Shown: piece after piece, positions 1 to 64,000 of the stretch | Position numbering within the stretch: the stretch's first letter is position 1 | Layout of the letters: every line of letters starts with the position of its first letter | From: Prevotella sp. | GTDB lineage: Bacteria; Bacteroidota; Bacteroidia; Bacteroidales; Bacteroidaceae | Reading direction: 5' to 3' | NCBI GenBank assembly: GCA_017940545.1 | Contig: JAGAYI010000065.1 | Coordinates: 1-64,000, forward strand | Length of the DNA: 64,000 nt | Made by a program: the position numbers and the translations under genes | The notes under the pieces: model-generated | The model's database searches: none | Told to the model about the DNA's origin: nothing | What the model saw: the letters and a program-made list of their open reading frames with translations, nothing else

Positions 1-888
1 CTCAAATTCATCATCAAACATCAGCAACTTTACATTGGTGCTATGACAGTATGGACATCTGGCTTGCCCACTATCAAGGAACTTATGTCTTTCTGCTTTC
101 ATGATGTCAGAAAGCCAATCGCACATTATACCATATGAAGTGTTCTCTGGTTTTAGCGCCATTCGCGGTGCAACTTCATAGGCTTGATTGGCCATATATT
201 TATATGCTTCAGGCAGATAATGGAAATTCTCATACGTACCATCATATTTACTCATCACATCATCTTTATAGAGCTTTTCAAGACCTTCTATTGGGCATTT
301 GAATAGTTCAGACATTTCCCTTAATGATTTGATTCGCTCTAGCAAATCCTCAATCTTTGTATAGGGGAAGTATGACTTTGCAATCTCCATTTCCTTATCA
401 GATGCCGACGCAGAAATATTCGCATCTGGTGCCCCCAATTCCTTGTGTCGTTCCTTTAACCATTTAACCATCAAGGCTGATGCAGTGTTGCCCTCTCCAA
501 TGTGGAATGTTTCCATTTCCATAGACCGTTCCCTGCTAGTAGATTCAATCATTTGAGGAATGAGACGAGCAGGATATTTTTCGATTTCTTTCAAATAGTT
601 TTCCTTAATTTGAGATATAGAACAATTCATGCCCTTACTCAATCGTTCAAGCGTTTCTTTCTTTTCTCTTGCATCCCTATCACTAAGTGTAGAGAAATCG
701 AGTCCCCAAAGAGTTTCTATTTCTTTCGACTTAGTAGGATTACTTTCCTTGAATGATTCCCAATATGTTTTCGATTTAGGTGCGGCATACGAGGGCTGGG
801 GATTAGTCGAGTTCTCCATTTTATCAGCACTGTAATGAAAGTAAAATGCCATTATGGCGAATATAATCGCAAGTATGAACCAAATCAT
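1..888 (-). CDS. Unknown protein with N-terminal membrane anchor and zinc-ribbon half-site, 3' truncated by window edge
   Basis: I read this frame by hand: an ATG at 888 opens 296 codons without a stop and runs off the left edge. The first ~18 residues are one hydrophobic helix (WFILAIIFAIMAF), followed by a charged, helical, mostly soluble body. Near the visible end there is an RCPYCH motif, half of a CxxC zinc ribbon; the second half would lie outside. The start overlaps the stop of the upstream gene by ATGA, which implies translational coupling in a two-gene operon. I do not recognise the family, and no function is proposed. The true C-terminus is unknown. Confidence 0.75.
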   Translation of the reverse strand, partial: MIWFILAIIFAIMAFYFHYSADKMENSTNPQPSYAAPKSKTYWESFKESNPTKSKEIETLWGLDFSTLSDRDAREKKETLERLSKGMNCSISQIKENYLKEIEKYPARLIPQMIESTSRERSMEMETFHIGEGNTASALMVKWLKERHKELGAPDANISASASDKEMEIAKSYFPYTKIEDLLERIKSLREMSELFKCPIEGLEKLYKDDVMSKYDGTYENFHYLPEAYKYMANQAYEVAPRMALKPENTSYGIMCDWLSDIMKAERHKFLDSGQARCPYCHSTNVKLLMFDDEFE

Positions 889-1583
889 AGAATACTGCAA
901 GCAACCATTAAGGAAGTGAATATCAATATAACAAAGGAAACCATACAGCCAGTTCCGCTACCACTATTATTGCTCATGTGATAGTATTTTTCAAATTGTG
1001 GTTTTATGTTTTCAACATCTATCTTTTCCTTATACTCTGGCGAAAGATGCATCTTGGAAATCATTATTAAGGCTTCATTAAAATGATTGCGATCGGCATT
1101 TAAATTCTTCTCCGTTGGTTCAAAATGATAACCTTTAGAGAAAATATTAAGCCAAACTTTTGCATAGTCGTCTCCGTTTATGGTGGTCAACTGCTCGTCA
1201 GAATAGTTTGCGTATAAACCTTTGAGGAAATAATGTAAATGGAAGAATTCACTGCAAACAGTCAATATATACTTCTCTGGTGGTAAAACCATAAGGGCTG
1301 CAGCGACTTTCGTCTTTTCATTTTCCGAAGCGAGGTCTTCCTTAATTTTATCTTTAGCATATTTTGTTAAAATCTCATGACAAACTTTTGCAGCAGCAAT
1401 CTCTTTTCCTGCATTTTCTTTCGTCAGATATATCGAAGGATAAGTTATCAAAGAAGTGTAACCCAATTGGAGCTCTAATGTCTTTTCATTTATGGCTCCT
1501 TCTTTTACCCAAGACTCGAAAATTTCCTGAAGTACAACAAATGAATGTATTTCACTCAATTTATTAACAAAATCCATATCCAT
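885..1583 (-). CDS. Unknown 232-residue protein with C-terminal membrane helix
   Basis: This open frame starts with ATG at 1583 (a second ATG two codons later is equally possible). The product is mostly charged and helical. It ends in a Ser/Gly-rich linker and a hydrophobic C-terminal segment (CMVSFVILIFTSLMVACSIL), so it is probably a tail-anchored membrane protein with a cytoplasmic body. It overlaps the next gene by 4 nt, so the two are co-transcribed and perhaps work together at the membrane. No domain is recognised. The base composition is AT-richer than the host genes further right, as is common in acquired accessory DNA. Confidence 0.75.
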   Translation of the reverse strand: MDMDFVNKLSEIHSFVVLQEIFESWVKEGAINEKTLELQLGYTSLITYPSIYLTKENAGKEIAAAKVCHEILTKYAKDKIKEDLASENEKTKVAAALMVLPPEKYILTVCSEFFHLHYFLKGLYANYSDEQLTTINGDDYAKVWLNIFSKGYHFEPTEKNLNADRNHFNEALIMISKMHLSPEYKEKIDVENIKPQFEKYYHMSNNSGSGTGCMVSFVILIFTSLMVACSIL

Positions 1584-1638
1584 AAGTATTAATTCATTTA
1601 TGACCCATTCAGCACCTAATTGGGTAGTTGATTTTAGA

Positions 1639-1780
1639 AGCGTGGCACTGATATACCACTTCTTCTAATGGAGGCCGTAGGAATTGCCTTGAACTGAGAA
1701 GGAGTAATCAGTCCACGCTATATGCGCGAACCGATACACCGTCCTTGCAGTTCATTGGAAGTTTCCTACGTTTCCATTAG
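1639..1780 (+). ncRNA. Structured RNA candidate (pseudoknot) beside the Abi gene
   Basis: The non-coding stretch 1584-2038 holds two long interleaved inverted repeats. Helix A: 1639-1645 with 1713-1719 (AGCGTGG/CCACGCT), a bulged C at 1646, 1647-1652 with 1707-1712 (ACTGAT/ATCAGT), then 1658-1666 with 1697-1705 (9 pairs, one U.G). Helix B: 1665-1671 with 1774-1780 (CTAATGG/CCATTAG), 1676-1683 with 1763-1770 (CGTAGGAA/TTCCTACG), 1691-1696 with 1749-1754 (GAACTG/CAGTTC). The order A5-B5-A3-B3 is a pseudoknot. The U.G pair would be an A.C mismatch on the other strand, which favours plus-strand RNA. Published comparative RNA work describes an 'abiF RNA motif' near Abi genes; whether this is a member needs a covariance search. 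Exact ends are not known. Confidence 0.6.
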
Positions 1781-1840
1781 CAAGTCGAGCATAACGCTTC
1801 GTTGTTTCAATATGTCTTGAGTCTCTTGCGAAACTTGGTG

Positions 1841-1848
1841 CAAAAATA
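1841..1848 (-). promoter_or_regulatory. Possible -7 box reading left
   Basis: The minus strand reads TATTTTTG, fitting the Bacteroidetes -7 consensus TAnnTTTG. No TTTG is seen 19-20 nt upstream. If used, it would give a ~250-nt leader containing the complement of the structured element before the gene at 1583. Weak evidence. Confidence 0.25.
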
Positions 1849-1922
1849 CAAAAAAAATGGTATATTTGGTATTATTTCTTCAAAAAAATAATCGAATTCT
1901 TGCATATTTGAAGAAAAAACAT

Positions 1923-1930
1923 TATTTTTG
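1923..1930 (+). promoter_or_regulatory. Possible -7 box for the Abi gene
   Basis: TATTTTTG fits TAnnTTTG and lies 108 nt before the Abi start codon in AT-rich DNA. No good -33 TTTG is present at the right distance. Whether the Abi gene is read from here or together with the structured RNA upstream cannot be decided from sequence. Confidence 0.3.
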
Positions 1931-2038
1931 CAATCGAAATGAAGAAGATTCTCGGATAAGATAGTCCGAATCAAACGATAACAGAACCCGTCGGCATCCC
2001 GTAGATCTGCTGGCGGGTCACCTTTTTTATAGACAGCA

Positions 2039-2962
2039 ATGAGCAATCAGAAGCCACGCACAATAGAAGAACAATTTCGCTTACTCCGTTCAAGGGGTAT
2101 GGCGTTTGGCAATGAAGAGAAAGCCAAGCAGTGTTTGGCGCACATCAGCTATTTCCGATTGAAATACTATTGGACAGATATGAGGGATGAAGAAACAGAG
2201 CATGACTTTAAGGAAGATGCCTCTTTCGACGAGGTCATTGCCCGATACAACTTTGACCGCAATCTACGGCTAATTCTCTTTGATGCCATTGAGATAATAG
2301 AGGTAGCACTGAGGGCGAAGATTATCAACCATCTGTCACAGGCAAAAGGTAGCGGACTTTGGTACTTGGATTCTTCTCTTTTTGAGCGTAAGGACTACTA
2401 CGAGGATTTCGTGCTTGACCTCAAACATGAGTTTGACCGTAGCACTGAGCCATTTGCCAAAGAGTATATATCTGAGCACCCTAACTGGGATTGGGAATCA
2501 ATGGATGGTGACAATCCTGATGCGTGGATGATTCTCGAAAGTGCAACCTTTGGCACACTCTCCAAGATGTATAAGAACTTGAAGAGCCAATTGCCAGAGC
2601 GTGCTGCTATTGCCAACGACTTCGGGCTGTATTCTGCTAAAGAATTATCCAGTTGGTTGGAGGCCATTTCGGTACTTCGCAATATCATTGCCCACCACTC
2701 ACGTCTCTGGAACCGAAGTCTTGCCAAACAAGTGACCAATCCCAAAGGACATCGTGACAAGTGGTTACTGAATCCATTAACGGACAATCAGAAGAAGAAA
2801 CAATACGGAGTGATTTCCGCCATGATCTATCTTTGCAATGCAGTATATCCAGAGAACCAGATAAAAGAGAAACTGCTTGCCTTAATTGACAACAACACAA
2901 GCATACCTTATTACAAATACGGATTCACGGGAGACTGGCGAAAGGAACCGATATGGCGGTAA
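2039..2962 (+). CDS. Abi_2 (AbiD/AbiF-type) HEPN abortive-infection protein
   Basis: The 307-residue product matches the Abi_2 family: N-terminal IEEQFRLLRSRG, 'HISYFRLKYYW' near residue 37, the 'YNFDRNLRLILFDAIEIIEVALRAKI' core around residue 70 and, near residue 218, RNIIAHHSRLWNR. The last carries the HEPN ribonuclease signature R-x4-6-H (R..AHH). Proteins of this family protect against phages by abortive infection, probably by RNA cleavage. The length is normal for the family and the ATG at 2039 is well placed. It is a lone gene, preceded by the structured RNA candidate at 1639-1780 that may regulate it or be its target. The specific function here is inferred from family only. Confidence 0.85.
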   Translation: MSNQKPRTIEEQFRLLRSRGMAFGNEEKAKQCLAHISYFRLKYYWTDMRDEETEHDFKEDASFDEVIARYNFDRNLRLILFDAIEIIEVALRAKIINHLSQAKGSGLWYLDSSLFERKDYYEDFVLDLKHEFDRSTEPFAKEYISEHPNWDWESMDGDNPDAWMILESATFGTLSKMYKNLKSQLPERAAIANDFGLYSAKELSSWLEAISVLRNIIAHHSRLWNRSLAKQVTNPKGHRDKWLLNPLTDNQKKKQYGVISAMIYLCNAVYPENQIKEKLLALIDNNTSIPYYKYGFTGDWRKEPIWR

Positions 2963-2986
2963 GCCCGTTAAATTGTATGTATAGGA

Positions 2987-3018
2987 TTTGGTGCTTTCAA
3001 ATAAAAGTATTACCTTTG
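2987..3018 (+). promoter_or_regulatory. Good Bacteroidetes promoter with no clear gene
   Basis: TTTG at 2987-2990, 20 nt, then TACCTTTG at 3011-3018: a full match to the -33/-7 consensus. The downstream DNA to 3427 has no convincing coding frame but holds the diverged repeats at 3038-3279, so it may drive a short non-coding RNA. Confidence 0.5.
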
Positions 3019-3037
3019 CACTTGACAACGAGCCATT

Positions 3038-3279
3038 CTTGCGTCCCGCTGGTAGCAAGCGAGCGGAACTCGAGCGGAAACATGCTGGTGGCTCTGAGTC
3101 GGGAGTTCTTCGCGGAGCGAAGCGACCAAAGGTCGAGCGCATTGATAAGCAAATCACGACAGAATGAGGAAATGAGCCACGAGCTTGCTTGCTTATACCT
3201 TTAGGTGTAAGAACCGTTGCCAGTTCGTCGCTCGGCTTTCTTGCGTCCCGATGGTAGCAAGCCAGCAAAGCTGGAGCGG
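3038..3279. repeat. Two diverged 40-bp direct repeats in the Abi-MATE spacer
   Basis: Copies at 3038-3077 and 3240-3279 both begin CTTGCGTCCCG, continue TGGTAGCAAGC and end GAGCGG; about 32 of 40 positions agree. Each is preceded by a TACCTTT word (3011 and 3197). This occupies most of the 465-bp spacer 2963-3427, where I see no credible gene. Function unknown: remnant of a duplicated element or a small RNA family. Confidence 0.45.
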
Positions 3280-3410
3280 CCGCTTGCCTAAGCAAGAACC
3301 CAGATTTTTCTCAATCTTCCGAACTGCCTTTATTTACAAGAGGTTTGCGATTTCTTCCAAAGTTACGAAATAATTATGAATAATGAATGATGAATGATGA
3401 ATTATTTTAG

Positions 3411-3418
3411 TACCTTTG
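3411..3418 (+). promoter_or_regulatory. -7 box of the MATE gene
   Basis: TACCTTTG fits the -7 consensus and ends only 9 nt before the ATG at 3428, so the transcript would be almost leaderless. The upstream DNA is a simple (TGAATGA)-like repeat without a clear -33 TTTG. Confidence 0.5.
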
Positions 3419-3427
3419 CCACGCAAA

Positions 3428-4756
3428 ATGAATCAGCGAGACCATCAGATACTGCAAATTGCCCTGCCAGCCATTGTGACGAACGTCACGGTTCCGTTAT
3501 TAGGGTTGGTCGATACGGCCATCGTCGGTCACATGGGCGATGCTGCCTACATTGGTGCCGTTGCCGTGGGGTCGATGATTTTCAACCTGGTCTATTGGGC
3601 GTTTGGCTTCCTGCGCATGGGCACCAGTGGTCTGACGGCGCAGGCCTTCGGCCGGGGCAACCATGAGGAAATGCGCCTGTTGCTACGTCGGTCGCTGCTG
3701 ACGGCGCTAAGCGTGGCGGCTGTACTTTTGCTGTTGCAGTGGCCGCTGTGCGAGCTGATGCTCTGGCTTATTGGACCTACGTCCGATGTCCGTCCGCTAT
3801 CCGTTACTTATTTCTATATTGTCATTTGGGGTGCTCCGGCTTCGTTGGGGCTCTTTGCGCTGACCGGCTGGTTCATTGGCAGGCAGAACACCAGGGTCCC
3901 CATGATGGTGAGCATCATTCAGAACGTGGTCAACATCCTTGTCTCGCTCTTGCTGGTCTATGGCTTGGGCATGAAGGTCGAGGGCGTGGCCTTGGGTACC
4001 GTCATTGCGCAGTATGCGGGGTTCGTGCTTGCGTTGTTTTTTGCGGGTCACGAGTTGCGAGGTTCGAGTCACGGGTTACGGGGTGTGAGGTGCGAGAATG
4101 GTTTTCGAAGTCGTCCCCTACGCTCTATGCTAAAAATCAATACCGACATTTTCCTCCGTACGCTGTTTCTCGTCGGTGTCAACCTTTACTTTACGTCGGC
4201 CGGTGCGCAGCAGGGAGCCACCATCCTGGCCGTCAACACGCTGCTCATGCAACTCTACCTGCTCTTCTCCTACTTCCTCGACGGCTTTGCCTATGCCGGC
4301 GAGGCACTTGGCGGACGCTATTGGGGTGCTCAGGACATGACGGCTTTTCGTGACGTGGTGCGGCACCTGTTCCTGTGGGGCGCAGGGGTGACGTTGTTTT
4401 TCACGGCCCTTTATGTGCTGGGCGGCATGCCTTTCCTCCGGCTGCTCACCGACGAGCCGTCGGTCGTTGAGGCTTCGCGTCAGTACGTCTGGTGGGCTTA
4501 CCTCATTCCTGTTGCCGGCGTGGCGGCTTTCGTCTGGGACGGCCTCTTCATCGGCACTACGCAGACGCGCGGCATGCTGCTCTCGTCCGTCGTGGCGGCA
4601 GTGGTATTCTTCGTAGGCACGTTCTTTTTTACAAAAACCATGGAGAACCACGGTCTGTGGCTCTCCATGTTGCTCTATCTGCTCGTGCGAGGCATTGTGC
4701 AGACTATTCTCTATTGGCGTTTCCGTAAGCGTTCCAGGAGATGTTCTCTGTCTTAA
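3428..4756 (+). CDS. MATE family multidrug/sodium efflux pump
   Basis: The 442-residue product is an inner-membrane antiporter of the MATE (DinF/NorM-like) family: about 12 hydrophobic helices, an N-terminal LGLVDTAIVGHMGDAAYIGAVAVG segment typical of the family, and 'RMGTSGLTAQAFGRGN' in the first half. It exports drugs or metabolites using Na+ or H+ gradients. An upstream TTG at 3416 is in frame, but it overlaps the -7 box, so I take the ATG at 3428. Residues ~210-224 (GSSHGLRGVRCENG) come from a simple-sequence insertion (see 4051-4097). The 3' end overlaps the convergent nitroreductase gene by 53 bp. Confidence 0.88.
   Translation: MNQRDHQILQIALPAIVTNVTVPLLGLVDTAIVGHMGDAAYIGAVAVGSMIFNLVYWAFGFLRMGTSGLTAQAFGRGNHEEMRLLLRRSLLTALSVAAVLLLLQWPLCELMLWLIGPTSDVRPLSVTYFYIVIWGAPASLGLFALTGWFIGRQNTRVPMMVSIIQNVVNILVSLLLVYGLGMKVEGVALGTVIAQYAGFVLALFFAGHELRGSSHGLRGVRCENGFRSRPLRSMLKINTDIFLRTLFLVGVNLYFTSAGAQQGATILAVNTLLMQLYLLFSYFLDGFAYAGEALGGRYWGAQDMTAFRDVVRHLFLWGAGVTLFFTALYVLGGMPFLRLLTDEPSVVEASRQYVWWAYLIPVAGVAAFVWDGLFIGTTQTRGMLLSSVVAAVVFFVGTFFFTKTMENHGLWLSMLLYLLVRGIVQTILYWRFRKRSRRCSLS
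4051..4097 (+). repeat. Simple-sequence insertion inside the MATE gene
   Basis: A run of related words (gagttgcgagg, ttcgagtcacgg, gttacgggg, tgtgaggtgcgag) built from g/t-rich 7-9-mers is unlike the rest of the gene. It adds about 15 polar residues to a loop without breaking the frame. Confidence 0.45.
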
Positions 4757-5312
4757 ACTTCTGCTTGGGCTCCGGCTGTTCGTCAGGATAGCCTATATAC
4801 ACCACGCAGAGCGGAACGATATACTCTGGCGTGCCGATGACGTCGGCAATGCCGGCACAACGCTCCATGCGCGGATAGCCGCCCGTCCAGACGGCTCCCA
4901 AGCCCATGGCGTGGGCTGCCAGCAGCAGGTTCTCCGTGGCTGCCGAGACGTCCTGAATCCAGAAGTCGCGGCCAGGGCCCTGCAGGGCTTTCTCCATGTT
5001 GCCGCAGATGACGATGGCCAACGGAGCCTTGCCGAAGCGCTCGCCGCCTAACTTCTCGATGACAGCTGGCTGGGTGGCTACCACGAAGTGCCACGGCTGC
5101 TTGTTGACGGCCGTTGGTGCGGCCATGGCAGCCCGCAGCAAGGTGTCTATTTTCCCTGCCTCCACGGCTTTGTTCTGGTACTTACGAATGCTGGTTCGTG
5201 TCAGGATGTTCTCGATGGCGGCTTTCTTGCCGTGTCCACAGTGCTGTGCCTGTGCCGTTGTCACGCCGAGTGTCATGAGTACAGCGGCGAAAAAGATTCT
5301 CATTGTTTTCAT
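4704..5312 (-). CDS. Secreted nitroreductase-family protein
   Basis: The 202-residue product starts with a clear signal peptide (MRIFFAAVLMTLGVTTAQA), then a nitroreductase fold: RTSIRKYQ near residue 40 (flavin phosphate contact), 'AAPTAVNKQPW' near 65 and 'GLGAVWTGGYP' near 147. FMN-dependent nitroreductases of this type reduce quinones and nitro compounds with NAD(P)H; export to the periplasm is unusual but seen in Bacteroidetes. It lies 63 nt downstream of the paralog operon and may be its last gene. Its 3' end overlaps the MATE gene. Confidence 0.82.
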   Translation of the reverse strand: MKTMRIFFAAVLMTLGVTTAQAQHCGHGKKAAIENILTRTSIRKYQNKAVEAGKIDTLLRAAMAAPTAVNKQPWHFVVATQPAVIEKLGGERFGKAPLAIVICGNMEKALQGPGRDFWIQDVSAATENLLLAAHAMGLGAVWTGGYPRMERCAGIADVIGTPEYIVPLCVVYIGYPDEQPEPKQKFKTENISWNAYGNANRE

Positions 5313-5375
5313 TTTTTTGTACTATTACATATTACATATACAGACAATTAAACCGAGAGGACAAAACTTTCGGCT

Positions 5376-7454
5376 TTATTTCATTACTTTGATGACGGCA
5401 TTGGTGCCGTTCAGTTTCTTGCCGTTGTTGCTCTCGCTGATGCCGCGTATGCGCAGTTCCCTCATGCTGGAGCAGCCGTTGAAGGCGTCGGCCGAGCATT
5501 GCGGTTTCTTGCCGCTGCACGTGGCAACGGTCAGCTTCTTGCAGTTGCGGAAGGCGTTTTTGTTGATGTTCGTCTTGTCGCCGGGTATGGTGACGCTGGT
5601 CAGTCCCGTGTTCAGGAAGGCATCCCCGGCAATGCCGAGTATCGACGTGGGAATATCTACCGCGGTCAGCTTCGTCTGGTCGGCAAAGGCCTTCGGCCCG
5701 ATGCCCACCACCTGATACTCCTTGCCGCCGTGCTTCACCTTGGTCGGAATCTTGACGTGGCCCTCGTAGATGCCGCGCACCTCGCCTGTCACCTCGACGG
5801 TCTTGTCAGACAGGATTTTGTAGTTCATCTTGTCGGCGGTGAACACCAGGCCGGTGTTGCCCGTCGTCGCGGTTCCTGACGTTGATATGCCGTACTTCTT
5901 GGCCAGCTTCTTGACGTCGAAAGCCTGTATCTTCTGTTGTCCGTTGGCACTGACGGTCGATGCCTGTCCTGGCTTCAGAGTCACCTTCTTGCTGGTTTTC
6001 TTGCTCGTCACTTCCATGGAGCCGGTGAGCAGATAGACGCGTGACGTCTTGCCGTCGTCCTCAGCCACATAGATGGTACCCTTGGGGTAGGCGGAACAGT
6101 TGGATAGTTCGATGGTGGGCCTTACCTTGTTTACATGTTTCAGATGCTGTCCCACGATGCTTCCCTTATGCACGTACCAACGGCTGTTGCCGTTGGCCAG
6201 CGGTGCACAGATAACGGTTGAGTTGGGCTTGACGGTGACGGTGTTCTCCTGGTCGCCGTAAAAGAGCGTCACCTCACCGTCAGACTTGGTGATGATGTAG
6301 TCGTAGAAATAATAGGGGTCCAGTGCTGACATACTTGCAAAATTGCCGTGGCCGTCCTTACACCGTTGCCCAACGCTGCCATTGACGTGCAGCACATCGT
6401 AGCCGCTGTACGGCTTCTTGCATACGGGACAGTTCTCGTCAGGCGCAATGTCGTTCCACTTGAAATTGCCGGGCGTATTGGTGTTGACAGGTGTCGAGGG
6501 CGTTGACGACGAGTACTCATAGTCTGCCATTCGGTCACCCACATACAGCTTGACAATGATGTCTATATCAGAATCTGCTCCCTTGTGAGGCACCTGGTAG
6601 TGGATGAATACCTCCACGTATTCGGCATCACTGGGTACCCTGAAGGATTTCGAGGTAGTGGTTGTCTGTTCCGTCTGGTACATGATACCCATCATGTTAG
6701 GCATTTGTCCTTTCTTCTGGTAATCAAACACGATGCCGAGGCGGGGTGTGCCTTCTCCCTTCACCTTCGAGAGATCGACGCTGATTGTTGCTCCTGGCTG
6801 TACGATACCCTTGATTTTCTGGAGGTAGTCGTCATGCCCCCATTGGTCGTGTGTGACGTTTGCCTTCTCCTTTTTCAGGACGGTACCGCCGGCAATGCTG
6901 TACTTCATGGTGTGTCCTTCGCAGGTGGCCTGGTCCCTGTACGTCTTGGCGGGATTCACGGAAGTGCTCTCGTCGGGTCTGTTAGGTGTCGTCGTGTTCT
7001 CTTTCACCACGTTCCAGGTCACTTCGCTGGTAAGTTTGGTTCTCCACGAGCGGTACGACATAAATATGCTGACTTTTGTGGCATTGCCGGGCACGCTGAC
7101 GGAAACGGAACACGAGCCGTCGCCTTTCTTCACATCTTCCTTTATCTGCCCGTCGTCAGTATGGATGAGGGTCGAAATGGTCACCTCCTTGAACGTCGCA
7201 AGACCCTGCATTTTCTTGCACGAGGCCGTGACCGTAGTGCCCGATTTTACCTCACCTTCGATGTTTACCAGCATTTCTGCATAGGGTGCACCGCCAATGA
7301 CAGGCTCGTCTTTCTTCGTTACCTTACCACCGGAGAAACTATATTCCATCTTCACCCCGTGGCGTTGCATGGTGCCGGTATAGCTCTCTGCCGCGGCGCC
7401 TGCTGCCCATAGCAGCAGGGCGAGTGTCAGAAATAAGCCATAAAATCTTCTCAT
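5376..7454 (-). CDS. Secreted mosaic protein 1: two beta domains, FecR-like segment, BspA-type leucine-rich end
   Basis: The 692-residue protein has a signal peptide (LFLTLALLLWAAGAAAES). It holds two copies of an N-terminal beta domain (MEYSFSGGKV near 34, MKYSIAGGTV near 183), a zinc-ribbon-like CPVCKKPYSG near 340, a FecR-like segment (YLLTGSMEVTSKK, then LKPGQAS) around 475-500 and a C-terminal BspA/LRR_5 module (YQVVGIGPKAFAD, IPGDKTNINKNAF) from ~545. It is the last of six tandem paralogs. It is probably a cell-surface or periplasmic adhesin-like protein; function unknown. The LRR module is nearly the same as in the paralogs at 10973 and 12400. Confidence 0.85.
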   Translation of the reverse strand: MRRFYGLFLTLALLLWAAGAAAESYTGTMQRHGVKMEYSFSGGKVTKKDEPVIGGAPYAEMLVNIEGEVKSGTTVTASCKKMQGLATFKEVTISTLIHTDDGQIKEDVKKGDGSCSVSVSVPGNATKVSIFMSYRSWRTKLTSEVTWNVVKENTTTPNRPDESTSVNPAKTYRDQATCEGHTMKYSIAGGTVLKKEKANVTHDQWGHDDYLQKIKGIVQPGATISVDLSKVKGEGTPRLGIVFDYQKKGQMPNMMGIMYQTEQTTTTSKSFRVPSDAEYVEVFIHYQVPHKGADSDIDIIVKLYVGDRMADYEYSSSTPSTPVNTNTPGNFKWNDIAPDENCPVCKKPYSGYDVLHVNGSVGQRCKDGHGNFASMSALDPYYFYDYIITKSDGEVTLFYGDQENTVTVKPNSTVICAPLANGNSRWYVHKGSIVGQHLKHVNKVRPTIELSNCSAYPKGTIYVAEDDGKTSRVYLLTGSMEVTSKKTSKKVTLKPGQASTVSANGQQKIQAFDVKKLAKKYGISTSGTATTGNTGLVFTADKMNYKILSDKTVEVTGEVRGIYEGHVKIPTKVKHGGKEYQVVGIGPKAFADQTKLTAVDIPTSILGIAGDAFLNTGLTSVTIPGDKTNINKNAFRNCKKLTVATCSGKKPQCSADAFNGCSSMRELRIRGISESNNGKKLNGTNAVIKVMK

Positions 7455-7497
7455 AATTATGATGTTTTTTGTTATTCTGTTTCGTTATCGTTATTGA

Positions 7498-9297
7498 TTA
7501 TTTAACCGTATATCCTTTGGGCATCTTGAACATCTTCGCATCTATGCTGGTGGGTTCCTCGATGCTGGTAACTTCGTGGATGGTGGTGGTTCCGTCCTTC
7601 TCCTTCTGCACCTTTTTTATCACCAGACCCTTCCAGACGTAGTACTCCACATTCCGGCCTACGTAGTGGTCACACTTCTTGCCCACGACCTTGGCGGTGC
7701 CCTTCTTCTTGAGGTTGAGCTTCTTCATCAGCGCCTCGTTCAGGTTGAGGAAGTTCAGGTCGGCATCCTTCGTCCGCTTGGCAATCTTCGTCTTTTTGTC
7801 GAGGGCGTAGCTGTTGCTGCCCTGCGTCAGGGCAATGCTGTTCACATTGCCAATCTTCAGCTCGCGGCGCTCGTATCGTCCGTATTTATCGAACGCCTTA
7901 GCCAGCACACCCTGACGGTTGCCCTTCGTCACCTTATACTTCACAATGGCGCGCTCTATTTCGTAGCGCTTTACCACAGTTTCCGTATTTCCTTGCAGGG
8001 CAGCATTGGATATACCAAACTTCTTGGCAACCTTGTTGACATCAATTTTCTTGACCACAATCTTTCCATTCCTGCCTACTGTTGCCGACTGCCCTTCCTT
8101 TAATATGTAGAACGCTTTTGTCTTCTCTGACACTACAGGCACGAAGCCACTTAACATGTTAATCTTAACTTCACTACCCTGGCTCTCAATGGCATAGACA
8201 ACAGGTATTTCTGTGGTGGTACCTTTTTTCCGAAATGCAGGATTATTGTGGTCATTCCACCATCGTATCTGTTGCCTAATCTCATATACCTGTTCGCCAG
8301 ACAATTCCATCCAATGCTTCCTGATTTTTTCTTCATCAAAGTCCGGTGGTAATTCATCAAGGTCTCTTACGCCAAACACAATATGCCCTTTCTCCTCGCA
8401 TGGATCTTCAGGTTCGCGGCCTTCCAACATCCTCTTAAAGTTATGCTTTTCTATTGCCCACATCTTTCCGGCAACATATCCCCAATTAATCCTTCCGTCT
8501 TCATAATTCCGAATGTCACAGGGGTCTCTTGGCTTTATAGGAATTACAATAATGGATTCCTCACCCATAGTGAATGTCTGATCATGGTAGGGATTTTCAT
8601 GATCTTCAAGTTCCCATACGAGTACTGCCCCCGATTCTTCCTTCGTCCGAATCCTGTCGTTTTCGTAGATAGGATCATCTAATCTGGCAAATTCATAGGC
8701 ATCATCCTCCTCGTCATTACAGCGTATAGACACTTCTCCCCATAGGTCGAAAAATTCGTATTTGCTTTTCTTCATACGGCAAGTATCTTTTTTCTCAGGC
8801 TTAACAGGTGTGGGAGTCGTTGCTTCGCCTTTTACCTTCCATATTATTTCATAGAGCACCACGAAACTGTTAGGATCTCCGCACCACAACTGAACCTTTA
8901 TTTTCTTCGCCATATTCTCCGAAGGCACCTTGAATGTCAGCTTGATACCTTTGGCATCTTCTGCGACTTTATGCCTTTGACCGTCAAAAAGCACACAACC
9001 ACCAACCCTGTCATTGTTTGTGCCCTTTGTTTTTCGGGCAGTGACGGTTATCTCCTCGCCTACGGAAGCGTCGCACGTAATCGTGGCAAACTCTACAGGG
9101 CTTTTATAAGTAGTGTACCCTTCGTAAAAGCGGCCGGCCGTCCAACCCTCTGGCCATTCCACTTTCACGTTTTTGGCACTGGAGTACGAATATGCCATCT
9201 CCAAGTCGCCGTAGCTTATTTTTCCGCTTTGCGCACTTGCAAGCTGCACCACCATCAGCAGTGCGAGTATCACGATAAACCGTACAGCTCTTTTCAT
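7498..9297 (-). CDS. Secreted mosaic protein 2: beta domain, FecR-like segment, DUF4412-like end
   Basis: The 599-residue product has a signal peptide (FIVILALLMVVQLASAQ), the family's N-terminal beta domain (MAYSYSSAKNV), a long middle region rich in Asp/Glu, a FecR-like part (VYAIESQGSEVKINMLSGFV, EGQSATVGRNGK) near 370-410 and a C-terminal DUF4412-like module (YEIERAIVKYKVTKG to the end). It differs most from its paralogs in the middle. It is fifth in the operon by transcription, 43 nt before the next gene. The repetition of FecR-like strands suggests protein-protein contact at the cell surface, but this is inference. Confidence 0.83.
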   Translation of the reverse strand: MKRAVRFIVILALLMVVQLASAQSGKISYGDLEMAYSYSSAKNVKVEWPEGWTAGRFYEGYTTYKSPVEFATITCDASVGEEITVTARKTKGTNNDRVGGCVLFDGQRHKVAEDAKGIKLTFKVPSENMAKKIKVQLWCGDPNSFVVLYEIIWKVKGEATTPTPVKPEKKDTCRMKKSKYEFFDLWGEVSIRCNDEEDDAYEFARLDDPIYENDRIRTKEESGAVLVWELEDHENPYHDQTFTMGEESIIVIPIKPRDPCDIRNYEDGRINWGYVAGKMWAIEKHNFKRMLEGREPEDPCEEKGHIVFGVRDLDELPPDFDEEKIRKHWMELSGEQVYEIRQQIRWWNDHNNPAFRKKGTTTEIPVVYAIESQGSEVKINMLSGFVPVVSEKTKAFYILKEGQSATVGRNGKIVVKKIDVNKVAKKFGISNAALQGNTETVVKRYEIERAIVKYKVTKGNRQGVLAKAFDKYGRYERRELKIGNVNSIALTQGSNSYALDKKTKIAKRTKDADLNFLNLNEALMKKLNLKKKGTAKVVGKKCDHYVGRNVEYYVWKGLVIKKVQKEKDGTTTIHEVTSIEEPTSIDAKMFKMPKGYTVK

Positions 9298-9324
9298 AGT
9301 CGTTGTAATTTTAATTATCCATTA

Positions 9325-10920
9325 TCACTTCTTCCTATACCCTGCTGGCATGTTAAAGTACTTGGTATCCACAGAGGCGGGCAGCTCCACCGATGTGGCC
9401 TCGGTCGTGGTGATGCCCTTCTTGGTGTGGGCCACCTTCTTCAGCACGATGCCCTTCCAGACGTAGTACTCCGTGTCCGCGTTGGCATAGATGGTACACT
9501 CGCGGTTCAATACCTTGGCGGTGCCCTTCTTCTTCAGCTTCAGTTTCTGCATCACGGGGGCGTTCATGTTCAGGAAGTTCAGTTCCGCATTGGTCACCTG
9601 CGTATAGGTCTTTGCCTGCGTGTTGAGGCTGTACGAGTTGTTGCCCTGCGTCAGCTGCAGCGTGGTCTGGTTACCCATCTTCATCTCGCGGCGTTCCTGC
9701 TGTCCGTATTTATCAAAGACCTTTGCCATCACGCCCTGCGTCGTTCCCGTTGTCACCTTGTACTTCACCATGGCCCGCTCCACATCGTAGCGCTTCGTCG
9801 TTGCTGTGGTCGTGGTATTTGAATAGTGGTTGCGAATCTCGCTCATGGGGATGCCGAACTTCTTGGCGCCCTGCTCTATGTTGAACTTCTTGACCACAAT
9901 CTTGCCATCCTTGCCTACGCTTGAGGTCTGCCCGGGTTGCAGCACTTGCTTCTTCTTCGTCTTCTTGCTCGTCACATCTACCTTGCCTGCAAAGAGATAG
10001 ACACTGGAGACACCGTTCTTTTCCTCCCAAGCGACAATGGTGCCGGAAATTCCAGATACACATTGCGACATCTCGCATTCAACGCTCTTTCCCGTTGCCA
10101 TTTTCTTAATTTGCCCCCAGAGAGTACCAACAATTAATTCAAATCTAGTGGTATTATCCTCTTCCGTACGGATAATAAGTGTTGTCTCAGGCTTCATGAC
10201 GTAAGTACTCATATCCCACAAACCCAATATAGCTCCAGAATCCTCCTCGGTCTTAATGCGGTAGCACTCGTAGATAGGGGAGTCAATGTCAACAAATTCA
10301 TAGGAGTCATCTTCCTTCCAGTTTGGACGCATCTTCACCTCTCCGTAAAAGTCGTTGAAGCGGATATGGCTGTCAATTAGATAATATCCTATATCACTTC
10401 TGATATAATCGCAGTTGCAATTATCTATTGTTATTGGCTGCGTTGGGGGAGTGGTTGTAGTAGGAGAAGTTGGGGTATTCGGCTTATTGATGACGTTCCA
10501 TTTGATCTGAAGTACCATTGTACCGGTAAGATAAATATATGCTCGAGTTTCAATCCCTTTGAAACAATCAGCACTCTCAACCTTATATTGAAGCTTAACC
10601 GACTTGCCTTCTTTCTTGATTTCTTCTCTGGTAGAAGTATTAAAAGAATGCGATAAATGGATTTCCTTAATACCCTCTGGAGCAGATACGAGGTTGGCAG
10701 ATACGGTGATTACTGACCCAACGAGGACATCGCACTCGTAGAAGTATCTGTTGTCACGCTCTTCCTTTTTTTTAATCTCGCCTCCTGAAAAGGAAAAGTC
10801 CATCTTAGCCTGACCATTCCATGCCATTCCTGTTCCACTTTCCACATGCTGCGCCCACGCTCCCAGTGTTCCCACCATCAGCAGGGCGAGTGTCAGAATG
10901 ATGCCATTAATTCTTTTCAT
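9325..10920 (-). CDS. Secreted mosaic protein 3: beta domain, FecR-like segment, DUF4412-like end
   Basis: The 531-residue product starts with the family signal peptide MKRINGIILTLALLMVGTLG and the MDFSFSGGEI beta domain. It then has a FecR-like region (YRIKTEEDSGAILGL, VYLFAGKVDVTSKKTKKK, LQPGQTSSVGKDGK) and a DUF4412-like end (YDVERAMVKYKVTTG ... MPAGYRKK). The last ~130 codons are almost identical in DNA to the end of the paralog at 13415, a sign of recent gene conversion or cassette duplication. It sits 27 nt from the next gene. Confidence 0.84.
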   Translation of the reverse strand: MKRINGIILTLALLMVGTLGAWAQHVESGTGMAWNGQAKMDFSFSGGEIKKKEERDNRYFYECDVLVGSVITVSANLVSAPEGIKEIHLSHSFNTSTREEIKKEGKSVKLQYKVESADCFKGIETRAYIYLTGTMVLQIKWNVINKPNTPTSPTTTTPPTQPITIDNCNCDYIRSDIGYYLIDSHIRFNDFYGEVKMRPNWKEDDSYEFVDIDSPIYECYRIKTEEDSGAILGLWDMSTYVMKPETTLIIRTEEDNTTRFELIVGTLWGQIKKMATGKSVECEMSQCVSGISGTIVAWEEKNGVSSVYLFAGKVDVTSKKTKKKQVLQPGQTSSVGKDGKIVVKKFNIEQGAKKFGIPMSEIRNHYSNTTTTATTKRYDVERAMVKYKVTTGTTQGVMAKVFDKYGQQERREMKMGNQTTLQLTQGNNSYSLNTQAKTYTQVTNAELNFLNMNAPVMQKLKLKKKGTAKVLNRECTIYANADTEYYVWKGIVLKKVAHTKKGITTTEATSVELPASVDTKYFNMPAGYRKK

Positions 10921-10972
10921 AATGATGATAGTTTTAATTGTGACGGCAAGGGTGAATCAGTAACCGACGAAG

Positions 10973-12382
10973 TCAAAAGCCCCAATGCTGCTTACGCAGT
11001 TCCCTCATGCGCAGGTAGCTGTTGTAGCTCATGTAGAGGTAGAAACCATTTGTTGCTATGCTGTATGGGCCGTTCTCGCTCGAAATGTTGTACTTTTTGC
11101 TCAGCGCATTCTGCAGTTGGTTAGCTGTGGCTATACGGACCTGCATGCGGCTGTCAATCGAGTTAATGGCCTTCACAAACCGCTCCTTTTCGGGTTCCGA
11201 TAGTGAAGTGATGACGTCGAAGATATTCGCATTACGAGGACGTTTGTTGATGCCCGTCACGCCGTAGTAGTCGCCATAAGATACGGGGTAATTCATTAAG
11301 ACGTACCATTTCTTCTTGTTCTCGCCTTCTTTGATAACCACAAACTTTGTAGAAAGTGATTTTAGGTACGTTTCTTTAATATTTAGGTTGCCCGTTATTA
11401 TGACGGCATTCGTGCCGTTCAGTTTCTTGCCATCGTTATTCTCGCTGATGTTGCTAATGCGCAGTTCCATCATGCTGCTGCAGCCCATGAAGGCACTGGC
11501 AGAGCACTTGGGGTCTTTGCCGCTGACAACAGCAAGGGTGAGTTTCTTGGAGTTCAAAAAGGCGTTTTTCACGATGCTCACCTTGTCGCCGGGTATCACC
11601 ACATCCTTCAGTCCCGTGTTACGGAATGCGTTCTCGGCTATGCCACGTATGGTTTTCGGAATGACGATGCTGGTCAGCTGTGTCTGGTCGGCAAAGGCGT
11701 TCTTCCCGATGCCCACCACCTGATAGGTCTTGCCGCCGTGCTTCACCATGTTGGGAATCTCCACGTGTCCCTTGCAGACGCTGCGCACATCGCCCGTCAC
11801 TTCTACGGTCTTCTCGGAGAGAATCTTGTAGTGCAGGTTGTCATACTTGAAAACAAGGCCGTTGTTGCCCGTGTTGCCTGTGTTACCCGTATTGTCTGTG
11901 TTGCCCGTAGCATTCTTCTTGACATTGAAAGTCACTTCAACGAATGCATGACGGGGTGCATTGATAGGACGGCCCATATGCAATTTGATATGGTCGCAAT
12001 TTGCGGGTACGGTGTAGCTGAAGTTTACTTGGGTGTCCATTTGGGCACTTGTGTGCGTCTCGTTCTTTATTTCTTTGCCTGCATCGTCAAAAGCCCTGAA
12101 CACAAATTCTATGTAGGGTTTACTTTCGATACCCATATCGTTTACTATCACATGGTTGTTGGCCTTGGCTGAGGCGGTAATCTTCTGACCAGGGCTGATA
12201 TCTACTTTGTAATAGTGCTCGAACGGGTGCTCTTCGTTACTCTCGGTAATCTTACCGCCTGAGAAGGAGTAGGTTATGGAACACTCGTGATTGGCCAGTG
12301 TTTCACTCTTCTGTGCCTTTACTGTTATCGCTCCTGCTAACAGTAGCGCAAGTGTCAGAATGATGCCATTAATTCTTTTCAT
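10973..12382 (-). CDS. Secreted mosaic protein 4: beta domain, BspA-type leucine-rich module, unique C-terminus
   Basis: The 469-residue product has the family signal peptide, an ITYSFSGGKI beta domain and a short TGN repeat linker (residues ~157-171). The LRR_5/BspA module (VVGIGKNAFADQTQL, VIPGDKVSIVKNAF) spans ~172-330. After it comes a ~140-residue domain found in no other paralog here (KKWYVLMNYPVSYGDYYGV ... SYNSYLRMREL). That extra domain is unrecognised. Third gene of the operon, between mosaic proteins 3 and 5. Confidence 0.83.
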   Translation of the reverse strand: MKRINGIILTLALLLAGAITVKAQKSETLANHECSITYSFSGGKITESNEEHPFEHYYKVDISPGQKITASAKANNHVIVNDMGIESKPYIEFVFRAFDDAGKEIKNETHTSAQMDTQVNFSYTVPANCDHIKLHMGRPINAPRHAFVEVTFNVKKNATGNTDNTGNTGNTGNNGLVFKYDNLHYKILSEKTVEVTGDVRSVCKGHVEIPNMVKHGGKTYQVVGIGKNAFADQTQLTSIVIPKTIRGIAENAFRNTGLKDVVIPGDKVSIVKNAFLNSKKLTLAVVSGKDPKCSASAFMGCSSMMELRISNISENNDGKKLNGTNAVIITGNLNIKETYLKSLSTKFVVIKEGENKKKWYVLMNYPVSYGDYYGVTGINKRPRNANIFDVITSLSEPEKERFVKAINSIDSRMQVRIATANQLQNALSKKYNISSENGPYSIATNGFYLYMSYNSYLRMRELRKQHWGF

Positions 12383-12399
12383 AGTCGTTATAGTTTTAG

Positions 12400-13386
12400 T
12401 TATTTAATTACCTTAATCACGGCAGGTGTGCCGTTCAGCTTCTTGCCGTTGTTGCTGGTGTTGATGCCTCGGATGCGTAGCTGGCGCATGTTCTTGCATC
12501 CATAGAAGGCGGAAGCAGAGCATTGTGGCTTCTTTCCGGAGCAGGTGACGATGTCAAGACTTAGGCAGTTGCGGAAAGAGTACTGCTTGATGCTGGTCTT
12601 GTCGCCTGGAATGGTGACGCGGAAAAGGCTGGTGCCCTGAAAAGCATTGGTCTCAATGTATTGTAATGTCTTAGGGAGGGTGATGTCTGTCAGCTTCTCT
12701 TGGTTGGCAAAGGCATTTTGTCCGATGCCCACCACCTGATAGGTCACTCCCTTGTGCTTCACTTGCGAGGGGATATCCACACGTCCCTCGTATGAGCCAC
12801 GTTGATCACCCGTCACCTCGACAGCCTTCTTCGAAAGAATCTTGTAGTGTAGCTTGTTGTATGTGAACACCTGTTCGTCGCCGCTGGTTGTTGTAGTGGT
12901 TATGGTGTTAGAAGGTGGCGTGTCTGTAACATCCAGGTTTAGCTTGATGATGATATCGGACCATTTGTTGCCATCCTTGTTGCGGAAGCTCATGGTGATA
13001 AAGTAAGCTTTGGCATCGTAGGCAATGCTGATGGACTTGCTGTCGGAGGTCTTAGGCTCAAGCTCATACATGTTGGCCATCAAACGCAGCTCTCCTTTCC
13101 TCTGGTAGTCGTAGTCAATAGCCATTTTCGACTCGCCTCCGCCTGCCGTCTTCTCCATGCTGACGTTGACGGTGCTGCCTGGTTTCACCGTTCCCTTGAA
13201 TTCCCAAGTCAGGGTTCCGCCTGTATCCTCCTTTTTCTTCTCCGTCACGTAGATGCCTGATACGCTGAATTTCATGCTCACTCCGTTGCAGGTCAGCGTG
13301 GAACCGATTTTCTGCTGCGCCCATGCTCCCGGTGTTCCCACCATCAGCAGCGCAAGTATCAGAATGATGCCATTAATTCTTTTCAT
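12400..13386 (-). CDS. Secreted mosaic protein 5: beta domain plus BspA-type leucine-rich module
   Basis: This is the shortest paralog (328 residues). It has a signal peptide MKRINGIILILALLMVGTPG, a beta domain (MKFSVSGIYV) and, from ~170 to the end, the LRR_5/BspA module (YQVVGIGQNAFANQEKL, RIRGINTSNNGKKLNGT). It lacks the FecR-like segment. It shows the minimal two-part architecture of the family: one N-terminal sensor-like beta domain and one exchangeable end. Seventeen nt separate it from mosaic protein 4. Confidence 0.83.
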   Translation of the reverse strand: MKRINGIILILALLMVGTPGAWAQQKIGSTLTCNGVSMKFSVSGIYVTEKKKEDTGGTLTWEFKGTVKPGSTVNVSMEKTAGGGESKMAIDYDYQRKGELRLMANMYELEPKTSDSKSISIAYDAKAYFITMSFRNKDGNKWSDIIIKLNLDVTDTPPSNTITTTTTSGDEQVFTYNKLHYKILSKKAVEVTGDQRGSYEGRVDIPSQVKHKGVTYQVVGIGQNAFANQEKLTDITLPKTLQYIETNAFQGTSLFRVTIPGDKTSIKQYSFRNCLSLDIVTCSGKKPQCSASAFYGCKNMRQLRIRGINTSNNGKKLNGTPAVIKVIK

Positions 13387-13414
13387 AGTTGTTGTAGTTT
13401 ACAATTATTCATTG

Positions 13415-15391
13415 TCACTTCTTCCTATACCCTGCTGGCATGTTGAAGTACTTGGCATCCACAGAGGCGGGCAGCTCCACCGATGTGGCTTCGGTCGTAG
13501 TGGTGCCCTTCTTGGTGTGGGCCACTTTCTTCAGCACGATACCCTTCCAGACGTAGTACTCCGTGTCCGTGTTGGCGTAGATGGTACACTCGCGGTTCAA
13601 TACCTTGGCGGTGCCCTTCTTCTTCAGCTTCAGCTTCAGCATCACGGGGGCGTTCATGTTCAGGAAGTTCAGTTCCGCATTGGTCACCTGCGTATAGGTC
13701 TTTGCCTGCGTGTTGAGGCTGTATGAGCTATTTCCTTGTGTCAGCTGCAGCGTGGTCTGGTCGCCCATGCGGAGCTCGCGGCGCTCCATGCTGCCGTAGT
13801 TGTCGAAACACTTCCCCATGACGCCCTGCTGGCTGCCTCGCGTCACCCTATATTTCACGACAGCCCGCTCCAGTTCGTAGCGTCTGGTTGTTGTGGCAGT
13901 CGTAGCGGTCTCGCCTTGCAGTTGGGCATCGGTAATGCCGAACTTCTTGGCCGCCTTCTTGATGTCGAACTGCTGCACCTTCTGCTGTCCGTCGGTGCCG
14001 ACGGTCGATGCCTGTCCAGGCTTCAGCGTCACCTTCTTGCCAGTCTTCTTGCTCGTTACCTCCATAGAGCCGCTGAGCAGATAGACGCGCGAAGTGTTGT
14101 TGTTAGCCTGAATAACGAAGACGGTGCCAAACGGTATTGCCTGCACCTGAGGACGAGGGGTGTAGAAGAGGAAACTGCCTCCCGAACCCTTGAGCGGCTT
14201 CAGGTTGATTCCCCTGATGCCGCCCTTGTGGACGGTCCATATCTGTACTCCCTGGTCGTTGGTGAACTCCACCACCGAGTTTTTCTCGATAACGATGGCT
14301 TTATGCTGGTCACCATGGTCAATGCCAAGCTCCCTGTCGCCCGTTTTTATCATGGTGTTGCCGTAGATGGTTTTTCCCGGTACAATGTCGTGCTCCTCTT
14401 TTTTGGGGTCTTTCGTGCAAGTGTAGCTTCCGCTGTAGTCTGCGGGCTTAAATTCGGAATATTCGCTGCCGCAGACATTGCAGTTGTTGTCATAAACCAC
14501 GTCGTTCCATTTAATGTTGGTGGCGGGTGTCGTGGTCGTGCTGTTAGGGTCGATGATGTTGACGTGCACGGTGACTCCTCCGCAATTCTGGAAGGCGATG
14601 TCGTCACCCATGCCCGACAGCGCATTCATGCAGCCGCGGATGTATATCTTGTCGGTATTCTTGTCGATGGTATAGGTGGCCGACACCGAACCGTTCAGTT
14701 TCTTTCTCTCGTCGTTGCCGTACTGTATTCGTGTCTCGTAGGGGTCTCCGGCCGAAGCAGTAGTGCCCTCACAGGTCACGGTCACCTTCTCGCCCACGAA
14801 GAAGTCGGCCTGCAGGTCATCCGAGTTGGGTCCGTACTTACGGAAGTTACGACCCGTAACGGTGTAGTTGATGTAGCCGTCAGGGTCTTCGCCAGCGATA
14901 ACCACTTCTGCCTTTCCCCGGTAGGTCTCAGCTGAGGTGTTCACTTTTTTCTTCACCGTGTAGAAGATGTTGTATTCCAGTATCGAGTTCTTTCCGTAGT
15001 ATATGAGCTTTGCCGTCAAGTCCTCCGCCGTGTCAGGCACCTTCATGGAGAAAGTGGCTTTGCCTTCTCCAACCACCTTTTTCTCGCCTATATACACCTC
15101 GCATTTCTTGTACCACTCGCTGGTGCCTTTCTCCCTTTCTGCCGTGAGGGTGATGACTTCGCCCGGCTCCACGTCCATTCTGATAACTCCCCATGCCTTG
15201 ACGTCGGGTGAAATAATGCGGTCTGTAGGTGGCAGCCACGGCCCCTCCTTGCTGGTCACCGTTCCGCCTTTGATGGTATATTTCAATTTCTCGCCGAAGC
15301 GTTCTATCGTGCCGGTATAGCTCTCTGCCGCGGCGCCCGTTGTCCATAGCAGCAGTGCGAGCATCATCATGTTTCGAAGGGCCTGTTTCAT
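13415..15391 (-). CDS. Secreted mosaic protein 6: first gene of the paralog operon
   Basis: I start this gene at the ATG at 15391, which has AGGA just upstream, rather than at the in-frame ATG at 15421. The 658-residue product has a signal peptide (MMMLALLLWTTGAAAES), two N-terminal beta domains, a CNVCGSEYSEF zinc-ribbon-like piece near 308, a FecR-like part (VVEFTNDQGVQIWTVHKGG; VYLLSGSMEVTSKKTGKK) and a DUF4412-like end from ~515. Its C-terminal module matches mosaic protein 3, while its FecR part is closer to mosaic protein 1: a clear domain mosaic. Confidence 0.84.
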   Translation of the reverse strand: MKQALRNMMMLALLLWTTGAAAESYTGTIERFGEKLKYTIKGGTVTSKEGPWLPPTDRIISPDVKAWGVIRMDVEPGEVITLTAEREKGTSEWYKKCEVYIGEKKVVGEGKATFSMKVPDTAEDLTAKLIYYGKNSILEYNIFYTVKKKVNTSAETYRGKAEVVIAGEDPDGYINYTVTGRNFRKYGPNSDDLQADFFVGEKVTVTCEGTTASAGDPYETRIQYGNDERKKLNGSVSATYTIDKNTDKIYIRGCMNALSGMGDDIAFQNCGGVTVHVNIIDPNSTTTTPATNIKWNDVVYDNNCNVCGSEYSEFKPADYSGSYTCTKDPKKEEHDIVPGKTIYGNTMIKTGDRELGIDHGDQHKAIVIEKNSVVEFTNDQGVQIWTVHKGGIRGINLKPLKGSGGSFLFYTPRPQVQAIPFGTVFVIQANNNTSRVYLLSGSMEVTSKKTGKKVTLKPGQASTVGTDGQQKVQQFDIKKAAKKFGITDAQLQGETATTATTTRRYELERAVVKYRVTRGSQQGVMGKCFDNYGSMERRELRMGDQTTLQLTQGNSSYSLNTQAKTYTQVTNAELNFLNMNAPVMLKLKLKKKGTAKVLNRECTIYANTDTEYYVWKGIVLKKVAHTKKGTTTTEATSVELPASVDAKYFNMPAGYRKK

Positions 15392-15452
15392 TTTCCTATA
15401 GGTTTTTAGATATTTGTTCATGCGGGTTTACCCGTAGGCGCACATTTGTCTG

Positions 15453-15483
15453 CAAATATAAGCATAAAAATTGTAAACACAAA
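15453..15483 (-). promoter_or_regulatory. Promoter of the six-paralog operon
   Basis: On the minus strand TTTG (15483-15480), 19 nt, TATATTTG (15460-15453): full consensus. The predicted start near 15446 leaves a ~55-nt leader to the ATG at 15391. It lies between the operon and the 22-bp repeat array. Confidence 0.7.
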
Positions 15484-15590
15484 ACTTTCGGCTGCTATTT
15501 TTTCTTTTTCTTATGTCGCTTGCCTTGGCAGTCAACCGGACAGGGTTGGGTCATTTGCATAATTCGCCGTCCGACGCCCGTTTTCCGACC

Positions 15591-15842
15591 GTCCGACTTC
15601 CGTCAAACGATTGTCCGACTTCCGTCAAACGATTGTCTGACTTCCGTCAAACGATTGTCTGACTCCCGTCAAACGATTGTCCGACATGATGTCAAACGAT
15701 TGTCCGACATGATGCCGAACATGGTTTTCCCCGGCATAAACTGTAGGTTTCTCCGGCACAGTTGATGGGTTTCCCCGGCACAGGCAGTCGGAGAGGACGG
15801 CACAGGCAGTCGGAGAGGACGGCACAGGCAGTCGGAGAGGAC
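15591..15842. repeat. 250-bp array of 22-bp periodic repeats in three sequence families
   Basis: Units start at 15591, 15613, 15635 and 15657 (GTCYGACTTCCGTCAAACG + ATT), with degenerate copies at 15679 and 15702. Units based on TTTCYCCGGCA follow at 15726, 15748 and 15770. Three perfect 22-bp copies of GGCACAGGCAGTCGGAGAGG + AC lie at 15777-15842. The period stays near 22 although the sequence changes. There are no spacers, so it is not CRISPR, and 22 is not a multiple of three, so it is not coding. It fills most of the 15484-15846 gap between the HU-like gene's 3' end and the paralog operon's promoter. Confidence 0.8.
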
Positions 15843-15846
15843 GTTA

Positions 15847-16509
15847 CTACTTCTTCTTGGTGGGATAATAGACGGCCGTGGTGCCTACTTTGAAGCGCCG
15901 GAGCATGGGTGCCGGCTCCGTCGTAAACTTACCGAGCCACTTGTCAGCCATGTATCCTGTAAAGCCGAAAAGCCCCATAAACCCCTTGCGGCTGATGTAC
16001 ATGTGGTTTTCCAGATAAGCCTCGAGCTTCGCGCGAACCTCCTCCTCGGTGTAGATGTTCGAGTGTCCCACGAAGCCACGTATGTAGAACTTCTCGAACG
16101 TGTAGGGTTTGTTCCTGAGTTTCTCCACCAGTTCCTTGTCGGGTGTGAAGCCGATGGTATCTACGCAGATGTCGTTGGCCGTGATGTCCATGGGGTCGGT
16201 GAACTTCGGCGTGTGGGTGTTTCCGTTCTCGTCGGTCTTTTCTGCGAACCCCAGTTTCAGGTAGAACGTGCCGATGCCTTCTATCTGAAGCCGGTGGTTG
16301 TTGGTGAGCTGCTCCACCAGCTGTTCGGCAATGAGCATGCAGGCCGACTGCAGCACTTCAGGCTGTATGCGCTGGTGTTTCTGCAGGTGGTCCTGCAGGA
16401 ATCTCAGTCCTAAGGTTCCGCGTGTCTCGTGTCTGATGTGATAAGTCTCATTTCCGTCACCGTCCTTCTGCGGATTACGGTGTACGCTGTATAAAATATG
16501 TTGTCCCAT
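15847..16509 (-). CDS. HU-family DNA-binding protein with C-terminal extension
   Basis: The 220-residue product has an N-terminal HU/IHF-like region typical of the Bacteroidetes HU-like group (LQIEGIGTFYLKLGF in place of the usual GFGTF..), followed by an ~80-residue extension resembling a winged-helix domain (EEEVRAKLEAYLENHMYISRKGFMGLFGFT). Such proteins bind and bend DNA in the nucleoid. It is a single gene with its own -7 box at 16536-16543, divergent from the macroglobulin gene. Its stop lies just before the 22-bp array. Confidence 0.75.
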   Translation of the reverse strand: MGQHILYSVHRNPQKDGDGNETYHIRHETRGTLGLRFLQDHLQKHQRIQPEVLQSACMLIAEQLVEQLTNNHRLQIEGIGTFYLKLGFAEKTDENGNTHTPKFTDPMDITANDICVDTIGFTPDKELVEKLRNKPYTFEKFYIRGFVGHSNIYTEEEVRAKLEAYLENHMYISRKGFMGLFGFTGYMADKWLGKFTTEPAPMLRRFKVGTTAVYYPTKKK

Positions 16510-16535
16510 ACTGAAATAAATTGAAAAATTAATTA

Positions 16536-16593
16536 CAAAGATACAAATAATATTTAATTCGACGCACGTTATTCATATTTTTTTATACCTTTG
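16536..16593. promoter_or_regulatory. Divergent -7 boxes for the HU-like and macroglobulin genes
   Basis: Minus strand TATCTTTG at 16543-16536 faces the HU-like gene; plus strand TACCTTTG at 16586-16593 faces the ATG at 16621. The intervening ~40 bp is very AT-rich. -33 boxes are not clear for either. Confidence 0.55.
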
Positions 16594-16620
16594 TATGGAT
16601 TATTTAAATGTGCACGCAGT

Positions 16621-19600
16621 ATGAAAAAAGCATTAATCATGGCGTTCATCACGTTAATACCTATGATGTTATTTGGACAGAGTTATAAGAAAATGTGGAA
16701 ACAGCTGGAGGAGGCCGACCAGAAGGACCTGCCCCAGCAAGTGATTGACAAGGCGGAGCAGATAGCCGTCAAAGCCCTCGGCGACAAGGAGTGGGGCCAC
16801 TTGCTGAAGGCGCGGCTCACCATTGCCAACGTGCAGGTGAGCATAGCGCCCGACTCGCTGCAGCCCGTGGTGAGCCGCATGGAGCAGGAGCTGCGCGGCG
16901 CCACTGACGAACGCCTGCGTGCCGTCTATGCCACCGTGCTGAGCAGATTCTACGACCAGAACGACTGGCGACTTGGCGACACGGCCGGCGAGCTCCGGAA
17001 GGAGTACCGCGACATGGCACTGGCCAACCCCGTGCTGCTGGCACAGACCAAGGCCAGGACCTTCGACCCGCTGGTGGTACACGGCGACGGCAGCCGCTGC
17101 TTCGGCGACGACCTGCTGAGCCTCATCAGCCGCACGCTGGACGACTATGAAGTGGCCCACCGCCACTACGTCAGCGCCGGCAACCGCCCGGCGGCCTGCC
17201 TGACGGCACTCTGGCAGCTGCGGAAGGACCGCCCGTATGGCGAGTGGAAGCAGTCGCCATACGTACAGCAGATTGACTCGCTCATCAGGGAGTATGGCGA
17301 CCTGGACGTGGCGGCAGAGCTGGCCCTTGAGCGCTATGACTACATGGACAACCACGGCCGTGCCACGCAGGCCGAGTGCTATGCCTACATTCACGAGGCG
17401 GTGGGACGCTGGCCCAAGTGGCCGGCCATGAACGTGCTGCGCAATGCCGAGCTGGAAATGACGTGCCCGAAGTTCTACGTGCGCATGGAGCACGAGCTGC
17501 TGGGCTCCACACAGCAGCAGGAGGTGGAACTGGACGACCTGCGCAACCTCAGCGAGCTGACGCTGCGCATCAGCAAGACCGACCTGACGGGCGACGAAGA
17601 GGCCTCGGTGACGAGCGACCAGGACTTTGCCAAGCTGAAGAAGCGGCTCACGCCGCTGCCCGAGCTGACGCAGCAGCGCCGCTATAGCGGTCATGAGCCC
17701 TACGAGGAGTTTAGCGACACCATGACCATTGGCAACCTGCCCGCCGGCATCTACGTGCTCGAGTTCACGGGGCAGCCGTACCGGTTCAAGAATGGCAAGC
17801 CGATGGTGCTGCGCCGGCTGCTCCACGTGAGCGACCTCACCGTCATCAACGAGGCACAGCCCGGCGACAAGATGCGCTTCGTGGTGGTGAACAGCCAGAC
17901 GGGACAGCCCGTCGGCGGTGCCACGCTGAAGTCGTGGGACAGGACCAAAAAGATATGGAAAACCTACCGTTGCAACGAGAAGGGCGAGCTGCTCTACGAC
18001 GCGAAGGCCGAGGGTGAAGTGTATAAGGTGTTCGCCTCGACCGAGCACGACCACGGCTTCGACCCCGTCCGTCTGTACAGCGACTACAGCTACGATGGCG
18101 ACGACGACAGGGAAACCACCGTCAACCTCTATACCGACCGCAGCATCTACCGCCCGGGGCAGACCGTCCACGTGGCAGCCATCGTCCACAAGACCAGCCG
18201 CTTCATTGAGACGCAGAGCGTGGAAGGCCGCCGGCTGACCCTGCGGCTGCGCAATGCCAACCATAAGGTGATTGAAGAAAAGACCGTCGCCACCGACAAG
18301 TACGGCAAGGCATCGGCCGAGTTCATACTGCCCACCGGACAGCTGAACGGCCGCTACACCGTGGAGACGACCGGCGCAAGCCAGAACTTCCGCGTGGAGG
18401 AATACAAGCGCCCCACCTATGAAGTGCTCTTCGACGACGTGAAGACCGACTACCGGGCCGGCGACACGCTGGCCGTGACGGGCCGTGCCCGCTCGTATGC
18501 CGGCGTCGGCGTGCAGGGCGCCACGGTGAAGTACAGCGTCAAGCGCCGCGTGGCCTACTGGTGGCTCTCCTATTCCTACTACTGGAGCCAGGGGGCCTAC
18601 GGTCACGGCTACTACGACGGCGAGGTGGCACGGGGCGAACTGACCACCGGCAGCGACGGCCGTTTCGTGGTTGATGTGCCCCTCACGGTGCCCGGCGACA
18701 CGGAGAAGAACACCATGTTCTACCAGTTTGTGGTGGAGACCGACGTCACCGACCAGGCCGGCGAGTCGCGCACCGGCAGCACGGCCATACCCCTTGGCAC
18801 GCGCAGCGAGGTGCTGACCTGCGACCTGCCCGAGCAGATACTGCTCGACGACGAGAAGCCCTTTACGTTCCACCTCTACAATGCCGCCGGACAGGAAATG
18901 GAGCCCCGCAACGTCAGTTACCGTTTTGACGACGGCGACTGGCAGAACGCCAAGAGCAACACCCCCATACAGCTGCAGGCCATGACGAGTGGCCGCCACA
19001 CGCTGGAAGCCAGATACGACGGTGCGCCTGCCGACGAGGACCCCCTGAAGCAGACGTTCACCCTCTTCACACTCGACGACACCAAGCCCTGCACCGACAC
19101 CAAGGACTGGTTCTACCAGAGCGCGTCACAATTTACTGCCGACGGCAAGCCCGTCACCGTGCAGGTAGGCTCAACCGACGAGAACGTGCACACCGTCTAT
19201 AGCATCTTTGCCGGCAACCAGATTATAGAGAGCGGATCCTTCGACCAGTCGGATGCCCTCTGGAACCGTAAGTTCACCTACAGCGAGGAGTACGGCAACG
19301 GCCTGCTGCTCACCTTTGCATGGGTCAAGGACGGCAAGGTGTATAGCCACCAGGCCACCATCAAGCGCCCGCTGCCCGACAAGCAACTGAACGTGCGCTG
19401 GGAAACCTTCCGCGACCGGCTGACACCCGGACAGAAAGAAGAGTGGAAACTCGTGGTGACCAACACCGACGGCACACCGGCCGACGCACAGCTCATGGCC
19501 GCCATGTACGACAAGTCGCTCGACCAGCTCTACCGTCACCACTGGGCCTTCGCCCCCTACATGTATGTCCCCACGCCATCTACCAGCTGGAACTTCTCGT

Positions 19601-22317
19601 CGTGGGGCCGACTGTGGGCCAGCACCAGTCACGACTGGGAGTCGTTGGCGGTCAAGCGCATGAGCTTCAGCCACTTCGACTTCTTGCCGTACGGTATGCT
19701 GAACCTTCCGGAGCTTTGGGACTATGACGACGAAACCCCCGTCGTGGTGGGCTATGCCGTGGCAGGAGGAGCCCGCAGGGGGCGTGCCAATGTCATGGTT
19801 GATGCTGCCCCGATGATGCTGGAAGAACATGCCGTGATGAAGGAAGTGGCTACTGAAGAAACTGCCGACGCTGACGACGACGACGACGAGACAACAGCCG
19901 ACGGACAGGCCGTGCAGATGCGCGAGAACCTGAACGAAACGGCCTTCTTCTACCCCGCACTGACAACCGACGCCGACGGGCGCATAGCCATTAAGTTCAC
20001 CCTGCCCGAGAGCCTCACCACGTGGCGATTCATGGGCATAGCCACCACGCAGGACATGAAGAACGGCTACATAGAAGGCGAAGCCGTGGCACAGAAGGAG
20101 GTCATGGTGCAGCCCAACATGCCGCGATTCCTGCGTCAGGGCGACAAGGCACAGCTCGCGACACGCATCTTCAACATTGCTGACCACAGCGTCAGCGGCA
20201 CGGCCATGCTGCGCCTGCTGGACCCCGAAACGCAGAAGGTGGTACTGAAGCAAAGCAAGCCCTTCAGCGTGAAGGCCGGCGAGACGGCCGTGGTGAACTT
20301 TGAGGTAGAACTGCAAAGCACGCAACCCCTCTACATCTGCCAGGTATCGGCCAGCGGCAAGACGTTCAGCGACGGCGAACAGCATTACTTAGCCGTGCTG
20401 CCCAACCAGGAGCGGGTCACCGTCACCGTGCCGTTCACACAGCATGAGCCGGGCACGACGAGCATCAACATCTCCAAACTCTTCCCCTCGGGCACCGGCA
20501 GCCGGAAGCTCACCGTGGAATATACCAACAACCCCGCATGGCTCATGGTGCAGGCATTGCCATCAGTAGGCAATCCCGTCGAGCAGAATGCCATTGACCA
20601 GGCGGCATGGCTCTACTCGAACCTCATCGCCCGCACGCTCGTGGCGAAGAGCAGCAACGTCAAGAACGTCTTTAACCGCTGGAAACAGGAGTCGCCTGCC
20701 GACGGCTCGCTGCTCAGCCAGTTGGAAAAGAACCAGGAACTGAAGGACATCCTGCTGCAGGAGACTCCCTGGGTGAACGATGCCGACCGCGAGACGGAGC
20801 AGAAGCTGCGGCTGGCCGACTTCTTCGACGAGAACATGATGGACAACCGCATTGCCGAGGCGACAAAGAAACTGGACGGACTGCAGAACAGCAACGGCTC
20901 GTGGAGCTGGTGGCAGGGCATGCCGGGCAGCTTCTACATGACCGTCAGCATCAGCGAAATGCTCACCCGTCTGAACGTCATGGCCGGCAAGCAGCGGCAG
21001 ACTGCCCAGATGCTGGACAGGGCTTTCCGGTTCATGGGTAATGAAATTGTCAAGGACGTTGAGGACATGAAGAAGTGGGAGAAGAAACACGGCAAGGACT
21101 ACGGATTCCCCTCGTTCAAGGCCCTGCAGTACCTCTATATATGTGCCCTCGACGGCCGGCAGTTGCCTGACGACGTCAGGAAGGCCAACGACTACCTCAT
21201 CGGCAAGATGAAGAAGGACATCAAGAACCAGACCATCTATGAGAAAGCCCTCTCGGCCATCATCCTGTCCAAGCTCGGCGAGACGCAGCGCAGCCGCGAG
21301 TACGCCCAGAGCCTGAAGGAATACACCGTGTTTACCGAAGAGAAGGGCCGCTACTACGACACACCGCGTGCCGGCTACTCGTGGTACGACTACAAGATTC
21401 CCACCGAGGTGATGGCCATTGAGGCCCTGAAGCTGATAACCCCGCAGGACGAGCAGACCGTAGAGGAAATGCTGCGATGGCTGCTGCAGGAGAAACGCAC
21501 ACAGGCGTGGGACACGCCCATCAACAGCGTGAATGCCGTCTATGCCTTCCTCTTCGACAACACCCGGCTGCTCGATGCACAGGAAATGAGCCAGTTGGCC
21601 ATCGACGGCAAATCGCTGGAGCTGCCGAAGGAGACAGCAGGCATCGGCTATGTGAAGACAGCCGTCGAGCAGCCCAAGGGCACCCGGTTTACCGCCAAGA
21701 AGACATCCGACGGCACCTCGTGGGGTGCGCTCTATGCCCAGTTCATGCAGCCCGTCAGCGAGATAGAAAACAGTGGTAGTGGTATTACCATTAAGCGTGA
21801 GGTGGTGGTTCTGAATAATCAGAGTAATCAGAGTAATCAGAGTAATCAGAGTAATCAGAGTAATCAGAGTAATCGGAGTAATCAGAATAATCAGAATACT
21901 CAGAATACTCAGAGTAATCAGATTACTCAGAATACTCCGATTACTCAGAATACTCCGATTACTCAGAATAATCAGATTACTCCGATTACTCTGAAAGTCG
22001 GCGACCGCATTCGCGTGCGCATCACCATCAAGAGCGAGCGCGACCTCGACTTCGTGCAGGTGCTCGACCGCCGTGCCGCCTGCATGGAGCCTGTGCAGCA
22101 GCTGAGCGGCTACCGCAACGGTGCCTACTGCTCGCCAAAGGACAACTCAACGAACTACTACTTCGACATGCTGCCCAAGGGCCAGCGCGTCATTGAAACG
22201 GAGTACTTCATTGACCGTGCCGGAACGTACGAGACGGGCACCTGCACCGTTCAGTGTGCCTACTCGCCTGAATACCGGGCTACCACGAAATCGGTAGTGC
22301 TCAAGGTAAAAGAGTAA
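16621..22317 (+). CDS. Alpha-2-macroglobulin family protein, no thioester
   Basis: I take the ATG at 16621: the in-frame TTG at 16591 lies inside the -7 box. The 1,898-residue protein has a signal peptide (MKKALIMAFITLIPMMLFGQ), an N-terminal helical region, macroglobulin domains (YRPGQTVHVAAIVHK near 505, RVEEYKRPTYEVLF near 597) and the central A2M domain (LPESLTTWRFMGIATT near 1130). An alpha-barrel end follows (NSNGSWSWWQG near 1422). The thioester CxEQ site is replaced by NPVEQ near 1320, so it cannot trap proteases covalently. A repeat of N/Q/S/T residues sits at ~1731-1790. Such proteins inhibit proteases in the periplasm. The DUF1573 gene follows after 22 nt. Confidence 0.87.
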   Translation: MKKALIMAFITLIPMMLFGQSYKKMWKQLEEADQKDLPQQVIDKAEQIAVKALGDKEWGHLLKARLTIANVQVSIAPDSLQPVVSRMEQELRGATDERLRAVYATVLSRFYDQNDWRLGDTAGELRKEYRDMALANPVLLAQTKARTFDPLVVHGDGSRCFGDDLLSLISRTLDDYEVAHRHYVSAGNRPAACLTALWQLRKDRPYGEWKQSPYVQQIDSLIREYGDLDVAAELALERYDYMDNHGRATQAECYAYIHEAVGRWPKWPAMNVLRNAELEMTCPKFYVRMEHELLGSTQQQEVELDDLRNLSELTLRISKTDLTGDEEASVTSDQDFAKLKKRLTPLPELTQQRRYSGHEPYEEFSDTMTIGNLPAGIYVLEFTGQPYRFKNGKPMVLRRLLHVSDLTVINEAQPGDKMRFVVVNSQTGQPVGGATLKSWDRTKKIWKTYRCNEKGELLYDAKAEGEVYKVFASTEHDHGFDPVRLYSDYSYDGDDDRETTVNLYTDRSIYRPGQTVHVAAIVHKTSRFIETQSVEGRRLTLRLRNANHKVIEEKTVATDKYGKASAEFILPTGQLNGRYTVETTGASQNFRVEEYKRPTYEVLFDDVKTDYRAGDTLAVTGRARSYAGVGVQGATVKYSVKRRVAYWWLSYSYYWSQGAYGHGYYDGEVARGELTTGSDGRFVVDVPLTVPGDTEKNTMFYQFVVETDVTDQAGESRTGSTAIPLGTRSEVLTCDLPEQILLDDEKPFTFHLYNAAGQEMEPRNVSYRFDDGDWQNAKSNTPIQLQAMTSGRHTLEARYDGAPADEDPLKQTFTLFTLDDTKPCTDTKDWFYQSASQFTADGKPVTVQVGSTDENVHTVYSIFAGNQIIESGSFDQSDALWNRKFTYSEEYGNGLLLTFAWVKDGKVYSHQATIKRPLPDKQLNVRWETFRDRLTPGQKEEWKLVVTNTDGTPADAQLMAAMYDKSLDQLYRHHWAFAPYMYVPTPSTSWNFSSWGRLWASTSHDWESLAVKRMSFSHFDFLPYGMLNLPELWDYDDETPVVVGYAVAGGARRGRANVMVDAAPMMLEEHAVMKEVATEETADADDDDDETTADGQAVQMRENLNETAFFYPALTTDADGRIAIKFTLPESLTTWRFMGIATTQDMKNGYIEGEAVAQKEVMVQPNMPRFLRQGDKAQLATRIFNIADHSVSGTAMLRLLDPETQKVVLKQSKPFSVKAGETAVVNFEVELQSTQPLYICQVSASGKTFSDGEQHYLAVLPNQERVTVTVPFTQHEPGTTSINISKLFPSGTGSRKLTVEYTNNPAWLMVQALPSVGNPVEQNAIDQAAWLYSNLIARTLVAKSSNVKNVFNRWKQESPADGSLLSQLEKNQELKDILLQETPWVNDADRETEQKLRLADFFDENMMDNRIAEATKKLDGLQNSNGSWSWWQGMPGSFYMTVSISEMLTRLNVMAGKQRQTAQMLDRAFRFMGNEIVKDVEDMKKWEKKHGKDYGFPSFKALQYLYICALDGRQLPDDVRKANDYLIGKMKKDIKNQTIYEKALSAIILSKLGETQRSREYAQSLKEYTVFTEEKGRYYDTPRAGYSWYDYKIPTEVMAIEALKLITPQDEQTVEEMLRWLLQEKRTQAWDTPINSVNAVYAFLFDNTRLLDAQEMSQLAIDGKSLELPKETAGIGYVKTAVEQPKGTRFTAKKTSDGTSWGALYAQFMQPVSEIENSGSGITIKREVVVLNNQSNQSNQSNQSNQSNQSNRSNQNNQNTQNTQSNQITQNTPITQNTPITQNNQITPITLKVGDRIRVRITIKSERDLDFVQVLDRRAACMEPVQQLSGYRNGAYCSPKDNSTNYYFDMLPKGQRVIETEYFIDRAGTYETGTCTVQCAYSPEYRATTKSVVLKVKE
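21813..21992 (+). repeat. In-frame 9-bp minisatellite in the macroglobulin gene
   Basis: Tandem AATCAGAGT units (about 6) pass into variants (AATCAGAAT, AATACTCAG, ATTACTCAG, AATACTCCG). They encode NQS, then NTQ and ITQNTP repeats. Because the unit is 9 bp, copy-number change keeps the frame, giving a length-variable linker between the barrel and the last domain. Confidence 0.8.
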
Positions 22318-22339
22318 AAAAAAGAAAACAACAAGGAAT

Positions 22340-23446
22340 ATGGAAAGAAACAGGAATGTGACAGAGAAACAGCGAGCAACAAGGTGGGTAACGAGGCTTT
22401 TGCCCTTTTGCCTTTTCAGCCTTTTGCCGCTTACTGCCTCTGCACAGAAGCTCAGCGTAATCAATGGTGAAGTGAACTGCGGACCCTCCGGCTTTGAGAG
22501 CCCGGTGACGGCAGTCTTCGAACTGCAGAACAAAAGCAGCAAGAAGCTGCGCATTACCGACGTCAGGGTCAGTTGCGGCTGTACGGCCGTTGACTATCCG
22601 CGGACGGACATCTCAGGCAATGCCAAGTTCGAAATCAAAATGACGTACGATGCCCGGCAGCTGGGACACTTCGCCAAGCAGGCGGCCGTCTATAGCAATG
22701 GCTCGGAGAAACCCGTCTATCTGACGATGAAGGGCGTGGTGATGGCCGAGATGGCCGAATTTGCAGGTAACTACAGCTACACCATCGGTGACTTGCGCGT
22801 TGATGTGAACGAACTGGAGTTCGACGACGTGAACCGTGGCGATAAGCCCGTGCAGGAGATACATATATATAATGCCGGCAACACCGTCTGCCAGCCGAAC
22901 CTGATGCACCTGCCACGCTATCTCACCGCCACCATGGCCCCACAGCGCTTGGCACCGGGGCGCGGCGGCAAGATGACGGTGACGCTGAACTCTGAGTCGC
23001 TGCTCGACTACGGACTGACGCAGACGGTGGTCTATCTGGCACAGAACCCGGGCGACAAGGTGAACAAGGGTAACGACATTGGCGTGTCGGCGGTATTGCT
23101 GCCTTCGTTCGACAATACGGCCGGTGTGCAGACGGCCAACGCGCCCCGTATGACGCTCTCGGCCGAGCAACTGGACTTTAACTTCCAGGGAAAGTCGAAA
23201 ATGAAGGGCGAAATCATCATCACAAACCAGGGGCAGAGCAACCTGAAGATTTCATCGTTGCAGATGTTTACCCGGGGACTCAAGGTAACCCTCTCCAAGC
23301 GTGAACTGAAACCCGGTGAGTCAACGAAGCTGAAGATTACCGGCGTTGCCAAGTACCTCAAGAAGGTGCGCACCAAGCCTCGCGTGCTGATGATTACCAA
23401 CGACCCCGCCAAGCCGAAGGTGGTGATAACTGTAAACGTTAAATGA
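22340..23446 (+). CDS. Secreted DUF1573-repeat protein
   Basis: The 368-residue product has a signal peptide (LLPFCLFSLLPLTASAQ) after an unusually long charged N-terminus. It then has immunoglobulin-like DUF1573 domains: the first with DVRVSCGCTAVDYPR near 75, further ones near 150 and 270. DUF1573 proteins are abundant exported proteins in Bacteroidetes with no settled function. It lies 22 nt after the macroglobulin gene and 10 nt before meaB, so at least the first pair is likely one operon. The ATG at 22340 is preceded by AAGGA. Confidence 0.82.
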   Translation: MERNRNVTEKQRATRWVTRLLPFCLFSLLPLTASAQKLSVINGEVNCGPSGFESPVTAVFELQNKSSKKLRITDVRVSCGCTAVDYPRTDISGNAKFEIKMTYDARQLGHFAKQAAVYSNGSEKPVYLTMKGVVMAEMAEFAGNYSYTIGDLRVDVNELEFDDVNRGDKPVQEIHIYNAGNTVCQPNLMHLPRYLTATMAPQRLAPGRGGKMTVTLNSESLLDYGLTQTVVYLAQNPGDKVNKGNDIGVSAVLLPSFDNTAGVQTANAPRMTLSAEQLDFNFQGKSKMKGEIIITNQGQSNLKISSLQMFTRGLKVTLSKRELKPGESTKLKITGVAKYLKKVRTKPRVLMITNDPAKPKVVITVNVK

Positions 23447-23456
23447 GTAATGAGCA

Positions 23457-24554
23457 ATGGAACATCCGGAAAATAGCGCAGAATATGCAGGCCTGCAGGT
23501 CAACAGCGGCGTGGAGCAGCCGTCGATTATCAACCCCTACCTGAAGCGCAAGAAACGCAGGGAGCTGACAGTAGCAGAAATGGTGGAGGGCATCCGGCGG
23601 GGCGACGTGACCGTGTTGAGCCAGGCCGTGACGTTAGTGGAGAGCGTGAATCCCGACCACCAGCAGCGGGCACAGGAGGTGATAGAAAAGTGTCTGCCCT
23701 ACAGCGGGCACTCCATCCGCGTGGGCATCAGCGGCGTGCCGGGGGCAGGCAAGTCAACCAGCATCGACGAGTTTGGCATGCACGTGCTCAAGGAGAAGGG
23801 CGGCAAACTGGCCGTGCTGGCCATCGACCCCAGCTCAGAACGCTCGAAGGGCTCCATACTCGGCGACAAGACGCGTATGGAAAAGCTGGCGCTGCACCCT
23901 GACTCCTTCATCCGTCCCAGTCCTACGGCTGGCTCCCTGGGTGGCGTGGCACGCAAGACGCGTGAGACCATCATCCTATGCGAGGCGGCCGGCTTCGACA
24001 AGATTTTCGTGGAGACGGTCGGGGTGGGGCAGAGCGAGACGGCCTGCCACTCGATGGTCGATTTCTTCCTGCTCATACAGTTAGCCGGTACGGGCGACGA
24101 GCTGCAGGGCATCAAGCGTGGCATCATGGAAATATCTGACGGCATCGTCATCAACAAGTGCGACGGTGAGAATGTGGATAAGTGCCACATGGCTGCCACC
24201 AACTTCCGCAACGCGCTGCACTTCTTCCCCATGCCCGAAAGCGGGTGGCTGCCGAAGGTGCTCTGCTACAGCGGCTTTTATGGCTATGGCATCAAGGAAA
24301 TCTGGGACATGATCTATGAGTACATCGCCTTTGTCAAGGCAAACGGCTACTTTGACTATCGCCGCAACGAGCAGTCAAAGTACTGGATGTATGAGAGCAT
24401 CAACGAACACCTGCGTAACAACTTCTACCACAATCCGCTCATTCAGGAGCAGTTGGCAGTTGCGGAGCAAACAGTACTGGCTGGTCAGCAAACGTCGTTC
24501 ACGGCAGCTCAGCAGCTGCTGGATACGTACTTTTCAAACTTACAAGTCCTCTAA
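23457..24554 (+). CDS. meaB: Methylmalonyl-CoA mutase-associated GTPase MeaB
   Basis: The 365-residue product is a G3E P-loop GTPase: Walker A GVPGAGKST near residue 95, the switch region with AIDPSSERSKGSILGDKTRM near 125, ETVGVGQSE near 185 and the base-recognition NKCDG near 231. MeaB guards methylmalonyl-CoA mutase by gating B12 cofactor delivery and ejecting damaged cofactor, part of the succinate-propionate route common in this group. The mutase genes are not in the window. The start at 23457 follows a short repeat of the gagtaatgagcaatg type. Confidence 0.92.
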   Translation: MEHPENSAEYAGLQVNSGVEQPSIINPYLKRKKRRELTVAEMVEGIRRGDVTVLSQAVTLVESVNPDHQQRAQEVIEKCLPYSGHSIRVGISGVPGAGKSTSIDEFGMHVLKEKGGKLAVLAIDPSSERSKGSILGDKTRMEKLALHPDSFIRPSPTAGSLGGVARKTRETIILCEAAGFDKIFVETVGVGQSETACHSMVDFFLLIQLAGTGDELQGIKRGIMEISDGIVINKCDGENVDKCHMAATNFRNALHFFPMPESGWLPKVLCYSGFYGYGIKEIWDMIYEYIAFVKANGYFDYRRNEQSKYWMYESINEHLRNNFYHNPLIQEQLAVAEQTVLAGQQTSFTAAQQLLDTYFSNLQVL

Positions 24555-24592
24555 TATCCTCTAACATCCTCTAAATCCTATGAATCCTCTAA
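24546..24592 (+). repeat. Degenerate ATCCTCTAA repeat that enters the ispH start
   Basis: Five near-copies of a 9-10 bp word (tcctctaat, atcctctaac, atcctctaaa, and so on) span the meaB-ispH spacer. The last copy codes for the first residues of IspH (MNPLKP). It seems to have supplied or replaced the translation start region. Confidence 0.55.
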
Positions 24593-25467
24593 AACCTATA
24601 GTTGAGATTGACAACGGCAGTGGCTTCTGCTTCGGTGTCACTACTGCCATCAAGAAGGCTGAAGAGGAACTGGCGGCCGGCGAGACGCTTTACTGCCTGG
24701 GCGACATCGTGCATAACGGCATGGAGTGCGAGCGGCTGCGGCAGTTAGGACTCATCACCATCAACCACGAGCAGATGGAGCAGCTGCACGGCGTGAAGGT
24801 GCTGCTGCGTGCCCACGGCGAACCCCCTGAAACCTACGAGCTGGCACGGCGTAACAACATCGAGATTATTGATGCCACCTGCCCTGTGGTGCTGCAACTG
24901 CAGAAACGCATCAAGCGGCAGTATGAATCCTCCCCTCGGGAAGGTATGGAGGGGGCCTCCATCGTCATCTTCGGCAAGAAAGGCCATGCCGAGGTGTTGG
25001 GACTGGTGGGGCAGACCCAGGGGGAGGCCATTGTCATTGAGAGTCTGGACGATGCCAAGAAGCTCGACTTCTCCCACGACATCTATCTCTACTCGCAGAC
25101 CACCAAGTCGCTCGACGAGTTCCACCGCATCATCGCCTATATCCAGCAGCACATCGCCCCCACGGCTACCTTCCGGAGTTTCGACACCATTTGCCGCTCG
25201 GTGGCCAACCGCATGCCGAACATCTCGGCGTTTGCTGCCAAGCACGACCTCATTCTCTTTGTCTGCGGCCGCAAGAGCTCTAACGGCAAAGTGCTCTATA
25301 ATGAGTGCAAGCGAGTGAACCCCAACACCCATCTCATTGAGGGTCCCGGGGAGATTGATGCTTCCTGGTTACGGGGCATTCAGACGGTCGGCATTTGTGG
25401 TGCAACGAGCACCCCCAAATGGCTCATGGAGCAGTGCCGCGACGCCATTATGAACATTTCTCTCTGA
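24580..25467 (+). CDS. ispH: 4-hydroxy-3-methylbut-2-enyl diphosphate reductase
   Basis: The 295-residue product makes IPP and DMAPP in the last step of the MEP isoprenoid pathway, using a [4Fe-4S] cluster. The three cluster cysteines are visible: GFCFGV (residue ~18), DATCPV (~99) and CGATSTP (~266). Also present are [17 protein letters not shown] and [10 protein letters not shown]. About 50 nt upstream lies the ATCCTCTAA repeat. The gene's 3' end overlaps the convergent cmk gene by 20 bp. Length is normal. Confidence 0.93.
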
Positions 25468-26134
25468 AACGCTCCAGCAGCCATTGCTTCTGTTCGGCAA
25501 TGGTCATGTGGCTGTTGTCAAGCAGCAGGGCGTCGTCAGCCTGACGCAGGGGCGACACCTCGCGGTGAGAGTCAATGTAGTCGCGCTCCTGAACGTTCTT
25601 CAGAATGTCATTGTAGTCTGCCGGCATGCCCTTGGCCTGCAGCTCGTCGTAGCGGCGACGGGCACGCACCTCGGGCGAGGCAGTGACAAACACCTTCAGC
25701 TCGGCATGGGGGAATACCACGGTGCCAATGTCGCGACCGTCCATCACCACGCCGCCCTCACGTCCCATCTGCTGCTGTTGGGCAACCATCGCCTCGCGGA
25801 CAAAGGCCAGCGTGGCAATGGGGCTGACGTGGCTGCTGACTTCCATCGAGCGTATTTCCTGCTCTACCAGTTCACCGTTAAGGTAAGTGTCAGGGCGTCC
25901 CGTCTCAGGGTTGTAGCGGAACGAGATGTTTATCTCGGGCATGCGGCGGCGCAGTGCTTCCTCGCAGATGGTGTCACCTTCAAATAAACCGTTGCGCAGG
26001 GCAAACAGTGTCACACTGCGGTACATGGCACCGGTATCTACATATACATAGCCCACTTCGCGGGCCAGGTCTTTGGCCATGGTGCTCTTTCCGCACGAGG
26101 AATGACCGTCAATGGCAATGGTAATTTTTTTCAT
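25448..26134 (-). CDS. cmk: Cytidylate kinase
   Basis: The 228-residue product phosphorylates CMP/dCMP. The Walker A loop [11 protein letters not shown] is at residues 9-19, [11 protein letters not shown] at ~33, [13 protein letters not shown] at ~130 and the lid [10 protein letters not shown] at ~157. It is essential for pyrimidine nucleotide supply. It lies 9 nt downstream of porQ on the same strand and is probably co-transcribed with it, a pairing seen in several Bacteroidales. Confidence 0.93.
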
Positions 26135-26143
26135 TGGATATTA

Positions 26144-27088
26144 TTACAGAGAGTAAGTTACATTAAACAATAGTGAAGTTGCCGAGACGTGGTACTTGGC
26201 GTACGCCACGTTGAGTTTGAAACGCTGCAGCTGCAGGCCGCCGCCTACTGACAGGCCGGCACCGTGGGCACTGCTGTTTTCGCCGTCGCTGATTTTCATT
26301 TCGTCGGCCCGCCTGAAGTTATAGCCACCGGCAATATAGATGTTACGGCTGATGAACACGTCGGCTCCCAAGGCGAAGTGGTTGATGAAGCGGCCCTCCC
26401 AGTTGTTCAGTCGCGACATGGTTACCGACAGGCGTATGGGGGCCTTGCCAAACTCCTTGGAAACGCCAACCTGCAGGTCTAACGGTATTTTCTCATAGTC
26501 GTCGTTGTAGGCCTTCACCTGGCCTCCTAAGTTCTTGGCCGTGGCCGAAAGCGACCAGCCTGTCTCCTCGTCATAGTAGTTCAGGCCCAAATCCACACCA
26601 AGGGCAATGGAGTTATAGCCTGCAAGACTGGAAGAAACAAACTTTGCCGTGATGCCGCCCGACCAGAGTCCGCTCAGGTTGTATTGGAACGTGCCGCCCA
26701 CCACGATGTCCTTGGCAGAAACTTTCCCCTGTCGGGTGCCGTCAATGCTTGTCTCTATGATGTCGCCGTAGTCCATGTACTGCGCCAGCACACCCCATGT
26801 GGCCAAATCGCCGGCTGCTTTGACGAACGACGCGCTGGCCGACTTCGTACCTTTCATGTAGGTCATGTAGTTCAGGTTGATGCTCTTGTCGCTGACACCA
26901 CCTATCAGTGCCGGATTGTGGAAAATCAGGGTGGGGTCGTCCTCAATGATGGAGATGTTGTCGCCGCCCAGTGCCGACACATGGGCACTCACCGGCAGCC
27001 GCAGGAAGTTGTAAGCCGTCTGGCTCTCCTGGGCCGCCGTTCCTACGGCAAAAACAAGTGCAATAAGGGCAAAAACTACTTTTTTCAT
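26144..27088 (-). CDS. porQ: Type IX secretion system protein PorQ
   Basis: The 314-residue outer-membrane beta-barrel has a signal peptide (VVFALIALVFAVGTAAQ) and the PorQ opening SQTAYNFLRLPVSAHVSALGG, followed by 'NPALIGG' and many amphipathic strands ending in YSL. PorQ is needed for type IX secretion, where it helps attach exported proteins to the surface lipopolysaccharide. The family match implies the host has this system and may use it to export the surface proteins encoded nearby; that link is inference. Confidence 0.88.
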   Translation of the reverse strand: MKKVVFALIALVFAVGTAAQESQTAYNFLRLPVSAHVSALGGDNISIIEDDPTLIFHNPALIGGVSDKSINLNYMTYMKGTKSASASFVKAAGDLATWGVLAQYMDYGDIIETSIDGTRQGKVSAKDIVVGGTFQYNLSGLWSGGITAKFVSSSLAGYNSIALGVDLGLNYYDEETGWSLSATAKNLGGQVKAYNDDYEKIPLDLQVGVSKEFGKAPIRLSVTMSRLNNWEGRFINHFALGADVFISRNIYIAGGYNFRRADEMKISDGENSSAHGAGLSVGGGLQLQRFKLNVAYAKYHVSATSLLFNVTYSL

Positions 27089-27110
27089 CTAAATTTGTCT
27101 AAATTCTTGG

Positions 27111-27149
27111 CAAAGATACGGTTTTTTTCAAAATCTCGCGCTATCTTTG
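27111..27149. promoter_or_regulatory. Back-to-back -7 boxes between porQ and tonB
   Basis: Minus TATCTTTG at 27118-27111 (for porQ-cmk) and plus TATCTTTG at 27142-27149 (for tonB) are 23 bp apart. The two promoters' footprints must overlap, so the genes may compete for polymerase. Confidence 0.55.
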
Positions 27150-27205
27150 TAGCATAAAATTGTACCATCACCGTATTTTATAACGAAAGGAACGGCATTT
27201 TTATT

Positions 27206-27925
27206 GTGGAACAGAAGAAATTACCACAGGCAGACATCAATCGTCGGCGCACCACAGGTTTCCTGTTAGGACTCATTCTGGTGCTGGCCATGCTGTTTGT
27301 GGCATTTGAGTTTAATATGTCCGAGGCTCTGGGCTTCGATGCTGACGGCCTGTCTGACGATGCTGAGGAGAATGCCGAACTGGCACCGCTCTTCAAGCCC
27401 GAGGAGCAGCTGGTGATGCTGGCTCCCGAGGAAGAGCAGAAGCAACCGGCCGAGAAACTGAACATTGTAGAGGAAGAGGTGGAGCTGCAGCCCGAAGAGC
27501 TGGACAAGCCCGAGACCGTTGACGACGGCAAGAGCGAGGAGGAGAAGGTGAAAGACATGCTCGACGAGATGGCCGACATTACACCGCCTGAGGTTAATCC
27601 GCGCGACAACCCTGAGCAGTTTCGCGTGGTAGAAGACATGCCGCAGTTTCCGGGAGGGCCCGTTCAGTTCCTGAAGTGGCTCACTGCCAGCCTGAAGTAT
27701 CCTGCCGTTGCGCAGAAAGCCAAGATAGAGGGTAAGGTGGTGGCACAGTTCATTGTCAACGAAGATGGCTCCATCAGTGACCTGAAGCTCACCCAGCGCC
27801 TGCACCCGCAGTGCGACCGCGAGGCACTACGCGTGCTGCGCACCATGCCCCGCTGGACACCCGGCATACAGAACGACAAGCCCTGCCGGACGCGTGTCTG
27901 CATTCCCATCGTTTTTAAACTATAG
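27206..27925 (+). CDS. tonB: Energy transducer TonB
   Basis: The 239-residue product starts with GTG (27206). It has a cytoplasmic basic tail (NRRRTTG), one transmembrane helix (FLLGLILVLAMLFVAFEF, residues 17-34), an acidic Pro/Glu-rich periplasmic linker (~45-130) and a C-terminal TonB domain from ~145 (PQFPGGPVQFLKWL, EGKVVAQFIVNEDGSI). It couples the inner-membrane proton gradient to TonB-dependent outer-membrane receptors. The linker is acidic where many TonB linkers are Pro/Lys-rich. No ExbB/ExbD genes are adjacent. Confidence 0.88.
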   Translation: MEQKKLPQADINRRRTTGFLLGLILVLAMLFVAFEFNMSEALGFDADGLSDDAEENAELAPLFKPEEQLVMLAPEEEQKQPAEKLNIVEEEVELQPEELDKPETVDDGKSEEEKVKDMLDEMADITPPEVNPRDNPEQFRVVEDMPQFPGGPVQFLKWLTASLKYPAVAQKAKIEGKVVAQFIVNEDGSISDLKLTQRLHPQCDREALRVLRTMPRWTPGIQNDKPCRTRVCIPIVFKL

Positions 27926-27931
27926 CTAAAT

Positions 27932-28921
27932 ATGAAGACATCCAACGAAATTCTCAACCGCATCAATGCGTTCATCGAACAGCTGCCCTACGAGCGGCAG
28001 CCTTATTCGCTTTACGAGCCCATCAAGTACGTATTGTCATTAGGCGGAAAACGCATCCGACCGGCACTTATGTTGCTTTCCTACCAGCTTTATAAGGACC
28101 AGCCGGACGATATTCTCATGCCTGCCGTGGCACTGGAAACCTATCATAACTACACACTCCTGCACGACGACCTCATGGACAATGCCGACCTGCGGCGCGG
28201 ACATGCCACGGTTCACAAGCGATGGGATGCCAACACCGCCATCCTGTCGGGCGACTCCATGCTGGTGCTGGCATACGAGCGTATGCTCTCCTTCTTTAAC
28301 GACCGGTCACTGCCCGGCGCCCAGCACCAAGTACTCTCGCTTTTCACCGAGACGGCCCTCGAAATAGGAGAAGGACAGCAGTACGACATGGAGTTTGAAC
28401 ATCGGAATGACGTCACGGAAGACGAGTACATCGAGATGATACGCCTCAAGACCAGCGTCCTGCTGGCCTGTGCCATGAAGATGGGGGCTGTCCTGGCAGG
28501 CGCTTCCGACGAAGATGCCGACCACCTTTATAAATATGGTGAGCAGATAGGTCTGGCCTTCCAGTTGCAGGACGACCTGCTCGACGTCTATGGCAACCCT
28601 GCCGTGTTTGGCAAGGCCATCGGCGGCGACATTACCTCAAACAAGAAGACCTACATGCTCATCAACGCTTTCCTGCGTGCCGACGACCGTCAGCGTCAGG
28701 AACTGCACCGTTGGGTGGATGCCACGGAGTTTGACCGTCAGGAGAAGATTCAAGCCGTCACCGCCTTGTATAACGAGATAGGCATCCGTCAGCTCTGCGA
28801 GGAGAAGATTAATTACTATTTCGAGCAGGCACGTCAGTATCTGGCATATATCAATGTACCCCAAGAGCGTAAGCAGCCGCTAATCGACTTTACCAACGAA
28901 ATGATGCATCGGGATAAGTAA
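27932..28921 (+). CDS. Polyprenyl (geranylgeranyl/farnesyl-type) diphosphate synthase
   Basis: The 329-residue product is a trans-prenyltransferase: GGKRIRPAL near residue 38, the first Asp-rich motif HDDLMDNADLRRG (DDxxD) near 80 and the second FQLQDDLLDVYG near 214. It extends allylic diphosphates with IPP, supplying quinone side chains or other isoprenoids, and so uses the product of ispH nearby. Only 6 nt separate it from tonB, so they are likely co-transcribed. Chain length specificity cannot be read with certainty. Confidence 0.9.
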   Translation: MKTSNEILNRINAFIEQLPYERQPYSLYEPIKYVLSLGGKRIRPALMLLSYQLYKDQPDDILMPAVALETYHNYTLLHDDLMDNADLRRGHATVHKRWDANTAILSGDSMLVLAYERMLSFFNDRSLPGAQHQVLSLFTETALEIGEGQQYDMEFEHRNDVTEDEYIEMIRLKTSVLLACAMKMGAVLAGASDEDADHLYKYGEQIGLAFQLQDDLLDVYGNPAVFGKAIGGDITSNKKTYMLINAFLRADDRQRQELHRWVDATEFDRQEKIQAVTALYNEIGIRQLCEEKINYYFEQARQYLAYINVPQERKQPLIDFTNEMMHRDK

Positions 28922-28942
28922 ATCATTAATCTTTAATGTTTA

Positions 28943-29767
28943 ATGTACATTGACACCCATGCCCATCTGGACGGAGAGGAGTTCAAGGACGACCTCGATG
29001 CCGTCATTCAGCGAGCCCATGAGGCTGGCTGCCATCAGGTCTTCGTACCTGCCATCGACATAAAGTCGTCCGAGGCCTCACTCGAACTGGCCCGCCGTTA
29101 TTCTGGTTTCTGCTATGCTATGGTTGGTCTGCACCCCGAGGAGGTTCGTGCCGACTGGAAGGAGCAGCTGGAGAAAATCCACTCACTACTCACCACTTAC
29201 CAATCACCACTCACTTCTCACCACTCCCCTCTCATCGCCATCGGCGAGGTAGGACTCGACTTCTACTGGAGCCGTGAGTTCGAGCAGGAGCAGTTGCTGG
29301 CATTCGAAGAGCAGGTCCGTTGGTCGGTAGAGACGCAGTTGCCGTTGATGATTCATTGTCGCAAGGCTCAAAACGAACTGGTGGCCATCTTGAAGCAGTA
29401 TGCAAAAGACCTGCCCGGCGGCGTGTTCCATTGCTTTACGGGCAACGAGCAGGAAGCCCGCCAGCTCCTGGAGTTCGACCGTTTTGTGCTCGGCATCGGC
29501 GGTGTGCTTACTTTCAAGAAAAGTCACCTGCCCGAGACGCTGCCTGCTGTCGTTCCCCTGAACCGCATCGTGCTGGAAACCGATGCCCCTTACATGGCTC
29601 CCGTCCCCTTGCGTGGCCAGCGCAACGAGCCCGCCTTCATCCGTCATGTCATCACTCGCATGGCCGAGGCTTACGGTGCGAGCGAGGAGGACATCTGCAC
29701 GCAGACCACCCGCAATGCCCTACGGATATTCGCTTCTGCTGACAGGCATTCACACTGTCTTCAGTAA
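28943..29767 (+). CDS. tatD: TatD family metal-dependent hydrolase
   Basis: The 274-residue TIM-barrel hydrolase (3'-5' DNase, YcfH type) has metal ligands in DTHAHLD (residues 4-10), GEVGLDFYW near 95, a histidine in 'MIHCRKA' near 136 and FHCFTGN, and the final ETDAPYMAPVP near 212. It probably acts in DNA or RNA repair and turnover. Residues ~80-97 (TTYQSPLTSHHSPL) come from a simple repeat insertion not expected in the family. The gene follows the prenyl synthase by 21 nt of (TTTAATG)-like repeat. Confidence 0.9.
   Translation: MYIDTHAHLDGEEFKDDLDAVIQRAHEAGCHQVFVPAIDIKSSEASLELARRYSGFCYAMVGLHPEEVRADWKEQLEKIHSLLTTYQSPLTSHHSPLIAIGEVGLDFYWSREFEQEQLLAFEEQVRWSVETQLPLMIHCRKAQNELVAILKQYAKDLPGGVFHCFTGNEQEARQLLEFDRFVLGIGGVLTFKKSHLPETLPAVVPLNRIVLETDAPYMAPVPLRGQRNEPAFIRHVITRMAEAYGASEEDICTQTTRNALRIFASADRHSHCLQ
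29180..29234 (+). repeat. Simple-sequence insertion inside tatD
   Basis: Words of the type cactcactact, caccacttac, caatcaccac, tcacttctcac and cactcccct stand out from the gene's normal codon use. They insert about 15 Ser/Thr/His-rich residues before the conserved IGEVGLDFY strand while keeping the frame. Confidence 0.55.
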
Positions 29768-29797
29768 TATTCAGAATTCCTAATTTCCTGTTGTAGC

Positions 29798-30889
29798 TTA
29801 AAGTGTGGCATCTAAGTATTGATAAAACGCTTCCGTTTCTCCAAGGTAGGCATTCAGGACGATGCCCTCGGGAGAGATCAGCACTTTGTAAGGATAGCCC
29901 TGCACTCTGAATTTCTGTTCCGCAATACCATCTTCACTCCTTACATGCAGCCAAGGCACATTGTGTTTCTTGACTGCAGTGGCCCACTTCTCGGCCGTAT
30001 CGTTGCAATCGATACCCACAATCTCCAGTCGGTCCTTATACTTTGCATAGTATTCTTTCAGTTTGGGGAATCCCTTGATGCACCAGGTACACCACGAACC
30101 CCAGAAGTCAAGCACGACATATTTCCCACGCAGCGACTTCAACTCCAGCACATGGCCATGAAGGTCCTTTAGCCCAAGTTCAGGCACTTGGCTTCCTATC
30201 GTTATTGTGTCGTTCTTAACGACCTCGCGTGCTGCTTGCTCCTTCATGACTAATGTGAATAGCTTTTCGTAACGGTCTATTTCGCTTTTCATCCTGCCGT
30301 TTCTGACCTCTGGGGTCAGTTTGCCAATGGCTGTCAGCACTTGGTCGTATCCCACAAGCATCAACAAAGCAACTACAGCGTCTTCATCGGGATGTTCCTC
30401 GATATATTTCATGTATTCAGAATGGGCACGGCTGTTGATGTCGCGATTCTTTAGTTTTCTGATGCTGTCGGGCTCAGTTCTGGCAGCAGCAAACTCAGTA
30501 TTGAAGGGGCGCTGAACATTGTTAACTCGCTCATACTGCTGATAAAAAGTGCTGCCACTCCAATGCTCTTCTACAGAGTTCAATCGACCGCTAAAAACAG
30601 CCTCTTCATTGGGTACAAAATAGGTGTAAAGCGTCTCTTTCGGATTCGACTTGAGAAACATGGAACCAGCATAGGCCTCAGGCAATTCCGCAGAGAACGA
30701 GAATTCACCTTTCTCTACAGCCACCTTACGCTTGACAATCTGCTTCTCTGGCTGCAAAATGACATACTCGATGCAGAGCGTATCGCTGTCTGCGCCGTCA
30801 ATCTTTCCTGTCAGTTTAAAGTTGTCTTGGGCGACTGTTGTTAATGCCACTGCCCACAACAATGATGCACTTATCAATAACTTCTTCAT
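29798..30889 (-). CDS. Periplasmic thioredoxin-like protein with DUF4369-type N-terminus
   Basis: I start at the ATG at 30889, right after the upstream stop and at a good signal peptide (LLISASLLWAVALTTVAQ). Residues ~20-110 form a DUF4369-like beta domain (FKLTGKIDGADSDTLCIEY). A helical linker follows, then from ~240 an AhpC/TSA-thioredoxin domain with the active site WCTWC in GSWCTWCIKGFPKL. It likely reduces or isomerises disulphides in exported proteins. The gene is last in the BlaI/BlaR1 operon, 2 nt after the TlpA-like gene. Confidence 0.85.
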   Translation of the reverse strand: MKKLLISASLLWAVALTTVAQDNFKLTGKIDGADSDTLCIEYVILQPEKQIVKRKVAVEKGEFSFSAELPEAYAGSMFLKSNPKETLYTYFVPNEEAVFSGRLNSVEEHWSGSTFYQQYERVNNVQRPFNTEFAAARTEPDSIRKLKNRDINSRAHSEYMKYIEEHPDEDAVVALLMLVGYDQVLTAIGKLTPEVRNGRMKSEIDRYEKLFTLVMKEQAAREVVKNDTITIGSQVPELGLKDLHGHVLELKSLRGKYVVLDFWGSWCTWCIKGFPKLKEYYAKYKDRLEIVGIDCNDTAEKWATAVKKHNVPWLHVRSEDGIAEQKFRVQGYPYKVLISPEGIVLNAYLGETEAFYQYLDATL

Positions 30890-30891
30890 AA

Positions 30892-31662
30892 CTATTTTGT
30901 GTTGACACATTCTTTAATAATAGAGAATACTTCCGCCCGTTTCGCCTCATCGGTGCCGTGGACAGCATACCGGACAATGCCTTGCTTATCCACGACAATA
31001 GTTAGAGGGAAACCTTCAGTGCCAATCCATGCCATCATATCCTTCGCCCCAACGAGGTGCGTCCACGTAAAGTGGTGCTTGTCTGTGATACGCCTGACTG
31101 TCTCTGCATCGTGGTAGGTGGCCGAGAAGAACAATACGTCGGGCAGTTGCTCCTTCCACTCCGAAAGAATCGGCATCTCAGCACGGCAGGGCCCACAGCC
31201 GGAAAACCACAGGTTGAGCACCATGACATGTCCCAAAATGCTGTCGTTCGTCCACGTGCGCCCATCGATGTCCTTTTCCGAAAACTGGGGGAACGGCTCA
31301 CCAACTCTTGGCGAGTAAAATGTGCCGTCAGCCTTCACGTTTACCCTTGTTAGTTCACCCACCTCGTGCATCATGTTGAGACCGTCGAGGAACTGGGTGG
31401 CATTGTGGACTTGCTCGCGCGGGATGGCCTGACGAATCAGGGACTTGGGCAGTGGGGCATCGACGTTGATGACAACAATGCTGTTGCCCTCCTTGTCCTT
31501 CAGCCGCATGATGGCCTTCTCTCCGTCGGGCAGATTTGGCATTTCGCGGAAGAAATAGCCATTGGATAAAAACTTTGGGATGACCGTGTCAATACGCTCC
31601 TCTTGGGACGCAACGGGTAGTGCTGCTGAGAACAGCAGCATCGACAATAGATACTTTTTCAT
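30892..31662 (-). CDS. TlpA-like periplasmic thioredoxin
   Basis: The 256-residue product has a signal peptide (YLLSMLLFSAALPVASQ), an N-terminal ~100-residue region and a C-terminal thioredoxin domain with the CGPC active site (WFSGCGPCRAEMPIL near 155) and a cis-proline region (TEGFPLTIVVDKQGIV). It lies between the BlaR1-like gene (22 nt) and the DUF4369 thioredoxin gene (2 nt), so it is probably under BlaI control. The pair suggests a redox or envelope-stress regulon rather than a beta-lactam one. Confidence 0.86.
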   Translation of the reverse strand: MKKYLLSMLLFSAALPVASQEERIDTVIPKFLSNGYFFREMPNLPDGEKAIMRLKDKEGNSIVVINVDAPLPKSLIRQAIPREQVHNATQFLDGLNMMHEVGELTRVNVKADGTFYSPRVGEPFPQFSEKDIDGRTWTNDSILGHVMVLNLWFSGCGPCRAEMPILSEWKEQLPDVLFFSATYHDAETVRRITDKHHFTWTHLVGAKDMMAWIGTEGFPLTIVVDKQGIVRYAVHGTDEAKRAEVFSIIKECVNTK

Positions 31663-31684
31663 ACTTTTATTTAATTGTTAATTG

Positions 31685-33064
31685 CTAATCAGAATCGTCT
31701 TGGGTAAGCGTAACCATTAAGTTCGACTGATCTTGATGACAGACAAGGGATTCCGTGCCGACTCCGATGTACATCACATCGACCGTAGAACCCTGAGGAA
31801 CAGAGATGGAGAACTCACCGTTGATGTCAGAAACCATGCCACGTCTTTGGCCACGAATCTTGATGACAGCCCCAATGACGGGTTCGCCTAAATGATCAAC
31901 GACTGTGCCAGAGATACGAACAGATGCCGGAGCCTCGCCTGCCTCCATTTGGGGCTCTTCCAACGGGCTCTGCACTTGAGCGATGTCGTTGTCTGCCTCG
32001 GCAGGAATTGGGGGGACAGACACTTGCTCCTGAACAGAGGCATGCATCCCGTCCTCTTGATTCCTGACCTCCTGCTTATTTGGATTGTTCATATCCTTGA
32101 TTATAATCTCTTCCTTATCTTTCACGTGACCCTGTTTCTCTGCAATAGATGGTCTCCTACTGTCAGCGGCAGTAACCTTAACAGTGCTGACACTCGGGAT
32201 GAATCTTGTCTCAACCACTGTGCGGGCATTCAGCATCAAGGCACAACCGATGACGGGCAGGGCATATAGCAATCTGAAGATGTGTGAGGGCTTCGACCTG
32301 TGGCGGGCCATCATCAGGAAGCGACTCTTTAGGATCTTCTGGCTGATGCCGTTGGTCAGGGCATAGTGATTCAATGTGTTGGCACGCTCCATCAGCAACG
32401 AGAGGTAACGATGGGCATCAATGCCGCGAGCCAATACCGCTGCATCAGCCTCGTATTCATGGATGGTACGAAGGTCACGGCACATCAGCCAGGCAGCAGG
32501 GTTGAACCACTGCACTGCAAGCAGTATCTCCATCAGCAGGATATCGACAGAGTGGTAGCCTTGGATATGGGCCTGCTCATGGGCAATCAGGGCAGGGTCG
32601 TTTGTCTCGTAATCTCTGCGTGAGAGCACGATGGTGTTCCACCAACTGAAGGGGGCTATATCCTGATGGCTCACTGCAATCATTGTGCCGTCAGCCTGCG
32701 GATGCAGTTCCAAACGGCTGATGAAACGATGGAGGCGGACGGTGGAATAAATGGTATATAGCAGTTTGGCGGATAGTCCCATGACATAGATGATTAGCAA
32801 GACTACAGGCCAATAGGATGGTGAAGTTACTGGCATAGCAGTCGTTTCTGCCTGCTGCCCACTGACATCTGGCAGTGGAACGCTAACTACTTGATGCGTC
32901 GTGATGACACATAGAGGAAGGACGAAGGATGCCAATATCGACAAAAGCATTACGGCACGGTTCAGCCGGTGAAACGTCTCGCGCTCCATCAGCAAGCGGT
33001 AGAAAAGATAGAATACTGCCAAGAGCACCGCCACTTTGCCAATATACATCAGAAAAGCCGTCAT
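31685..33064 (-). CDS. BlaR1-like M56 antirepressor peptidase with carboxypeptidase-D-like end
   Basis: The 459-residue product has N-terminal membrane helices (IGKVAVLLAVFYLFYRLL; LLSILASFVLPLCVI; VLLIIYVMGLSAKLLY) around an M56 zinc metallopeptidase domain with HEQAH (HExxH) near 180 and HEYEADAAVLARG near 215 (third ligand Glu). A further helix follows near 275. The end (~375-459) is a CarboxypepD_reg-like beta domain (ISGTVVDHLGEPVIGAVI), not the penicillin-binding sensor of classical BlaR1. It should cleave the BlaI-type repressor when a signal is sensed. It overlaps blaI by 4 nt. Confidence 0.85.
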   Translation of the reverse strand: MTAFLMYIGKVAVLLAVFYLFYRLLMERETFHRLNRAVMLLSILASFVLPLCVITTHQVVSVPLPDVSGQQAETTAMPVTSPSYWPVVLLIIYVMGLSAKLLYTIYSTVRLHRFISRLELHPQADGTMIAVSHQDIAPFSWWNTIVLSRRDYETNDPALIAHEQAHIQGYHSVDILLMEILLAVQWFNPAAWLMCRDLRTIHEYEADAAVLARGIDAHRYLSLLMERANTLNHYALTNGISQKILKSRFLMMARHRSKPSHIFRLLYALPVIGCALMLNARTVVETRFIPSVSTVKVTAADSRRPSIAEKQGHVKDKEEIIIKDMNNPNKQEVRNQEDGMHASVQEQVSVPPIPAEADNDIAQVQSPLEEPQMEAGEAPASVRISGTVVDHLGEPVIGAVIKIRGQRRGMVSDINGEFSISVPQGSTVDVMYIGVGTESLVCHQDQSNLMVTLTQDDSD

Positions 33065-33453
33065 CTGTTCTTTGCTTCAATCGTTTTCATCAGTTGCTTC
33101 AGTTCTTCCATCTCTTCTTTGTCGTATTGCTCTTTCTGCACGAAGAAACTGACCAGCGAGGCAAACGACCCATCGAAAAACGTATCCTTGACATCAGCGA
33201 TATAAGAATAGGTATAGTCTTCCTTGCTCACCAGAGGGGAGAAACGGTTGGCCTTGCCAACCTTCTCAGGTTTCACGAAGCCCTTGTCCGTCAGTATCTT
33301 CATAAACGTGAGTATAGTGGTATAGGCAGGTTTAGGCTCAGGATACTGGTTGATGATGTCCTGTATGAATCCCTGCTGCTCGGGCAATGCCCACAGGATG
33401 TTCATCACCTGCGTTTCAGCCTTGGTTAATTGCTTCTTCTTTTCACTCATCAT
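33061..33453 (-). CDS. BlaI/MecI-family transcriptional repressor
   Basis: The 130-residue product is a winged-helix repressor: LTKAETQVMNILWALPEQQGF (residues 9-29) and 'KPAYTTILTFMKILTDKGFV' (recognition helix) near 41. A C-terminal dimerisation helix pair, rich in Glu/Lys, follows. In this family the membrane peptidase encoded next door inactivates the repressor by cleavage. It is first in a four-gene operon with BlaR1-like and two thioredoxin genes. It likely represses its own promoter through the palindromes at 33485-33529. Either of two adjacent ATG codons may start it. Confidence 0.9.
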   Translation of the reverse strand: MMSEKKKQLTKAETQVMNILWALPEQQGFIQDIINQYPEPKPAYTTILTFMKILTDKGFVKPEKVGKANRFSPLVSKEDYTYSYIADVKDTFFDGSFASLVSFFVQKEQYDKEEMEELKQLMKTIEAKNR

Positions 33454-33475
33454 CTTTAGTTATTGATTCTGGGTG

Positions 33476-33529
33476 CAAAGATAAACTAAATATTTAGTAG
33501 GACAAAATATTCTCAACTAAACTTTTAGT
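33476..33529 (-). promoter_or_regulatory. Promoter with built-in BlaI-type operator
   Basis: Minus strand: TTTG (33506-33503), 19 nt, TATCTTTG (33483-33476). The perfect palindrome ACTAAATATTTAGT (33485-33498) fills the spacer between the boxes; a second, near-perfect copy ACTAAACTTTTAGT lies at 33516-33529. The centres are 31 bp apart, three helical turns, as expected for two dimers on one face. Binding would block polymerase. Confidence 0.75.
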
Positions 33530-33719
33530 ATTTAACAATTATTAGACATCTTATCTTTCTTAAGTAGGGGAAGTGCCAGCCAGCAACACCTTTCCACCTT
33601 TGGAGGGTCGGAGGGACACCCTGGGGTAGCCACTTTCCGCTCGTGAAAAAGAAAAGTGGAACTGGAGAAACCTGAGTTTAACAGGATGTCATGGGGTGGA
33701 ATGGCCAAAATATTTTTAG

Positions 33720-33750
33720 GTAAACGCAAATAAATCCTAATTTATTTTGT
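33720..33750. repeat. Left copy of a 31-bp direct repeat flanking the GH3 gene
   Basis: Begins GTAAACGCAAATAAATCC and is identical to 36004-36034. Similarity continues ~15 bp to the left (a CCAAAA-TATTTT stretch). The copy contains the stop codon of the GH3 gene. Confidence 0.8.
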
Positions 33751-35937
33751 TGATACGCTCAGTGTCTGGCGGATGTCGGCCGATGAGGCTCCTATCAGGA
33801 AGCGGACAGTGCCACGCTCCTCAATAAAGCGGTGGGCGGCTGCATCCCAGTAGCTCAGGTCGTTGCGGTTCACGGTCAGCGTAACCCGTCGGGTCTCGCC
33901 GGCCTTGATGCTGACACGGCTGAAAGCACGTAGCTGCTTCTGTGGGTGCTGAACCGTAGCGTCAGGATAGCTGGCGTAAAGCTGCACCACCTCGTCGCCG
34001 TCACGCTCGCCGGTATTGGTAACGGGCAGGCTGATGGTGATGCTCTTCTTGTCATTCTTCTGCAGTTGCGGCGTTCCGTAACTGAACGTGGTATAGCTCA
34101 GACCGTGTCCGAAAGCATAGAGCGGTTCCTGCTGCTGATACATGTAGGTGCGCCCGTGGCGTATGTCGTAGTCCATCATGGGAGGCAGGTCGAGCAGGTC
34201 CTTGACCCATGTCTGTGTAGTGCGTCCGGCAGGGTTCTCGCGGCCGAAGAGCACGTCGGCCAGTCCGTGGCCTTGTTCCTGACTGCAATGTGCCAGGTGT
34301 ACAATGGCTGGCAGGTGCTGCTGACTCCAGTTGATGGTGTATGGGAAGCTGCTTACCAGGACTAAGATGGTGTTGGGGTTGGCACGCTGAACGAGTCGCA
34401 CCAGCTCCTCGTCAGGCAACGTGAGCGACTGCCGGTCAACGGCTTCACGCCCGTCGCTGGCCACGGGGCAGAACTTCCAGTCGGCCTTTGTGCCAAACGG
34501 GTGGTTGCCTGTGCAGACAATGACTACGTCAGCCCGTCGGGCCAGCTCTTCAGCTTCGCCCATGCGGTTGTTGGGGGCGTATGTCACGTTGAAGCCCTGT
34601 CTGGCACCCTCTTCGCGCAGTGCCTGCAGGATGGTCACCTCGTAGGGTGGGGTGCCGCTGTACCAGTCTTGCACAATGTGGTCGGCATAAGGGCCAACGA
34701 CGGCAACGGTGGCCCCTTTGTGCAGACGCAGCGGTAGCATCTTCCGCTCGTTCTTCAGCAACACGATGCTCTTGGCAGTCACCAGGCGCACGAACCGGCG
34801 CACCTCCTCGCGGTCAAACGGTTTCGTCAGTGTCGTGTCGAGCCCTATCCGGGCGTATGGGTTCGGGGTGGTGGCAGGGTCGTCAAGCAGTCCCAGCTTC
34901 AGTGCCACAAAGAGGTTGCCGCGTATGGCACGGTCAATGTCCTGCTCGGTGATGAGCCCTTTCTGCAACGCTTCGCGTGCCTCGTCGGCCGAGCGGTCCA
35001 GTATTTGTCCTACGCCGGCCTTCACAATGGCTGCCGTGCCTTCGGCCCGGGTGGCAAAAGCCTTGTGGGCCTCTACGAGCAGGGTCAGCGCATAGCCGTC
35101 GGTACAGACGATGCCGTTGTTGCCCCACTCCCGGCGTACAATATTTTCTATGCAGGGATTGATGCACATGGGTACGCCGTTCCAGGCATTGTAGGCAGCC
35201 ATCATGGCGCGGCTGCCGCCCTCGGTAATTCCTTTGTAGAAGGGGTACGAGTAGTATTCGCGAAACAGCCGCTCGTCGAAATTGCTTGATGTGGAGTCGC
35301 GTCCGTCCTCGTTGCTGTTAGCCAGGAAATGTTTCATCAGTGCCGCCGTCTTCCAGTAGCGCGGGTGGTCGCCCTGCAGTCCGCGCACCATGGCTACCGT
35401 CAGGCGTGCTGTCAGGAAAGGGTCCTCGCCGAAGCACTCCTCCGTGCGCCCCCAGCGTGGGTCGCGCCCTAAGTCGGCATTCGGGGCATACACCACCAGG
35501 CCCTTGCGTCGGGCTTCCGGACGGCTGACGTAGTAGCGTGCTTCCTCTGCCTCCACGTCGCCTATCTGCTGTAGCAGTTCCGGCGACCAAGTGCAGCCCA
35601 GACCGTACGACTGCGGGAACATCGTCGTGGGCAGGTCGTTAGGCACGTCGTTGCCGTCAGCATCCTTTCGCATGCCGTTGTTATGGGCCGGTCCGCCCAG
35701 AGCCAGTCCGTGCAGTCCCTCGTAGGTGTTCAGCCGGGGAATGCCCAAGCGTTCCACTCCGAGGCTCGTCGTCAGCAGCTGTATCTTCTCGTCGAGAGTC
35801 AGCTGTCGGAGCAGGAGCTCCACACGTTCCTCGTCTTTCAGTTTCAGATTCTGGAAGTCATACGTCTGTGCCGTGGCCCATGCTGTCCAGCAGCATGCCA
35901 GCAGTACTGTCATGATAAGTTTTTCCGGGTGTTTCAT
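33742..35937 (-). CDS. Glycoside hydrolase family 3 beta-glucosidase, secreted
   Basis: I start at the ATG at 35937 (MKHPEK), which has AAGGA just upstream and opens a signal peptide (LIMTVLLACCWTAWATAQ); the ATG at 35952 and TTG at 35991 are less likely. The 731-residue product has an N-terminal GH3 barrel (LRQLTLDEKIQLL; 'PTMFPQSYGLGCTW'; KHFLANSNEDGRDSTSS), the nucleophile-region GIVCTDGYAL, a C-terminal alpha/beta domain and a fibronectin-III-like end (YTTFSYGTPQL...). The usual SDW around the nucleophile Asp reads TDG. It should cut terminal beta-glucosides or xylosides in the periplasm. Confidence 0.9.
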   Translation of the reverse strand: MKHPEKLIMTVLLACCWTAWATAQTYDFQNLKLKDEERVELLLRQLTLDEKIQLLTTSLGVERLGIPRLNTYEGLHGLALGGPAHNNGMRKDADGNDVPNDLPTTMFPQSYGLGCTWSPELLQQIGDVEAEEARYYVSRPEARRKGLVVYAPNADLGRDPRWGRTEECFGEDPFLTARLTVAMVRGLQGDHPRYWKTAALMKHFLANSNEDGRDSTSSNFDERLFREYYSYPFYKGITEGGSRAMMAAYNAWNGVPMCINPCIENIVRREWGNNGIVCTDGYALTLLVEAHKAFATRAEGTAAIVKAGVGQILDRSADEAREALQKGLITEQDIDRAIRGNLFVALKLGLLDDPATTPNPYARIGLDTTLTKPFDREEVRRFVRLVTAKSIVLLKNERKMLPLRLHKGATVAVVGPYADHIVQDWYSGTPPYEVTILQALREEGARQGFNVTYAPNNRMGEAEELARRADVVIVCTGNHPFGTKADWKFCPVASDGREAVDRQSLTLPDEELVRLVQRANPNTILVLVSSFPYTINWSQQHLPAIVHLAHCSQEQGHGLADVLFGRENPAGRTTQTWVKDLLDLPPMMDYDIRHGRTYMYQQQEPLYAFGHGLSYTTFSYGTPQLQKNDKKSITISLPVTNTGERDGDEVVQLYASYPDATVQHPQKQLRAFSRVSIKAGETRRVTLTVNRNDLSYWDAAAHRFIEERGTVRFLIGASSADIRQTLSVSTK

Positions 35938-35960
35938 TTTCCTTATAGTCATAGTACGTG

Positions 35961-35992
35961 CAAAGATAATGGAAAAGGCTGTGATAACCAAA
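35961..35992 (-). promoter_or_regulatory. Promoter of the GH3 gene
   Basis: Minus strand TTTG (35992-35989), 20 nt, TATCTTTG (35968-35961). The transcript would start near 35954, giving a very short leader before the ATG at 35937. Confidence 0.7.
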
Positions 35993-36003
35993 AATATTTT
36001 GGT

Positions 36004-36034
36004 GTAAACGCAAATAAATCCTAATTTATTTTGT
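36004..36034. repeat. Right copy of the 31-bp direct repeat
   Basis: Identical to 33720-33750. It lies between the GH3 promoter and the tRNA-Ser gene; its last bases form the -33 TTTG of the tRNA promoter. Confidence 0.8.
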
Positions 36035-36060
36035 GGTTCGCGTCATAATTAGTACTTTTG
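36030..36060 (+). promoter_or_regulatory. Promoter of tRNA-Ser
   Basis: TTTG (36030-36033), 19 nt, TACTTTTG (36053-36060): full consensus, ending 17 nt before the tRNA 5' end. Confidence 0.7.
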
Positions 36061-36077
36061 CATCCGCTTAACGAAAA

Positions 36078-36165
36078 GGAGAGGTGCTCGAGTGGTTGAA
36101 GAGGCACGCCTGGAAAGCGTGTAAACGTCAAAAGCGTTTCGGGGGTTCGAATCCCCCTCTCTCCG
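36078..36165 (+). tRNA. tRNA-Ser (anticodon GGA)
   Basis: An 88-nt class II tRNA. Acceptor GGAGAGG pairs with TCTCTCC (one G.U). Anticodon stem CACGC/GCGTG holds loop CTGGAAA with anticodon GGA at 36112-36114 (reads UCC/UCU). It has a long variable arm and T arm GGGGG-TTCGAAT-CCCCC; discriminator G; CCA not encoded. The phage integrase starts ~100 nt beyond its 3' end, so this gene is the likely attachment site. Confidence 0.95.
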
Positions 36166-36181
36166 CAAAATGGCAGGTAGG

Positions 36182-36202
36182 AGGCGGGTTTGGTGCCCGC
36201 CT
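36182..36202 (+). terminator. Hairpin after tRNA-Ser
   Basis: AGGCGGG (36182-36188) pairs with CCCGCCT (36196-36202) across a 7-nt loop, followed by TTATTGTTT. It is probably the terminator of the tRNA transcript. Confidence 0.65.
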
Positions 36203-36268
36203 TTATTGTTTCCGCACCGTTCCGTTTTACTTCATTCTGCATCAAATTACTCGTGAAATACTCGTGAT

Positions 36269-37519
36269 ATGACCTCTACAAGATATTATCTCGACCGTCG
36301 GCACAAGGAGGCAAGCAGGCCACAGCCTCTGAAGCTCTGCATAACAAAGAAGGGGGCATCTGCATATATCCCCGTTGACATCGTTCTGTTGCCTTCCCAG
36401 TGGGACAGCATAAGGCAGCGTGTCATCGACCACCCCAACCGCAGGGGGATAAATGCGTATCTTGAAAGCAGGAAGGCCACAATCGACGGCCTCATTATGC
36501 AGATGACAATAGAAGGGAAGCTCGCAGGCAAGACAGCCGTTCAGATTAAGGACATAGTGCTGGAGCGTCTTGACCCGGAGGCTGACACGGCCAATCTCTT
36601 TGCCGTCCGCTTCAAGGCATACGGCGAGAGCCGGGAGGCCAAGCGTACCCGTGAGCTGTACGCGGCGACGCTGAAGAAGATGCAGGAGTTTGACGGGAAG
36701 CTCGGCACTATGTCCTTCGACATGATAACCAAGGCTTGGCTTGACCGTTTCAACGAGCACCTTATACGGCAGGGGCTGTCAAAGAACTCCCGCAACATTC
36801 ACTTCCGCAACATACGCACCGTGTTCAACGATGCAATAGACAACGAGATCACTGCACACTACCCGCTCCGCAAGTTCGACATGTCCCCGGAGCAGACCGT
36901 CAAAAGGAGCCTGAGCGTGGAGAGGCTACGGGAACTATTGACGTACCCGGTTGAGCCTTGGCAGCAGAGGTACGTTGACTATTTCAAGCTTACCTTCCTG
37001 CTTATCGGAATAAATCCCGTTGACCTGCTGACGTGCGAGCCTGATGCGTATCGGGAAGGTAGGCTTGTCTATCAGCGGGCAAAGACGGGAAGGTGGTATA
37101 ACCTGAAGGTGGAGCCAGAGGCCGCAGAGATGCTGGAGCAGTACCGGGGTGAGCAGCTGCTTGTCGGCTTTTCGGAAGGTCGCACATCCTACCGCAACTT
37201 CACGGGCAAGTGCGACAAGGGGCTGAAAGCAATCGGAAAGACTGGGCAGGTAGCAAATCCGGCATGGAAGCCCGGTTCCCAGAAACACCGCTACCACGTC
37301 CGTCGCGTCCCGGCCTTTCCCGGCCTGTCCGTCTATTGGGCGCGGCATACATGGGCTACCATTGCCTATTCGCTCGACATTCCTGATGAAACGATAGCTG
37401 CTGCCCTCGGTCACGGCCACGGCAACCGCACGACGGCCATCTACATTGATAAGTCCATTGCCCGTGTTGACGAGGCCAATAGGCGCGTAATAGACTGGGT
37501 ACTCTACGGCAAAAGGTAG
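36269..37519 (+). CDS. int: Phage tyrosine recombinase (integrase)
   Basis: The 416-residue product has an N-terminal arm, a SAM-like core-binding domain (~110-220, 'MITKAWLDRFNEHLIRQGLSKNSRN') and a catalytic domain from ~220. Visible catalytic residues are RHTW (box II, ~356) with LGHG following and the nucleophile tyrosine in TAIYIDKS (~391). At the usual box I arginine site the sequence reads GINPVDLL, as I recall for one Bacteroidetes integrase group, so Arg I may be displaced. It inserts the phage into the tRNA-Ser gene by attP/attB recombination. The gene points away from the tRNA and opposes the late operon. Confidence 0.92.
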   Translation: MTSTRYYLDRRHKEASRPQPLKLCITKKGASAYIPVDIVLLPSQWDSIRQRVIDHPNRRGINAYLESRKATIDGLIMQMTIEGKLAGKTAVQIKDIVLERLDPEADTANLFAVRFKAYGESREAKRTRELYAATLKKMQEFDGKLGTMSFDMITKAWLDRFNEHLIRQGLSKNSRNIHFRNIRTVFNDAIDNEITAHYPLRKFDMSPEQTVKRSLSVERLRELLTYPVEPWQQRYVDYFKLTFLLIGINPVDLLTCEPDAYREGRLVYQRAKTGRWYNLKVEPEAAEMLEQYRGEQLLVGFSEGRTSYRNFTGKCDKGLKAIGKTGQVANPAWKPGSQKHRYHVRRVPAFPGLSVYWARHTWATIAYSLDIPDETIAAALGHGHGNRTTAIYIDKSIARVDEANRRVIDWVLYGKR

Positions 37520-37630
37520 TTATTTTTCTCGAAAAATTGCGAGAACGTCGTTTCGGTGTCGCGGTTAGTAACTATGTAGGCAAGGCTTTTTTCGTTGTTC
37601 CTCGTTGTTTAGAACGCACTGACAACAAAA

Positions 37631-37656
37631 CCCAGCCGATTGTTACATCAGCCGGG
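37631..37656 (-). terminator. Rho-independent terminator of the late operon
   Basis: Minus strand CCCGGCTGAT pairs with ATCGGCTGGG (10 pairs including two G.U) over a 6-nt loop, followed by TTTTGTTG. The wobble pairs only work on the minus strand. It ends transcription from the late genes before they meet the integrase. Confidence 0.8.
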
Positions 37657-37708
37657 TTACTCAAAAGCAGGGATGAGCCTGCATCCCCACAACAACGGTG
37701 CAAAGATA
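37631..37708 (-). ncRNA. Candidate short structured RNA at the end of the late operon
   Basis: A minus-strand -7 box TATCTTTG (37708-37701) is followed by a GGGATG/CATCCC hairpin (37672-37689 region) and then the terminator. A transcript of ~65-70 nt would be two hairpins back to back. No -33 box is seen, so it may instead be only the 3' tail of the operon. The 216-bp gap 37520-37735 holds nothing else clear. Confidence 0.35.
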
Positions 37709-37735
37709 TTCAATTTTTCCGATATAGCCTCGCTT

Positions 37736-38278
37736 TTACCATAAATTAACAGATATTCCCAGTCCGACGAACGGCTCTATCTGTCGGCTCCTGAAGCCGT
37801 AGCCGTACCCGGCCACCACGCCTATATTTATCTTGCGCTGGCCTGCTGGTTTCGTCTTATTGATAGTGGTAGTAATCAGCGGGTAGCGTATGCGCAGGCT
37901 GTCAAGCTGCGGCATATAGCCGCTGACGTAGGCCGTATAGCAACTGTCCGCATAGACCTTCTGTACTTTGGGCAGAGTCACCTCATAGACGGAATCGGGA
38001 GGCTCGGTAGTTCCCGTGGTGTCCTTTGGGATGGCTATTTCTCCCGTTTTTTCCTTCTGAGGTCGTATTTTTACGGTAGCCGTAATATTGCCCACCTCAC
38101 GCTCGAAAGTCGGCTGTGGGGCTTCTGATGCAACGTCGCGCCATTCCACCGAGGTGTCAACCGAAGTTATGACGGGTGGCTGCTGCGCGTCCCGGTACTG
38201 CTTATAGTTGAAGAACAGGCTCACAATAAGCGCAATAAACAGGGCTATCACCGCCCAAGCTAAAATCCTTGTTTTCAT
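37736..38278 (-). CDS. Phage membrane-anchored lysis-cassette protein, spanin-like candidate
   Basis: The 180-residue product has one N-terminal transmembrane helix (WAVIALFIALIVSLFF, residues 9-24) and a periplasmic body with a KxRPQKEK charged stretch and a beta-rich end (VVAGYGYGFRSRQIEPFVGLGISVNLW). It overlaps the endolysin start by 4 nt and is the last late gene. Position and topology fit an i-spanin or a related Bacteroidetes phage protein (I recall the label DUF6808), but there is no long coiled coil. Function is inferred from context. Confidence 0.6.
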   Translation of the reverse strand: MKTRILAWAVIALFIALIVSLFFNYKQYRDAQQPPVITSVDTSVEWRDVASEAPQPTFEREVGNITATVKIRPQKEKTGEIAIPKDTTGTTEPPDSVYEVTLPKVQKVYADSCYTAYVSGYMPQLDSLRIRYPLITTTINKTKPAGQRKINIGVVAGYGYGFRSRQIEPFVGLGISVNLW

Positions 38279-38886
38279 ACCTTCTCGATTTTATAGTCAC
38301 CATTCAAGTTCCAGGTTAGTCGTTTCTTCCCCTCCTTGCTGTTTATCAGCAGGCTGTTTTCCCTGATTGAATCGAGGCGGTTGAGCCACCCTTTCAGGAA
38401 CACCTTCTGCTTCGGGTTTCGGGCAATGTTCATGAAGTGCTGTTCGCGTGCCTTCCACAGCAGCTCAAAGGTGGTAGGCTCAGCCTTGCCGTTGGTGCCG
38501 AAGATGGTCTTACGTCCGCGCACGGTGTTCAGTGCCGCCAGTGTCTTTTGGCCTACAATGCCGTCGGGTTTCAGTCCGAGAGCCTTCTGAGCGTACTTGA
38601 TGCCTACCGTGCCGGAAGCCCAAGCCCAGTCAACGAGTATATTTGCCACTGCCTGGTCTTTTATTTCGTCGGCCTTGCACCGCTGCCAAAACAGCTTGCG
38701 GAAGATGGTTTCCCACTGCGCATCGGTCATGCGCTTCAGATCAGCAACGGTCTTGTTGCCGAATACGCTGCGGAACGTGCCTATCGTCACGCCCCTGTTC
38801 GTCGGGCCACCTTTATCGTACGGGTGGTTCACGTAGCCGCCCTCCCATGACAGGATGAACGGCTTCAAGATGTCTGATTTTGCCAT
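38275..38886 (-). CDS. Phage endolysin, GH108 N-acetylmuramidase with peptidoglycan-binding end
   Basis: The 203-residue product starts with the GH108 signature SWEGGYVNHPYDKGGPTNRGVT (the catalytic Glu is in EGGY, residue ~15). After ~95 it has a PG_binding_3-type domain (QKALGLKPDGIVGQKTLAALN). It cuts the peptidoglycan glycan strand at lysis. No signal peptide is seen, so it needs the holin encoded next to it for release. It is followed by the membrane protein at 37736 with ATGA-type overlap. Confidence 0.92.
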   Translation of the reverse strand: MAKSDILKPFILSWEGGYVNHPYDKGGPTNRGVTIGTFRSVFGNKTVADLKRMTDAQWETIFRKLFWQRCKADEIKDQAVANILVDWAWASGTVGIKYAQKALGLKPDGIVGQKTLAALNTVRGRKTIFGTNGKAEPTTFELLWKAREQHFMNIARNPKQKVFLKGWLNRLDSIRENSLLINSKEGKKRLTWNLNGDYKIEKV

Positions 38887-38949
38887 AGCGTTAATGTTTG
38901 GTGCTATGAGGTGTATGGTGGGCGACCCGCAGAGAGCCGCCCACGCGTT

Positions 38950-39429
38950 CTAAACACCTCCTTCCTTCTCTTTGATTAGTTCCTCATTACCCTGCAAGGC
39001 GGCAATCAGTTTCTCCGGGCTACCGTAGTCCTTTATCAGGGTACGTAGAGCCCTCATGTACTCCTGCTGCTGCTTGCGTTCCTTGATGTCAGCAGGTTCC
39101 CAGATGGAATGTATCTCAACCCACGCCACGTAGCCGACGGCCACAATCGTAAACCAAGGTACCATCCAAATGTCAACCTTATAGAAGTAGTACAGGAAGA
39201 ATATTATGGCCAGCTGCACGACATCTATCAGCGACAGGGCGAAGGTCATGTTGAAATAGCGTCCTATCTTGTCGATGGTGCGCTTACGACCGTCGCTCGT
39301 GATGTAGTCACCGCGCTGCTTGGCTTTCCTAATTCCTGCCCAGAGGTCTGAGAAAATCAGACCCAGCACTATCACGTATAACAGGAGCATGATAGCTCCG
39401 CAAATCAGAAGAGTTGTAATTCTTTCCAT
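38950..39429 (-). CDS. Phage holin-like membrane protein
   Basis: The 159-residue product has three to four transmembrane helices: LLICGAIMLLLYVIVLGLIF (~6-25), FALSLIDVVQLAIIFFLYYFY (~63-83) and MVPWFTIVAVGYVAWVEI (~88-105). A charged cytoplasmic tail (KERKQQQEYMRAL) follows. A holin forms the inner-membrane lesion that releases the endolysin; the gene lies directly upstream of it. The family looks like the large holins of Bacteroidetes phages. Confidence 0.75.
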   Translation of the reverse strand: MERITTLLICGAIMLLLYVIVLGLIFSDLWAGIRKAKQRGDYITSDGRKRTIDKIGRYFNMTFALSLIDVVQLAIIFFLYYFYKVDIWMVPWFTIVAVGYVAWVEIHSIWEPADIKERKQQQEYMRALRTLIKDYGSPEKLIAALQGNEELIKEKEGGV

Positions 39430-39509
39430 TGTTCTTTTCTCTTTTTTTTGGTTATACGCTCACACTTTTTACGCTCACATAGCGGCTCCGCTCACTGAGC
39501 CGTTAACGT

Positions 39510-39917
39510 CTATCTCCTGCGGTTGTACCGCTTAGACTCCCTTACGAGGTCGTCAAAGTCCGCATCCGTCGGACGTAGAGCGTCGGCAGGTGCGTCAATA
39601 AGGTAGTAGGCACGGTCTTCTCCTACGGTCACAATACAATCTTCAATCGGGAAGATAGACTGGCCACCTTCCTGCTCTTCAGCCTTGCAGTCTTCGAGAA
39701 AGCCAGTCAGCACCTCGGAGGCATGCCACGTGACACAAAGCATGCCGCCTATGCGTATCTGCATGTAGCAGAACTTCTCGCAGTCGCGGACACAGCTATC
39801 CTTGTGCGTGAAGTCCACCACGTCGAAGCATACCTTGCGCTCTATGAGCAGCTGTATGCAGATGAACGACCCCTTGAAGCCGCCACGGTACTTGACGTTT
39901 ATCTGACTTGGCTTCAC
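39510..39917 (-). CDS. Unknown phage protein, cysteine-rich
   Basis: The 135-residue product is soluble, with seven cysteines (SCVRDCEKFCYMQ in the middle) and an acidic then basic end (ALRPTDADFDDLV, ESKRYNRRR). The PTDADF segment resembles PTDAEW in the 98-residue protein encoded just upstream (39923-40219), so the two may share a short C-terminal helix motif. It lies between the DGR and the holin. No family recognised; a role in lysis or in the DGR cannot be excluded. Confidence 0.6.
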   Translation of the reverse strand: MKPSQINVKYRGGFKGSFICIQLLIERKVCFDVVDFTHKDSCVRDCEKFCYMQIRIGGMLCVTWHASEVLTGFLEDCKAEEQEGGQSIFPIEDCIVTVGEDRAYYLIDAPADALRPTDADFDDLVRESKRYNRRR

Positions 39918-39922
39918 GGCGG

Positions 39923-40219
39923 CTACTTGTTAGAGAGTATCTTTCTGATATTTGCGGCTGTGTAGCCCTCTTCGGTCAGACACTCCGTCCATTCCGCATC
40001 CGTCGGCTCGTGGTCGCAGAGTGCGCTCACGTAGTCGTAGGCCGTCACTTCCACCTCGGTCTCCTGCCCCTCTTCGTCGGTCGATGGCTGGGTTTCCTGG
40101 TGCTCGTTGAAGTAGATGCGATACTCGTCTGCCTCCTGTACTGAGGGGAGTGGCAGTTTCTCCCGCTTGCTGGTCAGTGCGCTTGCTGGCACAACGCTCG
40201 ACTCTGTTAAAAACTTCAT
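39923..40219 (-). CDS. Small acidic phage protein overlapping the reverse-transcriptase frame
   Basis: The 98-residue product is acidic and ends in a helical TEEGYTAANIRKILSNK, which looks like a genuine domain end. Its whole length overlaps the last ~96 codons of the reverse transcriptase frame, whose residues there (Arg/Gly-rich, low complexity) look like an out-of-frame shadow. I therefore take this as the real gene in this stretch. It is 5 nt before the 135-residue gene. It does not look like the four-helix Avd accessory protein. Function unknown. Confidence 0.6.
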   Translation of the reverse strand: MKFLTESSVVPASALTSKREKLPLPSVQEADEYRIYFNEHQETQPSTDEEGQETEVEVTAYDYVSALCDHEPTDAEWTECLTEEGYTAANIRKILSNK

Positions 40220-41213
40220 AATGCTTACTTTTTAAGATGTTCGTAATACGTTCGCCGTGGCAGTGCCTCAGTAGTCCGAGGTAGCTGTAAACCGATGACC
40301 TCTCGGCCAGCGGGTCTGCCAGCGGTTTCTTATCCAACTGACGCAGCTTCCGCGAGAAGTTACGGAGCGTTCCCGTGCGCATCTTGGCAATGGCGTTGGA
40401 GTCCACCGTATATCCGCAGAAGTCTATCTTGCGACCGTCCAGCGGGAACATTTCGAGCGTACCGTATATGATACCGTGCGCCGGAGCCTCCCTAATCAGT
40501 CGGTCAATGACCCTTGCACCTTCCTTCTTTGAACGGACGAGCATCACGGTGTTATCTACAAGACGAGAGTAGTATTTCACCTTCAGCACCTCCAGCACAA
40601 AGTGGTCAAGCGGCGTGTAGTACATATTGCCGCAGTCCTGCGAGGTCAGTGCGCCGATACTCATTCCCAGCTCTTCGGGCAGGTAGGCGCGGATAACCTT
40701 CTCGAACAGGCGCAGGGCTTTCTCGCCCTTGTACATCCTGCGCAGTAGGTATATCATGCGTTCCTTGACGATGTTCGGGTAGTATTTCTTAGCGTCGGTG
40801 ATAATGACATAGCGGAAACCGCTCATATACACGTCACGGCGCACCTGCTTTGACGCTGCCAAGGTACCACGTTTCTTGATGCTTCCGAATGTGCGGCGTA
40901 TATAGCGACGCTTCATGTTGAAGAACTTCACGAGCACCTGGTGTACTATCCTGTCCTCGATGGGAACGACCGTGATGTCCCGCCATTTCTTTTCAGTGAA
41001 CAGCTTGAACGTCCGGCCTGGGTCGGCCTGCCAAGTCCCGTTGCGCAACCGCTGTTGCAGACTGAGCAGGTTCTTTTTCAGTATGTCCGGGGTTTCGCCG
41101 AACTCGATGGCATCTTCCCGGTCGCCCTTGCTCCCCGATGTGGCTCTGATATAGCCGTTATACAATTCGTTGTACGAGGTAAGGGCTTCAAAATCTATAT
41201 ACTCCCTTTTCAT
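39930..41213 (-). CDS. DGR reverse transcriptase with altered YxDD box
   Basis: The 427-codon frame carries reverse-transcriptase motifs: EDRIVHQVLVKFF (~86), IKKRGTLAA (~112), motif A ITDAKKYYP with Asp140, IGALTSQ (186-192; the DGR form IGxxxSQ) with NMYYTPLDHFV after it, and thumb GLLRHCHG (~313). Motif C, normally YxDD, reads LVDN (218-221): one of the two Asp is Asn. The enzyme copies the template repeat with errors at adenines and directs the copy to the variable repeat. The domain is complete by residue ~339; the rest overlaps the gene at 39923. No avd gene is seen nearby. Confidence 0.9.
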   Translation of the reverse strand: MKREYIDFEALTSYNELYNGYIRATSGSKGDREDAIEFGETPDILKKNLLSLQQRLRNGTWQADPGRTFKLFTEKKWRDITVVPIEDRIVHQVLVKFFNMKRRYIRRTFGSIKKRGTLAASKQVRRDVYMSGFRYVIITDAKKYYPNIVKERMIYLLRRMYKGEKALRLFEKVIRAYLPEELGMSIGALTSQDCGNMYYTPLDHFVLEVLKVKYYSRLVDNTVMLVRSKKEGARVIDRLIREAPAHGIIYGTLEMFPLDGRKIDFCGYTVDSNAIAKMRTGTLRNFSRKLRQLDKKPLADPLAERSSVYSYLGLLRHCHGERITNILKSKHYEVFNRVERCASKRTDQQAGETATPLSTGGRRVSHLLQRAPGNPAIDRRRGAGDRGGSDGLRLRERTLRPRADGCGMDGVSDRRGLHSRKYQKDTL

Positions 41214-41459
41214 TTTAAGAATGTTACCACCGCTTTGCCGTGCGGGTCAGCTTCTCGCTACCATTCTAACGGGCACTTTTCCAACGTATGGCCTACAACT
41301 GCCAAGGGTACTAACTGACCGTGCGAGCAACTTCTTCGACTCATGCCGTAGCATGGCAGGCGCAGGGGGCGTCCCTATATGTCCTGCAATTAGTCAGGCA
41401 GACAGTCCTGTTATATTCGTTATTACTTGTTTTTTCGTATGTTGCTATTACATTTTTGG

Positions 41460-41571
41460 AGTGTGAGCACCCCCGTAATTCGTGTTCGTGTTCGAAGCCA
41501 CGTTGTTCGAGTTCAAATGCGAGACACCGCAGTTGGAGCCGTTGTTCGCACTACCCACGACGGCAGGGATG
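41460..41571 (-). repeat. DGR template repeat (TR)
   Basis: This 112-bp stretch aligns without gaps to 41784-41895 with 15 mismatches, all at adenines of the minus strand of this copy (about 26 adenines in total). Read in the target's frame it is rich in AAC codons (GSANNGSNCGV..NSNNVAS..), the hallmark of a template that gives wide amino-acid choice when A is mutated. It lies ~250 nt upstream of the reverse transcriptase, outside any gene, as in classical DGRs. Confidence 0.95.
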
Positions 41572-41703
41572 CAGGACTGAAAGCCCACGTATCGGTCTCG
41601 GCCAGCCCGTGGCGTACCCGGTACGGTTTTTATCAATCGCAACCGCCGTCCCGACAAGGTGAGGTTTCGCCCTGCCGGGCGACGATTTCGATTTTTCAGG
41701 CTT

Positions 41704-41721
41704 GCGGTCTTTTCAGACCGC
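41704..41721 (-). other. DGR target-site hairpin (cruciform) after the variable repeat
   Basis: Minus strand GCGGTCT-GAAA-AGACCGC: a perfect 7-bp stem with a GAAA tetraloop, 62 bp beyond the variable repeat and just after the target's stop codon. Published work on the Bordetella phage DGR showed that such hairpins with GRNA-type tetraloops downstream of the variable repeat raise mutagenic homing. Confidence 0.85.
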
Positions 41722-41735
41722 CGATTTCAATTTCG

Positions 41736-43055
41736 TCACAACGCAATCGTGCCATCGGCCACCGTGTCGGTCGGGTCATCGGCAGCGAGAGCACCCCCGT
41801 AAACCGCGCCCGAGTACGAAGCCACGCGGTTCGAGTTCAAAGGCGAGACACCGCAGTCGGAGCCGTTGCTCGCACCACCCACGACGGCAGGGATGTACAC
41901 GGTGTCCTCTGCGAAGGCGTGATAGTAATAGTCGGCATGGCCTTTGGATGCGTCACCGCCAACCATCGTAGGTATCAGGGTGTCCTCGAAGTCCTCCAAT
42001 ATCCAGCCATCATTCAGGCATTCGTCGCAAAGGTACTCCCACTTGGTTTCGTCGGTGGGGTCGAAGCCCGTGACGGTGTTGATATTCTTGGCGCGATACC
42101 ACTTGTGGTTTTTCTTGACGTAGCCTGTAGCCCATATCCAATAGGGGCCAGCGAGCAGGTGGTCAATCCACAGGAACTTGTAGGCATGTACTGTAGCCTG
42201 AGTACCTTCGCTGTTGGTAAGCGTGAGTTCGCGCTGCCCCTCGTGGCCTGCAATGTCGTTGAGGTCGCCCGTCTTGTGGAACTGGCCGCGAGACGATGCG
42301 CCACCTTCAGATGAGCGGTCGAGCTTCTGCCACCACGCGTCGGAACATGTTATGCCGGGGAATACGCTCTGAGAATTGAACGTACCCTTCAGGAGCCAGA
42401 ACATATCACGGTAAACCTCCTGGTCTTGGACGGCATGCTCTCGGAAGTTCTCACCGAGGTTCTTGGCATACTGGTGGAGATTGGCCAGCGAAACATTCTG
42501 GGTAGTCCATTTGCCGCTGTTGGAGATAAGCATGTTCTTGCTATCGTGGGTCTCCACGGTTCCTCCGTGCTGTGCGAGGAAGCGACGGCGCACATATCTG
42601 TAGCCGCGCACCTTGCGGGGTGACAGGTCGATGTACTTTTCGTTGGTAGAGGCATTGTAGCTGTAGTGTTTCCACCAGCCGCCCATACGCACCATACATT
42701 GCAGCGTCCAGTCGTCGAGAGTGGCCGTCAGCCCGTCAACGGTCTTGCGCACGTCGTTGCCGTTGAGGTGAGCAGCCACGATTGCATTGCGGTCAACGAG
42801 TACCGGGAAGCACATTGCCAGCAGCTCCTGTATCAGGGATATGTTGCCGCTGAGGGTCACAACGGTGCTGGCCTGCCCTACGAGGCGCGTGATGCGCACA
42901 CGGTTGAGCGGCACGTCTGGATAGACACCGTTGGCATTGGGCATTGCAGCAAGTACGTCCGAGAAGGAAGCCTTGTAGAACACCCCGGACTTATCAAGCA
43001 GCACGTTTTCCGTGCCGTTGAAAGTCGTTAGTTTGGGAACATCTGATAAATTCAT
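41736..43055 (-). CDS. DGR target: phage receptor-binding/fibre protein with variable C-terminus
   Basis: The 439-residue protein has an N-terminal fibre-like part (VLLDKSGVFYKASFSDVL), a middle domain rich in Trp/Tyr and a C-terminal region with features of the C-type-lectin/FGE-like fold used by DGR targets (WIDHLLAGPYWIWATGYV; GGDASKGHADYYYHA; IPAVVGGASNGSDCGV). Codons for residues ~387-423 are the variable repeat; twelve residues there differ from the template. It ends 16 residues later. It sits after two fibre genes in the tail module, so it probably tips the fibre and binds the host surface; diversity would switch receptors. Confidence 0.9.
   Translation of the reverse strand: MNLSDVPKLTTFNGTENVLLDKSGVFYKASFSDVLAAMPNANGVYPDVPLNRVRITRLVGQASTVVTLSGNISLIQELLAMCFPVLVDRNAIVAAHLNGNDVRKTVDGLTATLDDWTLQCMVRMGGWWKHYSYNASTNEKYIDLSPRKVRGYRYVRRRFLAQHGGTVETHDSKNMLISNSGKWTTQNVSLANLHQYAKNLGENFREHAVQDQEVYRDMFWLLKGTFNSQSVFPGITCSDAWWQKLDRSSEGGASSRGQFHKTGDLNDIAGHEGQRELTLTNSEGTQATVHAYKFLWIDHLLAGPYWIWATGYVKKNHKWYRAKNINTVTGFDPTDETKWEYLCDECLNDGWILEDFEDTLIPTMVGGDASKGHADYYYHAFAEDTVYIPAVVGGASNGSDCGVSPLNSNRVASYSGAVYGGALAADDPTDTVADGTIAL
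41784..41895 (-). repeat. DGR variable repeat (VR)
   Basis: The 112-bp C-terminal piece of the target gene matching the template. Changes relative to the template: Ser to Gly, Asn to Ser, Asn to Asp, His to Pro, Asn to Arg, Asn to Tyr, Thr to Ser, Asn to Gly, Thr to Ala, Asn to Val, His to Leu, Thr to Ala. Every change is at A of the template and no C, G or T of it is altered. Confidence 0.95.
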
Positions 43056-43074
43056 AATTCAATTCTTTTTGTTG

Positions 43075-43875
43075 TTATACTTCGAGCGTAGTGCCGTCAT
43101 CCTGCGTCAGCTGTGTGCCGTCATCCTGCGCCAGCGGCTCCGGGACACGGTAGCGGATAGTTACCTGCTTCCACACCCCGGATTCCTCAGTGCTCACTAC
43201 GTACAGGCTCACATCTGCGGCTTCAGCCGGGGACTTTACGAGTCCGTCGGGCGTTACCTGTGTAGAGCCTATAGGGATGAACACGACGCTCTGATTGGCC
43301 GTCGATGGCTGTATGGTCGCGCTGATCTGAACGTCCACGCCCAGCGGAGCCTCTGCGATATGCGTCAGCGTGAGAGTGGCAGGCTTTCCCGCCATAACGT
43401 CAACACCCTCTATCTGCGAGGCTATCGCGTAGGCATCGTTAGCGGCCTTGGTGGCATTGCGCACGTCTGCAACGAGAGCCGCCAGCTCATCTTCGAGAGC
43501 CTGCGCATCGGCCATCCTCGTCTGAAGGTCGGCCAGTGCGGCACGGGTCTCGGCTGTTACACCGCTTGCATCCTCGATGTTGACGATGGCGGCAGACAGC
43601 TGAACAAGCAGGCGGTTCAGCTCTGCGATGCGTTCAAGGCAGTTCCTTGCGGCCTCGGTGGCGGGCTTGCCGTTGGCGATGCACAACCACTTGTTCGTGT
43701 CGGTAAGGGGGTTGCCCTTGTTCTTGTCAGCCTTTGAGACGTAGCAGCTGTCCTCGGTAGTGATGTAGTGCAGCCGTCGGTATTCATATTCCGACTGATA
43801 GCCGCCCGGCACCTCGATGAAGCCGACGTAGCCAATCAGCACGCGCTCCTGGTTATTATTATCTGCCATAAGCAT
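43075..43875 (-). CDS. Phage tail fibre/structural protein
   Basis: The 266-residue product starts with a beta-rich piece (VLIGYVGFIEVPGGYQSEYEY), has a central coiled coil (~70-130, RIAELNRLLVQLSAAIVNIED...) and a C-terminal Ig-like region (ATLTLTHIAEAPLGVDVQISAT) with a short duplicated DDGTxL motif at the very end. It is most likely a trimeric fibre segment, between the alanine-rich fibre gene (1-nt overlap) and the DGR target. Two possible ATG starts lie two codons apart. Confidence 0.65.
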   Translation of the reverse strand: MLMADNNNQERVLIGYVGFIEVPGGYQSEYEYRRLHYITTEDSCYVSKADKNKGNPLTDTNKWLCIANGKPATEAARNCLERIAELNRLLVQLSAAIVNIEDASGVTAETRAALADLQTRMADAQALEDELAALVADVRNATKAANDAYAIASQIEGVDVMAGKPATLTLTHIAEAPLGVDVQISATIQPSTANQSVVFIPIGSTQVTPDGLVKSPAEAADVSLYVVSTEESGVWKQVTIRYRVPEPLAQDDGTQLTQDDGTTLEV

Positions 43876-45440
43876 TAGCTGTTGTTAGTTTCACTCTTGC
43901 GGGGTAGGAAGTACAGGCCTCCGTCCGCGTCATCATAGTCGAAGCTTTCCTTTGACACCTCATTGGAGCCGCAGATATACAGCCCCATGTCGTCAAGGTC
44001 AATCTCGAAAGTAGGGTAGAGTATGCCGCCCTTGGCAAGCACACCCGTATCTTCGTACTCGTGCCTCTGAAGGTTCCACCGCCACCAGTTGCCGTTGTCG
44101 CCCACGCGGTCGGGGTGGCTGTGCAGCTCTTCCATTTCGGCTACGCGAGCCGTCTCTGCGGCCACCCTTGCGGCCTCGGCAGTCTTTCGCCCCGTCTCTG
44201 CGGACTTGCGCTCGACCTCCGCGCTCTTACGCTCAGTCTCAGAAGCCGACGCGTCGGCAAACCATCTGTCGTAGGCAGTCTTGACACCGCTGTACCACGT
44301 AGTCCATTCGGACTTGCGGGCAGAGAACCAGTCCGTCCACGCCTGCTTTGTTGCAGCAAACCATGTGTCCCAGGCGGTCTTGGTATCACTCATCCACTTT
44401 TCGGCTGTCGCCTTGAAGCCTGCCGTGCCGTTGAACCAGCTGCGGACGGTGTCGTAGATGCCCTTGGCATAGTCGCCCTGTTCCTCTGCGTAGTCGGCAG
44501 CGTCGAGAGCGGCCTGCTTCTGGGTCGTGATGTCGAGTATGGCAGCATCCACCCGGTCGCCCTGCTGCTTGGCATAGTCGCCCTGTGTCTTGGCATGGTT
44601 TCCCTGCGCTTTGGCATAATCGCCCTGCGTATTCGCGTAGGTCGTGGCCGTTCGGCAGGCGGCGGTTGCCGTTTCGCAGGCGGTCGTGGCCGTTCGGCAG
44701 GCGGCGGTTGCAGCGTCACAGGCGGCGGTCGATGCGTCGCAGGTAGCCTTTGCTGCATTGGCATTGGCAGCAGCCGTCATAGCGGCCTCTTTCTCCCTGC
44801 TGATGTCCGTAATCGCGTCCGTGGCCTTCTTTGCGGCGGCATTGGCGGTGGCCGTAGCCTCCTGGCAGGTGGCCGTCGCGCTGATGCAGTCCGAGGTGGC
44901 ATCGTTGGCCGAGGCCGTTGCGGCATTGCAGTTGACGATGGCCTGCTGGACGCTGGCAATCTCACTGCGCTGCTCGCTGATAAGCTCGGTGGCTGTCTCG
45001 TATGCCTCCTGCGCCAGCTCATATACGGCATTGACGTTCTCGGTGGCCGTAATGGCCTGCTGGGTGGCGGTCTGACAGGCGGTAGTGGCCTGCTCGGTAG
45101 CAGCCTTGGCTGAGTTAACGTCCCGGATAGCCTGCTCTGCCCTGTCCGTGGCAGCGTCCGCACTGGCGGCAGCGGCGTTGGCAAGGGCAGCGGCGTTTAC
45201 TGCCATCTGGGCTTTCTGCTCCGCGTTGGCCGACAACAGGGAAAGAGGCGCAAGCACGGTCTTCTGGACTCCCCCGTTCATGTACATTGCCGTCAGCGAG
45301 TAGATGCCGTCGAGGGTGTTGACCTTCTCAACGGTGCTCAGTCGGTCGCTGTGCAGCCGTACATAGTCGAGGAAGCCGGGCAGCGCATAGGCGAAGAACT
45401 GCTCCAGCTCTGCCTGACTTGTCTGTATTGCTCCTCCCAT
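43875..45440 (-). CDS. Alanine-rich coiled-coil phage tail fibre
   Basis: The 521-residue product is nearly all helical. An Ala/Thr-rich middle (repeats of the ACxTATxAC and QGDYAK type, ~85-330) is followed by Trp-marked helices (~335-400: AWDTWFAATKQAWTDWF) and Ser/Ala/Glu heptads (ERKSAEVERKSAE). A compact C-terminal domain (NWWRWNLQRHEYEDTGV, YPTFEIDLDDMGLYIC) then resembles fibre ends that join the next piece. The DNA is repetitive and prone to copy-number change. It is a structural fibre linking the tail tip to the proteins encoded downstream. Confidence 0.75.
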   Translation of the reverse strand: MGGAIQTSQAELEQFFAYALPGFLDYVRLHSDRLSTVEKVNTLDGIYSLTAMYMNGGVQKTVLAPLSLLSANAEQKAQMAVNAAALANAAAASADAATDRAEQAIRDVNSAKAATEQATTACQTATQQAITATENVNAVYELAQEAYETATELISEQRSEIASVQQAIVNCNAATASANDATSDCISATATCQEATATANAAAKKATDAITDISREKEAAMTAAANANAAKATCDASTAACDAATAACRTATTACETATAACRTATTYANTQGDYAKAQGNHAKTQGDYAKQQGDRVDAAILDITTQKQAALDAADYAEEQGDYAKGIYDTVRSWFNGTAGFKATAEKWMSDTKTAWDTWFAATKQAWTDWFSARKSEWTTWYSGVKTAYDRWFADASASETERKSAEVERKSAETGRKTAEAARVAAETARVAEMEELHSHPDRVGDNGNWWRWNLQRHEYEDTGVLAKGGILYPTFEIDLDDMGLYICGSNEVSKESFDYDDADGGLYFLPRKSETNNS

Positions 45441-45463
45441 AGTAGCCTCCTATCTCCTGCTGG

Positions 45464-45760
45464 TTAGTCCTCGGTGGCTGCTGGAGCGTCGCCTGATGCC
45501 TCCTTAATCCAGCCGGGCACCATAGTGTAGATGGCCTGCACCTCTTCATCGGTGAGCTTGTTGACAGGCTTCAGCGAAGTAATGAGGAAGTTGCCTGCCT
45601 CTTCTGCTGAGATACTGCCCACCTCGGCATTGTCCTTTTCGATTTTGCCATAGATGGTGGTGCCCTTGGAGTTGGTGACCTTGGTAAACGTTACCTTGGT
45701 GTGCTCGCTGATTACCTCCGGCTCGAAGGTAATGGTGGCGTTCTGAGTTACTTTCTTCAT
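45464..45760 (-). CDS. Small phage protein of the tail module
   Basis: The 98-residue product has a beta-rich first half (ATITFEPEVISEHTKVTFTKV) and a helical second half (EEVQAIYTMVPGWIKEA). It lies between the 101-residue protein and the fibre gene and is probably a tail accessory or fibre-assembly protein. Not recognised. Confidence 0.55.
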   Translation of the reverse strand: MKKVTQNATITFEPEVISEHTKVTFTKVTNSKGTTIYGKIEKDNAEVGSISAEEAGNFLITSLKPVNKLTDEEVQAIYTMVPGWIKEASGDAPAATED

Positions 45761-45793
45761 AATCTTTTACGCTTTAATGGGTTACACTTATTG

Positions 45794-46096
45794 TTAATTG
45801 TTCTCGATGATGTCAACGACCTGCCCGTAGCCGCCTGCGGAAAGCACCTCGGCTGCAAGCTCCTTGATGAACGTACCTTCCTCGGTGGAAAGCTCAACGC
45901 TGGAAGCGTCGGCCTGTATGCGCTTCAAGAGCCTGTAGGCCGTGTACTTCTGCTCCGGGGTGGCCGGAGTGCCCTTTACGTTGGTGAGGTTGAACAGGGC
46001 GAAGCAGAGCTGCTCGCCGATGACCTGCGGCTTGTTGCCGACGATGACAGGGTTTCCATGTGCGTCCGTGAAGGACTTGCTGAAATCTACTTTCAT
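45794..46096 (-). CDS. Small phage protein after the tail-tip gene
   Basis: I start at the ATG at 46096, after the stop of the tail-tip gene, not at the longer in-frame ATG at 46213 whose first 39 residues overlap that gene. The product is 100 residues (DFSKSFTDAHGNPVIVGNKP, then YTAYRLLKRIQADASSVELS). It is probably a tail-module accessory protein; no family recognised. Confidence 0.6.
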   Translation of the reverse strand: MKVDFSKSFTDAHGNPVIVGNKPQVIGEQLCFALFNLTNVKGTPATPEQKYTAYRLLKRIQADASSVELSTEEGTFIKELAAEVLSAGGYGQVVDIIENN

Positions 46097-46122
46097 AATC
46101 TTTGCTTTTTGTTGTTTTATGT

Positions 46123-49100
46123 TTAACCACAATAGAAATACACCCACTCCCATAGTGCAGAAACGAAAAACGCCGACCTTTGGCCAATGTTCACGGTGTT
46201 TCTTGTTTTGCAATCGTCAGGATCCATGAAGTTATATCCTCTTGTATCTCCGCTGACATACACATTAGTGGAGCTGGAGTTACTTGCAGTATTCTTGACG
46301 AAATAGACCTTACCGGGGCAGTCGCTCGGTTTTGGCAGATACAGATTATATGACGGATTGCTTACGCCTGTAACCGTTGAAAAGATAATCACTCCAACAT
46401 CAAGCCCGGCTGTGTAATTCTGCTGGTTCAGATATACATATGGCATAAGGCTCGATATATCTGCCCATTTATCCACAAAGGAAGCATCTTTTGGCGAGAA
46501 AACACTTCTCATAATGCTTCCGCTCTGCACCCTCAACGCATTATTCTGACAGCGTATTTCCGTTTTGTCGCTTCCAAACCAGTTATATTTCGTAGCTGCA
46601 CTTGCAAAAACAGCCCCGTCCGTGCCAAGTCTATTGATACCAGTATTGACGATGAGACAATACAAGGAAAGTCTTGAAATGAAATTACCTATATAGCTGA
46701 TTGATGAACCACTGAACGTATATTTGCACGTTAATTCAATCGAATATGTTCCGGCATACGACAAACTCGAATTTGAATAACCAGTAAGGGCGAAGCCCCA
46801 AGGGTTGCGACTATTCGTTCCACGCGACACCGTTCCAGTTTGCGTTTTTATTGTTCGTACGTTATTTGATGAAATAGTACATTTTATCACGTAAGTATAT
46901 CTGAGGGTTGCTTCTGTGTCGAAAGGATGGCTATTGAAATAGCTCTCTACGTAGATGTCATGTAAGTCCATCTTCTGGCCAACAGAATAACTACCGAGCG
47001 ACAGGGAGTCGTGAACAACAGTGAGCGTACTGCCGCTTGATGAGCGGCTGGCTGTATTCTGACCGCTATATCGTTTGTCGCTTCCGAAGTCAAAGTTGCT
47101 CAGATAACCGATAGTTTTACTGAGTACGGAAATCTTCTCATTGCCGTAGCTGTCGTATATAATCAAGCCCTCGTTTGGGTTCATCAACCGAATATTGCCG
47201 TTAAACACGGTGTTTTCAGCGTTGATATATATCTTTTTGTTCGTTATATCAATACCAGTTTTAGACAGCCCGTCCTCAATACCGAGTTTGATATTGTTCA
47301 CTGAAGCGTAGATGTACCCGGTTTGAGCTATAGACCCGTCAGAGTTGAAGTTGGTGTTGATGATTGTTACCTGTCCGGCGAGAATGTTAAGATTGCTATC
47401 AACCGTATTCAGCTTGCCGTGGTCAGCGTCGAAGTCGCTCTTTGAAGCCCACAGGTTGTTACCTTCTGCAGTAGTCGCAATGCCGCTGGCAGCGGTCACG
47501 TTGCCGTCCGCGTCGAAGTTGGCCACGACAGCCGAGATATGGTCTTTCGTCTGACTGATATATGTGGTGGATGATGCGGCGGCTTCCACCTCTTCCCAGC
47601 AGTTTGCGTTCTGTCCTCCTTGCGGGTCGTCACCACCTACATATCGGTAAATCTTACCAGCGACCGTGCTTGCATTTTGTAATGTCCCGTCAGCCAAACG
47701 GATATAGTATGAATACCCGCTTGTAGTTGCCTTCCACTTGCAGCCGATGTGTCGCCATTCGGTACCAGAAGCCCACGATTGCCACGGATTGCTCGACTGA
47801 TTGTAGTATTCGCCAAGTGCTGCTTCGTCTGCAAGCTCCTTGGCCTTGGCCTTGGCACGTTCCTCTGCTGCTGAAGCGATAGCGTTCCTAATATATTCCT
47901 CTGCCTCTTTCACGCGGGTAGAGAACGTGCCGACCGCGCTATTGAAGGTGTCAAAAGCGGTATTGACAGCCGTCTTCTCTGATGAAGTCACCTTGCCGTC
48001 CGAAATAGCAGAGTTGATAGTGTTAACCAGCGTATTGTAGGCTGTGTTAAGAGCAGTCTTAGCGGCAGAAAGGTTGCTGTACTCCGTAGAACTTGAAGAG
48101 AGGTTTGAGTTGTTAATGAGCTTTGTATATACAGCGTCAAGGTCACTCTTTGTACTGGCAATGCTTTTAAGGTACTTCTCTATAGCCACCTTTTCGGCCT
48201 TGCTTATTATTCCATCAGCGAAAGCACCATCTACGTAGTCGCCAAGGTTGTCAACGTCGCCCTGAAGATTGTCAACGGCTCCGTTCGTTTCGTCTATCTG
48301 ACTTTGCAGGCTATTGATGTCGCCAGCTATAGATGTCAGCGTGTTGTTTATGCCGACAACGGACTGGTTGATACCGCTGACGGTAACATCAATCTGGGAC
48401 TTGGTGTAGTAATTTTGCAGCTCGCCGTCGGTATAGGCTTTCGCCCATTCTTCCGCATAGAGCTTGACGGCCTTTTCGGTGTCGCTGATGACGATACCCA
48501 GCCGACGCTCCAGGTCTTCGTCCTGCGTGTCAACATACAGGCGAATAGCCCTATCGGCAGCGTCGAGGTCAATGCCAAGTTGAGTGATGGCCGCGCCGTT
48601 TTTGCTGATGTTGGTACCCAGCAGCTTGATGTTGTCGGAGGTCTGGATAATCTGCGTAGTCACGGTGCGCTTGAACTCGTCGAGGGCTTTGTCCGTCACG
48701 CTGAGGATGGAAACGTACATTTCCCCGGTATAGTGCAGGTAGAAGTCGCCCAGCCCGTGCCATGTTCCCTCTAACTGCAATAGCTGCCAGTCCATGGATT
48801 TCGCTATCTGCTTTGCGCTGGTGTATGGCAGGGTGTTGGTCTTACCCTGTGGAACACTACCGCTGTACTTGAAGCCGACGGTGAGCTTCCCGGCGGTCTT
48901 GGGCAATAGCTTGATACTGAGGTACAGCGTGTCCTGCACGTCCTTCGACGCGTCGGTGGTGGCGGTACTGCCTGCCGCTGGCTGGTCGTACTCCTTGTGT
49001 GTGCCGGGCTTGCGTATGAGGGCATTGGCCTGCGTGATGCCCGTGGCCTGTATATGGAGCATCTGCTTGCCGTCGTATTCCTCGACGTTGGCACGATGCA

Positions 49101-52005
49101 GGCCGGATGAAACAACTGATCCGTTGAGCACGATTGGCGTACCGTCATCGTATGCAAGCAGGGCTGTATCTTCGTCAGCGTCGGGAGTCCAGCCGTCCAT
49201 GTTCTCGGTGAAGGTGGCATTGGTGAGGTAGTTGTCATCCTCCGTCATTTCGTAGGTCTGCTTCTGGTACTGCGTGGCAAAGACGTTTTTCAGCATCTCA
49301 ATCTTCGCGTCCACACTCTCCCCGGTTCGCCGTAGTCTGAAGTCACCCACGGCATATAGGTTAATCAGCAGCTCGCCGAAGCCCTCCAGCTGTCCGAACA
49401 GCGGATTGTATATGCCCTGCAGGTTGCCGATGCGGCCTTTCAGAGCCTCTTCCGGGTTGGTCTTTAGCCCATAGGCAATGTCGATATAGGGCGTTGCTGC
49501 CCCGACGGTCATAATCTGAATGATACCCTTGCGGTCTGCGTCCGTCTCGTTGTCAACGCGGCAGAAGGTGTCGCCCTCCTTGATGAGCGACAAGGCTGTG
49601 CCTCCGTCGATGGCCGTCGTGAAGTTCTTGAACTCCACCCAGTCAAGCCTGTCCTCCTTATCCGACAGGTCGCCCACCCCGGCGGCGGTGATGATAAGCT
49701 CGTAGTGCTTGGTGATGTAGTAGTCGTTTGAGCTGTCGGGCATTCCGTTGTACTGCTGCACCATAATATAGTCGCCCCTGCGGAAAGGATTGTAGAGCTT
49801 GCCGTCCTGTGTCTTGAGATACACCCTTCCCGTCGTCGGGTCGTAGTGGTCAACCTCCAGCATGGCCGTGAAGATGCGGTTGTCGTTCTCGCCCAGGAGC
49901 TGGGACACGACAAGAGTGAAGATACGCATTGCGCCCCTCACTATGAGGTTGTCGAACTCGCCCGTGTACTTCGTCTCGTCAACTCCGAGCGCGTTTTTGA
50001 CGGTTGCCTGTGTAATTCCCCACCCGCGCCCGGAAACAAAGCCTGAGACAAAATCGCGTGAAAATAAGTTCCCGTCGAACTCCGACACGCCTTTTACACG
50101 GAGGGCATTCAGCAGGGTGTTGGTACGGACAATAAGCTCGTTCAGCTCACTGTTGCCTTCTGCGTCAATCCTGCCGCCCTTCAGTCCTTCGATGAACTGC
50201 CCGAACAGCGCACCGCCAAGCAGACGGCCTATGTCCTTTGCCGTGAAGCCCTTGTTGAGCGTCAGATGACCGCCCACAATATCGTCGCGCTGCTTGCTGA
50301 CGAACTCTGCAAGCGCACGGGCTGCAGAGAACACGTTAGAGTCGGTAGGGGTCACGGTGTCATAGCGTTTCAGCACGTAGATGTTCGAGCCGCCACCGCC
50401 CATTTCACCGCCAGCAGATCCGTTGCCCGCGATGCTAACGTAGGTCTTGCCGTTGTAAGTGATGGTGCTGACCTGCTGCTCCTTCTTTGAGAAGAAGCTG
50501 TAGCGGGGTGACTGGCCGCACTCATAGCTGCACTTGTAGATGTTGTTGAGGTCTTTTTCAAATGCCCGCACACGGCTCTCGCGGTTCTCCGTCCCGAAAT
50601 ATGTCTCGTTCACGAGTAGGACGCTCTGGCCCACGTCAAGGTCAACAATGCGGTCGGCATTGAACATCTGCCCCTTCTGCGGGTCTATGTAGTAGCCTGC
50701 ACAGGCCACCGGGTCTGTCGGACAGGTGTAGGTATTGTCATCCTTGACCATCTTCATGACCTGGTCGATGGCCTTGTCAAGCAGCTCGTTCTCAGCAGCC
50801 GGGAGGTATGTGTCACCTACAAAGCGGGTATCGAAGCCGTAGAGCACATATTTGTCGCCGTCCTGTGGCTTCAAGGTGTCGTTTGGCAGCTGTATGCCGT
50901 AGTCCTCATTGCGGACAATCTCGAACACCTGCGCCAGCGGGTCGCTCTCGTCTTTCTTTGCATCAGGGTTAAAGATTACACCGAAGTCACAGCCTGCCAG
51001 CAGCCCGGACTGGAACACAATGCGCAGTTCCTCGCCGTCGATCATGTAGTCAGTCTTGAACGTGAGGCCTGCATCCTTATATCGGTAGGCTTTCCACTTG
51101 TTCTCAGTGGTCGTGCCGTCCTCTTCCTCGATAGTGTCGGTATATTCCTTGGTAGTTACGCCATAGAGCGTACCGACGCGACGCGGGTAGATGTCGTCGA
51201 AGATGACGATGCCCTCTACAACGTCGTCTTTGTCCATGTTCGGCCATGCATCGACATAGTTGGTACCTGCGGGAAGCATGAGGCGTTTCTGCACCACGCC
51301 CTCGATGGCCGTCTGCGACTGCTCGCCCCGGTAGTTCTTCGGAATATTCCGTGTGGAGCCGAAAGCATACAGTCGGTTGCAGTACTCGCCGTCGCTCTCG
51401 CTGGCCGACATATCGGTAATGTAGCCGCCTATCTCAAAGCGAACGGCCTTGCCGAACTCGCATTTTCCGAGGTGTACCGTGCGTCCGTCCACCCACCATT
51501 CGCATCCCCATGTCTTGGCAATGGAGGTAATGCCGTCGAACAGGCTCACTCCGTCGAAGGTGATGTTCTTGATGGTGGAAAGCAGCTCCCGGTCATCGAC
51601 CTGCCACCGCCAGTTGTCGCCCAGCCCTGCGGCCTTCAGGTTGCCGATGAACAGGTCAAGGAAATATGTGATGTACTGAGTGAGCGACCACGTCTTTTCG
51701 AGGTTGCCGTTCTGGCGGTTGAAGAAAAATTTGCGGTTCTTCCACTTTTCCCATTCCGCATGGAACTTCTGTTCGTAGTCCCAGCATCCCTTCGAGGTGT
51801 TCCACTTCGGGCGTGAGGTCTTGACCAGCTCGAAGTCGCCCACGCCCTCAACGGAAACGTGGTCGCCCTTACGCAGCCGGACGTGTTCCTTCAGGCTGAA
51901 CTTGACCGACACGTATTCCTCGGTCATCAGCTCCTTGCGCCACTTGCTGCCGTCACCGGGCAGCACCTCGACGCGCAATGCGTTCCTGTTTGTAAATATC
52001 TTCAT
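46123..52005 (-). CDS. Giant phage tail-tip / tail-associated protein
   Basis: The 1,960-residue product begins with a baseplate-hub-like N-terminus (VSVKFSLKEHVRLRKGDHVSV, then ITSIAKTWGCEWWVDGRTVHLG). It continues through beta-rich domains, has a long coiled-coil stretch (~1180-1400, many QxxID and SLQSQIDETNG heptads) and ends in a beta-rich tip (~1650-1960). This is the layout of tail-tip proteins that join the tail tube to the fibres and recognise or pierce the cell. It overlaps the distal-tail gene by 4 nt. The last 300 residues are AT-richer than the rest, which fits a recently acquired, host-range-changing end. Confidence 0.8.
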   Translation of the reverse strand: MKIFTNRNALRVEVLPGDGSKWRKELMTEEYVSVKFSLKEHVRLRKGDHVSVEGVGDFELVKTSRPKWNTSKGCWDYEQKFHAEWEKWKNRKFFFNRQNGNLEKTWSLTQYITYFLDLFIGNLKAAGLGDNWRWQVDDRELLSTIKNITFDGVSLFDGITSIAKTWGCEWWVDGRTVHLGKCEFGKAVRFEIGGYITDMSASESDGEYCNRLYAFGSTRNIPKNYRGEQSQTAIEGVVQKRLMLPAGTNYVDAWPNMDKDDVVEGIVIFDDIYPRRVGTLYGVTTKEYTDTIEEEDGTTTENKWKAYRYKDAGLTFKTDYMIDGEELRIVFQSGLLAGCDFGVIFNPDAKKDESDPLAQVFEIVRNEDYGIQLPNDTLKPQDGDKYVLYGFDTRFVGDTYLPAAENELLDKAIDQVMKMVKDDNTYTCPTDPVACAGYYIDPQKGQMFNADRIVDLDVGQSVLLVNETYFGTENRESRVRAFEKDLNNIYKCSYECGQSPRYSFFSKKEQQVSTITYNGKTYVSIAGNGSAGGEMGGGGSNIYVLKRYDTVTPTDSNVFSAARALAEFVSKQRDDIVGGHLTLNKGFTAKDIGRLLGGALFGQFIEGLKGGRIDAEGNSELNELIVRTNTLLNALRVKGVSEFDGNLFSRDFVSGFVSGRGWGITQATVKNALGVDETKYTGEFDNLIVRGAMRIFTLVVSQLLGENDNRIFTAMLEVDHYDPTTGRVYLKTQDGKLYNPFRRGDYIMVQQYNGMPDSSNDYYITKHYELIITAAGVGDLSDKEDRLDWVEFKNFTTAIDGGTALSLIKEGDTFCRVDNETDADRKGIIQIMTVGAATPYIDIAYGLKTNPEEALKGRIGNLQGIYNPLFGQLEGFGELLINLYAVGDFRLRRTGESVDAKIEMLKNVFATQYQKQTYEMTEDDNYLTNATFTENMDGWTPDADEDTALLAYDDGTPIVLNGSVVSSGLHRANVEEYDGKQMLHIQATGITQANALIRKPGTHKEYDQPAAGSTATTDASKDVQDTLYLSIKLLPKTAGKLTVGFKYSGSVPQGKTNTLPYTSAKQIAKSMDWQLLQLEGTWHGLGDFYLHYTGEMYVSILSVTDKALDEFKRTVTTQIIQTSDNIKLLGTNISKNGAAITQLGIDLDAADRAIRLYVDTQDEDLERRLGIVISDTEKAVKLYAEEWAKAYTDGELQNYYTKSQIDVTVSGINQSVVGINNTLTSIAGDINSLQSQIDETNGAVDNLQGDVDNLGDYVDGAFADGIISKAEKVAIEKYLKSIASTKSDLDAVYTKLINNSNLSSSSTEYSNLSAAKTALNTAYNTLVNTINSAISDGKVTSSEKTAVNTAFDTFNSAVGTFSTRVKEAEEYIRNAIASAAEERAKAKAKELADEAALGEYYNQSSNPWQSWASGTEWRHIGCKWKATTSGYSYYIRLADGTLQNASTVAGKIYRYVGGDDPQGGQNANCWEEVEAAASSTTYISQTKDHISAVVANFDADGNVTAASGIATTAEGNNLWASKSDFDADHGKLNTVDSNLNILAGQVTIINTNFNSDGSIAQTGYIYASVNNIKLGIEDGLSKTGIDITNKKIYINAENTVFNGNIRLMNPNEGLIIYDSYGNEKISVLSKTIGYLSNFDFGSDKRYSGQNTASRSSSGSTLTVVHDSLSLGSYSVGQKMDLHDIYVESYFNSHPFDTEATLRYTYVIKCTISSNNVRTIKTQTGTVSRGTNSRNPWGFALTGYSNSSLSYAGTYSIELTCKYTFSGSSISYIGNFISRLSLYCLIVNTGINRLGTDGAVFASAATKYNWFGSDKTEIRCQNNALRVQSGSIMRSVFSPKDASFVDKWADISSLMPYVYLNQQNYTAGLDVGVIIFSTVTGVSNPSYNLYLPKPSDCPGKVYFVKNTASNSSSTNVYVSGDTRGYNFMDPDDCKTRNTVNIGQRSAFFVSALWEWVYFYCG

Positions 52006-52424
52006 GCCGTATGCTCTCCCCTGTCTGCCGGGTTAGGCTCGTTGAGCTTCAGGATGAACTTCGCGAGCCGCCCGTTAAAGTCGCTGAACTGGGTGCAGCT
52101 TGTGTAGTTGCACCTGTATATCTTGCTGTTGTGCGTAGGTATGCGTATCTCCATGAGGCCGGAGCGTAGTACAGCCTCCAGTGCGTCAAGTCGGCTTTCC
52201 ATCTGTGCCTCAGTCCTGCCCTCGATGCAGAGCGTGAGCGTGATGTCCCGCTCGTCAACCTTCGGTGCCGTCGGGTTCACCTCTTTGCCGTTGCGGAGGG
52301 GGCTTTTGTTGGTTACGTACTCCTTCATGGGCGCAAATTGCCGGAAGGGGCTTACGCTCTCTACCCACGCCCCATAGGTGGTGTAGGCATCGTGATTGTT
52401 GATAAACAGCTCTCCTTTGCGCAT
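52002..52424 (-). CDS. Phage distal-tail-like protein
   Basis: The 140-residue product (GELFINNHDAYTTYGAWVES; 'RDITLTLCIEGRTEAQMESRLDALEAVL'; KFILKLNEPNPADR) lies between tape measure and tail tip, the normal place of the distal tail (Dit) protein that forms the hub ring. The small size would match the core ring domain only. Assignment is from position and beta-rich pattern. Confidence 0.6.
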   Translation of the reverse strand: MRKGELFINNHDAYTTYGAWVESVSPFRQFAPMKEYVTNKSPLRNGKEVNPTAPKVDERDITLTLCIEGRTEAQMESRLDALEAVLRSGLMEIRIPTHNSKIYRCNYTSCTQFSDFNGRLAKFILKLNEPNPADRGEHTA

Positions 52425-52427
52425 ATC

Positions 52428-55400
52428 CTAATTGATTTTATCTTTGATGTATTGAACATTCTCGTCCATCTGAACGAGGTGCTTAGTGTACTTGCTGATG
52501 TCCTCCAGGTGCGACACCATGAGCACGGCAAGGTTGCGTATCTCCTGTGCAATGCTGATGTGCTGAGCGTGGAACTCGCGGATAATGGCGATGTCAGCAG
52601 CCGACGTTTCGATCATTCCCCGGCTCTGCTCCGCAATCATCATCAGCCCGGCAAAGCGTCCGTTCAGCTCGTCGATGCTGTCCTGCGAGGCGGTGGCGAA
52701 GCCCTTCTTGGTGGCAGACTGGTCTGCGGCCTCTGCACTGTCGCCCGTAGCGGCAATAATGCCCTCGCTGCGCATTGTCTCGATGTCCCGTTTCGCGCTC
52801 TCCACGTAGCTGTCGTACTGCTGTCTTAGGCTTTCGAGACGCTTGCGGTACTCTGCATCCGTCAGCTGGCCGTTGGTTTTGTCCTCGTTGAGCTTCGCAA
52901 GGCTCTCGTACCACGAGTTAAGCCTGTCCTGGAACTTCTTGCCCACAAGGTTGTTGATGACCATACGGTTAACCATCTTCTGCCAGTTCTCCGCAATGTC
53001 CTCAAAAACGTCCTCAGAGCCGTCCGCGAGGTCGTAGAGCGAGTTGAGGAAGCTGTCGAAAACGTCATCAGAGGTCGTGGTAGTGAGTTTCTGCCAAGTC
53101 TCTTTCTGCACCTCAACCATAGCCTTGCCAGCCTCGATGTACTGGTCGAGGTATTTCTGAGCCTCGCCGTGGAGCGACTGCCAAAACTTGCTGTTGCTGA
53201 ATTTCAGCTTTTCAAGCTCCTTCCAGTCGAGGTTGAACAGATTGGCTACGTTTTCGTCCATACGGCGGTAAATATCCGGGTTGCCGTTGCGCAATGTCCA
53301 CCAGTCCGTATCTTCATTGACGTTATAGCCGTTGGAGTGCGAGAATAGTCCGGCACCGCTACCAGCCCAGCCCCGGTAAATCTCAGCAGCAGCCTTCTGT
53401 GCATTCTTCAGGCCGTCGATAGTCTCTTTCTGAAGGGTGAGCAGGTCGCCACCGTAGGCTTTCTCCATCAGCTCACGCTCGTATTTCAGGTTATCCTCCC
53501 AAGAGTCGAGCAGCCACCCCCATTTCTCGACGGCCTCCTCATAGGGCGAGTTATCAACACCGAGGCCGAATATTCCAGCTACCAAGTTCCCGATGCCGCT
53601 GAACACACCTCCGATGATGCCTCCGACACCCTTGATGGCAGATGCAATAATCTCCGGGAGCTGGGAAAGAACGGCTTCCAGCACGTCTGCAATCTTCGTC
53701 AGCAGGTCGTCAATGAACTTTGCAGGCTCCGTGCCGAGGATGTCGATTAGCTGGAGGATGACACCAATAATGCCGCCTATCTGCTTCCCGGCCTCTCCGA
53801 ATAGCTCTCCGAAGTCCTTGGCCACTTCATCGTTGCTGCCTGCAATCTTCTTTATGAGGTTTCCGACGGCTGTAGCAAAGCCAGAAAGGGAGCCAGAGGT
53901 AATCTGCCCGAGGACGGTGTTAAAGTCCTGTATTCCCTTCGCTGCGGCCTGCGTCTTTGTCTGAAGGTCTTGCTGTGCCCCGGCCACGTCGGTCTCAGCC
54001 TGCCCTACGGCTGTGTTTGCTTCCTCGAAGGTCTGCTTCAGCTTGTCAACCTGCTGCTGCATACCGAGGTCGGTAGGGTTCTTGGCCGCATCTTCCTCGG
54101 CCTTGGTAAGACGCTTCCTGACATCTTCCGCATGTTCGTTAGCCTCGTTGAGCTGACGGACGGATGCACGGTAACGCTCTGCCGCGTCGCCTATCTCTTT
54201 CCACACCCTGCCGCTGAACGGGTTGCTGGAGTCTATGCCGCCCGCGCTGACAAGCTGCTGGCGAAGGTCGGTGTATGCCTTTTTGTCCGTCGGGTTGAGC
54301 TTCCTGAACTCGTCGGACTTCATGTATTCGTCAACCTTCTTCAAGGTCTCCTGCGCAACGCCTTTCAGCACGTTTCCGACACCCTCGAAGGTCTGCCCCC
54401 AGTCTATGCTTTCGGCTATGTGCTGTGCGGACATCTTTGCCATCTGCGAGCGTTTCTCTGCTTCGAGCGAGCGGCGGCGGTTAGCGTCCTGCTCTTTGGC
54501 AATCTTTTCGTCATACTCCTTCGCAATGGCGTATTTCTTCTGCTCGATGTTGCCGTACTCCTTCAGGTAGTCGTACAGAGCCTGTATCTGGTCGCGGCTG
54601 TGGTCGCGGAGCATATTGGCATGCTGCTGCTCCATGGCCTGCTGCTTGCGCTGAAGCTGCTCCGTTTCCGTGGCGGTGAGGTCGTATCTGCTGTCGCTGA
54701 TATTGCCAGCGAACGGCGTATTCTTGTGGCTGGGGTCAGCCTCCCATAGACGCTTGTCCTCTTCGAACTTCTCACGGCGCATATCCTCGTACTGGCGGCG
54801 CAGTTCCTCCTTGCGCTGTGCGAAGTCCAGCTCTATCTGCCGCAAGGTCTTTTCCGAGCCGTCAGCCATTGCTTCGATAGCGGCCTGCTCAGTGTCAGCC
54901 CACAGGTCGAACTCCCGGCGTTTGCGCTCGTCGGCCAGCTCCTTCTGCAAGTCGAGGTATTCGAGCTGTTTCTTACGCTCTTCAGCTCGCTTGTGTGCTG
55001 CCGTCTGCCCGGAGCGGTCGGTCTTATCTGCGTTTTCCGCATAGTTCCTCTTATGGCTGGCGAGGGTCTTGCTCAGTGTGCCAATCTCGGTATTCTTGGC
55101 CGTCCATTCAGTAGAGCCGTACACATATTTGTCGCGGTCATCCTTCAGCTGCTTCAGACGCTTTTCGAGGGCAGCGTCGGAGCCTTCCGTCAGCTGTTTG
55201 GGAATAAGGTTGTTAATCTGCACAAGCAGGTCGCGGAGGTCTTTCAGACGTGCGTCATCCGTTTCTACCTTCACGGACTTGCTGTTTATCTCGTCGATTT
55301 CCTTCTGAACTTTCTTCAGCTCGTCCTGTAGCTGCTCGTAGTTCATCTGGTCAATGGCATCGTTGGTAATATCTTTCGTGCTGACGGCAGCATTGGCTAT

Positions 55401-57680
55401 ACCGTTAAGCTGTGCCTCGGAGCGTCCAAGCTCACGGTAGGCGGTTTGGAAGCCGTCGGCAGAGGTCGCTACGTACTCATAGAGATTGTCGTGGAAATGA
55501 GCAATGGAACTATCGGATATTCCAAGTGCTTTCAGCATTTTCTCTATCTGAGACACCTCATTGTCGATGGCCTTTTTATATGCTTCCTCGCCCTGATCTG
55601 CTGCGGCTGCAAAATCACGGCTATGCTCCATGACCTCTTGCGATATGGCGTTCCATGTTGCAGAGGTAACTGCTTTCAAGTCATCAGCCGTTCTCGTGAA
55701 CGTATGCGTGACATAACCGCCGTATTGAGACAGGAAACGTTCGGTTTCTTCCCACTTCAAATCTCCAGCAGCTTCAATGAGGCTGTCCATTGCATCCTTC
55801 TCAGCCTTCATGCTGTCCTGGTCTGCCTTGCTTGCGGCTTCGGCCAGCAGCTTCTGGGCGGCATTGGCCTTGATAGCGGCGGTCAGTTCCTCGTATTTCC
55901 TGCGCTGTTCATCTACGGTGTCATTCTCAGTCAGCAGCGTGGTGTTGTACTCAGAGGCCATTGAGTTAACCTTGTTCATGGTCTCGTGGTACTGTCGCGA
56001 CTTCTTATCCACGGTATCAAGCACGGCACGGTAAGTGTTTAGCTTGCTGGTATCTTCCATGACCGTATCGCGGAGCCTGTCGAGTGCATTGGTGGCCTCT
56101 TCGGTTTCATCCGTGAACAGGGACAGCAGCCCGATTATTGACGTGACGGCCACAAGTGCAAGCCCGAAGGGGTTGGAGGCCATAGCAGCCTTCAGCCCTT
56201 GCATGGCGGCGGTAGCGGAACGTGTAACAGCCGCCCATATCCCGGTAGCTGTGGCATTGGCCTGTTTCTGATCGGTATCGACCTGCGTTTGGAACGATGA
56301 CAGACGGGTGGCCGCTGCCTCCTTTGCCTTGGCTGCTGTAGCCACGTTGTCCTGTGCGGCCTGCGCTTCCTTGGCTGCGGCGTTCTCGTTGGAGGCTGCT
56401 GTGTTCAGGGCGTTCTCTGCGGCCTCAATCTTCTCACCGTCGCCAAGCTTCAGGACAGCTTCGTACTGCTTCTCGTAGTAAGAGAGGGAGCGTTGAGCCT
56501 CTGCCAGCCTGTTTGCGGCCAGCTGAGCCTCAGTCTGAGCGACTGCAAGGTTGGCCTCTGCCTCGGAGAGCTTTGCGGCCAGCGCACGGCCAATGGCGGC
56601 AATCTCCGCGTCGATGGCCGTAGTGTTCCCGTTCTTGGCTGCTGTATTTGCGTTGACTGCTGCGGTGTCGGCATTCTCAGCAGATGTCTCCACGGCATAT
56701 TGATCTGCAACGGCCTGTAGGCTTGCCACGCGCTGTGCCTCTACAGCAGCGGTCTGCTTGGCTATCACGTTCTGATAGGCCACGACAAGCATCTGAGCCC
56801 CCTTCCAGCTACCGTATGCGGCAGCGACGGTCAGGATGACCTTGCCCAGTTCCTCGTAATGGTTGATGGCCTCGGTAACGAGGTGTATGCCGTCAACGAC
56901 GATTCCCTGCTGCTGTTCACCGAAGCCGTTCAAGGCGTTCTCGATTGCACCTTCCATCTGGGCAATGGCACCCTTTACACCCTTGCCCTGCTTTTCCAGC
57001 ATGCCGTTGAACTTGCCGCCCTCGGCTGTGGCAGAGCGGAAAGCGTCCTCAACCATTTCGACGGTGATTTTGCCCTTCGACATTTCGTCTTTGAGGTCAG
57101 CGACGCTCTTGCCCGTCTTTTCGGCAATGATAGTGAGCGGGTTGAAGCCTGCGTTAATCATCTGAAGCAGTTCTTGACCCATGAGCTTGCCCGTAGATGA
57201 CATCTGCGCGAAGGCCAGCGAGAGCGACTGGAAACGCTGTGCGTCGCCCATACTGATGTCGCCTATCTGACGGAGTATCGGCATGACCTTCTCGGCTGAT
57301 ATGCCGAAGCCCAAAAGCAGCTGTGCGCCTTTGGAGAGGTCGCCCATCAGCATAGGAGTGGTGACGGCGAACTGCTTAATGTCGTTGTAGAGCTGACGGC
57401 CTACCTGCTTCCCGGCCAGAGTCTCGAAGGATATCTGCAGGCTTTCCATTTCACCCCGGACGCTGATAATCTTACGCTCGAACTCCACGAGGGAGCCGAC
57501 GGCGAAAGCCCCGGCCACCTTGCGGCCAAGGTTGTCGAAAGCACTGTCAACACGCTTCCCTTCCCGCTCGGCTGTATCTCCGATGGTACCGAAAGCTTGA
57601 TTGGCAACGTTGATGTCGTGCCTAAAGTTGGTTAGGTCAAGCCCTAAAGCGAAATGTTCCTTGCCTTCTGCTGTCTTCAT
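52428..57680 (-). CDS. Phage tape measure protein
   Basis: The 1,750-residue product sets tail length and helps DNA entry. The N-terminal tape-measure domain is clear at ~90-250 (MGDLSKGAQLLLGFGIS; MGQELLQMINAGFNPLTII). Long helical and coiled-coil stretches follow, with hydrophobic segments (GLALVAVTSIIGLLSLF near 505; VGGIIGGVFSGIGNLVAGIFGLG near 1380) that could insert into the host membrane. It overlaps the chaperone frame by 4 nt and lies directly after the frameshifting tail chaperones, as in most long-tailed phages. Confidence 0.93.
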   Translation of the reverse strand: MKTAEGKEHFALGLDLTNFRHDINVANQAFGTIGDTAEREGKRVDSAFDNLGRKVAGAFAVGSLVEFERKIISVRGEMESLQISFETLAGKQVGRQLYNDIKQFAVTTPMLMGDLSKGAQLLLGFGISAEKVMPILRQIGDISMGDAQRFQSLSLAFAQMSSTGKLMGQELLQMINAGFNPLTIIAEKTGKSVADLKDEMSKGKITVEMVEDAFRSATAEGGKFNGMLEKQGKGVKGAIAQMEGAIENALNGFGEQQQGIVVDGIHLVTEAINHYEELGKVILTVAAAYGSWKGAQMLVVAYQNVIAKQTAAVEAQRVASLQAVADQYAVETSAENADTAAVNANTAAKNGNTTAIDAEIAAIGRALAAKLSEAEANLAVAQTEAQLAANRLAEAQRSLSYYEKQYEAVLKLGDGEKIEAAENALNTAASNENAAAKEAQAAQDNVATAAKAKEAAATRLSSFQTQVDTDQKQANATATGIWAAVTRSATAAMQGLKAAMASNPFGLALVAVTSIIGLLSLFTDETEEATNALDRLRDTVMEDTSKLNTYRAVLDTVDKKSRQYHETMNKVNSMASEYNTTLLTENDTVDEQRRKYEELTAAIKANAAQKLLAEAASKADQDSMKAEKDAMDSLIEAAGDLKWEETERFLSQYGGYVTHTFTRTADDLKAVTSATWNAISQEVMEHSRDFAAAADQGEEAYKKAIDNEVSQIEKMLKALGISDSSIAHFHDNLYEYVATSADGFQTAYRELGRSEAQLNGIANAAVSTKDITNDAIDQMNYEQLQDELKKVQKEIDEINSKSVKVETDDARLKDLRDLLVQINNLIPKQLTEGSDAALEKRLKQLKDDRDKYVYGSTEWTAKNTEIGTLSKTLASHKRNYAENADKTDRSGQTAAHKRAEERKKQLEYLDLQKELADERKRREFDLWADTEQAAIEAMADGSEKTLRQIELDFAQRKEELRRQYEDMRREKFEEDKRLWEADPSHKNTPFAGNISDSRYDLTATETEQLQRKQQAMEQQHANMLRDHSRDQIQALYDYLKEYGNIEQKKYAIAKEYDEKIAKEQDANRRRSLEAEKRSQMAKMSAQHIAESIDWGQTFEGVGNVLKGVAQETLKKVDEYMKSDEFRKLNPTDKKAYTDLRQQLVSAGGIDSSNPFSGRVWKEIGDAAERYRASVRQLNEANEHAEDVRKRLTKAEEDAAKNPTDLGMQQQVDKLKQTFEEANTAVGQAETDVAGAQQDLQTKTQAAAKGIQDFNTVLGQITSGSLSGFATAVGNLIKKIAGSNDEVAKDFGELFGEAGKQIGGIIGVILQLIDILGTEPAKFIDDLLTKIADVLEAVLSQLPEIIASAIKGVGGIIGGVFSGIGNLVAGIFGLGVDNSPYEEAVEKWGWLLDSWEDNLKYERELMEKAYGGDLLTLQKETIDGLKNAQKAAAEIYRGWAGSGAGLFSHSNGYNVNEDTDWWTLRNGNPDIYRRMDENVANLFNLDWKELEKLKFSNSKFWQSLHGEAQKYLDQYIEAGKAMVEVQKETWQKLTTTTSDDVFDSFLNSLYDLADGSEDVFEDIAENWQKMVNRMVINNLVGKKFQDRLNSWYESLAKLNEDKTNGQLTDAEYRKRLESLRQQYDSYVESAKRDIETMRSEGIIAATGDSAEAADQSATKKGFATASQDSIDELNGRFAGLMMIAEQSRGMIETSAADIAIIREFHAQHISIAQEIRNLAVLMVSHLEDISKYTKHLVQMDENVQYIKDKIN

Positions 57681-57988
57681 CTTACAAACTCTTCTTCGTC
57701 TGAACCGTTGAAATTATCCGGGTTGTTAGCGTCTATGCTGTCATCCCATTCGTCGGCCTCCTTGCGCTTCTTGCTGTCGTAGCGTGGCGTGGCATAGCCG
57801 TACATGAGGACGTTGATATAGCTCATTTCATTCAGCACATAGTCAGGCGTGACACCGAGGTTCTTTGCCGTGCAGTACACTACTGACCAGATGCTGTCGT
57901 TCCGTTCTTCGTCTGTCTCAGCAGGTTCGCTTCGTTGAGGGTAGTGGTTATGTTCAAAAAAAAACCTATCTGCTGCAAGCCGAGGCAC
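57677..57988 (-). CDS. Frameshift extension of the tail-assembly chaperone (GT-type)
   Basis: This frame overlaps the end of the upstream chaperone and lies -1 to it. It should be reached by slippage on the T9 run, not by its own start (no good ribosome site before its formal start). The part after the slip (~93 residues: EHNHYPQ..., SVVYCTAKNLGVTPDYVLNEM, acidic end) would be fused to ~149 upstream residues, giving a ~242-residue protein. In lambda, the G and GT pair made this way loads the tape measure during tail assembly. Confidence 0.75.
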   Translation of the reverse strand: MPRLAADRFFFEHNHYPQRSEPAETDEERNDSIWSVVYCTAKNLGVTPDYVLNEMSYINVLMYGYATPRYDSKKRKEADEWDDSIDANNPDNFNGSDEEEFVR

Positions 57989-58404
57989 GTAGTGATGATT
58001 TCCTCCAGCTGCTCCGGGGTGTATTCCTCCAATAGTGCCGTAGCAAGCAGGGAGCGCACGTACACCTTGCGGCTGAAGAAGCGGAAGATGCAGTTATTTT
58101 TCCAAGAATTTGCCGAGAGCGGCTTTTTGATACGTCGCCTGATACCTTTCTTGCCGAGGATAAGAACGGCAGCGAGGTCGCCAATAACGCCGCAATCGCG
58201 GGCGTGTGCAAGGACGTACTGCAACGCCTGTTCCTCTTTCCCGCGTATCGTCGGTAGCTGGGGCAGGTTGCCGATAGTCTTTGAGACTTCGATGATGGTA
58301 GCAGTGGACGGGTGGGCTACCTGCAAGGTGCCGACACCTTTGATCTCCACGGGTTGCGCATCCTGTAGGATGGCCTCGCCTATAAGGGTCTCTATTCTAC
58401 TCAT
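57880..58404 (-). CDS. Tail-assembly chaperone (G-type)
   Basis: I choose the ATG at 58404 (a GTG at 58416 is in frame). The 174-residue product (SRIETLIGEAILQDAQPVEI; LLEEYTPEQLEEIITTCLGLQ) is of the size usual for G-type chaperones, directly after the tail tube gene and before the tape measure. It contains the T9 slippery site at its codons 147-150 and ends 25 codons later. It helps tail-tube subunits polymerise on the tape measure. Confidence 0.75.
   Translation of the reverse strand: MSRIETLIGEAILQDAQPVEIKGVGTLQVAHPSTATIIEVSKTIGNLPQLPTIRGKEEQALQYVLAHARDCGVIGDLAAVLILGKKGIRRRIKKPLSANSWKNNCIFRFFSRKVYVRSLLATALLEEYTPEQLEEIITTCLGLQQIGFFLNITTTLNEANLLRQTKNGTTASGQ
57956..57964 (-). promoter_or_regulatory. 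-1 programmed frameshift site (T9)
   Basis: Minus strand GG-TTTTTTTTT-GAAC. In the chaperone frame it reads GGT TTT TTT TTG, so a T TTT TTT heptamer is available for simultaneous slippage by -1 into the 57677-57988 frame. Position between tube and tape-measure genes is exactly where such sites occur. Confidence 0.7.
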
Positions 58405-58424
58405 AGTTATCTTCACTTCGTTGC

Positions 58425-58501
58425 TGGTGGAGGGTAGCGGACTCGAACCGCCCGGCCGTCTGAAAGGAGGAGTTAAAAGAACGGCCTGCCATGTCCCCCC
58501 A
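58425..58501 (-). other. tRNA-like element in the late operon
   Basis: On the minus strand the element ends ACCCTCC-ACCA preceded by a perfect T arm (GGCGG-TTCGAGT-CCGCT, with one G.T). A 5' TGGGGGG lies at the right distance (77 nt in total with CCA) to pair with CCCTCCA. Yet the D and anticodon arms do not fold: instead GGCCGT (58486-58481) pairs with ACGGCC (58459-58454), and CTGCCAT/ATGGCAG closes a hairpin around the 5' acceptor. It may be a decayed tRNA or a tRNA mimic. It fills the 155-bp gap 58417-58571. Confidence 0.5.
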
Positions 58502-58571
58502 GATGGCAGCTGACCTGTATCGCTGCCGGGTATTTTATCAATCTAAAACCGTATGAACTACGTCGAGAGGG

Positions 58572-59075
58572 TTAACCGCCAGCGGCTGCTGCCTTGGTGA
58601 AGCGGCTGTACCAGTAGCCAGCCTCTCCGTGGAGGATTTCAAACTCCAGGTCGGCATAGTTGCCTTCCTCTTCGCTCCAGCCCGGCTTGTAGGTGATGTT
58701 GGTCTTGGGAGCCTTGATTCCCTTGGCACCAACGTTCTTCGGAGTGACCTTGACGGAGAAATCGCCATCGACGGTGTGCGTCTTGACGTTGAAGTCACTA
58801 TCACTCACCTCGCCAAGTCCGAGGGTGGTAAGCAGGCTGTCCTCTGGCTCGATTACGCGGGTAACGAGCTTGAAACCGCCTTCCTGCACCTCCTTGGCCA
58901 CGGTATGACCGCCCGTTGACTTCGCTTCGAGAGCGTCGCCGTCGGAAGGCTCAAGGATTGACGACTTGTCCTTAATGGTGCCGATGCTTGTGAGGTCGGT
59001 AGCCATAGCGTCGTTTGCGCCAGTCTTGCCAATCTCAATCTTGCACTCAGACCATGCCATAATCTTCTTTGCCAT
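58572..59075 (-). CDS. Phage major tail (tube) protein
   Basis: The 167-residue beta-rich product (WSECKIEIGKTGANDAMATDL; GGFKLVTRVIEPEDSLLTTLGLG; FEILHGEAGYWYSRFTKAAA) lies between the tail-completion gene and the chaperones, where the tube gene belongs. Size and pattern fit a tail-tube protein. The gene is followed by the tRNA-like gap. No sheath gene is adjacent, which supports a non-contractile tail. Confidence 0.75.
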   Translation of the reverse strand: MAKKIMAWSECKIEIGKTGANDAMATDLTSIGTIKDKSSILEPSDGDALEAKSTGGHTVAKEVQEGGFKLVTRVIEPEDSLLTTLGLGEVSDSDFNVKTHTVDGDFSVKVTPKNVGAKGIKAPKTNITYKPGWSEEEGNYADLEFEILHGEAGYWYSRFTKAAAAGG

Positions 59076-59080
59076 AATCT

Positions 59081-59515
59081 TTAGTCGTTAAAAGTTACAC
59101 AATCAAATTCGAGGTTGATGTTTACGAAATGCTGTTCTATGTCCGCAGCAGCTATCGTCGCGGTGGTGGCAAACAGTCCCCACAGGTAGTCGGTGTCCGA
59201 GGCGTTCAGCATATCGACAATGACGGTGTCGAGCCTTGAAAGCTCTTCCAGCCGCCCTTTGTCCTTGACCTTGCGCCCGTAGCCGCAGTCGATGTCCGGC
59301 ACGTAGATGTTGAGCCGTGCGCGTCCTGACTGCACCTGACCGGGAAAGCCGTTGCTGACGGCAATCACTGCATCTTCGAGCTTGGAGTCCAGCGGACGGC
59401 AGTCCTCCGGGTAGAGGTCGCCCGAGATAGTCCCGGCTCCCTGCTCCTTCGATAGAAGGGGGGCGAGTGCGTCCCAAATGAACTGTTCTATCTGCTCGTT
59501 GGTCTTTTTGCTCAT
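59081..59515 (-). CDS. Phage tail completion/terminator protein
   Basis: The 144-residue product (NEQIEQFIWDALAPLLSKEQG; LEDAVIAVSNGFPGQVQSGRARLNIYVPDI; RLEELSRLDTVIVDML) is of the type that caps the tail tube next to the head. It overlaps the gp10-like gene by 4 nt and is followed 5 nt later by the tube gene. The role is deduced from order and size. Confidence 0.6.
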   Translation of the reverse strand: MSKKTNEQIEQFIWDALAPLLSKEQGAGTISGDLYPEDCRPLDSKLEDAVIAVSNGFPGQVQSGRARLNIYVPDIDCGYGRKVKDKGRLEELSRLDTVIVDMLNASDTDYLWGLFATTATIAAADIEQHFVNINLEFDCVTFND

Positions 59516-59949
59516 ATCTTCAGTGACTTAATCATCTGTGGCACCAGCCGTTCTGCAAGCTGCTCTGCGCTGTCGAGGACGTTGAGGTTCATTGCCTCCA
59601 CGTACTGGGCATATTCCATTCCCGCAACCACTATCAGCACAAGCCCTGTCGAGTGTTCTGAAATGAGGCTGTCGAGGAACTTCCTGCCCTGCTGTGCGCC
59701 CTGCCTGCCGTCCTTTACAACCTTGAAGCCTCCGAACGTGACGGGAACTCCATCATCGAGAATGCAGTAGCCTATAGAGCTACGCAGGTTTCCCGTCTGG
59801 TCTTTGTATCTTCCACGCTGGCGGGCTTCCTTGACGGCTTCCTCGCCCACGTATATGAGGTTGTTCAGTAAGACACGGCGAAGGTCGCTCACCTTGCGCT
59901 CCAAGTACTGGCCGAGGGCGTTCCTCGGTGACATTCGCTTGATCGGCAT
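59512..59949 (-). CDS. HK97 gp10-like head-tail completion protein
   Basis: The 145-residue product has a basic N-terminus (PIKRMSPRNALGQYLERKV) and the gp10-like pattern 'GEEAVKEARQRGRYKDQTGNLRSSIGY', where a short helix precedes a TGNLRxSI turn. It joins the filled head to the tail. Spacing to the neighbours is 2 nt upstream and a 4-nt overlap downstream. Confidence 0.7.
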   Translation of the reverse strand: MPIKRMSPRNALGQYLERKVSDLRRVLLNNLIYVGEEAVKEARQRGRYKDQTGNLRSSIGYCILDDGVPVTFGGFKVVKDGRQGAQQGRKFLDSLISEHSTGLVLIVVAGMEYAQYVEAMNLNVLDSAEQLAERLVPQMIKSLKI

Positions 59950-59951
59950 AG

Positions 59952-60272
59952 TCAGACGGTAATCTTTACAGCTCCCGTAGCTGCCAGCGGCTCAACGGAC
60001 TGCACCGTGAACTCGCCAAGGTCGCGCAGCTCCAGCGTGGTGTCGTAGAGGTGTATGGTCTCTGCGTCGAACACGTCCAGCTCAATGAGTATCTCGAACT
60101 GGGCCTGCGTGAAAACGCCGTCGATGACCTTACCCTTCTTGTCCCACTTCTGAGCCTTCCAGTTGCATGGAATGGGGTCGCTGTCCGTGACGCTGACGGG
60201 CTGCGGTCTGCCGCCCACCATGCCGCCCCCGGTCTTGACTGAACAGGTGATATATCCGTTTTCGATAATCAT
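59952..60272 (-). CDS. Phage head-tail joining (closure) protein candidate
   Basis: I start at the ATG at 60272 (overlapping the upstream stop as ATGA), not at the longer ATG at 60290. The 106-residue, beta-rich product (IIENGYITCSVKTGGGMVGG; TIHLYDTTLELRDLGEFTVQ) lies in the connector block. Assignment is by position only. Confidence 0.55.
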   Translation of the reverse strand: MIIENGYITCSVKTGGGMVGGRPQPVSVTDSDPIPCNWKAQKWDKKGKVIDGVFTQAQFEILIELDVFDAETIHLYDTTLELRDLGEFTVQSVEPLAATGAVKITV

Positions 60273-60595
60273 AAGTCCTCGCCCATCCATCCGTAGCTGT
60301 CGCCCATAGCGGAGGTATCGTCGCCGATTTCCTCCAAGAGAGCCTGCGCCTGCATACGGAAGTGTTTCTTATCCTCGTCACTGAAAGAATAGGTGATGCC
60401 ACCCTGCGACACGTCGGGAGCCTCGGACAGCAGGATATACACCTGTGCCTTTGCCCGCTTGAACGGCTTTTCAGCCCGTTTCTCGGCAGTAGCTTCATCA
60501 GAAGCCGTCAGCCCGCATTCCTCGGCAATGTTCTCCAAGGAGAGCCGGGGAATGGGGTAGCCGGACAGACTTTTCAATGATTCAAGGATATTCAT
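60269..60595 (-). CDS. Phage head-tail connector (gp6-like) candidate
   Basis: The 108-residue, mainly helical product (ESLKSLSGYPIPRLSLENIAEE; KPFKRAKAQVYILLSEA) directly follows the capsid gene, as adaptor proteins do. It is 16 nt after the capsid stop. No specific motif. Confidence 0.55.
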   Translation of the reverse strand: MNILESLKSLSGYPIPRLSLENIAEECGLTASDEATAEKRAEKPFKRAKAQVYILLSEAPDVSQGGITYSFSDEDKKHFRMQAQALLEEIGDDTSAMGDSYGWMGEDL

Positions 60596-60611
60596 ACCTT
60601 CGTAAAATCAA

Positions 60612-61721
60612 TTAGTTACCGTTACTCCAAGTGGTCTTGGTAGTATTGATAAACACGAGAGAGGCACGGTTGATAAGACCGGGCTGCACGTATGCCTCCG
60701 CAAGAGTGGTCTCTACCTGCGGGTTGACATCAGAGTACACGGTGAGCTTGTAGAAAGCACCGTACACCTGGTATGCCTCGACGTTCTTTGCCATCGGCAC
60801 ACGCTTCCAGTACGTCCAGCCGAGCTGAACGGTGGGAGAGAGCGTGACGACCTTCACGTTCCAAGGCTTCAGGGTGTCCTGCTTGCCCTCCTTGTCCTCA
60901 ACGGTGACGTAGCTGTCGATGTAGAGGATCTGCGGGTAGCCCTCCTGACGCATGTAGTTGTTGATGCGCTCCAGCGTAATCATCTCAGTCGTGATGAGCG
61001 AGAGGTCGCTGGTGGAGGGGTACAGGCGGCGAGCCACCTTCTTCTGGGCGCGGAGCTGCTGGAACTTCTCTTTCTCCATGATGGCATACATGGGCTTGCG
61101 GAGGCCTTTCTTGCCGACAATCTCTTGACCGTTGGCAATATCCTTCAGACCGTCAGCGTTCTCTGCGTCGCTCCAATCGACGGCCACGCCGATGAAGTTC
61201 TCAGCTGGAACGTTGAAGTTGATGGTGTCCTCGGTGGCCATGTCGCCGTCGAGCTTCTTAGAGAGTACCTGCTTGCCGGAGGAACCGATGCGCAGAGCGT
61301 CCAGCTCAATGCGGTAGTTCATGGCATTGTTGCAGAAGTCCACGTCGTCGTACACCATATCAACGAGATAGCGGGCTGTTGCGGTGTCCTCAGTGTTGGC
61401 TGCGGCAATCACCTTCAAGTCCTCATATTCGTTAATCTGGGTCTCGTCCTTATCGCGAGAGACGGCAATCTTACCGAGCTTACCGCTCCATGAGCCGACC
61501 GTCTTACGGGTCTTCAGAGGAGCCTTGGTGTTGAATGCCACACGGTCAGCCGATACGGGTATGCCCTCGTCGCCCTCGATACCCTTCAGGTCGAACTTCG
61601 GGGTGTACTTCAAGGGGAACAGGGTCTGCCAAGCGAGGCCTGCGCCGGGCTTGTAGCTGTTGACGGTCGCCTGCATTCCGGGAATGTCGAGGTCAAACAG
61701 CGGAGCGTTCATATTTCCCAT
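60612..61721 (-). CDS. Phage major capsid protein
   Basis: The 369-residue product has the lambda gpE-like/HK97-fold pattern: 'PGAGLAWQTLFPLKYTPKFDLKGIEGDEGIPVSADRVAFNTKAP' near 26, a long spine-helix region (NEYEDLKVIAAANTEDTATARYLVDMVYDDVDFCNNAMNYR, ~98-140) and a beta-rich P-domain end. It forms the icosahedral shell. The order scaffold, head fibre, capsid, connectors supports the call. It is the largest protein of the head block. Confidence 0.82.
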   Translation of the reverse strand: MGNMNAPLFDLDIPGMQATVNSYKPGAGLAWQTLFPLKYTPKFDLKGIEGDEGIPVSADRVAFNTKAPLKTRKTVGSWSGKLGKIAVSRDKDETQINEYEDLKVIAAANTEDTATARYLVDMVYDDVDFCNNAMNYRIELDALRIGSSGKQVLSKKLDGDMATEDTINFNVPAENFIGVAVDWSDAENADGLKDIANGQEIVGKKGLRKPMYAIMEKEKFQQLRAQKKVARRLYPSTSDLSLITTEMITLERINNYMRQEGYPQILYIDSYVTVEDKEGKQDTLKPWNVKVVTLSPTVQLGWTYWKRVPMAKNVEAYQVYGAFYKLTVYSDVNPQVETTLAEAYVQPGLINRASLVFINTTKTTWSNGN

Positions 61722-61726
61722 ATTCC

Positions 61727-62323
61727 TTATACACGTTTAATGGTTGGTAACAAGGCCGCAATCTCAGCCGAGATATTGGCCGTTTCTTTTCTCACGTTGG
61801 CACCGTTGATGAGCTTCACGCTCTGGTCGCCCTCGCCAGCGTACACCCAGTCGGTCTTTCCCGTGATGTACTCAGGCTCGTAGAGAGGTTCTGCATCCAC
61901 AGCGGGATCATCGCCTGCTGCATCTGCGCTCTCAACCTTCGACTGATACAGCCACGGGTCTTCCGTCTCGATGTTAATGTCAACGCCCAGCGTGACGGTC
62001 ACGAGGTCGTAGTCATCGTTGGTTTTGTCCACCTTGGTACACTTCACGCCCTTCTTGCCGTGAGCAATGATGTCACCCTTGGCGACACCGCTGTCCTTGG
62101 CAATCTTGATGGTCGCGTCGGCAGCAGCCACAGATGCCACGAGCTTGTAGCACTTGATGGGCTTGTAGTGCCCGGTGGCGGCATCGTAACCGACGGCAGA
62201 GGTGGGGGGCACATCATAGTCGGGGTTGGCCATGATGCCACCGCCCGGCTTCTCAGCGAACACCTGTTCTATGCGCACAGGCTCCGGCTTACGAGGCTTG
62301 TTGTGTTTGAAACCTACTTCCAT
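61727..62323 (-). CDS. Phage head fibre / decoration protein
   Basis: The 198-residue product (GYDAATGHYKPIKCYKL; TVTLGVDINIETEDPW; VKLINGANVRKETANISAEIAALLP at the end) resembles the head-fibre proteins found before capsid genes in Bacteroidetes phages. It probably decorates the capsid surface. Only 5 nt before the capsid gene. Family recall is moderate. Confidence 0.6.
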   Translation of the reverse strand: MEVGFKHNKPRKPEPVRIEQVFAEKPGGGIMANPDYDVPPTSAVGYDAATGHYKPIKCYKLVASVAAADATIKIAKDSGVAKGDIIAHGKKGVKCTKVDKTNDDYDLVTVTLGVDINIETEDPWLYQSKVESADAAGDDPAVDAEPLYEPEYITGKTDWVYAGEGDQSVKLINGANVRKETANISAEIAALLPTIKRV

Positions 62324-62335
62324 TTCGATTTGCTG

Positions 62336-63118
62336 TTAGGTAGTTGGAAGCCCATGGATGGCCGGGGTTTCCGTGACGGCCTTCTTATCGTCAATACGAG
62401 CCTGCACCTGCGCTGGTACCTTGCCCTGTGATGCAGAAGCGGAGCCGCCCCCCTTCGTGCCGCCTACTTGTCCTTCGGCCTGCTTGGTTTCGGTCTCAAT
62501 CTTCTCAATCTCGGGCTTGATAGCGTCGATGTACGAGTTGAACTTGTCATCTGTGTCGAACGACATGAAGCCGTAATCGCGCAGATAGCGGGTACGAGTC
62601 TCTTCCGGCACGTTCTTCAAGAGGTTGGTCAGGGTCTCCATCCTACGGTCAGTGATCTTCTCGGACTGAATGGTTGCGATTGAAGCTGTGAGCGTCTTGT
62701 TCTCCTCTCGCAATGCTTTCAGCTCGTTCAGCACCAGCTGCATTTCGGGGCTGACCTGTGCGCCACCCTCACCTCCGGGCTGACCGCCTGCTGCTGCACC
62801 CCCGGCTACCTGCGACGTGCCACCCCCTGCGTTGGTTGTGGTCTTAGTCTGCTCTCCACCCGGTTTGCCCTCAACTGGCTTTCCGTCCTTCAAGTTGTGC
62901 TTGGTCTCGTAATCCTTGATGATTTGGTCGCGGCTCAGATTTGCACGGGCATCGCCGTAGCTGTCAAGCAGCGACTCTACCGTGATTTCATCTACTGCGG
63001 CCTGGATTTCATCTTCGGACTTAATCTTCCTAACAAGATTGTCAACAATCCTGCTAAGCTTGCTGTCACTGACTCCCGGAAACTTGGTATTCAGTGCTTC
63101 TAAGATTTTCTTTCTCAT
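62336..63118 (-). CDS. Phage scaffolding protein
   Basis: The 260-residue product is charged and mostly helical: an N-terminal helical bundle (ILEALNTKFPGVSDSKLSRIVDNLV), a Gly/Thr/Gln-rich linker (~85-120), a coiled coil (QLVLNELKALREENKTLTASI) and a basic C-terminus. This is the usual make-up of capsid scaffolds, which are removed before DNA entry. It is first in the late minus-strand operon, behind the -7 box at 63154-63147. Confidence 0.75.
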   Translation of the reverse strand: MRKKILEALNTKFPGVSDSKLSRIVDNLVRKIKSEDEIQAAVDEITVESLLDSYGDARANLSRDQIIKDYETKHNLKDGKPVEGKPGGEQTKTTTNAGGGTSQVAGGAAAGGQPGGEGGAQVSPEMQLVLNELKALREENKTLTASIATIQSEKITDRRMETLTNLLKNVPEETRTRYLRDYGFMSFDTDDKFNSYIDAIKPEIEKIETETKQAEGQVGGTKGGGSASASQGKVPAQVQARIDDKKAVTETPAIHGLPTT

Positions 63119-63146
63119 AATGTTGCGATAAACTAATTAGTTGGCG

Positions 63147-63262
63147 CAAAGATAAGGTAAATTTTCGTAAAACGTTTACAATCTAAACGCATTTTTATAT
63201 TAAAAAATCTTAAAACTAAATACTTTTCTTGATAAATATTTTGTTATTTCAAAATAACTTTG
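63147..63262. promoter_or_regulatory. Divergent phage promoters between head and plus-strand genes
   Basis: Minus strand TATCTTTG (63154-63147) faces the scaffold gene at 63118 and so the whole late operon. Plus strand TAACTTTG (63255-63262) faces the gene at 63298. -33 boxes are not convincing, which may mean that a phage activator is needed. The spacer 63119-63297 is extremely AT-rich compared with the genes on both sides. Confidence 0.6.
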
Positions 63263-63297
63263 TAATTTCGCGGTTGAAATCAAAACTCACAACAACA

Positions 63298-63534
63298 ATG
63301 AATAAAACGTTAAAGTACACTAAAAGGTTTATCAATATGAACTTTCGCCTGAAGGTTTATGGTAAGGATGAGAACGGCAAGCGCATCAATAAGCTGTTGG
63401 GTGTTGCAGGTCTGATAGCTCTGATTGGCGTTGAGCTGCTGAACAAGTTCATCGAGCGGGCATTGAAGGCCGGGCTTGACTGCTGCAAGTGCAAGCTCCG
63501 TCGCGGCCTGCAGGTATCGTTCTACGTGAAGTAA
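63298..63534 (+). CDS. Small basic phage protein with hydrophobic helix
   Basis: The 78-residue product starts at the ATG at 63298, ~35 nt after the -7 box. It has a basic N-terminus (NKTLKYTKRFINMNF), a central hydrophobic helix (LLGVAGLIALIGVELL) and a Cys/Arg-rich end (DCCKCKLRRGL). Not recognised. First gene of the plus-strand set. Confidence 0.55.
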   Translation: MNKTLKYTKRFINMNFRLKVYGKDENGKRINKLLGVAGLIALIGVELLNKFIERALKAGLDCCKCKLRRGLQVSFYVK

Positions 63535-63559
63535 GTATTAACCCATAACAACAGACAAT

Positions 63560-63949
63560 ATGAATCAGCAAGAGTTTACAGACCGCACGGGCTACACGCC
63601 CTGCACTGAGGAAGAATGGAAGGCCATCGAAATGATGTACCTTGAAGCCGGGGAGTCGGTGGATAAGGACTTATTCTGCAAGGAGTGGCTGGAGCACAAG
63701 GACAGCAACCTGCTCCGCATATTCTACAAGCGGGCTATGGATAAGGCTGAGACGCTTGAATATTTCAACGACATGCGCACCGAGACCGCAAAGTTCCTCA
63801 TTGACAAAGCCAATGACCTTGGCGACAACGACCTCTATTGGCAGGCCGTGAAGCTCATAGGGCAGAAACGCGTCATCCTCTACAAGATTGAGAAGGACTA
63901 TGACCTCAACCGCGACGATAAGGAGTACATCAACGATAATATCCAATAG
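63560..63949 (+). CDS. Small acidic phage protein, unknown
   Basis: The 129-residue product is acidic and helical (CTEEEWKAIEMMYLEAGESVDKDLFCKEWLEHKD; YWQAVKLIGQKRVILYKIEKDY). It lies 3 nt before the partial gene at the edge. It resembles small DNA-binding or packaging-associated proteins only in size. A terminase small subunit is possible but not shown by any motif. Confidence 0.55.
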   Translation: MNQQEFTDRTGYTPCTEEEWKAIEMMYLEAGESVDKDLFCKEWLEHKDSNLLRIFYKRAMDKAETLEYFNDMRTETAKFLIDKANDLGDNDLYWQAVKLIGQKRVILYKIEKDYDLNRDDKEYINDNIQ

Positions 63950-63952
63950 TCT

Positions 63953-64000
63953 ATGACAAAGAAGAGTAACAAATTGACGGTAGAGCTGACCTACGCCCAG
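63953..64000 (+). CDS. Start of a further phage gene, cut by the window edge
   Basis: Sixteen codons (MTKKSNKLTVELTYAQ) follow the preceding stop by 3 nt. Packaging genes (terminase, portal) are expected here because none are seen elsewhere, but the visible part is too short to tell. Confidence 0.5.
   Translation, partial: MTKKSNKLTVELTYAQ

What the first reader, a model, noticed from the sequence alone, without database searches (positions are those of the whole stretch)
41460..41895. Adenine-specific template/variable repeat pair: a diversity-generating retroelement in the prophage
Two 112-bp repeats (41460-41571 and 41784-41895) align without gaps and differ at 15 positions; by hand count all 15 are adenines in the template on the minus strand, of about 26 adenines. 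No C, G or T of the template is changed. The variable copy is the C-terminus of a tail-fibre-like gene, the template is intergenic and a reverse transcriptase follows. This is the full signature of a DGR (established from Bordetella phage BPP-1 and others). Twelve residues of the target differ from the template-coded version. The 100% A bias shows that mutagenic homing has happened in this lineage.
Basis: partly seen in the sequence, partly recalled or inferred. Interest (0 to 1): 0.95.

Follow-up and report, generated by a model that had tools for sequence, protein, structure and literature searches.

The report
Two-target DGR with altered RT motif
A bacterial prophage carries a template repeat whose two partner copies, one in a tail gene and one in a distant early-region gene, differ from it only at adenines within the matched stretch, and its reverse transcriptase, whose catalytic motif reads LVDN instead of the usual YxDD, is predicted to be the enzyme that still writes these mutations.

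Summary
It is a diversity-generating retroelement (DGR) in a ~58-kb prophage at a tRNA-Ser gene.

(1) The RT reads LVDN where DGR RTs have YxDD; a survey of 155 DGR RTs calls both aspartates 100% conserved (PMC3521204). The 9 nearest homologues (55-96% identity) share (L/M)(V/I)DN, the other 111 listed have DD, and the DN rows form one clade (100/99): a retained variant, not a fresh knock-out.

(2) A second variable repeat lies 41 kb away in an early-region gene of the prophage; 12 of 12 mismatches fall on adenines. Two-target DGRs are known (Quimbyvirus, PMC8008677).

(3) Two of the 15 differences look like a fixed homing boundary, leaving 13 mutagenic.

A close relative of the tail protein differs at 12 of 17 adenine codons, 0 of 20 other repeat codons and 9 of 402 residues elsewhere, so this lineage diversified recently. 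That the LVDN enzyme does it is inferred, not assayed.

The parts
41460..41571 (-). Template repeat (TR), intergenic, 112 nt, 26 adenines
   Evidence: the tool found it at three places in the host assembly, itself included
41784..41895 (-). Variable repeat 1 (VR1), codes residues 388-424 of target 1; 15 of 15 mismatches to TR at A, 13 of them probably mutagenic
41784..41802 (-). Inferred homing boundary at the 3' end of VR1 (counterpart of TR positions 94-112), with two fixed differences from the TR
   Evidence: shared with VR2; residues L, A in 6 of 6 relatives; the role is inferred
41736..43055 (-). Target 1, 439-aa tail protein
   Evidence: phrog_5302; model closest to TaqVP 5vf4
41704..41721 (-). 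7-bp hairpin with GAAA loop, 62 bp after VR1
   Evidence: only GRNA-loop hairpin with a stem of 7 or more on C30:1-112000; folds at z -3.65
39930..41213 (-). DGR-type reverse transcriptase ORF (427 aa; conserved part about residues 1-333, 40215-41213) with LVDN at residues 218-221
36104..36124 (+). Left copy of the 21-bp att core inside tRNA-Ser (36078-36166); the right copy is at contig C30:94232-94252, outside the window
36269..37519 (+). Tyrosine integrase of the prophage

Best explanation
This is a prophage diversity-generating retroelement with one template repeat and two variable repeats that differ from it only at adenines within the matched stretch, and its reverse transcriptase, which carries LVDN in place of the YxDD catalytic motif, likely still copies the template RNA with errors at adenines and likely pastes the copies into both target genes. 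Shown: the repeats, the adenine restriction, the shared reading frame, the LVDN motif, its conservation in a ten-row clade, and a relative whose tail protein varies at adenine codons of the repeat and at none of its other codons. Inferred: that the LVDN enzyme is the polymerase, with the motif A Asp (D140) and the single motif C Asp (D220) holding the metals as in GDN or ADN RNA polymerases; that homing starts at the 3' end shared by the variable repeats; that the tail protein binds host receptors and that the early-region protein acts inside the cell.
For: VR1: 15 of 15 mismatches at A (P 4.9e-12). VR2: 12 of 12 at A over TR positions 3-112 (P 1.5e-9), same codon phase, 16 differences from VR1. 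RT: IGALTSQ present; nearest fold and sequence the BPP-1 DGR RT. DN in 10 of 10 clade rows with open frames; of 67 columns conserved among 32 DD rows, 51 kept by all ten. P0121: 12/17 A codons, 0/20 other VR codons, 9/402 outside (Fisher 3e-14); all 37 of its VR residues reachable from this TR by A changes alone. No second RT seen in the own assembly. GRNA hairpin after VR1. Precedents by analogy: Ebola L GDNQ (PMC5648267, passages), birnavirus ADN polymerase, active and able to reverse transcribe (PMC3121795, passages).
Against: No activity assay. Motif C is essential in bRT (YMDD>SMAA is the dead control, PMC12875486, passages), though that change removes both Asp. No DNA of another DN member could be fetched, so P0121-P0126 are not shown to be linked to DN RTs. 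The assembly is 70.5% complete, and the PF00078 search did not even ring for this RT, so a helper RT is not excluded. The hairpin is 62 bp from VR1 (4-34 bp in PMC3240598), and the VR2 hairpin has an AT-rich stem and a TTCG loop. The fit of target 1 to TaqVP is loose (TM about 0.4, rmsd 10-11). P0009 sits on a long branch.
Confidence: 0.78

Rival explanations
1. The LVDN RT is conserved but not the polymerase; an ordinary YxDD RT of the host or of another phage copies the template in trans, while the LVDN protein only binds or presents the RNA.
For: The second catalytic Asp is missing; the assembly is 70.5% complete, so a helper could be missed.
Against: No second RT by protein search or PF00078 (this control did not ring for the LVDN RT itself). 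DGR RTs are specific for their own template RNA (recalled). Motif A Asp, SQ motif and most family-wide conserved columns are kept.
Confidence: 0.1
2. The LVDN RT has lost polymerase activity; the variable repeats are relics of an earlier active enzyme and the DGR is now silent.
For: Loss of a catalytic Asp is a usual way to lose activity; the change would be invisible in VR until other bases drift.
Against: The same substitution is kept in ten rows down to 55% identity. No non-A mismatch within the matched stretch of either repeat. P0121 and the window's target differ at 12 of 17 A codons while only 9 of 402 residues differ elsewhere, so diversification is recent.
Confidence: 0.1
3. Ordinary duplicated sequence that drifted apart, with the adenine pattern a coincidence.
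For: Gapless repeats of about 87% identity occur in duplicated phage genes.
Against: 15/15 and 12/12 mismatches at template A (P 4.9e-12 and 1.5e-9), a non-coding template, and the same pattern in relatives: 13/13 in each of L031-L033, of which L031 and L032 are near-copies, and 17/17 in G037.
Confidence: 0.01

Closest known systems
BPP-1 DGR of Bordetella phage (bRT, Mtd, Avd)
   Same: Order target-VR, TR, RT on one strand; adenine-only differences; closest solved RT (8ub7); GRNA hairpin after VR (PMC3240598, passages)
   Different: LVDN instead of YMDD; no Avd found near the cassette (test inconclusive); hairpin 62 bp from VR1; a second target 41 kb away
Quimbyvirus DGR (PMC8008677, section read)
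   Same: One DGR, two targets, one structural and one non-structural; LoVEphage, whose second-target homologue lies near methyltransferase and tRNA ligase genes, shows such a neighbourhood
   Different: Quimbyvirus RT is split over three frames; here it is one ORF with LVDN; here the second target sits among replication genes. That LoVEphage is Quimbyvirus-like is my inference
Nearest YVDD DGRs (L031-L033, IMG/VR)
   Same: RT 49% identical, same layout, 13 of 13 mismatches at A in each
   Different: Canonical YVDD
Polymerases with GDN or ADN motif C (Ebola L, PMC5648267; birnavirus VP1, PMC3121795; passages only)
   Same: Asn in place of the second motif C Asp with an active polymerase; VP1 also has RT activity and works best with Mg2+ plus Mn2+
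   Different: Unrelated RNA polymerases; analogy only, not membership

Membership tests
DGR (element) | TR/VR pair with mismatches at template adenines | tested here: met
   15 of 15 and 12 of 12 over TR 3-112
DGR (element) | VR inside a target gene, TR outside any target, RT nearby | tested here: met
DGR (element) | RT of the DGR clade with (I/V/L)GxxxSQ | tested here: met
   IGALTSQ in the window; nearest fold and sequence bRT. Motif definition from PMC3521204 and PMC4244168 (passages)
DGR (element) | Target with C-type lectin variable domain | tested here: inconclusive
   only PDB matches below E 0.001 are TaqVP, but TM about 0.4 and rmsd 10-11
DGR (element) | Hairpin downstream of VR (7-10 bp GC-rich stem, GRNA loop, 4-34 bp away) | tested here: inconclusive
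   VR1: stem and loop fit, distance 62 bp. VR2: 8 bp at 19 bp but AT-rich with TTCG loop
DGR (element) | Accessory protein (Avd) | tested here: inconclusive
   PF22296 gave nothing in the own genome nor in any control; PF05635 rings only on other contigs
DGR (element) | cDNA synthesis and homing by this RT | not testable with these tools
   needs a bench assay
Canonical YxDD reverse transcriptases, as in all 155 DGR RTs of DiGReF | YxDD with both aspartates | tested here: not met
   LVDN in the window; DN in 10 of 10 clade rows, DD in 111 of 120 listed homologues. It is therefore filed as a DGR variant by its element features, not as a canonical DGR RT

The most novel reading that the evidence does not exclude
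A lineage of phage DGR reverse transcriptases has dropped the second catalytic aspartate for good and works with a single-aspartate LVDN centre, its neighbours in motifs A and C refitted (I138, T139, T222), perhaps with Mn2+, so that the active site itself was remodelled for adenine-selective error while one template diversifies both a tail adhesin and an early intracellular protein.
Probability: 0.55. Interest if true: 0.82.

Novelty: new variant of a known kind. Interest (0 to 1): 0.68.

Why it matters
The paired aspartates of motif C were reported as invariant in DGR RTs (PMC3521204), and replacing the motif is the standard dead-enzyme control (PMC12875486). A conserved clade without the second one, in a lineage whose variable repeats still change only at adenines, is a natural test of which active-site features make the enzyme err at adenine. 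Surveys that demand YxDD or a Pfam RVT_1 match would miss such elements: this RT falls below the Pfam cut-off. The second target adds to the few DGRs known to diversify a non-structural phage protein.

Tried and rejected
Drifted gene duplication: rejected by the base restriction. Sequencing error in the RT motif: rejected, since nine other protein clusters share it. A known RNA family at the TR/VR stretch: nothing in Rfam.

More loci with the DN RT were sought and not found. Viral contigs: one search gave three YVDD loci; searches gave none. Genome contigs: searches gave none. Whole genomes: beside the own genome, 22 of 119 relatives had only distant RTs (20-37% identity); at strict thresholds only the own genome matched among 399 (family), 398 (genus) and 393 (order) genomes (the sets overlap and each was drawn from a larger group). 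Phage collection: 99 records, all under 60% identity. A profile search added no DN cluster; the nine further listed proteins, P0241-P0249, are all YVDD. 47 of the 167 hits were not listed and not looked at. So TR/VR pairs of other DN members could not be read, and their linkage with P0121-P0126 stays open.

P0127 is a fragment that does not hold the VR; its row is an alignment artefact and it was left out. Tentaclins (PMC10743442, abstract and passages) were considered for the second target and not adopted: they have an N-terminal lectin domain followed by Ig domains. No paper on an Asn-for-Asp DGR RT turned up in searches, which cover open-licence PMC papers only.

Full report
Observation. 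On the minus strand the order is target (43055-41736), template repeat (41571-41460), RT (41213-39930). The repeats align gaplessly over 112 nt with 15 mismatches, all at the 26 template adenines: 9 to G, 4 to T, 2 to C. If 15 mismatches fell at random, the chance that all hit A is 4.9e-12.

Setting. An integrase (36269-37519) lies beside a tRNA-Ser gene. A 21-bp core of that tRNA (36104-36124) recurs exactly at contig position 94232-94252. The window is the first 64 kb of C30, a 140,332-bp contig of the host assembly, so the prophage is about 58 kb.

Target 1 is a 439-aa protein matching a tail family (phrog_5302). Its AlphaFold2 model (mean pLDDT 90) has as its only PDB matches below E 0.001 three chains of TaqVP, a DGR variable protein (E about 1e-6). 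The superposition is loose: TM about 0.4, rmsd 10-11.

The motif is conserved. Of 167 homologues the best 120 were listed. Nine (55-96% identity) have LVDN (6), LIDN (2) or MVDN (1); the other 111 have YVDD (110) or FVDD (1). In a tree of 42 chosen rows, built without the motif columns, the ten DN rows form one group with support 100/99, on a stem of 0.36 changes per column; P0009 is a long branch of 0.77. All ten rows keep 51 of the 67 columns conserved among the 32 DD rows. Twelve columns are fixed in DN and rare in DD, and five of them (138, 139, 199, 221, 222) lie in or beside motifs A, B and C. A decaying gene would hardly keep this pattern. [quoted passage not shown] PMC4244168 (passages) finds the SQ motif with Y(V/M)DD in 57 of 62 DGR-clade RTs.

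Diversification is recent in this lineage. P0121, 95% identical to target 1, differs at 12 of 17 residues whose template codon holds an A at position 1 or 2, at 0 of 20 other VR residues, and at 9 of 402 elsewhere (Fisher 3e-14). All 37 of its VR residues can be reached from this TR by changing only A. These are proteins without context, so their RTs are not seen.

Second target. A search of the host assembly with the TR gave three places: TR, VR1 and C30:83224-83328. The third lies inside the prophage, in a 215-aa ORF (C30:83093-83740, minus). The tool's match covers TR 3-107; extended to 112 it has 12 mismatches, all at the 25 adenines (P 1.5e-9), in the same codon phase as VR1. TR positions 1 and 2 do not match there and lie outside the homology. 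VR2 differs from VR1 at 16 positions, so it was diversified separately. Its gene lies among PcfK, PcfJ, helicase-methylase and DnaD-like loader genes, not among tail genes. It belongs to phrog_11581, of unknown function. Relatives occur in 8 phage records, LoVEphage among them, and in 17 IMG/VR loci. In four pairs of close relatives, 10-13 of 35-36 residues differ inside the VR columns and 0-3 of 147-168 outside. In G037, a genome of the same genus, the family member's repeat matches a template in front of a different RT, with 17 of 17 mismatches at A. So the family is a DGR target with at least two unrelated RTs. Benler et al. (PMC8008677, section read) describe a second, non-structural target in Quimbyvirus beside methyltransferase and tRNA ligase genes, and LoVEphage shows such neighbours around its member. 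The two-target layout is therefore known.

Homing boundary. At TR positions 108 and 110 both VRs carry T and G where the TR has A, and the residues there are L and A in 6 of 6 full-length relatives of target 1. Sites 80 and 86 are also equal in both VRs, but their residues vary among the relatives, so that equality may be chance. I read 108 and 110 as the counterpart of the IMH/IMH* difference of BPP-1 (term recalled), leaving 13 mutagenic changes in VR1 and 10 in VR2. Downstream of VR1, at 62 bp, lies the only GRNA-loop hairpin with a stem of 7 or more on C30:1-112000; PMC3240598 (passages) reports 4-34 bp and calls the distance flexible. VR2 is followed at 19 bp by an 8-bp hairpin with a TTCG loop, one of six with such a stem and a 4-nt loop on 112 kb, but AT-rich. 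Around the gene ends of 19 family members from other genomes, 16 had no hairpin of 6 bp or more, one had 6 bp with a 4-nt loop and two had 7 bp with a 3-nt loop.

How it likely works. The TR transcript would be copied by the RT with errors opposite A, and the cDNA would replace VR1 or VR2 from the shared 3' end. D140 and D220 would hold the metals, with N221 in place of the second motif C Asp. Precedents by analogy: Ebola L uses GDNQ (PMC5648267, passages); birnavirus VP1 has ADN, is active, also reverse transcribes, and works best with Mg2+ plus Mn2+ (PMC3121795, passages). Against this, YMDD>SMAA is the dead control for bRT (PMC12875486, passages), but that change removes both aspartates.

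Limits. No assay exists. No DNA of another DN member could be fetched. The assembly is 70.5% complete, so a helper RT is not excluded; none was seen by protein or PF00078, but PF00078 did not ring for the LVDN RT itself. The accessory-protein test could not have shown absence.

Verdict. The new part is the conserved LVDN reverse transcriptase that serves it.

Noticed in passing
39923-40219 (-): A 98-aa ORF overlaps the last ~97 codons of the RT ORF in another frame; both are open. The RT tail beyond about residue 333 looks like the off-frame product.
   Followed up: partly
41590-41735 (-): The stretch between target stop and TR folds far better than shuffles (z -5.0, 0 of 200), with a long near-perfect stem beside the GAAA hairpin; role unknown.
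   Followed up: partly
G037, loci L008 and L047: A second DGR in a same-genus genome: template before an RT that has YCDD but PIQP where the SQ motif is expected, and a phrog_11581-family target about 89 kb away on the contig; 17 of 17 mismatches at A.
   Followed up: partly
L051/L052, L054/L058, L055/L061, L043/L044: Pairs of phrog_11581-family proteins differ at 10-13 of 35-36 VR residues and 0-3 of 147-168 others, so this early-region family is widely hypervariable.
   Followed up: partly
33720-33750 and 36004-36034 (+): An exact 31-bp direct repeat, one copy just before tRNA-Ser, each holding an AAATAAAT hairpin.
   Followed up: no
G000 contig C65:2095-2337: A PF05635 four-helix-bundle protein elsewhere in the host assembly (E 8e-22); whether it could serve as a trans accessory protein is unknown.
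   Followed up: no
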